Source: Gemmatimonadota bacterium
Lineage (GTDB): Bacteria > Gemmatimonadota > Gemmatimonadetes > Longimicrobiales > Gaopeijiaceae
Length of the DNA: 33,179 nt
Assembly (NCBI GenBank): GCA_003248075.1
Contig: QJYK01000242.1
Coordinates: 1 to 33,179, forward strand
Direction of reading: 5' to 3'
A program made the position numbers and the translations under genes. Each line of letters starts with the position of its first letter. Position 1 is the first letter of the stretch. Shown piece by piece: positions 1 through 33,179 of this stretch. A model generated the notes under the pieces. It was given only the letters and a program-made list of their open reading frames with translations. It had not been told where the DNA came from and searched no databases.

Positions 1-479
1 CGGACCGTCTCGGGAACGCGCAGCCACACCTTCCCCGTGAGGAAGGCGCCCGCCAGGTCCGACGATCCGATCCCGGTGGCGAAGGCCCCCGCCACGCCGC
101 AGGTCACGGTGTGGCTGTCGGCGCCCACGACCAGGTCGCCGCACCGCACCCGACCCCGCTCCAGCGCGACCTGGAAGCTGATCCCGCCACCGACCGGGAG
201 GATCTCCACCCCCTGCTCCGACGCGAACGCCTCCATGCGCGTGTGGAAGACCCGCGTCGACTCGCTGCTGGGTGGCGCGTAGTGGTCACGGGCCAGCAGG
301 ATGCGCTCTGGGTACCGCACGGGTCCGCCCCCCATCGCGGCGTAGTAGTCCAGAGCCATGGGGGTGGAGCCGTCGGTGCCCAGCACCAGATCGGCCTCGC
401 ACACCGTCAGGGTCCCCGCTCGGGACTCCTTCCCGGAATGCGCCGAGAGGATCTTCTCCGACAGGGTGAGCCCGGCCAT
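1..479 (-). CDS. Aconitase / 3-isopropylmalate dehydratase large-subunit family protein (N-terminal part)
   Basis: This is the N-terminal ~159 residues of an iron-sulfur hydro-lyase of the aconitase/LeuC/homoaconitase family; the gene continues past the left edge. It begins MAGLTLSEKILSAHSGK, as LeuC-type proteins do. The family motif GADSHTVTCG is present, followed by ATGIGSSDLA and GKVWLRVPET. The cysteines that hold the 4Fe-4S cluster would lie outside the window. The start codon (complement 477-479) shares one base with the stop of the upstream aminotransferase gene (TGATG), so the two are probably translationally coupled. Family members isomerise or hydrate dicarboxylic or tricarboxylic acids and usually need a small subunit, which would be expected just beyond the edge. 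Whether this is true LeuC or a catabolic relative cannot be decided here. The pairing with an RraA aldolase and an aminotransferase, rather than leuB or leuD, favours a catabolic role (inference). Confidence 0.88.
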   Translation of the reverse strand, partial: MAGLTLSEKILSAHSGKESRAGTLTVCEADLVLGTDGSTPMALDYYAAMGGGPVRYPERILLARDHYAPPSSESTRVFHTRMEAFASEQGVEILPVGGGISFQVALERGRVRCGDLVVGADSHTVTCGVAGAFATGIGSSDLAGAFLTGKVWLRVPETV

Positions 480-1582
480 CAGACGCCTTGAGCGTCGAGC
501 GCGGTATCGATGGCGTCCAAGGTACGCGCTACGTCCTCGGGCCGGATGTCGCCCATGTGGCCGACCCGTACGCAAGTCGCCCGCCAGTCGCCCAGTCCGG
601 CGGCGATCTGGATCCCCTCGGCACGGACAGCGGCGCGCACGGCACCGGGGTCGACGCCGTCGGGCAGACGGATCGCGGTCAACGTGGGTGAGCGCTCCGC
701 GATCCCCTGGCCCGGTAGAGAGAGGCCGCGAGACGCCGCCCACCTCGTCACGGCCCGGGACATCCGGCGGTGGCGGTCGAAGACTTCACCGACTCCCTCC
801 TCATGGATCATGCGCACGGCCTCCAGCACCTGCAGCACGAGAAGTACCGGCGTCGTGCCCGGGGTCTCGGGCCGGGGACCGGCGAGCGTGTCCCTGACTG
901 CGGCGAAGTCCAGATAAGCGCGCGGAAGGACCGCCCGCTCGGTGGCCTCCCACGCGGGCGCACTCATCGCCACGAACGAGATCCCGGGGCTGGCCATGAG
1001 GCACTTCTGCGACGACGTCACCGCCACGTCCACGTCCCAACCGTCGAACGCGAACGGGGCCCCGCCCAGGGAGCTCACTGCGTCCACGAGGGTCAGCGCG
1101 CCGTAGCGGCGCGCGGCTTCCGCCACGCCCGCCACCGGATTCAATGCACCCGTGCTCGTGTCGCTGTGCGCGATTGTCACGGCACGGGCGCCAGGATGGG
1201 CGGCGAGGGTCGCGTCCACCTCTCCCGGGTCGACCGTCCGGCTCCAGTCGCAGGCGACGCGCACGACGTCGATGCCATAGGTGGTGGCGAAGCCCGCCCA
1301 CATCTCGCCGAACTTGCCGTTGCAGCACGCCACCATCGTGTCCCCCGGGTTCAGGAGGTTCAGGATGGCGGCCTCCATCGAGGCTCGTCCCGTCGCGTGG
1401 ATCGGTAGTATATCCGCGGCAGCTGTCCCAAACAGTGGCCTGAGACCATCGAGGAGCTCGACGAGAGCGGACGAGAACTCGGGCGTCCGATGATGGAGCA
1501 CCCGCATGCCAGCCCTGAGGACGCGCTCGGGGATCCGGGTGGGTCCAGGGGTCATGAGGAGGGGCGGAGCCCCGTCGCTCAT
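479..1582 (-). CDS. Class V PLP-dependent aminotransferase (alanine-glyoxylate / serine-pyruvate type)
   Basis: This 367-residue protein has the usual length for the alanine-glyoxylate / serine-pyruvate aminotransferase family. Near the N-terminus is the family signature TPGPTRIPERVL (residues 11-22) followed by HHRTPEFS (30-37). The cofactor-binding Asp is in LVDAVSSLGG (D167). The Schiff-base Lys is in TSSQKCLMASPG (K193). Family members are cytosolic and move an amino group between a small amino acid and an oxo acid such as glyoxylate or pyruvate; the substrate here is not readable from sequence. The gene is the fourth in the minus-strand operon. Its ATG overlaps the stop of the RraA gene by four bases (ATGA), and its own stop overlaps the next start. 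(S)-ureidoglycine-glyoxylate and 2-aminoethylphosphonate aminotransferases are related alternatives, but no purine or phosphonate genes are nearby. Confidence 0.9.
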   Translation of the reverse strand: MSDGAPPLLMTPGPTRIPERVLRAGMRVLHHRTPEFSSALVELLDGLRPLFGTAAADILPIHATGRASMEAAILNLLNPGDTMVACCNGKFGEMWAGFATTYGIDVVRVACDWSRTVDPGEVDATLAAHPGARAVTIAHSDTSTGALNPVAGVAEAARRYGALTLVDAVSSLGGAPFAFDGWDVDVAVTSSQKCLMASPGISFVAMSAPAWEATERAVLPRAYLDFAAVRDTLAGPRPETPGTTPVLLVLQVLEAVRMIHEEGVGEVFDRHRRMSRAVTRWAASRGLSLPGQGIAERSPTLTAIRLPDGVDPGAVRAAVRAEGIQIAAGLGDWRATCVRVGHMGDIRPEDVARTLDAIDTALDAQGV

Positions 1583-2259
1583 GGAAGCACTCCGCGGGCG
1601 CGCAGGGTCTCGTCGATGTCCGCCTTGAAGAGCTCGCCGGCCTCGATCGCGGCGATGCGCCTGCGCTCGCTGGCTTCCAGAGCGCCCACCTGCTCGAGAA
1701 CGACGGCCGCGTCCTCGCGAGGGACGACCACGACCCCGTCATCGTCGCCCACCACCAGATCTCCGGGCATGACGACCGTGTTGCCGCAGGCGACCGGTAC
1801 GTTGATCTCTCCCGGGCCGTCCTTGTCGCACCCGCCCGGCGTCACCGCCCGTGAGTACGCCGGAAGCCCGAGTGCCTCGAGGGCTTCCACGTCGCGGATG
1901 GCCCCGTCCACGACGATGCCCGCGACGCCCGCGCGCACGGCCGTGGTCCCCATCAGCTCACCGAACACGGCGCTGGTGGTGTTGCCGTTCGTCGACACGA
2001 CGACCACGTCCCCGGGGCTGGCGATCTCCAGGGCCTTGTGGACCATCAGGTTGTCGCCGGGGCGAGCGCTCACCGTCACCGCCACCCCGCATACCGGGAG
2101 TCCGGTTCGGCTCACGATGCCGGGGTCCATGAAGTGGAAGCGGCCCATGGCGTCGCCCACGTTCGCGGCGGCCTTGCCGCGGAACGCCTCGACCAGCTCC
2201 GCGGGCACGCGCGGCACTTCAGTGAAGATGCGGAAGCCCATCGGGCCTTGCACCCTCAT
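1579..2259 (-). CDS. RraA family protein, probable 4-hydroxy-4-methyl-2-oxoglutarate (HMG) aldolase
   Basis: This 226-residue protein belongs to the RraA / class II pyruvate aldolase family. Visible landmarks are GDAMGRF (residues 35-41), the central motif GVAGIVVDGAIRD (111-123) with the Arg-Asp pair R122-D123, and the C-terminal stretch PGDLVVGDDDGVVVVPRE. In the HMG/4-carboxy-4-hydroxy-2-oxoadipate aldolases of this family, the Arg-Asp pair is catalytic with a bound divalent metal, giving pyruvate plus an oxo acid. The pair is intact here, so aldolase activity is likelier than the ribonuclease E inhibitor role of E. coli RraA. The older name 'dimethylmenaquinone methyltransferase' for this family is a misannotation. 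The gene is 18 bases downstream of the NHL-propeller gene and overlaps the aminotransferase start by four bases, so it sits inside a catabolic-looking operon. Confidence 0.88.
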   Translation of the reverse strand: MRVQGPMGFRIFTEVPRVPAELVEAFRGKAAANVGDAMGRFHFMDPGIVSRTGLPVCGVAVTVSARPGDNLMVHKALEIASPGDVVVVSTNGNTTSAVFGELMGTTAVRAGVAGIVVDGAIRDVEALEALGLPAYSRAVTPGGCDKDGPGEINVPVACGNTVVMPGDLVVGDDDGVVVVPREDAAVVLEQVGALEASERRRIAAIEAGELFKADIDETLRARGVLP

Positions 2260-2277
2260 GAGCGGGCGACCACGTGG

Positions 2278-3390
2278 CTACCTCACGTAGCGCTGCAGTC
2301 GCCCCGGCGCGGGACCCACCTCGGCGCCGTAGATCACGCCGTTCCGGTCCGCCACGACGCCCTCGGCGGTGCAGGTCCCGCTGCAGTCGGGGTGGGGGTC
2401 GGGTATGAGGTACAGGACCTCGCCGGTCCGGGCGCTTCCCACCCGGATGCCACGCTTCCAGGCGCTGTGCGGCGGGTTCACCGAGCCCGACTCGGAGTCG
2501 GCGCCGTACAGGACGTCGTTCGCGTCGATGTAGATCCCACTCAGCCGGCTGAACTGATACCACTCGTCCAGGAACCGTCCGTTCTGATCGAAGATCTGGA
2601 TGCGGTTGTTGGAGCGGTCGGCGACGAAGAGGCGGCCCTGCGAGTCCATGGCGAGGGAGTGTGGTTGGTCGAACTGGCCCGGCCCGGTGCCGCTCCCCCC
2701 CCACTCCATCAGGTACCGGCCCCGGGCGTCGAACTTGATGATGCGGTTGCGCCCCCTGCCGTGGCCCTCGGCCACGAAGATGTCTCCGTTGGGCGCAGTG
2801 AACACGTCGTTCGGCTGCCAGAAGAAGTCCCGTCCCCCTCCCGCCCCTTCCATCTCGTCCATCGGGACACCGCCCTGGCGTCCCAACCTCATCAGGACCT
2901 CTCCCGTCGGACTGAACTTCCAGACCTGATGGCCGTAGACCACTTCGGGCTCGGGCTCCGCTGGAGCGTCGCCCCGCGCGCCGGGTCGATTATCCTGACC
3001 GTCCGCGACCCAGACGTTGCCCTCGCGGTCCACGTGGATGCCGTGGGGCCACACCAGGAGCCCCGCACCGAAGCTCGTCACCATGTTGCCGTCGGCGTCG
3101 AACTTCATGACCGGGTCGAGCCCGGCGTTCAGGAGACAACCCCTCTGATTGGTGGAGCAACGCTCGGCCACCCAGATGCTCACGCCGTCGGGATCGACGT
3201 CCACGGCGCTGGTGGAGCCCCAACTGCGCCCTTCCGGCATCTTCGCCCAGCCCTCGACCGTGCGATACGGATTCGGCAGGTCGTTGGTGGGCGCCATGTC
3301 CGCCTGCGCGGCGACCAGCGTGGGCAGCGCGACCGTCGTCGCCGCGACGGTCGCGGCCCAGCTCGGCAGGCGGCGGGTCGCCGTCCTCAC
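2278..3390 (-). CDS. Secreted NHL-repeat beta-propeller protein
   Basis: This 370-residue protein has an N-terminal signal peptide (Arg-rich start, hydrophobic stretch about 11-27, likely cleavage near AAQA30), so it is exported. The rest is a six-bladed NHL-type propeller. Typical blades read QPHSLAMDSQGRLFVADRSN, NRIQIFDQNGRFLDEW and WPHGIHVDREGNVWVADGQD. It resembles the propeller of peptidyl-alpha-hydroxyglycine amidating lyases, but there is no monooxygenase partner, so no enzymatic function is assigned. Two Cys pairs (CSTNQRGC and CSGTC) could form disulfides in the periplasm. It starts at a GTG whose bases overlap the stop of the upstream BNR-propeller gene (GTGA). This makes it the second gene of the operon, co-expressed with another secreted propeller and followed by cytosolic enzymes. 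Confidence 0.87.
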   Translation of the reverse strand: MRTATRRLPSWAATVAATTVALPTLVAAQADMAPTNDLPNPYRTVEGWAKMPEGRSWGSTSAVDVDPDGVSIWVAERCSTNQRGCLLNAGLDPVMKFDADGNMVTSFGAGLLVWPHGIHVDREGNVWVADGQDNRPGARGDAPAEPEPEVVYGHQVWKFSPTGEVLMRLGRQGGVPMDEMEGAGGGRDFFWQPNDVFTAPNGDIFVAEGHGRGRNRIIKFDARGRYLMEWGGSGTGPGQFDQPHSLAMDSQGRLFVADRSNNRIQIFDQNGRFLDEWYQFSRLSGIYIDANDVLYGADSESGSVNPPHSAWKRGIRVGSARTGEVLYLIPDPHPDCSGTCTAEGVVADRNGVIYGAEVGPAPGRLQRYVR

Positions 3391-6380
3391 CTCGACCCCA
3401 GGATCCGGTTCACGTCGGCCGTGGCCTTGTCCAGCTCGGCCCTGAGGATCTCGTACCGCTGGATGGCATCGCGGCCGATCTTCATGTCGACCCGGGCGGT
3501 CATGCTACGCAGGTAGTCGATGTGCTCGTCGAGCCCCGGGCTGCTGTACCGGATCGGGCCGGTGATCAGCTTTTCGGCCACCGGCGCGAGGCGCCGCCGC
3601 ACGTCCGCGTTGCCGCTCTCCATCGCGGCCTCCACTCGCTGCACGAGGGCCTGCACCTCCGCCACCATGGCGTTCATGCGCTTGTTGTGCTCGTACTGCT
3701 CGCGCAGGTCGGCGACGGTCACGCCTTCCGCGGCCACCCGTGGGTCGATGAGCACGTTGAAGCTCTGGGTCTGGGTCGCTCCGCCCACGGTGAGCCGCGC
3801 CTGATACCGTCCGGGCGGGACCGGGATACCATCCGAGTCCTGGACGTTCCACACCACCCGGTTGAAGCCGGGCTCGGTGGTGACCCTCGGGGGCGGCGGT
3901 CCGGCGCGCCGACCGAAGCCGAATCCCCCGGCCTGCGGCCGCGGCGGACGTGAGCTGTCATAGGAGTTCACACGGCTCCCGGAGCCGTCCAGGATCTCGA
4001 GCGTCACGGCGCCGGTGGGCGGTGTCGGGAGATAGTAGTCGATCATCGGGCCGAGCAGCTGCGGCGCGGTGCTCGTGCGGTAGCCGTCGCGCGGCGCGTA
4101 CAGGTGCACGTCGGCGACCCGGGTCTGAGGGGTGATCTGGTGCAGCGACGACACGTCGTCGAGGGCCCACATCGCCCGGCCTTGCGTGGCGATGTAGAGG
4201 TTGTCGTCCCGGATCTGGATGTCGTTGATCGGCACCTTGGGCATGTTCAGCTCGAAGGGCTGCCAGTGCCCGCCGTTGTCGAAGGAGACGTACATTCCGA
4301 ACTCCGTCCCCGCGTACAGGAGCCCCTCGCGGCCCGGGTCCTCACGGATCGCGCGCGTGGGCGTATCGCCCGGAATGCCGTTCTCTCCAGTGGTGAGGCG
4401 CTTCCAGGTGTGCCCGTAGTCGTCGGTCCGATAGATGTAGGGTGCGTAATCGCCCAGCAGATATCGGTACACGACGTAGTACGCCGATCCCCGCCGGTGG
4501 GGCGAGACCTCGATCCATGCGACGCGGCCGCCCTCGGGAAGATCCGGGGGTGTGACGTCCGTCCAGGTCGCGCCGTTGTCTTGGGTGAGGTGGAACGGGC
4601 CGTCGTTGGCGCCCGTCCAGATGACACCCGCCTGGTGTGGCGACTCGGCGATGGCGTACAGGGTGCTGTAGAACTCTTCGCCCGTGACGTCGCGGGTGAT
4701 CGGCACTCCGCTGGCTTCCTGGCAGCAGGCCGGGTTGGCGGTCAGGTCGGGGGAGATCGTCTCCCAGTGTACGCCCATGTCCGTCGTGCGGTGCAGGTGC
4801 TGCGAGCCGTAGTAGAGCACGTTCGGGTCGTGGGGCGACGACTCCATGGGTGACACCCGCTGGAAGCGCAGGATCAGCTCGTGCCCGGCGTTGCCGTACA
4901 GGGACTGGGCTCCGACCCAATAGGGCTTGGCTTGGCCCGTCTCCAGGTCGAGCACCTCGAATTGGCCCTTGCACGATCCGTAGACGATGTTCGGCTTGGC
5001 CGGGTGCGGCACGACCGGCCCGGTCTCGCAGCCCGGTCCGGACCACCAGTCCACGTTCTCCTCGCCGCCGTCGGCGACGCTCGAGATCATGTGCGTTCCG
5101 TCGTCCTGTTGCGCCGCGTACAGCCTGCGGGGGAAACGGTTGTCGAGATGGATGCCGTAGATCTCCGACGTCGGCTGGTTGTATTGCGTCGACCAGGTCC
5201 TGCCTCCGTCGAACGAGACGTTGGCGCCTCCATCGTTCGCCTGGATCATCGTGTTCCCGTCGTTCGGATTGATCCAGATGTCGTGGTTGTCCCCGTGCGG
5301 CGTGTTCATGCGCTCGAAGGTGCGCCCGCCGTCGGTCGACTTGTAGAACCCCTCCGCTCCCGTATAGACGACGTCCGCGTTCGTGGGGTCTGCGCCGATG
5401 GTCGTGTAGTAGAACGGCCGCTGGATCATGCCGTCGAAGGTGCGCTGCATGGCCTCGTTCGCACCCTGCCTCATGTCCTGCCATGTCTGACCGGCGTCGT
5501 CGGATCGGTAGAACCCCCCGCCCGGCTTGGCCTCGACCAACGCGTAGATCCGCCGCGGATCCGCGGCGGTCACGGCCAGGTTCCCCTTGCCGATGAGCTG
5601 GCTGGGGAGACCCGTCATGATTCTCGAGAAGCTCTCGCCCCCGTCGGTGCTCTTGTAGAATCCACCTGCGCGCGAACCACTGATGATCGTCCAGGGCTTT
5701 CGCTCGATGCGGTTCATCCACGCATACACGACCGACGGATCGCCCGGCTGGAGCTCCACGTCCATCGCGCCCGTGCTGTCGTTGAGGAACAGCGTGTTGC
5801 GCCAGGTGCGGCCACCGTCGTTGGTCTTGTAGATGCCTCGCTCTGGCGTGGGCTTGAACGCGTCACCGTTGGCGGCGACCCAGACCGTGTTGGGGTCCGT
5901 CGGGTGGATGCGCACCGCGCCGATCTGGCCCACGTCCCTGAGGCCCGCGAAGGTCCAGGTCTTGCCCCCGTCGGTGCTGCGGTAGACGCCCCGCCCCGTG
6001 GAGACGTTGCTCCTCAGCCCGTCCGACCCCGTACCGTAGTAGATGACGTCGGGGTCGGAGTCCGCGACCGCCACGGAGCCGCTCGAGCCCAGCGGGACCT
6101 GTCCGTCGGTGAGCGGGTGCCAACTCTCGCCCCCGTCGGTGGTCCGGAAGAGCCCGCCCGACGCGACACCCATGTAGAACGTGCGCGGCTGCGACGGCAC
6201 CCCCGTCACCGTGGTCACACGACCGCCCTGGGTCGGCCCGATCTGGCGGTACTTCATCCCCGCGAAGAGGACGGGGTTCACCTCCGACATCATCGGTGCG
6301 CCGGAAGCCTGCGCGTCGACCCTGGCCGGGAGGGCGAGGAAGGACGCGAGCGCGAGGGCGCCAAGAGTTCTCTGGTACAT
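3387..6380 (-). CDS. Secreted VPS10/BNR-repeat beta-propeller protein (sialidase-like fold, 'glycosyl hydrolase' annotation)
   Basis: This 997-residue exported protein begins with MYQRTLGALALASFLALPA and a signal peptidase site near residues 23-25 (VDAQA). It contains many Asp-box (BNR) motifs of the form S/T-x-D-G-G-x-T-W: TTDGGESW (about 80-87), STDGGKTW (135-142), TNDGGRTW (186-193), and further copies such as SDDAGQTW, STDGGRTF, SFDGGRTW, TQDNGATW and TDDYGHTW. These form one or two beta-propellers like VPS10/sortilin and sialidases. The C-terminal quarter has an Ig-like segment (NRVVWNVQDSDGIPVPPG) and then a helical tail. Databases often call such proteins glycosyl hydrolases, but the Asp box is structural and no catalytic triad is evident. 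The open frame extends upstream to 6974, but that part lacks a signal peptide and runs through the divergent PadR gene, so the start at 6380 is chosen. It is the first gene of the five-gene operon. Confidence 0.88.
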   Translation of the reverse strand: MYQRTLGALALASFLALPARVDAQASGAPMMSEVNPVLFAGMKYRQIGPTQGGRVTTVTGVPSQPRTFYMGVASGGLFRTTDGGESWHPLTDGQVPLGSSGSVAVADSDPDVIYYGTGSDGLRSNVSTGRGVYRSTDGGKTWTFAGLRDVGQIGAVRIHPTDPNTVWVAANGDAFKPTPERGIYKTNDGGRTWRNTLFLNDSTGAMDVELQPGDPSVVYAWMNRIERKPWTIISGSRAGGFYKSTDGGESFSRIMTGLPSQLIGKGNLAVTAADPRRIYALVEAKPGGGFYRSDDAGQTWQDMRQGANEAMQRTFDGMIQRPFYYTTIGADPTNADVVYTGAEGFYKSTDGGRTFERMNTPHGDNHDIWINPNDGNTMIQANDGGANVSFDGGRTWSTQYNQPTSEIYGIHLDNRFPRRLYAAQQDDGTHMISSVADGGEENVDWWSGPGCETGPVVPHPAKPNIVYGSCKGQFEVLDLETGQAKPYWVGAQSLYGNAGHELILRFQRVSPMESSPHDPNVLYYGSQHLHRTTDMGVHWETISPDLTANPACCQEASGVPITRDVTGEEFYSTLYAIAESPHQAGVIWTGANDGPFHLTQDNGATWTDVTPPDLPEGGRVAWIEVSPHRRGSAYYVVYRYLLGDYAPYIYRTDDYGHTWKRLTTGENGIPGDTPTRAIREDPGREGLLYAGTEFGMYVSFDNGGHWQPFELNMPKVPINDIQIRDDNLYIATQGRAMWALDDVSSLHQITPQTRVADVHLYAPRDGYRTSTAPQLLGPMIDYYLPTPPTGAVTLEILDGSGSRVNSYDSSRPPRPQAGGFGFGRRAGPPPPRVTTEPGFNRVVWNVQDSDGIPVPPGRYQARLTVGGATQTQSFNVLIDPRVAAEGVTVADLREQYEHNKRMNAMVAEVQALVQRVEAAMESGNADVRRRLAPVAEKLITGPIRYSSPGLDEHIDYLRSMTARVDMKIGRDAIQRYEILRAELDKATADVNRILGSR

Positions 6381-6524
6381 TGCTAGGTCCCCGAGGAAAG
6401 CCCAGATGGTCACGGCCGAACCGGTCGCTGCCACGGCAGCGGTCGACCCGGTGGCAACGTGACGCGCCACCTCGGAGCGGGCAAGAAGCCCGGGGGGGAC
6501 GGGAGGGCCCCGACCGTTCGTCCC

Positions 6525-6572
6525 TTGGCGGTTTCGTATAGCGCTGTTATACATATGGCCGAGCGTATAACA
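6525..6572 (+). promoter_or_regulatory. PadR promoter with palindromic operator
   Basis: A sigma-70-like promoter is visible: TTGGCG (6525-6530), a 17-base spacer and TATACA (6548-6553). Overlapping the -10 box and the expected start site is a perfect 8-base inverted repeat, TGTTATAC (6545-6552) and GTATAACA (6565-6572), with a 12-base spacer. PadR repressors typically bind AT-rich palindromes of this sort at their own promoters, so autoregulation is likely. The site is AT-rich in a GC-rich region and lies between two divergent transcription units, so it might also affect the minus-strand operon. Confidence 0.6.
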
Positions 6573-6596
6573 ACGTATGCCAAGTGGAGCGCCACC

Positions 6597-6929
6597 ATGC
6601 CATCCGCGGCTCTGGGGCAGTTCGAGCACCAGGTGCTCCTCGCGATCCTGCGCCGCGGCGCCGAGTCGTACAGCGTCGAGATCGTGGACGAGCTGGAGCG
6701 TCAGACCGGCCGGGACGTGGCCACGGCCGCCGTCTTCGTGTCGCTCCAGCGGCTGAAGGCCAAGGGCATGCTCCGTGACCGACTCGTCGCGCCGGGGCCG
6801 GAGGGTGGCCATCCGAGGCGGTACTTCAGCCTTACCGACGACGCCTTGAGCGCGCTGCGAGACACGCGGCGGAGCTTCCTGTCGCTCTGGGACGGGGTCG
6901 AGTCGGTGCTGGACGAGGGCGGGGGCTGA
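6597..6929 (+). CDS. PadR family transcriptional regulator
   Basis: This 110-residue winged-helix protein matches the PadR family N-terminal domain. The stretch LGQFEHQVLLAILRRG leads into the recognition region VFVSLQRLKAKGML, then the wing with HPRRYFSLTDDALSAL. In-frame ATGs further upstream (6459, 6555) are rejected: 6555 falls between the predicted -10 box and the start of transcription and inside the palindrome. The ATG at 6597 has GGAG a few bases before it. The stop is five bases before the start of an ADOP-type permease gene. PadR-ADOP pairs are a recurrent arrangement in Acidobacteria and Gemmatimonadota, where the small PadR protein is presumed to repress its own two-gene operon in response to a ligand. 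The ligand is unknown. Confidence 0.88.
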   Translation: MPSAALGQFEHQVLLAILRRGAESYSVEIVDELERQTGRDVATAAVFVSLQRLKAKGMLRDRLVAPGPEGGHPRRYFSLTDDALSALRDTRRSFLSLWDGVESVLDEGGG

Positions 6930-6934
6930 CGAGG

Positions 6935-9586
6935 ATGGGCTCCACCGGGCCGAGTCCGCCCCGCGCGGCCGCACGGGTCCTCCGCCTCCTGCTGAGCCGG
7001 CAGGCGTTCGACGAGGTCGGGGCCGCTCTCACCGAGCTGTTCCGACGGCGGGTGGCGCGGGTAGGTCGCGGGGCGGCACGACGGTGGTACTGGCGCCAGG
7101 TGCTGGGCCTGGCCCTGCGCCGGCGGTCGATCAACGGAGGATCGGGCGGGGAGGGGTGGATGAAAGGCTCTGTACGGGATTTCGCTTTGGCGGCGCGGAC
7201 GCTGTCGCGTGCGCCCATGTTCACCGGAGTGGCCGCGCTGACGCTGGCGCTGGGGCTGGGGGCCAACACGGCCATCTTCAGCGTGATCCACGGATCGCTG
7301 CTTCGGCCCCTGCCCTACGCAGACCCCGACGGGCTCGTGTGGCTCTCCGATGGGCACCCGGACATCGGCGGCTCGGGCGTGAACCAGTCGGTGCCCAATT
7401 TCCTGGACCTGCGTGACGGCTCGAAGCTCATGCGGTCCGCGGCCGTGTATCGCCGCCTGGGCGCCAACCTCGCCGCCGAAGACCGGGCCGAGCGTGTTAC
7501 GGTGCTCTTTACGTCTTCGGAGATGCTGGGGGTGCTGGGCGTGGTACCCACCCTCGGCCGCGACCTCCGACCGTCCGACGACCTCGTCGATGCGGAACCG
7601 GTCGCGCTTCTCACGGACGGGCTATGGCGCACCTGGTTCGGCGCCGACCCTGCCGTGGTGGGCCGGACGGCGGTCGTCGACGCCCGATCCGTGCGCATCG
7701 CAGGAGTGCTTCCCCGCGACTTCTGGTTTCCGGGAGAGCCACGCCTGGTCATGCCCATCCAGCACGTGGGCGCCGAGCTGTCGCGTGGGTCGCGGAGCTA
7801 CAACGGAGTGGCCCGCCTGGCTCCGGACGCCGACGTGGAGGGCCTCCGAGCGGAGCTCCAGGGGATCTTTTCCGGGTTGGTGACGAGCTATCCCGACGCC
7901 AACCAGGGGTGGTTCACCTGGGCCGAGCCGCTGTCCGAGTGGGTGGGGGGGGGCGCGGGCCGCTCCCTCCTCCTCATGAGCGGAGCGGTGGCCCTGGTGC
8001 TGCTGATCGCCGTGGTGAACGTGGCCAACCTGCTCTTGGTGCGGGCAGAGACACGGCACCACGAGCTGGCCATCCGCACCTCCCTCGGCGCCCGTCGCAC
8101 GGACCTGCTCTCGCTGTTTTTGGCCGAAGGGATCTTGTTAGCGGTCGCGGGCGGCGCCCTGGGGGTCGTCACGGCGTACTGGGGTGTCGATGCGCTGGTG
8201 ACCGCCTTCGCCGGCGCGCTCCCCCGACCCGACGCCATCTCGGTGAACGGCACGGTGCTGGGTGCGGGGCTGGCCCTCTCCCTGATCGTGGGCGTACTCG
8301 TGGGTCTTGTCCCCCTCGCCCGCATCCGGCCCGACCGGCTCCAGAGCCATCTCAAGGACGGCTCCAGGGGCTCGTTGGGGCGTGGCAGCGCGCTCGGGGG
8401 CGTCCTCGTCGCCACGGAAGTCGCCCTGGCGGTGGTCGTGGTGGCGGGTGCGGGTCTGCTGGCCAACAGCGTGTGGCGCATCCGACAGGTCGACCTGGGC
8501 GTCACCCGCCCCGACCGGGTCATGACGTTCACGATGACCCTGCCGGCGACCTCCTATCCCGGCGTCAGCTCCATCCGAGGGTTCGCCGACGAGATCGACC
8601 GGAGCATCGGTGTGCTCCCCGGCGTGCAGGCCGTGGGCTTCGTGAACCGTCTGCCCCTGCTCGGGGGCGACAACACGACCGTGACCCCGTTCGGCGATCC
8701 CGCGCGCGAGGTGAACTTCACATCCATCCGATACATCACGCCGGGTTACTTCGACGCCGTCGGAGCACCCCTCCTGTCCGGCCGATGGCTCGACCCGACC
8801 GAGTTCTCGTCGGGCGCCCCGGCGGTGGTGATCAACGAGACGCTCGCCCGTCAGCTCTTCCCGGGTGAGGATGCCGTCGGGCGACGCCTGGGTGTGCGCT
8901 GGGTCCCCGACGGGCTGCTCGTCGTGGGCGTGATCGGCGACATCGCCGGCGGTCGTCCGGACCGTCCACCGCCGCCCGCGTTCTACCTGCCGTTGGCCAC
9001 GGTCCTCGAGGCGTGGTCGTCGGTGCCCCGCGGCCCCAACGACTACTGGGGTCTGAGCGCGTTGGTGCGGACCGCCGTCGGGCCCCGGCCGCTCATGCCG
9101 GCCTTCCGCCGGGCCGTCGCAGCGGTGGATCCCCAGCTACCGGTGAGCCAGGTGCGGACGCTCCAGGACATCGCCGTGGAGCGGCTCGGGACGCGCCGAT
9201 TCGCCATGTCCCTGTTCGGCGTCTTCTCTGCGATGGCCCTCCTGCTCGGCGCCGTCGGGATCTATGGCGTGATGTCGTACACCGTGGCACACCGGTCCCG
9301 CGAGCTGGGCATGCGCATGGCGCTGGGAGCCAGCCGCTCCACGGTGCGTCGCATGGTCCTCGGACGGGCCGCCCGCATCGTCTTGCCGGGACTGGTCGTC
9401 GGCCTCGTGGCCGCGCTCCCTGCCGGAAGCGTCCTGGGCAGCCTCCTGTACGAGGTGAGCCCCCAGGATCCTTGGACGTACCTCGGTGTGGCCGCGCTGC
9501 TCGGCGGCGTAGGGCTCGCCGCGAGCTGGCTGCCGGCGCACCGGGCGACGCGGCTCGATCCCATGGAGAGCATGCGCGCGGAATGA
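6935..9586 (+). CDS. ADOP-type ABC transporter permease (MacB/FtsX-like), prefix domain 2 type
   Basis: This 883-residue inner-membrane protein is a fused duplicated MacB-like permease (ADOP family). The first ~80 residues form a cytosolic prefix with RRRVARVGRGAARRWYWRQ, the pattern of 'permease prefix domain 2'. Next comes the first transmembrane helix with LTLALGLGANTAIFSVIHG, a periplasmic MacB core domain, and an FtsX domain (VLLIAVVNVANLLLVRAE, then ELAIRTSLGARRTDLL). The whole unit is then repeated, ending with a second FtsX domain (GAVGIYGVMSYTVAHRSREL, MRMALGASRSTVRRMVLGRA) and the C-terminus ATRLDPMESMRAE. No ATPase gene lies beside it, which is usual for these 'orphan' permeases. 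MacB relatives use ATP-driven conformational change to export toxins or lipoprotein cargo; the cargo here is unknown. It is transcribed with the PadR gene five bases upstream. Confidence 0.92.
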   Translation: MGSTGPSPPRAAARVLRLLLSRQAFDEVGAALTELFRRRVARVGRGAARRWYWRQVLGLALRRRSINGGSGGEGWMKGSVRDFALAARTLSRAPMFTGVAALTLALGLGANTAIFSVIHGSLLRPLPYADPDGLVWLSDGHPDIGGSGVNQSVPNFLDLRDGSKLMRSAAVYRRLGANLAAEDRAERVTVLFTSSEMLGVLGVVPTLGRDLRPSDDLVDAEPVALLTDGLWRTWFGADPAVVGRTAVVDARSVRIAGVLPRDFWFPGEPRLVMPIQHVGAELSRGSRSYNGVARLAPDADVEGLRAELQGIFSGLVTSYPDANQGWFTWAEPLSEWVGGGAGRSLLLMSGAVALVLLIAVVNVANLLLVRAETRHHELAIRTSLGARRTDLLSLFLAEGILLAVAGGALGVVTAYWGVDALVTAFAGALPRPDAISVNGTVLGAGLALSLIVGVLVGLVPLARIRPDRLQSHLKDGSRGSLGRGSALGGVLVATEVALAVVVVAGAGLLANSVWRIRQVDLGVTRPDRVMTFTMTLPATSYPGVSSIRGFADEIDRSIGVLPGVQAVGFVNRLPLLGGDNTTVTPFGDPAREVNFTSIRYITPGYFDAVGAPLLSGRWLDPTEFSSGAPAVVINETLARQLFPGEDAVGRRLGVRWVPDGLLVVGVIGDIAGGRPDRPPPPAFYLPLATVLEAWSSVPRGPNDYWGLSALVRTAVGPRPLMPAFRRAVAAVDPQLPVSQVRTLQDIAVERLGTRRFAMSLFGVFSAMALLLGAVGIYGVMSYTVAHRSRELGMRMALGASRSTVRRMVLGRAARIVLPGLVVGLVAALPAGSVLGSLLYEVSPQDPWTYLGVAALLGGVGLAASWLPAHRATRLDPMESMRAE

Positions 9587-9674
9587 GACGCGGGAGCGCA
9601 GAGTCTCCCGCGGGCTCCACCGACCGGGCGCCGCGTCCGCAAGTAGCGCCCGCGACCTTCCGAACCGTCCCCGT

Positions 9675-9735
9675 TAGCCTCCCCTTGAAATCACAGGGGA
9701 AGGCGTGCTAGCTTCCCCTAGAAACCATAGGGCAA
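9675..9735 (+). promoter_or_regulatory. Promoter with tandem palindromic operators for the second PadR-ADOP pair
   Basis: Two copies of a palindrome lie in direct repeat 34 bases apart. The first has arms CCCCT (9681-9685) and AGGGG (9695-9699); the second has CCCTA (9716-9720) and TAGGG (9728-9732). Each is preceded by TAGC (9675 and 9709). TTGAAA (9685-9690) could be a -35 box and TAGCTT (9709-9714) a -10 box with an 18-base spacer, so the palindromes would cover the -35 region and the transcription start. This fits repression by the PadR protein encoded 34 bases downstream. The promoter boxes are a judgement by eye. Confidence 0.55.
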
Positions 9736-9768
9736 GCAACCCGCCTGCCCACGAAACGGGAGACGCGC

Positions 9769-10110
9769 ATGGGCGACGCCACGCTCGGGCTGCTGCGAGG
9801 CACCCTGGACCTGCTCATCCTCAAGGCGCTGAGCACCGGTGACAAACACGGGTACGCCGTTTCGGAGTGGATCGACGCGGCCACGGACGGGAGCCTGCTG
9901 GTCGAGGAGGGCACGCTCTATCCCGCGCTCCACCGGCTGGAGCGCAGGGGACTCGTCTCGGCCGACTGGGGCGTCTCGGACAACAACCGGCGGGCCAAGT
10001 ACTACGCGCTGACTCGGGCCGGCGGCCGCCAACTGGCGGATCAGGCGGCCACGTGGCGGGCCTACACGCACGCAGTGGCCAAGGTTCTGGCCGAAGGCGA
10101 TGCGATGTGA
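9769..10110 (+). CDS. PadR family transcriptional regulator
   Basis: This 113-residue protein is a typical short PadR repressor. It opens with LLRGTLDLLILKALSTGDKHGYAV, followed by the signature EEGTLYPALHRLERRGLV and the wing NNRRAKYYALTRAGGRQL. It is clearly a different subtype from the PadR protein at 6597, having the classic LYPALHRLE core. The ATG is preceded by GGAG (9759-9762), six bases upstream of the start. Its stop codon overlaps the GTG start of the following ADOP permease (GTGA), so the two are translationally coupled. The tandem palindromes upstream are the likely binding sites. Confidence 0.93.
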   Translation: MGDATLGLLRGTLDLLILKALSTGDKHGYAVSEWIDAATDGSLLVEEGTLYPALHRLERRGLVSADWGVSDNNRRAKYYALTRAGGRQLADQAATWRAYTHAVAKVLAEGDAM

Positions 10111-12770
10111 GCGGCCTCCGCCGGCGCTTGTTCCGACTGCCTCCCGACCCGGACCGGCTCCGGGAGGACGTGGACGCCGAGGTGCGCTTCCATCTCGAGA
10201 GGAAGGCGGAGCGCCTCGTGCGCGAGGGAATGACGGAGTCCGAAGCGTGGGCGGAGGCCCATCGGCGCTTCGGCAGCGTGGAGAAACTGAAGTCACAGCT
10301 GGCCCGCGAAGGGGAGGTGGGGATGAGGAAGATCGCGATCGGTGACCGGATTCGGCAGGACCTGCATTATGCGCTCCGACAGGTGCGCAGAAACCCTGGC
10401 TTCACGCTGGTGACCGTGCTCACGCTGTCCCTGGCCATCGGAGCCACCACCGCCATCTTTTCCGTCGTGGACGGAATCCTCTTCCGCCCCCTGCCCTTCC
10501 CGGAGCCGGACCAGCTCACGGTGGTGTGGGCCGACATGACACGGCGGGGGGGGCCGGCCAACGAGTGGCCGAACTTCCCGAACTACTACGACCTGAAGGA
10601 CCGTAGCCACTCCCTCCAGGCGGTGGCCGCGTGGGACGGCGGGCCCGTGACACTCACCGGTCTCGGGGAGCCCGAGCAGATCGTTGCGGGCTACGTCAGC
10701 TGGGACATGCTCCCCGAAGTGCTGCGCGTATCCCCGGCTGTGGGTCGGGGCTTCGCACCTTCCGACGACGAGCCCGGCGCTCCGGCGACCGTGCTTCTCA
10801 CGGACGGCTTCTGGCGGCGCGCCCTGGGAGCGTCCGCGGATGCGCTGGGCTCCACCCTGTCCCTGAACGGCGAGACGCACACCGTGGTGGGAATCCTCCC
10901 CGCCGACTTCGACGCCCCCTTCGTGAACGGCGCCGTCATCTGGGTGCCGTTGCGTCAGAGTCGCACGGACAACTACTGCGGAAGGGGCGGCGCGTGCATG
11001 CACGCCGTCGCGCGACTGGCCGACGGCGTCTCGTTGGACGCGGCCCGCATCGAGGCCACCGACATCGCTCGCCAGCTCGAGGAGGAGCATCCCGAGGACA
11101 ACACGAACGTGGGCTTCACGCTGCGTCCCCTGCAGGACGACATGGTCGCCGGCGCCCGCCTGGCCCTGCTGGTGCTCCTGGGCGCCGTCGGCTTCGTGCT
11201 GCTCATCGCGTGCGTGAACGTGGCCAACCTGCTCCTGGCCCGGGCCACGTCACGCACCGCGGAGCTCGCGGTGCGTTCGGCGCTTGGTGCAGGACGACGC
11301 CGTATCACGGCCCAGCTCCTCACCGAGAGCCTGGTCCTGGCCGTCCTGGGGGGCGCGGCGGGACTGGGGATCGCCTACCTGGGCACGGAGCTTCTGGTGT
11401 CCCTGGCGCCGGCCGCCACCCCCCGCATCGAGGGGGTCGGTGTGAACGGGCGGGTGCTCTGGTTCGCCCTGGGCGTCACCCTGCTCTCCGGCCTCCTGTT
11501 CGGCGTCGCTCCTGCATTGCGTACCGCGCGCAGCGGCCTCGACGCGTCGCTACGGGAGGGCGGACGAAGCGCCTCGCGCGGCCGCGCAGGCATGCGGGCC
11601 CGCGGCGTTCTCGTGGCGGTGCAGGTGGCCCTCGCCCTGGTGCTCCTCGCCGGGGCGGGCCTCCTCGTGCGCAGCTTCCAGAACCTGCGCGAACTGGACC
11701 TCGGCTTCCGTCCCGAGGGCGTTCTCACCCTCCAGATCGGCCTGCCGCAGTCACGCTACCCGGACGCGGACGCCCGTCGCGGCTTCGTCGCGAGCGTGGA
11801 AGGTCGGCTGGGCGCCTTGCCCGGGGTGGAGGCGGTGGGCTCGACCTCGTGGCTCCCGCTCACCGGTTTCGGCAGCGACGTGACGTTCAACATCGAGGGT
11901 CGCCCAGTGCCACCTCCGGGCCAGCGGCACGCCGTGTGGTTCCGAAGGGTCACCGCTGGGTATCCGCGGGCAATGGGGATGCGGCTCCTCCAGGGTCGGT
12001 GGCTCACCGGGGCCGACGACGAGCGCGCGCCGAAGGTGGTCGTGATCAACGACGGGCTCGCGCGCCGCTACTTCCCGGAGGAGGACCCGGTGGGCCGGAG
12101 ACTCAACCTGGGCAACCCGGACGACCCGGAGTGGCGAGAGATCGTCGGTGTGGCCGCCGAGGCTCGTTACTTCAGCGTTGCCGGTGACTCCCGGGACGCC
12201 CTCTACCTTCCCTACGACCAGGCGCCGACGTCCACGATTTTCGTGACCCTGCGCTCGTCCAGGGACCTTGCCGCCCTGGGGAGTGAGGCGCGCACCCGCG
12301 TCGCGGACATCGATCCGTCGCTGGCGGTCGCACAGGTCCGACCGATGGAGGCCGTGGTGGCCGAGTCCCTGGGCTCCGAGCGGCTGGTCACGACGCTGCT
12401 CGGTCTCTTCGCCGGGGTCGCCATGGTGCTCGCGGTCGTCGGACTGTACGGCGTCGTCTCGTACAGCGTGGGCCAACGCCTGGGTGAGATGGGCGTGCGC
12501 CTCGCGCTCGGCGCTGAGGGTTCGGACATCGGCGGTCTCGTGCTGAGGCAGAGCATGGCGCTGGTCGCTGTCGGCCTCGCTGTCGGCGTCGGCGGCGGAG
12601 TCGCGCTCACACGACTGATGGGGGACCTGCTCTTCGGGGTCAGCCCCACGGATCCGTGGACGTACGCGATCGTGGCACTGACGCTGGTGGCGGTGGCGAC
12701 CGTGGCGAGCGCGGTTCCTGCCAGCCGGGCGGCGCGTGTGGATCCGATCCGGGTGCTCCGGGTGGATTGA
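10107..12770 (+). CDS. ADOP-type ABC transporter permease (MacB/FtsX-like), prefix domain 1 type
   Basis: This 887-residue protein has the same duplicated MacB-permease layout as the gene at 6935. The start is GTG at 10107, overlapping the PadR stop. The open frame reaches back to 9867, but that part is a shadow of the PadR gene. Residues 1-75 form the 'permease prefix domain 1' (DVDAEVRFHLERKAERLVRE, then EAHRRFGSVEKLK). Then come the first membrane helix (VLTLSLAIGATTAIFSVVDG), a periplasmic MacB core, FtsX domain 1 (VNVANLLLARATSRTAELAV), a second periplasmic domain, and FtsX domain 2 (VVGLYGVVSYSVGQRLGEMG). The tail is SRAARVDPIRVLRVD. No dedicated ATPase is adjacent. It is a paralogue of the first permease with a different regulator and a different prefix, implying separate ligands or cargo (inference). 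Confidence 0.92.
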   Translation: MSGLRRRLFRLPPDPDRLREDVDAEVRFHLERKAERLVREGMTESEAWAEAHRRFGSVEKLKSQLAREGEVGMRKIAIGDRIRQDLHYALRQVRRNPGFTLVTVLTLSLAIGATTAIFSVVDGILFRPLPFPEPDQLTVVWADMTRRGGPANEWPNFPNYYDLKDRSHSLQAVAAWDGGPVTLTGLGEPEQIVAGYVSWDMLPEVLRVSPAVGRGFAPSDDEPGAPATVLLTDGFWRRALGASADALGSTLSLNGETHTVVGILPADFDAPFVNGAVIWVPLRQSRTDNYCGRGGACMHAVARLADGVSLDAARIEATDIARQLEEEHPEDNTNVGFTLRPLQDDMVAGARLALLVLLGAVGFVLLIACVNVANLLLARATSRTAELAVRSALGAGRRRITAQLLTESLVLAVLGGAAGLGIAYLGTELLVSLAPAATPRIEGVGVNGRVLWFALGVTLLSGLLFGVAPALRTARSGLDASLREGGRSASRGRAGMRARGVLVAVQVALALVLLAGAGLLVRSFQNLRELDLGFRPEGVLTLQIGLPQSRYPDADARRGFVASVEGRLGALPGVEAVGSTSWLPLTGFGSDVTFNIEGRPVPPPGQRHAVWFRRVTAGYPRAMGMRLLQGRWLTGADDERAPKVVVINDGLARRYFPEEDPVGRRLNLGNPDDPEWREIVGVAAEARYFSVAGDSRDALYLPYDQAPTSTIFVTLRSSRDLAALGSEARTRVADIDPSLAVAQVRPMEAVVAESLGSERLVTTLLGLFAGVAMVLAVVGLYGVVSYSVGQRLGEMGVRLALGAEGSDIGGLVLRQSMALVAVGLAVGVGGGVALTRLMGDLLFGVSPTDPWTYAIVALTLVAVATVASAVPASRAARVDPIRVLRVD

Positions 12771-12819
12771 CCGCTCGGGCCCTCGGGGACGCGAGCGAAC
12801 GCAGCAGGATCACCGGGAG

Positions 12820-13269
12820 CCCACCGAGTTCGCGCGCTTCACCCGCGGCGACGCAGCCAACCCCGGGGCGTTCGCCTGGGGCCCGGTGGTCTCGCTCCGC
12901 CCCGCCGAGCCCCACTACGCGGGACGGGTGGTCATCCTGGTCGACGAGGTGTCCCTGAGTCAGGCCGAGTACACGACGATGGCCTTCCGATCCGCTCCGG
13001 GCGCCACGGTGGTGGGGAGCACGACCGCGGGCGCCGATGGCAACGTTTCGCCGGTCCCCCTGCCGGGGGGCCTGCGCGCGATGATCAGCGGGATCGGAGT
13101 CTTCTACCCGGACCGCGCCCCCACCCAGCGGATCGGGATCGTGCCCGATCTCGTGGTCGAGCCCACCCTGGAGGGCATGCGGGAGGGCCGGGACGAAGTG
13201 CTGGAGGCCGCGGTGAGCCACGCGCTGGGGCGCCCCTGGCGACTCTCCGGAGCGGCCGGCCCAGGTTGA
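12820..13269 (+). pseudogene. S41 family peptidase, 3' remnant
   Basis: The frame encodes about 150 residues matching only the C-terminal catalytic part of an S41 (tail-specific / C-terminal processing) peptidase. Landmarks are PTEFARFT, VVILVDEVSLSQAEYTTMAF with the likely nucleophile Ser, GSTTAGADGNVSPVPLPGGL, and the end YPDRAPTQRIGIVPDLVVEPT. Intact family members are usually several hundred residues long and begin with a signal peptide and substrate-binding domains; none of that is present. Homology begins abruptly about 50 bases after the ADOP permease stop, with no start codon or ribosome binding site suited to it. The simplest reading is that insertion of the PadR-ADOP cassette, or a deletion at its edge, removed the 5' part. 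An ORF starting at 12736 inside the permease gene is possible but unlikely. Confidence 0.72.
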
Positions 13270-13319
13270 TCGCCGACGGTCGAGCGTGACAACCGGGCCC
13301 CCGGGGCATAGTTTTAGGC

Positions 13320-14087
13320 ATGGCTAATTCTACCGTCACGGAGTGGGCTCCCCGTTGGGGCGCGCTCATGGCCCTTGCTCTCTGGGCCACGGGTGTTCAG
13401 CAGGTCACGGCTCAGGCTCGGCCCCTGATCACAGACCGTCCGGACTTCACCGAGTCACCCGTCACGGTTCCCAAGGGCTCCATCCAGCTGGAGACCGGCC
13501 TCACGTTGGAGCACGCCGACGGCCTTCGCGCGTCCTCGGGCCCCGAGGCCCTCCTGCGATGGAGCCCGACCCACGGCCTCGAGATCCGGCTCCAGTCCCC
13601 CGACTACGTCCGGGCCGACGCACAGGACGGATTCACGGACTTCGGCGTCGGCGTGAAGCTCGAGCTCGGCAGCTTCGCCTCGTGGGACGTCGGGGCGATC
13701 GCCTCGGTCGAGCTTCCCACCGGCGACGCGACACTGTCGGCCGGAGGGACGCAGCCCGAGCTGATCGTCGCCGCTGGGAGAGCCCTCGGAGAAGCCTGGT
13801 CGCTGGGCACGCAGGTGGCGGCCGCGAAGCCCGGTGACTCCGGAGGCGTCCACCTGCTGGCAACGTTCGTGGTGGGACGCGCCCTCAGCGAGGCCGTGGG
13901 CGCCTTCGCGGAGCTCGCTGCCGACCGGGAGCCCGGGGGCTCCGGGGCAGCCCTGCTCCACGGCGGCTTCACGCTCAGTGTGACCCCGACCGTTCAGCTC
14001 GACCTCCACGGTGCGGTCGGGCTTGGCGGCCACGCGCCCGACGGTATCCTCGGTCTCGGCTTCAGTACGCGTCTGGGCCCTCGCTGA
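13320..14087 (+). CDS. Outer-membrane transporter-like protein (MetA-pathway of phenol degradation-like family)
   Basis: This 255-residue exported protein has a signal peptide ending near VTAQA (about residue 35). The mature part starts PLITDRPDFTESPVTVPKGS, a hallmark of the family annotated 'putative MetA-pathway of phenol degradation' or 'transporter', which are small outer-membrane beta-barrels. Alternating strands such as GSIQLETGLTLEHADG, GFTDFGVGVKLELGSF and VQLDLHGAVGLGGHAP support a barrel. The protein ends in GLGFSTRLGPR rather than a terminal Phe. The family has no proven biochemical function, and involvement in phenol degradation is not implied here. The gene stands alone between the S41 remnant and a convergent TonB-receptor gene. 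Confidence 0.8.
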   Translation: MANSTVTEWAPRWGALMALALWATGVQQVTAQARPLITDRPDFTESPVTVPKGSIQLETGLTLEHADGLRASSGPEALLRWSPTHGLEIRLQSPDYVRADAQDGFTDFGVGVKLELGSFASWDVGAIASVELPTGDATLSAGGTQPELIVAAGRALGEAWSLGTQVAAAKPGDSGGVHLLATFVVGRALSEAVGAFAELAADREPGGSGAALLHGGFTLSVTPTVQLDLHGAVGLGGHAPDGILGLGFSTRLGPR

Positions 14088-14114
14088 GGATGCCGCAGAG
14101 GAACAGCGGCGTGA

Positions 14115-16544
14115 TCAGAACGGTCCGCGCCAGCTCACGCCCAGAGACGGCATGATGATGAAGCCCGTCTCGTTGTCGCGGTCGAGCCGAAGCGTGCCGT
14201 TCGGACCCGGCGCCCGGAAGTAGTCGTAGCCGAAGATGTTCTCGTGATTGGTCAGGTTGGTCACCTCGAAGAAGAGACGCAGATCGCCTCGTCCCTTGGT
14301 GACCCGCTTGGTCACGCGCACGTCCAGACGCTGATAGGACGGGAACCGATGCGCATAGAGTGTGTCCGGCCTCACGGCGAAATCGGGGCGGCCCTGCTCG
14401 TCGGTGAAGGACTGGAGATGCTCCGTGGTCCCCGGCCAGCCGGTGTGGAAGGCGACCGACGCGTTCAGGGTCCACGCGCCGGAGAGGCGGTACGCGACAT
14501 CCAGGTTGACGGCGTGCCGCTGGTCGTGGGGCGCACCATGCTCCCCGTAGAAGTCGAGGGGCTCGGGAACATTCACGTTGTCGATGGCCGAGGTCCATTC
14601 GGTCACCTCGGCCAGCGCGTAGCTTGCGGTGATGGCCAGGTTCTCCCGGATCTGCTCCCGGTAGTAGATCTCGACCCCCCGCGACCTGAGCGAGTCGGGG
14701 TGGACCAGGATCCAGTCCTCGCTGGTCTCGGGAAAGACGTCCAGGCCGCCCCGGAAGTTCCGAAACGCCGGCCGCTGTCGCGTCCCCGACCGATGGTAGG
14801 CCTCCACGCGAACCGTGCCGCCCGAGGCCGTGAGGTGCTCGAGCCCGATCGTCCACTGGTTCGAACGCTCGGACGGGAAGTACCTGCCAGGGCCCTCCAG
14901 GGCCTCCACGTCGGCGATCCCCTGGATCTGGCGGAACACGCCCCATCCTGCCCGGAGGCTGTTGCGCTCGGATAGGCGGATCAGGGCGTTCACGCGGGGA
15001 CTCAGGTCGCTGTCGTCGGTATAGCTTCCCCGGTCGTAGCGGAGTCCGACCTCGAGTGCCACGGGATCGACCGGAGCCACGCGTACGCTGCCATAGGCGC
15101 CCAGAAGGTTCCCGTCGCGCTTCAGGCTCGTGCTGGTCTGGTGCGGATAGTACGAGAGTGTGTCGTCCGAGGGGTCGTCGGGGTTCTGGCCCACCGTGTT
15201 GGTCACCGCGTAGTCGGCGTCGAGCTTCCGCGCGTCCACGCCCCACCGAAGGGAAAGGGGCCGAGCCACGTCGGCGCGCCAGTCCTGCTTGAACCCGTAG
15301 ACGTGGAAGTCCCGCTTGTTCGTGATCGTGTACAGGAAGCCGGGACTGGCGACGTAGTTCTCGGACCCGTCCCGCGACGAGGTGATGAGCCCCGCCGACA
15401 CCATGGTATTCACCACCACCCGCTCACCGAGCAGCGAGCGCAGGTTGGTCCACGCGTACGAGTTGCCGTAGCGGTTGTTGGCCAGCTCCTTCGTGCGGAT
15501 GGAGTCCTGGAACCCCGTCGTCCCGTCCGCGTCGAAGCGGTAGTGATCGCGTCCGTGCAGGAATTCGAGCGTGAGGGACTGACCGGCCGAGAGGTCGTAG
15601 CGCAGCTTGCCGAAGGCATCGAAGTAGCTCGGGGAGGGAAGGTCGATGGACTTCAGGAGGTCCACGATGAGGTCCAGATACCCCCTCCTCGCGGACACCA
15701 GCCATGAGCCCCGCCCCTCGTCGAAGGTGCCTTCGGCCATAGCCCGGGCGTTCAGCAGAGACGCCCCGAGGCTGTAGCGCGCGACGCCCGGCTCCGGCTC
15801 CCGCGAGGTCATGCTGAACACCCCGCTGCTCCGGTTCCCGTAACGCGCCGGGAAGCCACCGGTCATGAGCTCGACGCCCCCGATGGTCTCCACGTCGACG
15901 ATGCTGAACGCGCCATCGGCGTAGTCCTTCAGATGGTAGGGCTCGTAGATCTCGAGCCCATCCAGGAGGATCAGATTCTGGTCAGGGCGTCCCCCCCGGA
16001 TGGAGAACTGCGCAGCATAGTCGCCTGACGTGAGGCCCGGAAGCCGGTTAACGGCCCTGAAGATGTCCTCGCCGAACTGTGGTACCGACTCGATCTCCAC
16101 CCGGGACATGGTCTGTGCCACGGACGGGGTTCGCCCCATGTAGGAGAACGTCCCGGGCGAGACGACCAGCTCGGCCAGATCCAGCGCCCTGGGTGTCAGC
16201 GAGATCGCGAGCTCCTGGGCGATCCCCGGACCCAGGCGGATGCCCTCGAGCGTGTAGTCCTCGTACCCCAGGCGAGACGCTCGCAAGGTGTACACGCCCG
16301 CGGCCAGACCCTGGATGCGGAAGCGGCCGCCCTGGTCCGTGACGCCCACCCGAGGGACCCCGTCGAGTGAGATCTGGACGTCGGACACCGGCGCGGCGCT
16401 GATTCCGTCCCGGACGATACCCGACACGTCGTAGGTACCCTGGCCCGCGAGGCCGCAGGGCACGAGCGCGAGGACCGTCAGAAGAATGAAGAGCAGAGCG
16501 CCTCGATCTCGGACGACCGTAGTCCGAACACGCATCGCTTCCAT
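14115..16544 (-). CDS. TonB-dependent receptor with carboxypeptidase-regulatory-like N-terminal domain
   Basis: This 809-residue outer-membrane receptor has a signal peptide (ALLFILLTVLALVPCGLAGQ, about 16-35). A carboxypeptidase-regulatory-like domain follows (VSGIVRDGISAAPVSDVQIS to GYEDYTLEGIRL, about 40-110). The plug domain carries QFSIRGGRPDQNLILLDGLE and GGFPARYGNRSSGVFSM. The remaining ~500 residues form the barrel and end in SLGVSWRGPF, with the C-terminal Phe typical of outer-membrane barrels. The start at 16544 is chosen because GAGGA lies five bases before that ATG; the longer frame from 16616 has no such site. Such receptors take up siderophores, cobalamin, peptides or glycans using TonB energy, but the substrate cannot be told here. 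No SusD-like partner is adjacent. It is divergent from the RimB-RimK operon across about 90 bases. Confidence 0.92.
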   Translation of the reverse strand: MEAMRVRTTVVRDRGALLFILLTVLALVPCGLAGQGTYDVSGIVRDGISAAPVSDVQISLDGVPRVGVTDQGGRFRIQGLAAGVYTLRASRLGYEDYTLEGIRLGPGIAQELAISLTPRALDLAELVVSPGTFSYMGRTPSVAQTMSRVEIESVPQFGEDIFRAVNRLPGLTSGDYAAQFSIRGGRPDQNLILLDGLEIYEPYHLKDYADGAFSIVDVETIGGVELMTGGFPARYGNRSSGVFSMTSREPEPGVARYSLGASLLNARAMAEGTFDEGRGSWLVSARRGYLDLIVDLLKSIDLPSPSYFDAFGKLRYDLSAGQSLTLEFLHGRDHYRFDADGTTGFQDSIRTKELANNRYGNSYAWTNLRSLLGERVVVNTMVSAGLITSSRDGSENYVASPGFLYTITNKRDFHVYGFKQDWRADVARPLSLRWGVDARKLDADYAVTNTVGQNPDDPSDDTLSYYPHQTSTSLKRDGNLLGAYGSVRVAPVDPVALEVGLRYDRGSYTDDSDLSPRVNALIRLSERNSLRAGWGVFRQIQGIADVEALEGPGRYFPSERSNQWTIGLEHLTASGGTVRVEAYHRSGTRQRPAFRNFRGGLDVFPETSEDWILVHPDSLRSRGVEIYYREQIRENLAITASYALAEVTEWTSAIDNVNVPEPLDFYGEHGAPHDQRHAVNLDVAYRLSGAWTLNASVAFHTGWPGTTEHLQSFTDEQGRPDFAVRPDTLYAHRFPSYQRLDVRVTKRVTKGRGDLRLFFEVTNLTNHENIFGYDYFRAPGPNGTLRLDRDNETGFIIMPSLGVSWRGPF

Positions 16545-16636
16545 AGGGTCCTCGCGGCCAGGGGGGGCGGCAGGATGCTGCATCGGGTCATTATTGCGCC
16601 CGTGCCGTTCGCGCACAACGACGCCGTGCGGCGGAC

Positions 16637-17344
16637 ATGAAGCCCCTGCCCCCCTTGCGGTTAGGGAAGCCGCGCGGGAGGCCCCGGCCAGTCGACCTTG
16701 CCCTCCCGGTCGCCCTTTCCTACCGTGCCCACCGACTCCTCCCCCCGGCCATCTTCGCCGCGCATGCGACCGAACGTGCCTCGCTCAGGGGGCGCGTCCG
16801 GGGCGAACGCTCCCGACCGACCAACGTCTCGCTCGTGCAGGCAGCCATTCCGAACGGAGGCCGCCGACTCGGGTGGCGAGAATGGGTCGAGCTTCCGGAT
16901 CTGGGTGTCCGTGCCATCAAAGCGAAGCTCGACACGGGGGCGCGGACTTCCTCTCTGCACGCCTTCAGGCTCCACCGATTTTCTCGGGACGGGGTGGACG
17001 TGGTTCGCTTCGAGATCCACCCCGTGCAGCGCTCGCACGCCGCGACCGTACGGGCCGAGGCCAACGTCCTGGGTGAGCGGCGCGTGCGCACGTCCGGCGG
17101 ACAGGAGGAGACGCGCATCGTGATCGAAACGACGCTCGGCATCGCCGGCGAGCGATGGCCCATCGAGCTCACGCTGACCCGGCGCGACGAGATGGGCTTC
17201 CGCATGCTGCTGGGCCGACAGGCCATGACCGGTCGCATCGTGGTCGACCCGTCCGCGTCGTTCCTTTCGGCTTGGCCGGCCCGTGGCGTGGGGGGGGCCG
17301 GGTCGCGCCCCGCGACGATGGAAGCCCACAAGGAGGACGAATGA
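16637..17344 (+). CDS. RimB-like retropepsin-fold aspartic protease ('ATP-dependent zinc protease' family)
   Basis: Residues 79 onward match the RimB / DUF785 family, retropepsin-like proteases encoded with RimK. Visible are [20 protein letters not shown], the aspartic protease motif [11 protein letters not shown] (residues 99-109) and the C-terminal [17 protein letters not shown]. The family is usually 140-170 residues long, so the first ~66 residues of this 235-residue frame look extra and have a noncoding feel. A GTG at 16835 would give 169 residues, which fits better, but neither start has a convincing ribosome binding site. The family name 'ATP-dependent zinc protease' is historical; the active-site pattern is that of an aspartic protease. 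The stop overlaps the RimK start by four bases (ATGA). In Pseudomonas, RimB opposes or trims the RimK modification of ribosomal protein S6. Confidence 0.8.
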
Positions 17345-18228
17345 GACTCGGGATCCTGTCCAGGAAGGCCTCCCTCTACTCGACCCGTCGGCTGAAGGAG
17401 GCAGCCAAGCAGCGCGGCCACGACGTGCGCGTCGTCAATTTTCTCCGCTGTACCATGGCGGTGCGGCCGAAGGACCCCGAGATCCGGTACCGGGGGGAGC
17501 TCCTGGAGCTCGACGCGATCATCCCCCGCATCGGGGCCTCGGTGACCTTCTACGGCACCGCCGTCGTGCGCCAGTTCGAGATGATGGGTGTCTATACCTC
17601 GGCGGAGTCCCAGGCCATCACCCGCTCCCGCGACAAGCTCCGCGCGCTCCAGCTCCTGTCCCGAGCGGGACTGGGGCTTCCGGTCACGGCCTTTGCCCGC
17701 TCGGTCAAGGACACCCACGACGTCATCGACCTGGTGGGTGGCGCACCCCTGATCGTGAAGCTCCTCGAGGGCACCCAGGGGCGCGGCGTCGTCCTCGCCG
17801 AGACGGCCAAGGCGGCCGAGTCCGTCATCGACGCGTTCAGACAGCTCAACGCCAATATCCTCGTGCAGGAGTTCATCAAGGAAGCGGGAGGAACGGACGT
17901 CCGCGCCTTCGTGGTGGGCGATCGGGTCGTGGCGTCGATGAGGCGGCAGGGCGCGCCGGGCGACTTCCGCTCGAACCTGCACCGGGGCGGCACCGCCGAG
18001 GCGACGAAGCTGAGCACGGTGGAGCGCCGGACGGCGGTGATGGCAGCCAAGACGCTCGGCCTGTACGTAGCCGGTGTCGACCTCCTCCGCTCGAACCGCG
18101 GTCCGCTCATCATGGAGGTGAACTCCTCTCCGGGCCTGGAAGGCATCGAGGGGGCGACCGGCGTAGACGTCGCCGGTGAGATCATCGAGTACATCGAGAA
18201 CCAGGTGACGCCCACCGAGTCGGGATGA
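17341..18228 (+). CDS. rimK: RimK-type ATP-grasp amino acid ligase
   Basis: This 295-residue protein matches RimK across its length, which is the normal size. It begins [20 protein letters not shown] with the N-terminal Rossmann-like domain. The ATP-grasp part shows the ATP-binding lysine and loop in [19 protein letters not shown], then [30 protein letters not shown], and the metal-binding end [19 protein letters not shown]. coli RimK adds glutamate residues to the C-terminus of ribosomal protein S6, and relatives make poly-glutamate or modify other acceptors. The start at 17341 is fixed by the ATGA overlap with the RimB-like gene; the open frame to 17155 is a shadow. The stop overlaps the AstE-like gene in the same way, so the three genes form a tight operon. 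Confidence 0.93.
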
Positions 18229-19193
18229 CCGGATCGAGCGGACCCTTCCTCTTCAGGGGAGAGCGTGTCGACGTCGGTGAGCGGAGACAGTTCGAGCTGC
18301 CCGCCGGGCGGCTGGCATCGGGCACCTTCCTGAATGTGCCCATCGAGGTCGTATGCGGGGCGCGCCCCGGGCCGGTGGTCTGGCTCAGCGGAGCCATCCA
18401 CGGCGACGAGATCGTCGGAGTGGAGATCATCCGGCAGGTGTTGGACCGGCTCGACCCCGGACAGCTGGCGGGCACCGTGATCGCGGCCCCGGTGGTCAAC
18501 GTCTTCGGCTTCGTGATGGAATCGCGCTACCTCCCGGACCGACGGGACCTGAACCGATCCTTCCCCGGATCCAGGTCGGGGTCCCTCGCCTCGAGGCTCG
18601 CGCGCCTCTTCATGGACGAGGTCGTCGCTCCCTCCGCGTTCGGACTGGACTTCCACGCCGGGTCGGACGACCGGACGAATCTGCCCCATGTGAGGGGCAA
18701 TCTCGACGATCCCGAGACACGGCGCCTGGCCCTGTCGTTCGGGGTCCCCGTCGCCGTGCACAACAAGCCCGCCACGGGCACGCTGCGCGCCGCCGCGCTG
18801 AAGAGGGGCAAGCGGGTCCTTCTCTTCGAGGGAGGCGAGCCGCGCCGGTTCAGCGAGGAGACCGTCGCCACGGGCATCCCGGGCACGCTTCGGTTCCTGC
18901 GGGCCCTGGGCATGATGAAGCGCGCGCCGGCGCCCCCTCACCGGAAGACGCTGATCTCGCGGTCCACCAGGTGGGTGAGGGCCCCGCGCGGCGGGATCTT
19001 CCGCCTCGCGACGCGGCTCGGGGCCGTCGTGGGCCAGGGTCAGCGCCTGGGCGTGATCACCGACCCGGTCGCGAAGGACGGAACGGAGGTTCGCGCCCGA
19101 GTCGGAGGGGTCGTGCTGGGACACACCGTGAACCCGCTGGTCAATCCCGGCGACGGTATCGTCCACATCGCCGAGCTCGACGACCGCAGCTGA
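18225..19193 (+). CDS. Succinylglutamate desuccinylase / aspartoacylase family zinc hydrolase
   Basis: This 322-residue protein belongs to the AstE/ASPA branch of the M14-type zinc hydrolases. Zinc ligands are visible: H59 and E62 in [11 protein letters not shown], and H144 in LDFHAGS. The substrate-binding motif DLNRSFPG lies at residues 108-115. The C-terminal part contains the beta-rich domain of the family ([40 protein letters not shown]). Such proteins often sit beside rimK and the RimB-like protease. They are thought to cleave an amide bond related to the RimK product, though the substrate is not proven. The gene starts inside the rimK stop (ATGA), and the three genes end at a convergent junction with the TolB-TPR gene. 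Confidence 0.9.
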
Positions 19194-19234
19194 CCAGCCC
19201 GGAGCCGGACTGGCCCCGGAGTCGACCTTGCGGC

Positions 19235-21334
19235 CTAGAACACCCGGTCCCGTTCCCGCTCCAGCAGCGCCTGGAAGCGGGGGTCGGAGCGGATGAGATC
19301 GAGGAGGGGATCGAGCGCCAGCTGCCCGGGATGGCCGGCCGTCCCGGGCACGGAAGAGACTTCGTCCAGGAGCCGAACCGCTTCTTCCGCCTCCCCGAGA
19401 CGGGCGTGGATGCGCGCGAGGTTCCAGGTGGTCCTGGTTCCCCAGAGGGCATCGTCCTCGACGTCCAGGAGCTCGACGCCCCGTTGCCCGGCCGCAACCG
19501 CCTCGTCCCGCAGGCCGAGCTCCGCCAACGCGATGCCCAGAGCTCCGAAGACCCGGTCGTCGGCGGGGCGCTCGGCGGCCGCTCGTTCCGCCGACTCCCG
19601 CGCCTCGTTGAACGCGGCACGGGCGGCCTCCACCTGCCCTTGGAATCGGAGCGCCCATCCCCGATACATGGAAACGGGCATCCAACCCAGGCTCGTGGAG
19701 ACCTCCGGGCCCTCCGTCCCCGAGACCGCCTCGAGCAATGCGTCGGGGTCCCGGCGTAGCCGATGCAGCTCGAGACGAGTCCACGTCGCGAACGGCGTGC
19801 GCAGGACGGCGGCAGGTGCCCGCGCGAGCCACATGTCTGCCGCGGCCACGTCGAAACGATACAGCTCGTTCATCGTTCCCAGCCACCAGAGCGCATCGAC
19901 GTCGGGGTTCAGCGTCGTGCCTCGCGTGTAGGCCTCCGCGGCCGCGTCGTACCGCCTCATCACGAAGAGCGTCGTGCCGTGGTTCAGGAGGACGCTGGCG
20001 GAGCGGGGGTCCATCTCACGAACCCGCTCGAGCCCGTCGAGGGACTCCTGCCAGTGGCCCTGTCGCCTCTGGACCCACGCGATACGCGCCAGGAGACTGG
20101 CGGAGTTGGGTAGCTTCTCCAGGGCCGCCCGGTACTCGATCAGGGCCGCTTCGTACTCGCGCAGAGCGTAATACAGGTAGTCGCCGTATCCCTCGCGCAC
20201 CTCGGGATGCTCCGGGTCGAGCGCCAGCGCCCGGTCGATGGCCGCCTTGGCTTTGGCGAGGCGGGAGGGCGTCACGTCATGGCCCTGGAAGTACAGTCGC
20301 GCATGCGCGCTGGCCTCCTTGGCGTAGGCGACCGCGAAGTCGGGATCGAGCGCGGTGGCCTCCGCGTAGAAGCGGGCGGCGTAGGTGTATTCCTCCTCCG
20401 AGAGCCCTCCACGATTCAGCCAGTCCTCGCCTCGAAGGTAGAGCTCGTACGCCTCCGTGTTGCGCGTGGGCAGCTCGGCGACGAAGTCGATCTCCTCGGG
20501 CGAGATGACCGCGCGGACCTCGCGCACGATGTTGCGGACGATCTCCGTCTGGATCGCCAGGAGGTTCTCCACCGTCATGGCCCGATCGTAGCTCTCCGCC
20601 CACACGTGCTCGTCGGTGGCGGCCCTGATCAGCTGCACGTTCAGGCGGACCTGGTCCCCGGCCCGGAGCAGACCGCCCTCGACGATGAAGTCGACGCCCA
20701 GCTCCTCGCCGATCTCCGGGCTGGTGGCGTCACGGTCCCGGTAGCCCATGACGGAAGTCCGAGAGATCACCTTCAGGCCGCGGACCTTGCTGAGCTGGGT
20801 GAGCAGCTCGTCGTGCAGTCCGTCGGTGAAGTACGCGTCGGACTCCACCGGGCTCCGGTACTCGAGGGGAAGCACCGCGACACCAGGCGGCTCCACGGGC
20901 GTCGCGTCGGCTCCGGATCCGCCGAGGGCCATCCATCCCGCGGCGATCACGCCCCACAGGGCGAACGCCAACACCCCACCCCCGAGCGCGTTGCGCCAGG
21001 TGAAGAGCGCGCGCATGGTGGAGGTGGGCGGGAGCCCAAGACCGCCTTCGGACGCCGGTGGTTCGGAGGTCGCCGACCCGGGGGGCTCGACCGGCGGATA
21101 CCCATGCCTACCCCTGAATCCCACCTGCACGAAGGCCGTGGCCACCACGATCGGCAGACCGACCAGGAGAAGCACCAGGGCGAACGGCGGGAACCAGTCC
21201 GGAAGACGAAGCACCGACGTGAGCGTGTCCACGACCTGGAGCACGAGCCAGGACGCGACCACGTAGAGCCCCAGGACCTGCCACAGGGAGCGGCGGTGCA
21301 GCTCTGCGAGGATCTGTCTCAGCCGGGAGGGCAC
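19235..21334 (-). CDS. Membrane-anchored TolB-like / TPR protein
   Basis: This 699-residue protein starts at GTG. Residues 1-70 carry two membrane helices (VLGLYVVASWLVLQVVDTL and FALVLLLVGLPIVVATAFV). A third follows near 115-135 (LGGGVLAFALWGVIAAGWMA). Next comes a TolB-amino-domain-like module (VAVLPLEYRSPVESDAYFTD through DEHVWAESYDRAMTVENLLA), also found in adenylate-cyclase and CadC-like regulators. The rest is TPR helices (for example FAVAYAKEASAHARLYFQGH, DPRSASVLLNHGTTLFVMRR). There is no cyclase, kinase or DNA-binding domain, so no enzymatic output is assigned; it may be a scaffold or sensor partner. The N-terminus is clearly homologous to those of the genes at 24511 and 33039. It is convergent with the AstE-like gene, about 40 bases apart. 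Confidence 0.85.
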   Translation of the reverse strand: MPSRLRQILAELHRRSLWQVLGLYVVASWLVLQVVDTLTSVLRLPDWFPPFALVLLLVGLPIVVATAFVQVGFRGRHGYPPVEPPGSATSEPPASEGGLGLPPTSTMRALFTWRNALGGGVLAFALWGVIAAGWMALGGSGADATPVEPPGVAVLPLEYRSPVESDAYFTDGLHDELLTQLSKVRGLKVISRTSVMGYRDRDATSPEIGEELGVDFIVEGGLLRAGDQVRLNVQLIRAATDEHVWAESYDRAMTVENLLAIQTEIVRNIVREVRAVISPEEIDFVAELPTRNTEAYELYLRGEDWLNRGGLSEEEYTYAARFYAEATALDPDFAVAYAKEASAHARLYFQGHDVTPSRLAKAKAAIDRALALDPEHPEVREGYGDYLYYALREYEAALIEYRAALEKLPNSASLLARIAWVQRRQGHWQESLDGLERVREMDPRSASVLLNHGTTLFVMRRYDAAAEAYTRGTTLNPDVDALWWLGTMNELYRFDVAAADMWLARAPAAVLRTPFATWTRLELHRLRRDPDALLEAVSGTEGPEVSTSLGWMPVSMYRGWALRFQGQVEAARAAFNEARESAERAAAERPADDRVFGALGIALAELGLRDEAVAAGQRGVELLDVEDDALWGTRTTWNLARIHARLGEAEEAVRLLDEVSSVPGTAGHPGQLALDPLLDLIRSDPRFQALLERERDRVF

Positions 21335-21494
21335 AGGACCGACTCCGGAGCCGTGGCCGCGATGAGGGACCCGGGAATCGTAGGGCCGGGTCGCGCGATC
21401 ACGCCACCCTGGTGCGCGGGGCGGTCCATCCGTAACCGCTCAGCGAGGGTCCGTCCGCAGCGAGCCTGCCGAGCACCGGAAGGTTCACGGGAGC

Positions 21495-22235
21495 CTACTC
21501 GGCGTCCTGACGCTCGCCCTTCACGAGACGGGGGATCCGTTCTGCCAGGCCCTCCATCTGGTCGGCGCGCTCACGCGCCCATCGGGGGAGCATCCAGCGT
21601 AGGTAGGCGAGGTTGCCCACACCGATGGTGGCGAACAGCGAGGCGAAGATCAGGTCGCCGAAATCGGGCCCGGTGAACGCTTCCACCGCAACGATCATCG
21701 CGCCGACCAGGGTGAACAGCCCCCCGACCACCAGCCTCGGCATCGCGTTGCCCTTCAGCGTGCGCATGCGCACGCGATAGCCGTCGGCGGACGGCTCGAC
21801 ATGGACCTGCAGGTTTCCGTTCCGCCAGACGCGCAGCGATCCGTGTGTCTCCAGCGTTCCTACTGCGCCGAAGGTCTCGCGCAGGTCCGCAACGAGACGG
21901 TCCCACTCGTCATCGGTCAACGGCCGATCGATGTGCACCATACGGGCCACGGAGCGATCGGTCCCGAGGAGGCGCGCGGGGGGCATCGCGGCGCGGCGCT
22001 CTGCAAGTGCGCGGGCAGCCGCCTCGATCCTCGCGGGGGCGATCCCGACCTCGGACCCGATCTCCTTGAGCTCGCCGAGTGTGAGGCCGTGCGCGGCTCC
22101 GGCTCTCGCGCCCGCCGGCGATTCGGTCGCCGCCGCCAGATCGAGGATCTCGGCGACTTCGTCGTCGTCGAAACGGCGCTCATCGACCACGGGGCGCCTC
22201 CTGAGGTGTCGTCGTAATACGTGACGTACGTTCAC
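21495..22235 (-). CDS. Hypothetical membrane protein with two C-terminal helices
   Basis: I do not recognise this 246-residue protein. The N-terminal part is soluble and charged: RRFDDDEVAEILDLAAATES, then a helical stretch LTLGELKEIGSEVGIAPARI resembling a small helical regulatory segment. A middle domain around 95-160 has an alternating beta-like pattern (GTLETHGSLRVWRNGNLQVH). Two adjacent membrane helices occupy about 170-210 (LVVGGLFTLVGAMIVAVEAF and LIFASLFATIGVGNLAYLRW). The tail is basic and then acidic (MEGLAERIPRLVKGERQDAE). It begins at GTG with no obvious ribosome binding site. The GTG falls within a short inverted repeat (CGTGA 22220-22224 / TCACG 22232-22236). The gene lies between the metallophosphoesterase gene and the TolB-TPR gene, all on the minus strand. 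Confidence 0.65.
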   Translation of the reverse strand: MNVRHVLRRHLRRRPVVDERRFDDDEVAEILDLAAATESPAGARAGAAHGLTLGELKEIGSEVGIAPARIEAAARALAERRAAMPPARLLGTDRSVARMVHIDRPLTDDEWDRLVADLRETFGAVGTLETHGSLRVWRNGNLQVHVEPSADGYRVRMRTLKGNAMPRLVVGGLFTLVGAMIVAVEAFTGPDFGDLIFASLFATIGVGNLAYLRWMLPRWARERADQMEGLAERIPRLVKGERQDAE

Positions 22236-22302
22236 GGCGGCCGACCCGATACGGCAAGGCCGACGTCAGCCCGCGACCCGGTCCCTCGAGGTCAGCGCCC
22301 CT

Positions 22303-22337
22303 GGGCGGCGCGCGCCATGGATGCACGCGCGCCGCCC
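22303..22337 (-). terminator. Strong GC hairpin after the metallophosphoesterase gene
   Basis: A perfect 12-base inverted repeat, GGGCGGCGCGCG (22303-22314) and CGCGCGCCGCCC (22326-22337), encloses an 11-base loop. It lies 11 bases downstream of the stop of the minus-strand metallophosphoesterase gene. There is no T-run after the stem, so it is terminator-like rather than a canonical intrinsic terminator. It may stabilise the 3' end of the mRNA or act with a helper factor. Confidence 0.55.
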
Positions 22338-22348
22338 CGACGGCGGCC

Positions 22349-24175
22349 TCAGGGCGCGCAGTGGAGACCGGAGCCCTTCTTCTGGCAGGTGACGGTGTGG
22401 GTGATGCTGCTCACGTACGTCGCGACCTTGTCGTCGGGTACGGACAACGTCACCTCGAAGGTGCCGACACCGGCGCTTCCCAGCGATCCGAACCGGTAGT
22501 CCGGCGCCTGCACGGTGAAGCTGGCCAGGATGGTCGAGCTACCAACCTTCTTGAGCGTCCATGACCATCCGCCCACCGGTCCGTCGTCCACCGTACGGTC
22601 GCGGAACTGGCACTGGTCGCCCCGCTTACAGCTGACCTGGAACTCGGCGCTCACGGGCTGGTTGGGGGTCACGCTGCGAGCCGTGGTCCCCGTCGCGCCG
22701 AGCGCGTCGGTAACGGTCAGGGTCACCGTATAGGTCCCGCCGGAGCCGTACGCGTGCGACGGGTTCTTCGTCGACGACGACGTGCCGTCGCCGAAGTCCC
22801 AGTGCCACGAAGCGACCGTGCCGTCGGGGTCGTGGCTCCCGTCCGCGAACTGGACGTTCAGGAAGTCGACGGTCCATCCGAAGTCGGCCACCGGCGAGGC
22901 GTTGGCCGGCGCGTCGCTGACGCTGACCGACCTGGAGACCGTGCTGGGCGCTCCGTCGTCGTCCGTGACCGTGAGGGTCACCGTCCGGGTACCGCTCGAA
23001 GCGTACGTGTGCGATGGGTTCGTTGCGGTGGACGCCGCGCCGTCACCGAAGTCCCACGAGCGGGAGGCGATGGAGCCGTCGGCGTCCGAGCTGCCGTCCG
23101 TGAATGACGCGGTGAGCCCGGCGGTCGTGAAGTCGAAGGCCGCCGTGGGCGCCTGGTTGGGGGGCGGCGTCGAGCCATTGCACGTCCCGGTACCCGAGTC
23201 GGTGAACGAGACCCCCGGGATCCCGACGAAATCCCAGTCGTAGGCACCGGAGCGCAGCGTGAGGCGGAGCACCCCGAACGAATTCTGGGGGGCGATGACC
23301 TCGGAGTTGGCCGCGGCGACAGGCGGCGACGAGACGCCGACGCCGCCCGTCCCCACCACGAATTCCCGGATGCCGTCGGGGTCGGGATTCCCGGCCGGGT
23401 CCTGAGGAGCGAAGCGCTCGTAGTGGTGTCGGTGTCCGTTGATGATCACGTCGGCACCGAAATCGTACAGCGCGTCCCAAACGCCGATCGAGCTGGAGCT
23501 CGGGGAGCAGGTGCCCGAGCTGCAGGAGTAGAAGCGCGGATGGTGGAAGACGGCCATGATGCAGGACTTGTCGGTGGCGGCCAGATCCGCCCGAAGCCAT
23601 TGCTCCTGGGCACTCCCTGCCTTCATCGGCACGTAGCTCGTGTTGCTGTTGAGCATCACGATATGCCAGTCACCGCGATCGAGACTGTAGTAGCCCTTCC
23701 CGCGGGGACCGATGCGCTCGACGCCTCCGATGGTGAAGTAGTCGAAGGAGGGGTCGGCCGTCCCCGTGTTGTACTCGTGGTTCCCCAGGGACGCCCAAGT
23801 GCGGTCCTTGAACTGGCCCCAATTCGGTCCGTAGCAGTCCCGGTACTCCTGCGCGGTCCCGTTGTCGTAGACGTTGTCCCCTGCCGTGAACACCTCCGCG
23901 GCCGGGTCGCCGGCCAACAGAGATCCGATCAGGTCGGCGACCTTCTCGTCTGACGTTTTCGAGCAGTCCGCGATGTCCCCCGCTCCGATCCAAACGTATT
24001 CGGAGGGCACGACGCCGAGGGACGGGGGTGGGATCTCGAAGGGTGCGACGACCTCGGACCCGCATGCGGCGAGCACCGCGGCGCCGGCCGCGGCCAGAGG
24101 GCGAAGGGTCCGGGGGACGTATCTATGCGATCCGGAATGGCTACGAGGGGGCGTACCGCGTGTACGACGGGTCAT
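22349..24175 (-). CDS. Metallophosphoesterase lipoprotein with PKD domains
   Basis: This 608-residue protein has a lipoprotein-like signal ending in AAVLAACGSE (Cys38 as the lipidated residue), so it is probably anchored in a membrane. The calcineurin-like phosphoesterase domain spans about 60-325. Its metal-binding motifs are GDIADC (66-71), GDNVYDNG (99-106), GNHEY (131-135), FHHPRFYS and NGHRHHYER. Two PKD domains follow (SWDFGDGAASTATNPSHTYA and WHWDFGDGTSSSTKNPSHAY, about 345-425 and 430-510). A C-terminal domain contains Cys pairs (CKRGDQC and CQKKGSGLHC). PKD domains are usually extracellular protein- or glycan-binding modules, so the enzyme probably acts on phosphate esters outside the cell; the substrate is unknown. 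GAGG lies about eight bases before the ATG at 24175. The gene is divergent from the TolB-TPR gene at 24511. Confidence 0.9.
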   Translation of the reverse strand: MTRRTRGTPPRSHSGSHRYVPRTLRPLAAAGAAVLAACGSEVVAPFEIPPPSLGVVPSEYVWIGAGDIADCSKTSDEKVADLIGSLLAGDPAAEVFTAGDNVYDNGTAQEYRDCYGPNWGQFKDRTWASLGNHEYNTGTADPSFDYFTIGGVERIGPRGKGYYSLDRGDWHIVMLNSNTSYVPMKAGSAQEQWLRADLAATDKSCIMAVFHHPRFYSCSSGTCSPSSSSIGVWDALYDFGADVIINGHRHHYERFAPQDPAGNPDPDGIREFVVGTGGVGVSSPPVAAANSEVIAPQNSFGVLRLTLRSGAYDWDFVGIPGVSFTDSGTGTCNGSTPPPNQAPTAAFDFTTAGLTASFTDGSSDADGSIASRSWDFGDGAASTATNPSHTYASSGTRTVTLTVTDDDGAPSTVSRSVSVSDAPANASPVADFGWTVDFLNVQFADGSHDPDGTVASWHWDFGDGTSSSTKNPSHAYGSGGTYTVTLTVTDALGATGTTARSVTPNQPVSAEFQVSCKRGDQCQFRDRTVDDGPVGGWSWTLKKVGSSTILASFTVQAPDYRFGSLGSAGVGTFEVTLSVPDDKVATYVSSITHTVTCQKKGSGLHCAP

Positions 24176-24510
24176 TGGATGACCTCGAGGGCCTATGTGG
24201 CCTGGATGGGGTGGGAGGAGGTGCCTGCCTGCGCGCTCGGCGCCCGACGAGATGACCTCGGGGACCCACGTCTGTGACTCCGGCGCTACGTCGTTCGATG
24301 CGGCGTCGCCACATCTGCGACTCTCTCCGCGACCGGATCGGGTGCCCCATGTTCAGCTAAGTCCTTGTGTAACAACGGTGTCAGTCATCATTCGCTCGGA
24401 CGGTCGAGCTCCGTGACCCGTCATGTAGGTGCAAGGCGCATGCTACTCGCGGACGCGTGCGCGACGCCCAGCTTACGTCCCCAGCGTGCGGTCCCTATGT
24501 TGGCCGGATC
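24176..24510. other. Intergenic region between divergent genes
   Basis: This 335-base stretch separates the metallophosphoesterase lipoprotein gene from the TolB-TPR gene and carries no convincing coding frame. It contains a comparatively AT-rich patch (about 24350-24395, including TTGTGTAACAACGGTGTCAG), which is a plausible place for promoters of one or both genes. I could not find a clear sigma-70 pair. A decamer-like GATGACCTCG occurs twice (24178 and 24251), possibly by chance. Confidence 0.4.
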
Positions 24511-26796
24511 ATGCCTGCACAACCCTCGCTCATCGACCGACTGAAGAGGGCCCGGATCGTCCAGGTGCTTCTCGTCTACCTGGGCGCCACCTGGGTTGTG
24601 CTCCAGCTGGTGGACACCCTCGTGGGCCTGCTGTCCCTTCCGGGCTGGGTGGGTCCCGTGGCCGTGTTGCTCCTGGGCGTGGGCCTGGTCGTGGTGCTGG
24701 CCACGGCCTGGGTGCAGTCATTGCCCTCGACGACCGCCGCGGAGGAGGCCGGCGAGCGTCCCACGGATTGGCAGATCGCTCCGGCGGACGCGCTGGCGAG
24801 CCTCCGGTCCGGAAGGCTGCCTCATCTCACCTGGGGCCGTGCGTTCCTGGGCGGAGTGGTGGCGCTGTCGCTGCTCTTCGGGGCTGCCGGACTCTACGTC
24901 CTGACCGGCGGCGGCCGCGGCTTCCCGGGTCCCGCGCGGGCAGGCGCCGAGGCGGCGGCCGACGCGGTGGCAGTTCTCCCCTTCGAGGCGCGGGGCCCCG
25001 AGCTGGCGGTCTACGGGGAGGGCATGGTGGACCTCCTGACTGCCAATCTGGAGGGTCTCGGTGGCCTCCGGACCATCAACTCCGGAACCGTCGTCGCCCG
25101 CTGGCGATCCGAGCTCGGGGAGACCACCACGGCGGAGCTGGAGCAGGCGCTGCGCGTGGCCGGCGGGGTGGGTGCGCGATACGCGGTGCGCGGAAGCGTC
25201 GTGGACGCGGGCGGTCAGGTACGACTATCCGCCGACGTCTTCGATCTCGCGGACGGAAGCCGCATCGACGGGGTGCGGGTGGAGGGACCGTCGGACGGCA
25301 TGCTGGAGCTTGTCGACGAACTCACGGTTCAGCTGGCGCGGCCCCTGGTCGGCGGCCAGCCGGGCGCGGCCAGCCGGGCGCGCGCCGTGGACACCGGCTC
25401 GCTGGACGCCCTGGAGGCATACCTTCGCGGTGAGGCGCTCTTCAGGCAGCTCCGTTTCGACGACGCCACCGAGGCGTTCCGGGAAGCCATCACGGCCGAC
25501 AGCCTCTTCGCGTTGGCATGGTGGCGTATGTCCGAGGCGTGGGGATGGACGGACACCAGCGTGGACGAAGGGCATGAGGCGCTCCGCCGGGCGGCGGCAT
25601 TGACGGCCGAGCTCCCCCCGCGTGAGCGGGTGCTCTTGCGCGCTGACACCGACCTCCAGGAGGGGAGCAACGCTGCCATGCCCGCACTCCGGAGCCACCT
25701 GGCCCGCCACCCGGAAGACGCAGACGCCTGGAACGTGCTTGGCGAGTTCGCCGCCCATGCACCTTGGCTATCGATGGCATCTGAGGACGAGCTCGAAAGC
25801 TCGTTCACCCGAGCCGTGGACCTCCTTCCCTCGTTCAGCCCCTACTACATCCATCTGATCGGGCTGATGATGGCGGAGCGCCGGGAGACGGAGTTCCAGG
25901 AATACGTGCGGCGGGCGGGGAGCATGAATCCCGAGGACGCCTTTCTCGTGGCGTGGCAGCCCGCCTGGGACTTCCACTGGGGCGACCCGGAACAGATGAG
26001 CGCCGCCGCGACGTTCCTCCGTTCGTTGCCCATGAGTCAACGCGCGGTCGCTTCCCTCGGCACGCACTCCACCGATGCAGCCATGCGGGTGCAGGCCTCC
26101 ATGGACGTCTTCCCGAGGGGTTTCCACGACCAGGCGTACCCCTACCTCTCATCGGCCGTATCCGGAGCGGCAGGTATCGGGCCGGACAGGTGGGAGGTCA
26201 GGCAGGCACCGGGCCTGGTCCGCTGGGCACTCCTGGTCGGGAGCGCCGAGCCGACCGTTTCCGAGCTTTCGGCAGCGGTCGCGCGTGGGCCCACGATCGC
26301 AGAGGCGGTCTCCGCCGCCGTGCTGGCGGCGTACGCCGGGAAGGACGCTCTTCGGGACGCGGCGCTGGAGGCCCTCCCGGACACGGCCTGGTCCGGGCCG
26401 TACGGCCGCTTCGGCGGCGCAGCGGATGCGGCGGAGGCCCGCCGCTCGGCCACGGCAATGAGCCATCTCCGGAACGGCGAGCCTCTGGCGGCGGTCGCGC
26501 TTCTCGGGGAGACGCTTCGCCAGACCTCGTACGACGCCCTGGCCGTCTATCTCATGGGGCAGGCCCAGGCCGACCTTGGCGCCTGGGACGAGGCCTTACG
26601 GTACTGGGACGTCCTCCTGCGCAGCGACTTCCGTCCCCACGTGCGGCTGGGAATGGGCCGCGTCTACGAGGCGAAGGGGGATACGGCGGCTGCCCTGGAG
26701 AGCTACCGGGGCTTTCTCGCCATGTGGGCGGAGGCCGATCCCACCTTGCCGCCGAAGGTGGAGGCCGCCGAAGCGGTCAGGCGCCTCGGCGGGTGA
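24511..26796 (+). CDS. Membrane-anchored TolB-like / TPR protein
   Basis: This 761-residue protein starts at the ATG at 24511, because MPAQPSLIDRLKRARIVQVL aligns with the N-terminus of the genes at 19235 and 33039; the frame back to 24457 is extra. Two membrane helices lie within residues 17-68 (VLLVYLGATWVVLQLVDTLV and VLLLGVGLVVVLATAWVQS) and a third near 112-134 (AFLGGVVALSLLFGAAGLYV). The TolB-like module begins AVAVLPFEARGPELAVYGEG and includes TTAELEQALRVAGGVGARYA. TPR helices follow, with LEAYLRGEALFRQLRFDDAT and ending YEAKGDTAAALESYRGFLAM. This TolB-TPR half is strikingly close to the C-terminal half of the kinase gene at 29389 (shared pattern VLPF..RG....Y.EGMVDLL). It probably acts as a sensor or scaffold; no output domain is present. 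Its stop is three bases from the stop of the convergent DUF429-HIT gene. Confidence 0.87.
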   Translation: MPAQPSLIDRLKRARIVQVLLVYLGATWVVLQLVDTLVGLLSLPGWVGPVAVLLLGVGLVVVLATAWVQSLPSTTAAEEAGERPTDWQIAPADALASLRSGRLPHLTWGRAFLGGVVALSLLFGAAGLYVLTGGGRGFPGPARAGAEAAADAVAVLPFEARGPELAVYGEGMVDLLTANLEGLGGLRTINSGTVVARWRSELGETTTAELEQALRVAGGVGARYAVRGSVVDAGGQVRLSADVFDLADGSRIDGVRVEGPSDGMLELVDELTVQLARPLVGGQPGAASRARAVDTGSLDALEAYLRGEALFRQLRFDDATEAFREAITADSLFALAWWRMSEAWGWTDTSVDEGHEALRRAAALTAELPPRERVLLRADTDLQEGSNAAMPALRSHLARHPEDADAWNVLGEFAAHAPWLSMASEDELESSFTRAVDLLPSFSPYYIHLIGLMMAERRETEFQEYVRRAGSMNPEDAFLVAWQPAWDFHWGDPEQMSAAATFLRSLPMSQRAVASLGTHSTDAAMRVQASMDVFPRGFHDQAYPYLSSAVSGAAGIGPDRWEVRQAPGLVRWALLVGSAEPTVSELSAAVARGPTIAEAVSAAVLAAYAGKDALRDAALEALPDTAWSGPYGRFGGAADAAEARRSATAMSHLRNGEPLAAVALLGETLRQTSYDALAVYLMGQAQADLGAWDEALRYWDVLLRSDFRPHVRLGMGRVYEAKGDTAAALESYRGFLAMWAEADPTLPPKVEAAEAVRRLGG

Positions 26797-26811
26797 GCGC
26801 TACCAGCGCTC
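26795..26811. terminator. Hairpin spanning the two convergent stop codons
   Basis: The inverted repeat GAGCGCT (26795-26801) and AGCGCTC (26805-26811) with a three-base loop covers the TGA of the plus-strand TolB-TPR gene and the TAG of the minus-strand DUF429-HIT gene. It could serve as a shared bidirectional 3'-end hairpin. There is no T-run, so it is not a textbook intrinsic terminator. Confidence 0.4.
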
Positions 26812-28011
26812 CGGGATCACGACCCGCACCCCTCGCCGTCCCTCGAGGACGTCGCCGGCGTAGCGGGGAATGACGTGGACGTGGGCATGGTCCATCGACT
26901 GGCCCGCCGCCGCACCGTCGTCGATCCCCACGGTGAAACCGTCGGCCTCATACTCCCGCGCGAGGCGGCTCCGCACGGACGCCACAAGAGCCCAGAGATC
27001 CTCCCGCTCCGACTCGGGAAGGTCGAAAACCGAGCCCACATGGCTCAGGGGTACGACGAGCGTATGTCCCAGGGTGACGGGATCCCGATCCGTCAGGGCG
27101 AGGGCATGGCTGGACCGGTCGTAGACCGTGTCGGGCGCAGGCGCGCAAAGAGCACACCTCGTGGTGGAGATGAACTTGGCCTCGTCGACCCGCTCGACAT
27201 GGGTGTCAGCGCTGTCCGGCCGTTCCGACGGACGCCAGATCGCGCCTTCCAGGCGGGTCACTCGATCCGGGTTCGGGGGCAGCGAAACGATCTCACGCAT
27301 GTGTCGGGCCATGGTGATCGCCGATATCGCCGCGTCGAAGGCGTCCTCGGAGCCCATCGCGGTGCGTCGCTGGAGCGCGGTCATCTCCGGAAAATGATCC
27401 CCGAGGTAGTGCTCGCGGGCGGCCCGGTCGGACTTCACGACCGGACCGGTCATCGCGCGCGGATAGATCTCCAGGACCAGCGGCCGGCGGGGTGCGTGGA
27501 AAGGCCAGATGTTGAATCCCGCCTCGTGCAGCCTCACGAGATAAGGCATGCCTCTGATGGAGCCCGGGCCCACGGCGCCGCCCCCGCCCACCTGGAAGAC
27601 GCTCTTGGGCTGGAGTCCGGCTGCTTCGGCCTCTTCCTCGGTCCTGCGAAAATGGGCGGACAGCTCGGGGCGCTTCTTCCTGCGCCGTCCCCAGAACGGG
27701 TCCGGGCACTCCTCGAGCCACTCGTCCCCGAGCGCCTCCGCACGACGCCACACGGCCGCGCCGTCTTCGGCGCCCAGCTCCTTGCAGAACCACTCGGGAA
27801 ACGAGAACGCGAAGTCCAACCCCACCACCATGGCCCGACTCCAGTCGGCCTCCTGACAGAGGTGGTCGATGAGCTCCTCGCGTGTGCGACCGTTCTCCAG
27901 TCGGGCCATGTGTCCGTCGGAGACCTCGGCCAGCCAGATCTTCTTCTGCTCTCCCGTCTTCGCTCCCGACCAGTCGACGGCGATCGCCCTGATTCGCTCT
28001 CTGTCGCTCAT
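26800..28011 (-). CDS. DUF429 (RNase H-like) - HIT domain fusion protein
   Basis: This is a 403-residue cytosolic two-domain protein. Residues 8-262 match DUF429, a predicted RNase H-fold nuclease. Acidic candidates are D13 in AVDWSGA, D66 in VVGLDFAFSFP and the SEDAFDAA motif (221-228); the signature PKSVFQVGGGGAVGPGSIRG is at 135-154. Residues 280-403 are a HIT domain: CALC (286-289, possible zinc pair), GHTLVVPLSHVGSVFDL, GAAAGQSMDHAHVHVIPRY with the histidine triad H375/H377/H379, and GVRVVIPERW. HIT proteins hydrolyse or transfer nucleoside phosphates, so a linked nuclease and nucleotide hydrolase is an attractive but unproven idea. I chose ATG at 28011; an ATG at 28038 is possible, and the frame to 28224 overlaps the neighbouring gene. 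No frameshift is needed: both domains are in one frame. Confidence 0.87.
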   Translation of the reverse strand: MSDRERIRAIAVDWSGAKTGEQKKIWLAEVSDGHMARLENGRTREELIDHLCQEADWSRAMVVGLDFAFSFPEWFCKELGAEDGAAVWRRAEALGDEWLEECPDPFWGRRRKKRPELSAHFRRTEEEAEAAGLQPKSVFQVGGGGAVGPGSIRGMPYLVRLHEAGFNIWPFHAPRRPLVLEIYPRAMTGPVVKSDRAAREHYLGDHFPEMTALQRRTAMGSEDAFDAAISAITMARHMREIVSLPPNPDRVTRLEGAIWRPSERPDSADTHVERVDEAKFISTTRCALCAPAPDTVYDRSSHALALTDRDPVTLGHTLVVPLSHVGSVFDLPESEREDLWALVASVRSRLAREYEADGFTVGIDDGAAAGQSMDHAHVHVIPRYAGDVLEGRRGVRVVIPERW

Positions 28012-28057
28012 CGGGCGGCCCGGTCCCGCATCGGCCATCCAATCACCGGCGGCACAC

Positions 28058-29326
28058 TCATCCGGCGCGGCCCCGTAGCCCCGCACCCGCTCTGCAGCTT
28101 TCCTGGCCCCGTACGTCGCCCGCCTTTCGACAAACGGAGGCGTTGCGTTCGGGCTCGGTCCACAGGAGCGCCACCCGCTTCCCGAGGCCGCGGTAGCATG
28201 GAGCCGCGTCCCGACCGGCGACATCGACCGCGGAACAAAAGGAGAGCGCTCCGTCGGGACCCCACTCGGCGTCCACCATGCCCTCCACCACTCCGTCCAG
28301 ACACGCGTCCACGTAAGGTGCGGGAGCGCGCTGGCACGACGCGATCAGCGTCGACGGATCCCGGCCGAGCCAGGTCATGGACTGCTTGCCGTACCCGGCG
28401 TAGCAGCGCACCTGCGCACGCTCCGGAGCCATCTCGCACCCGTGCAGCGCCGGCTCGCCCCAGTCCTGGAGAAGCGTACCGATGGCCACCGTCTGGTAGG
28501 ACCAGCAGGCGCCTTGATACGCCTCACCGACTCGATTGCAGGGATAGGACAGGTCGTCCGACATGAAGTGGGCCTCCGCCGAGCCCGCCGCCACGGCGTC
28601 GTGATCCATCCCACCGTGGCCCATCGCGCCATGGTCCATCCCACCGTGGTCGTGGCCCTCGCCCACCCCTCCTGAGCTGGGGAGGCCTTCGCCGCGGACC
28701 AGGTTCTGCATGAACACCCCGTCGTAGCACTCCTCACGCAGGACCACCGTGGGAAACGCGTCGCACACCGCCAGCGACGCATCGAAGGAGTAGCCCAGCC
28801 GGGTCAGCAGACCGTGACCCAGCCCATGGGCACACTCACGCACCTCGATGGTCGGCCGCTCCGGGGACTCCAGAGTCGTGCACAGGGCGGCGGCTCCCGC
28901 GGGATCCACCTCCGGCAGCGACGCCATATAGGCCTCGATGACGCCGTGGTAGCATCCTGCCATGAAGAGCGGGCGACAGTCAGCCAGGAGTGCCGGGTCG
29001 TTTCCGCCCATCCGGCTCACGAAGCGGCCCACGGAGTGCGCGAGCTGATGCCCCTGCCGCGCGATCACGGAGTCGCGCTCGGCAATGACCTGCAGGCTGT
29101 CGAGAGCGGTCCGGGCGCCCTGGTCGCGGGCCGCGACGAAGATCGAGGCCGCCTCGAGCTCCGCGTACGACGCGGCGCTCCAATCCACGGGGCCGGACGG
29201 CGTCATCTCGAGTCCGGAGGCTCCCGCGCGTGGGATCACGCGACCGAGGACGAAGCCCGTCGTGCCGACGAGCGCGATGAGGAGGGTGGTCAGGAGGCGG
29301 GACATGACGATGAGGTCAAGTTTCAA
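28058..29326 (-). CDS. Membrane-anchored Cys-rich repeat protein with His/Met-rich insert
   Basis: This 422-residue protein of unknown function has an N-terminal membrane helix or signal anchor (SRLLTTLLIALVGTTGFVLG). The rest is a set of helical repeats of about 40-50 residues, each carrying a Cys in a similar context: GCYHGVIEAYM, ECAHGLGHGLL, ECYDGVFMQNL, ACWSYQTVAIG, RCYAGYGKQSM, ACLDGVVEGMV, PCYRGLGKRVA. Between two repeats is an insert (about 225-243) made mostly of His, Gly, Met and Asp (HDHGGMDHGAMGHGGMDH), resembling copper- or nickel-binding stretches. Together these suggest a periplasmic metal- or disulfide-dependent protein (inference). The start is drawn at TTG 29326 because AAGGAG lies four bases before it; an ATG at 29305 is the alternative. 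It follows the kinase gene by about 60 bases and precedes the DUF429-HIT gene. Confidence 0.75.
   Translation of the reverse strand: MKLDLIVMSRLLTTLLIALVGTTGFVLGRVIPRAGASGLEMTPSGPVDWSAASYAELEAASIFVAARDQGARTALDSLQVIAERDSVIARQGHQLAHSVGRFVSRMGGNDPALLADCRPLFMAGCYHGVIEAYMASLPEVDPAGAAALCTTLESPERPTIEVRECAHGLGHGLLTRLGYSFDASLAVCDAFPTVVLREECYDGVFMQNLVRGEGLPSSGGVGEGHDHGGMDHGAMGHGGMDHDAVAAGSAEAHFMSDDLSYPCNRVGEAYQGACWSYQTVAIGTLLQDWGEPALHGCEMAPERAQVRCYAGYGKQSMTWLGRDPSTLIASCQRAPAPYVDACLDGVVEGMVDAEWGPDGALSFCSAVDVAGRDAAPCYRGLGKRVALLWTEPERNASVCRKAGDVRGQESCRAGAGLRGRAG
28605..28649. repeat. 30-base direct repeat inside the His/Met-rich coding segment
   Basis: TCCATCCCACCGTGG occurs at 28605-28619 and again at 28635-28649, a 30-base period. 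It encodes the repeated Gly-Gly-Met-Asp-His element of the His/Met-rich insert. In-frame slippage here could change the number of metal-binding units by ten residues at a time. Confidence 0.65.
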
Positions 29327-29330
29327 GGGG

Positions 29331-29336
29331 CTCCTT
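29331..29336 (-). promoter_or_regulatory. Shine-Dalgarno site AAGGAG deciding a TTG start
   Basis: On the minus strand AAGGAG is followed by CCCC and then TTG (29324-29326), in frame with the Cys-rich protein. It is 25 bases from the next in-frame ATG (complement 29303-29305), too far to serve it well. This is one of the best ribosome binding sites in the window and favours the TTG start. Confidence 0.5.
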
Positions 29337-29388
29337 GATCCACGCTAACGGGCTACGGCTCCTCGGTACAGGACCGCGTCGATTGTGT

Positions 29389-32331
29389 CTACCCGCCCAA
29401 CCTGGTCCTGATGGCCTCCAGCATCGGTTCGACCTCCGGATCAGCGCCGTCCCACATGCGCAGCACATCCGCGTAGAGTCCCCCCGCCTGGGCGGAATCA
29501 CCCGATTCCTCGGCAAGCTCACCGAGCCGCTCGAGGCCGATGGCTCGATGCCAGACTCCGTCGGCGGCGATCCGATACCAGAGCGCGGCGTCAGAGGACC
29601 GTCCCGCCGCTCGCAGGAGCTCGGCCCGCAGGAACGCCGGCCAGCGATCGGCCAGAAAGCCCTCGAAGAAGGTCTCGGTGCCCGCGCGCGGCCACGTCTC
29701 CTCGCGGCTCCAGTATCCCGATGTCAGGAGCGAATCGAGACCGCGGCCCGGCTCGCCTCGTTGCCCGGCATCCAAGGCCGCGAGCTCCTGGACCAGGTGC
29801 CGCTCCAAGCGGGGTCCATCGGAGACACTCTGTTCGACTTCGCGTCGGAGGTCGCCGTAGGCGCTGCGGAAGCCGTCGATGTCGCCGAGACACAGCGCGA
29901 GCCGTGCCAACAGGTATTGTCTGACCGCGGACTCGGTCGTTCCTGAACGGGGAGCTACCGCCCGAAGGCGGCGCGCAGCTTCCCTGTCCCTGTCGCTGTC
30001 CACCGCTCCAGGATGGAGCGCTACCCAGGCGAGGTCGTAGGGCAGCAGCATGCGGTGGACCGGCCCGATGGCCCGGAGCGTCGTCTCCGCCTCGCCGAAG
30101 TGACCCACCGCGGTCTCGAACCGCGCCTGCATCCGCGTGATGGCGGCACGGGCAGTGTCGGACACGACGCGGCTGGCGTAACGCTCCATGATCCGTCGCG
30201 CAGCGCCGGGATCGGCCACCATCACCGCTCCTGCGATCACCGAGATCGTCCCCGCCAGGGTGGTGGGCGGATACTGCGTTTCGGCGCCGAGAAAGGTGTC
30301 AACGGAGCCGTCGAGGAGCACCGTATCTCCTCGGAGCCCCGCCGACGTCATGCGGACGATCGCCGGCCAGACGGGGTCCGCTCCCACGGAATCCAACCGA
30401 GCGGCCCACGGTCCGAGTGCCGACGTGTCGCCCTCCATGCCGGCGGTCAACGCGAGATGGAGGTAGGCGGGGGCCAGAGCCGGCTCGAGCTCGACCGCCC
30501 GCTCGTACGCCGGTCGCGCCGAAGCCGCGGTCTGGCCGACGAAGTGTCCGGTGTGGGCGAGCTGCTCGGCCAATTGGAACCACCCCGCCACGTCGTCCGG
30601 GTACCGCTCAACGAGGCCGCGGTACAGCGCGATCGCGTCCGCATGGCGCCCTTCCGAGCCGGCGAGAGCCGCCTCGAGGCGCATCTTGGCACGCGGGCTG
30701 AGGCGCTCTCCGTGGCGGGTCGCGAGCTGGAAGTCGGCCGTCGCGGGCAGATCGTCGAATTCCGCCACGTACCCGGCCCAGTAGGCGGCGAGCGCGAAGG
30801 TCGAGTCCAGCGCGACGGCGCGGCGGAGGAGCGCGAGGGTCTCCTGCATCCCACGGCCCTGCCTGAAGTTTCTCACCCCGTCCAGGTAGAGCCGGAGCGC
30901 CTCGTTCGACCGCGTGGTGAGCTCGCCCAGGTCGGAATAGCGGGCTTCCGGACCCGTGATCCCCGACGCGACCAGCTCGCTCACCAACCGGTCGACGAGA
31001 CCGAACAGGTCATCCTCGGGTCCCTGGGCGCTGGCCTCGATCCGGCTCAGGCCTCGTGGATCACGGACGGAGGCCCGGATCAGGAGTTGGCCCCCCGAGG
31101 GGAGCACGGTGCCCTGGATGACCCTTCCGACACCCAGCCGGGTCGATGTCCTGGAGACCTCCTCGTCGGACGGCTCGCCGTCCGAGCCCCCGGAGTAGGT
31201 GGCCAGCATCGCCTGAGGGTCGACGAGGCGCAGCCCGCCCACTCCGTCCAGCTTGGTGCTCAGCAGGTCGACCATGCCCTCGCGCAAATACTCGAACTCG
31301 GTCCCCCCGCGCACCGCGAAGGGGAGAACGGCGATGGCGTTCGGGTCTCCGGTTCGCGCAACAGGTCCGCCGCTCCCCGGACGGCGGAGCCCCCACACGC
31401 CGGCCACGAGCAGGCTCACGATGGCGGCGGTAGCGAGGCCGTGACCCCAGGTCACCCGTATCGTCCGCCCCCGTCCTCGAGCGTCGAGCGGTGCTCCCGG
31501 TCCGGACAGCGCGGTGGCGAAGGCGCGCGCGTCGGGGAAGCGATCGGCCGGCGCTCTGGCCAACGCACGCTTCACGACCGCTTCGAGCCACCGCGGTACG
31601 GCGTCGCGCAGCACGCGCACTTCGGGCACCTGCCCCGTCGCCTTCTTGGCCAGGATCGCGACCGGTGTGCTTCCCACGAAGGGGGGCTCGCCGGCCAGCA
31701 TCTCGTACAGCACGCATCCCAGTGAATAGACGTCGCTCCTTCCGTCGATGCTCGAACCCGCTGCGGCCTGCTCGGGACTCATATAGGTCGGCGTGCCGAT
31801 CACCGAGCCCGTCTGAGTCAGGTGCGCCCCACCTGCCGCCTCCAGCCCCCGTGCGATCCCGAAGTCCGCGATCGCCGCGTGGTTTCCGGACAGGAGGATA
31901 TTGGCCGGCTTGATGTCTCGATGGACGACACCGGCCTCATGCGCGTAGGCAAGTCCATCCGCGACCTCGCGGGCGATCGCTAGAGCCTCGTCGATGGGGA
32001 TCTGCCCCTCCCGGGCCAGGCGGTCGCGAAGCGACTCCCCGTCGACGAGGGGCATCACGTAGAAGAGGAACCCGCCCGCCTCACCTGAATCGAAGAGCGG
32101 CAGGATATGCGGGTGGCGGAGGCTCGCGGTGGTCTTGATCTCCTGGATGAAGCGCTCCGCCCCGAGCGCCGCGGTAACCTCGGGCTTGAGCACCTTGAGC
32201 GCGACCTTGCGATCGTGCTTCAGGTCCTCCGCCAGGTAGACGGTGGCCATCCCGCCGGCCCCGAGCTCACCCTCGATCCGGTACCGGTCGCCCAGGGCCG
32301 CGGACAGACGGGAGTCGGGGTGGGACGCCAC
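29389..32331 (-). CDS. Serine/threonine protein kinase with C-terminal TolB-like and TPR modules
   Basis: This 980-residue protein starts at GTG directly after the stop of the broken kinase gene, with GAGGGGGG just upstream. The kinase domain (about 17-280) is complete: glycine loop GAGGMATVYLAED (24-36), ATP-binding Lys K46 in VALKVLK, catalytic loop HRDIKPANILL (D139), DFG at 156-158, and the activation segment end GTPTYMSPEQ. A single membrane helix follows near 290-312 (GLATAAIVSLLVAGVWGL), placing the rest outside the cytoplasm. That part has a TolB-like module (AIAVLPFAVRGGTEFEYLRE) and many TPR helices (NEALRLYLDGVRNFRQGRGM, ALLRRAVALDSTFALAAYWA). The extracytoplasmic half is homologous to the protein at 24511. 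It is probably a transmembrane sensor kinase; the signal and the phosphorylated targets are unknown. Confidence 0.93.
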   Translation of the reverse strand: MASHPDSRLSAALGDRYRIEGELGAGGMATVYLAEDLKHDRKVALKVLKPEVTAALGAERFIQEIKTTASLRHPHILPLFDSGEAGGFLFYVMPLVDGESLRDRLAREGQIPIDEALAIAREVADGLAYAHEAGVVHRDIKPANILLSGNHAAIADFGIARGLEAAGGAHLTQTGSVIGTPTYMSPEQAAAGSSIDGRSDVYSLGCVLYEMLAGEPPFVGSTPVAILAKKATGQVPEVRVLRDAVPRWLEAVVKRALARAPADRFPDARAFATALSGPGAPLDARGRGRTIRVTWGHGLATAAIVSLLVAGVWGLRRPGSGGPVARTGDPNAIAVLPFAVRGGTEFEYLREGMVDLLSTKLDGVGGLRLVDPQAMLATYSGGSDGEPSDEEVSRTSTRLGVGRVIQGTVLPSGGQLLIRASVRDPRGLSRIEASAQGPEDDLFGLVDRLVSELVASGITGPEARYSDLGELTTRSNEALRLYLDGVRNFRQGRGMQETLALLRRAVALDSTFALAAYWAGYVAEFDDLPATADFQLATRHGERLSPRAKMRLEAALAGSEGRHADAIALYRGLVERYPDDVAGWFQLAEQLAHTGHFVGQTAASARPAYERAVELEPALAPAYLHLALTAGMEGDTSALGPWAARLDSVGADPVWPAIVRMTSAGLRGDTVLLDGSVDTFLGAETQYPPTTLAGTISVIAGAVMVADPGAARRIMERYASRVVSDTARAAITRMQARFETAVGHFGEAETTLRAIGPVHRMLLPYDLAWVALHPGAVDSDRDREAARRLRAVAPRSGTTESAVRQYLLARLALCLGDIDGFRSAYGDLRREVEQSVSDGPRLERHLVQELAALDAGQRGEPGRGLDSLLTSGYWSREETWPRAGTETFFEGFLADRWPAFLRAELLRAAGRSSDAALWYRIAADGVWHRAIGLERLGELAEESGDSAQAGGLYADVLRMWDGADPEVEPMLEAIRTRLGG

Positions 32332-32904
32332 TCACCCCCCCTCGCCCATCCGCCGGCGCAGCTCGCCGGTGAAGTTCGTGAGCAACATCAGGCGATTCGG
32401 CTCGGGAAGTCCGTCCGGGGTGGCCGCGCCCAGCGCCGACCGTTTCACCAGGAACCGGTTTCCGACCGTGTCCAGGTCCTGCAACCACGCGGTCCCGAGG
32501 CCGGTGACGGTGCGCCAGGACGACGGTGAGCCATCCGCTCCTACGGTAACGACTGCGAGCTCTCCGGAGGCCCGGACGTAGTACAGCTCCCGGGAGCCTC
32601 GAGCCCAACGGAAGGCCGGCTTATACGCCGACAAGGTGTCGCCGCCGGTCACCAGGGCCTTGCGGCCGAGACCGGGCCACTCCCTCACATAGCCTCGATA
32701 GGCCCCGTCCTCCTCGCTGGCGTACGCCCCCAAACGACGGTCGGGGGAGACCGTGGCGCTGTGCTCGACCGCCACCTTCCGGTCGTGCTTCAGGTCCTCG
32801 GCCAGGTATACGGTGGCCATGCCCCCCTGTCCCAGCTCCCGCTCGATGCGGTAGCGTTCGGACAGGGCCTCGCTCAGACGGGTGAAGGCGTCGCGCACGG
32901 GCAT
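32332..32904 (-). pseudogene. Serine/threonine kinase gene with in-frame deletion of the catalytic core
   Basis: The 190-residue frame is open from ATG to stop but encodes a chimera. Residues 1-46 are the start of a Ser/Thr kinase, with LSERYRIERELGQGGMATVY and AEDLKHDRKVAV. The next residue should be the ATP-binding Lys but is Glu47. From about residue 50 the sequence is the C-terminal end of a PD40/WD40-like propeller, as found at the end of other kinases (VSPDRRLGAYASEEDGAYRG, REWPGLGRKALVTGGD, FRWARGSRELYYVRASGELA). The catalytic loop, DFG motif, membrane helix and most propeller blades are missing, so kinase activity is impossible. A deletion of several hundred codons that kept the frame explains this. 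A small non-enzymatic protein could still be made. The downstream intact kinase begins immediately after its stop. Confidence 0.78.
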
Positions 32905-33038
32905 GACCGGGGGACGAGGATACCGTGGCCCATCATAGGGTGCCTCGTGATGGCCCGTACAGGGTCACGCGCGTTCGGACTCGTATCGGGGCGGGGGCGA
33001 CCCTTCTCGCTCCGAGGTCGTGCCGCGACCTTCCACGG

Positions 33039-33179
33039 ATGCCAGCTCGCCCCCCGATACACCGCCGGCTCTTTGCGGAGCTGCGCCGCCGCCGTGTCTT
33101 TCGCGTCATGGCGCTCTATGGAGCGGCGTCCTTCGCTCTGCTCCAGAGCGTCGACCTCCTGGTGCCGCTCCTGGGGCTG
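33039..33179 (+). CDS. Membrane-anchored TolB/TPR-family protein (N-terminal part)
   Basis: Only the first 47 residues are inside the window. They read MPARPPIHRRLFAELRRRRV and continue into a membrane helix (VMALYGAASFALLQSVDLLV). This aligns with the N-termini of the genes at 19235 and 24511 (the shared pattern is a basic stretch, then V-x-x-x-Y-x-x-A-S/T-x-x-x-L-Q-x-V-D), so the gene is very likely a further member of that family. It is divergent from the broken kinase gene across about 134 bases, which must hold both promoters. The C-terminal content cannot be seen. Confidence 0.72.
   Translation, partial: MPARPPIHRRLFAELRRRRVFRVMALYGAASFALLQSVDLLVPLLGL

Follow-up and report, generated by a model that had tools for sequence, protein, structure and literature searches.

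The window, by which we mean the whole 33,179 nt stretch of Gemmatimonadota DNA analysed here, carries a gene that specifies a single two-domain protein, in which a DUF429-type domain is followed in the same frame by a HIT domain (Table 1). Our best reading, held tentatively and with slightly less than even confidence, is that this fusion is the nucleotide-processing partner in a mobile HNH module directed against phages or plasmids, and that it has been retained alone in the window. We found no biochemical function assigned to DUF429 in the literature on that domain. Its fusion to a well-understood nucleotide hydrolase, together with a coupled HNH nuclease, provides concrete substrates and a phenotype with which DUF429 can be tested.

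An earlier note, made from the letters of this DNA, had proposed the fusion and both domain assignments, and had listed D13, D66, SEDAFD (221–226) and H375/H377/H379 as candidate residues. The fusion and the assignments were borne out, and all of the listed residues lie where the note placed them; our confidence in the anatomy of the protein is high. Codon-position bias of the coding type extends through both domains and the linker, and the AlphaFold model of the fusion protein has a mean pLDDT of 89. We dismissed a long antisense ORF covering the gene (26875–28566, plus strand) as a G+C artefact, as both homology and codon bias belong to the minus-strand frame. Eleven full-length relatives, 50–54 % identical to the window protein, have both domains in one frame. 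They derive from metagenome-assembled genomes (MAGs) of different studies and belong to the Gemmatimonadota and Candidatus Palauibacter; two of them (L101 and L106) are labelled Proteobacteria, and their fusion sequences nest within the Gemmatimonadota clade in the tree. The existence of 11 intact relatives rules out a sequencing or assembly error that joined two genes. A search for relatives whose frame stops beyond residue 262, which the note had regarded as the mark of such an error, gave a mixed outcome: the fusion stands, with 11 others intact and five exceptions. In two of these (G072 and G288) the frame stops at or inside the start of HIT, in G116 the HIT domain is in a different frame from DUF429, in G162 it is frameshifted, and in G319 DUF429 and HIT are separate genes ∼0.7 kb apart. 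One end of a G116 contig (C59; locus L046) holds pieces of DUF429–HIT–HNH, whilst HNH and DUF429 fragments are scattered over the opposite end; the contig is apparently a graveyard of this module.

Table 1. Coordinates of the fusion gene, its domains and candidate residues, and the adjoining convergent gene (positions are those of the window)
Feature	Position	Strand	Basis or remark
DUF429–HIT fusion gene, 403 aa + stop	26800..28011	−	ORF, relatives, codon-position bias; TAG = 26800–26802
DUF429-like RNase H-fold domain, aa 1–262	27226..28011	−	PF04250, profile–profile match, AlphaFold block with pLDDT mostly >90
D13, VDWSG motif, end of first strand (8–13 in model); candidate metal ligand	27973..27975	−	56/56 N-domains
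D66, GLDF motif, directly after strand 61–65; candidate metal ligand	27814..27816	−	56/56 N-domains, model
E181, EIYPR motif, strand 178–182; candidate catalytic residue	27469..27471	−	56/56 N-domains
SEDAFD motif, aa 221–226	27334..27351	−	D226 56/56, D223 53/56; aligns with DDxLDA
Interdomain linker, aa 263–285	27157..27225	−	pLDDT <50 at 268–282 (predicted disordered); variable in alignment
C-terminal HIT domain, aa 286–403, Fhit-like branch, C286-x-x-C289	26803..27156	−	PF01230, Foldseek
Histidine triad H375-A-H377-V-H379 (GQSMDHAHVHVIPR)	26875..26889	−	Identical in 13/13 HIT rows
Convergent TPR-protein gene	24457..26796	+	ORF, TPR repeats; ends 3 bp from fusion stop

The N-terminal domain is termed DUF429-like, and not a formal Pfam member, because its score against PF04250 (19.2 bits when the domain is scored by itself and 17.4 bits within the full protein) lies under the Pfam cut-off of 23. 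An E-value of 0.01 was reached by seven of the 57 N-domain rows scanned, indicating a divergent subfamily. Moderate support for a similarity to true DUF429 was provided by profile comparison: using hhalign, 26 N-domains were aligned with a comparison set of Pseudomonadota proteins that exceed the PF04250 cut-off (n=11), giving an E-value of 1.8 × 10−5 and a probability of 78 % over the C-terminal part. In the alignment, E-I-Y-P lines up with E-x-H-P and SEDAFDA with DDxLDA of true DUF429; E181 is an additional candidate residue, absent from the list in the note. In the AlphaFold model the strand–strand–strand–helix–strand order is that of the RNase H fold, and the predicted placement of acids at strands 1 and 4, with a further acid towards the C-terminus, is consistent with an RNase H-like pattern. 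In earlier work DUF429 was assigned to clade D of the RNase H-like superfamily, and its acids in strands 1 and 4 were noted to be conserved (Majorek et al. 2014; PMC3985635). The window domain shares with DUF429 (PF04250; COG2410/COG4328/COG4923) the strand order and the four motifs D, D, E-x-[HY]-P and DDxxDA in equal sequence, but differs in its divergence, its score below the cut-off and its fusion to HIT, an architecture for which no description was found in the DUF429 literature. No relative of the N-terminal domain was found in the PDB by sequence, and a Foldseek search with the whole fusion model returned at least 50 matches, all of them HIT structures among the matches listed.

The C-terminal domain is, judged by sequence, certainly a HIT domain, as residues 294–385 match PF01230 with an E-value of 5 × 10−20 and 72.3 bits against a curated cut-off of 21.5. 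Human FHIT was the best Foldseek match of the fusion model among those listed, with an rmsd of 1.4 Å over 98 columns. Fhit and related dinucleoside-polyphosphate hydrolases share with the window domain the GQ-x-x-x-H-x-H-x-H core and are its nearest solved structures (36–38 % identity over the domain); by nearest sequence and fold it probably belongs to the Fhit branch, and Ap3A-type hydrolysis is predicted. It differs from Fhit in being joined to DUF429, with Fhit-type activity and substrate here being predictions from sequence and fold. The established chemistry of HIT enzymes is nucleotidyl transfer to a histidine followed by hydrolysis, and a covalent Fhit–nucleotide structure (PDB 7p8p) is among the Foldseek matches listed. 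Given its place in the Fhit branch, the window domain would be expected to transfer a nucleotidyl group to H377 and then hydrolyse it; our confidence in this exact reaction is low. NitFhit of Caenorhabditis elegans serves as a caution that a partner fused to HIT need not share its substrate. In this classic Rosetta-Stone case (PDB 1ems; PMC9913352) a HIT domain is likewise naturally fused behind another enzyme, but the partner is nitrilase-like.

In all 11 of the intact relatives the gene directly after the fusion specifies a conserved HNH protein of ∼350 aa, split by a frameshift in two of them (L110 and L175). Among the junctions that we read, most are ATGA overlaps, as in L101, L102, L104 and L106, and we conclude with high confidence that DUF429–HIT and HNH normally form a two-gene, translationally coupled unit in this clade. 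At its C-terminus this protein carries the HNH motif (C-x2-C, DHF-x-PW, N, CN-x2-K), and its N-terminal region is conserved and helical. Foldseek with a model of it (mean pLDDT 70) returned nothing significant, PADLOC has no dedicated model for either the protein or its HIT pair, and the literature that we searched for HIT together with HNH yielded no description of the pair. A free-standing HIT gene precedes the HNH gene, without DUF429, in further Gemmatimonadota (G251, G093, G373, G038, G228, G222 and G319), in Occallatibacter (Acidobacteriota), in a planctomycete MAG, and on betaproteobacterial plasmids of Aromatoleum aromaticum and Polaromonas naphthalenivorans. Gammaproteobacterial members of this HNH family usually have, in place of HIT, an upstream small SAM methyltransferase that matches Methyltransf_25 or TehB, which are general families of the small-molecule type. 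The HNH family is rare and patchy (two of 398 Pseudomonadota genomes at E ≤ 1 × 10−15), and a phage search for it gave no match, with the few viral contigs all being of the methyltransferase type. Members of the HIT subfamily are also present in the absence of HNH (G125, G120, G150, G326 and G221), so that the subfamily is not dedicated to the pair. On a Paenibacillus plasmid (L241:6058–7320, plus strand), a distant HNH homologue (24 % identity) is followed by an annotated nucleoside triphosphate pyrophosphohydrolase gene, which would place a further nucleotide hydrolase beside an HNH protein of this type.

Partners and HNH genes do not always persist together. The HNH gene is kept where the methyltransferase is split (on the complete plasmids L190 and L236) or the HIT gene frameshifted (G162), and in G067 and G013 it has no partner gene at all; either HNH has no strict need of its partner or these loci are decaying, and some of these cases may reflect errors of sequencing or HNH genes that are inactive. 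Where HIT has decayed, in G072 and G288, HNH is also gone. These observations bear on a toxin–antitoxin arrangement, in which HNH would be the toxin, the first gene (HIT, DUF429–HIT or methyltransferase) its antidote and the window copy a solitary antidote. A small first gene that overlaps the start of the second is in keeping with this, as is the window orphan, and solitary antidotes are common in nature. Nevertheless, we consider the arrangement improbable: a strict antidote role is disfavoured by the HNH genes that persist with broken or absent partners, even if HNH could be inactive there, and it would be unusual for two enzyme folds without relation to each other to serve as the antidote.

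A defence role is suggested by what surrounds the HNH family in other lineages. The methyltransferase–HNH pair directly precedes a WYL gene and BREX genes on two Acinetobacter plasmids, adjoins type I-Fv cas genes on a third, and is found with McrBC and type I restriction–modification in Marinomonas. In Occallatibacter a DUF4011/AAA/MTES_1575 protein, matching the PADLOC model PDC-S37 (E = 5 × 10−286), precedes the HIT–HNH pair, and the locus includes two HNH_2 genes, to one of which the pair is coupled. Gemmatimonadota fusions, on the other hand, have variable and mostly non-defence neighbours. The note had asked for a check of homologues for nearby defence genes. Such genes were found around the HNH partner family, which lies beside BREX, CRISPR and restriction systems elsewhere, but the fusion neighbourhoods are mostly unremarkable; hence the case for defence rests on the HNH family elsewhere and not on the window. 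By this analogy a defence role for the HNH module is plausible, and we hold it with moderate confidence. The proteobacterial plasmids L184, L185, L187, L189, L235 and L236 carry HNH with HIT or a small SAM methyltransferase, several of them beside BREX or CRISPR, and this plasmid-borne combination is a candidate for an uncatalogued defence module in its own right.

The proximity of methyltransferase–HNH pairs to restriction–modification and BREX genes would also suit modification-dependent restriction, in which HNH cuts according to marks that the methyltransferase or HIT enzyme sets on DNA or removes from it. We regard this as very improbable, as the methyltransferases match Methyltransf_25 and TehB and not DNA methylases, HNH is retained where no working methyltransferase remains, and HIT enzymes are not known to modify DNA. 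With respect to known defence systems, ThsC of type II Thoeris is a HIT protein that belongs to a defence locus and has been proposed to process a nucleotide signal (PMC8565338), and the window HIT domain matches the PADLOC ThsC model at E = 2.8 × 10−13, a similarity at the level of the HIT fold. However, the partner of the window-type HIT family is HNH, and neither ThsA nor ThsB was found among the five window neighbours scanned or the scanned neighbours of relatives. Septu PtuB and other HNH effectors share the HNH motif of the partner gene, but the match to the PtuB model is confined to the HNH stretch, the partner gene having a separate conserved helical N-terminal region; moreover, a PtuA-type ATPase is absent from the conserved unit, in which the conserved partner is HIT or a methyltransferase.

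The window copy of the fusion is orphaned. The window genome, which is 96 % complete, yielded no HNH partner, and the window holds no HNH similarity or fragment anywhere; the place that HNH occupies in relatives is taken by the convergent TPR gene. In the absence of a downstream HNH gene, the window gene is to be regarded as a member of the protein family and not as a complete module, and it exemplifies the module with its nuclease half absent. The TPR protein belongs to an expanded family with ∼30 matches in the window genome (G000). The window's upstream neighbour, sought for an empty-site comparison, was not found in the same-genus genome G323. In trees of each domain the other fusions form a well-supported clade that does not include the window sequence, which is on a long branch in both, yet a single clade for all fusions was not rejected by the AU test (P=0.226 for DUF429 and P=0.252 for HIT). 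Consequently there are two possible origins, namely one early fusion with subsequent loss of HNH, or two separate fusions.

The same features might point to a decaying fragment, the HNH gene having been deleted from a former operon and the remaining fusion being without current function. The missing partner, the long branches, an altered C-terminus (IPERW in the window protein versus LPERAAYWDx in relatives) and the frequent decay of related loci (G162, G116, G139, G248, G072 and G288) fit such an explanation. We nevertheless judge it quite improbable, as the 403 aa frame is whole and both its codon bias and all of its candidate catalytic residues are retained.

DUF429 has further partners that are active on nucleotides. 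In Gemmatimonadota the same DUF429 subfamily is fused to HD_4, which is MESH1/RSH-hydrolase-like (L112, L113, L051, L054 and L055), and published DUF429 fusions include Nudix (PMC3985635), RelA/SpoT (actRel) (PMC3153485) and a phosphomethylpyrimidine kinase domain (PMC3985635, PMC3153485). The Nudix and RelA/SpoT fusions resemble the window protein in linking DUF429 to a nucleotide-active enzyme, but involve other partner families, with no HNH operon described (PMC3153485, PMC3985635). Nucleotide-active partners of DUF429 are recurrent, and this lends support to the more general idea in the note that DUF429 works with nucleotide hydrolases; the specific mechanism that the note offered, by which a modified end would be cleaved and a nucleoside monophosphate set free, is speculative. 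Additionally, in two genomes of the phylum (L057 and L067) the DUF429 N-domain runs without a stop into a pyridoxal-dependent (PLP) decarboxylase, whilst in L049 (8208–9815, minus strand) it is followed in frame by ∼276 aa without a Pfam match, at the end of which a D-x(n)-EGKR stretch resembles, by eye, a PD-(D/E)XK nuclease.

Such recurrence is counted in favour of an explanation without defence, in which the protein is a housecleaning or alarmone enzyme: DUF429 would work with HIT, HD_4, Nudix and RelA/SpoT, the window protein would break down compounds of the Np(n)N or nucleotidyl-adduct type, and its relatives' link to HNH would be secondary. Further in its favour are the intact HIT triad and DUF429 residues of the window copy despite the missing HNH, the assignment of HIT to the Fhit branch, and a neighbourhood with a TPR protein, a Ser/Thr kinase and no defence genes (the five neighbours scanned were TPR, kinase, PKD/metallophosphoesterase or without assignment). 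We consider it possible but doubtful, as it leaves unexplained the HNH gene directly downstream in 11 of 11 intact relatives and the co-travel of HIT and HNH without DUF429, and as HNH disappeared along with the decayed HIT in G072 and G288.

Returning to the mobile HNH module, we counted in its favour the intact fusions followed by HNH, the HIT–HNH pairs elsewhere, the defence neighbours, the patchy spread, the lack of an HNH partner in the window genome and Fhit as nearest solved structure; counted against it were the non-defence neighbours, the window orphan, HIT without HNH and HNH without a partner. The HNH protein would be the nuclease of the module. The HIT partner, or the methyltransferase that replaces it in Gammaproteobacteria, would act chemically on a nucleotide that is a signal or an adduct and that in turn would control or complement the HNH nuclease. 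DUF429, with its four-acid candidate site (D13, D66, E181 and D226) flexibly tethered to the Fhit-branch hydrolase, may contribute an activity facing nucleic acid, either as a metal-dependent nuclease or as a catalytically tuned binder. In the window, the HNH gene would have been lost or never been present, and the remaining protein would act alone on a nucleotide or nucleic acid, or be a remnant. Interchangeable HIT and methyltransferase partners, and a location beside BREX, CRISPR and McrBC, give the HNH family the look of a defence module that has not been catalogued. It is conceivable, although we think it rather unlikely, that HNH with an exchangeable partner (HIT, DUF429–HIT or small methyltransferase) constitutes a class of mobile, nuclease-based defence that has yet to be described. 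The state of the HNH effector would then be set by an enzyme that processes nucleotides, and DUF429 would be a nuclease arm added in Gemmatimonadota.

Finally, the upstream neighbour of the fusion (28058–29326, minus strand) specifies a Cys- and His-rich protein of 422 aa with CAHGLGHGL and CYHGV motifs and no Pfam match. It sits between the fusion and a Ser/Thr kinase–TPR gene, with all three on one strand, and its product is distantly homologous to proteins from two families of the order.
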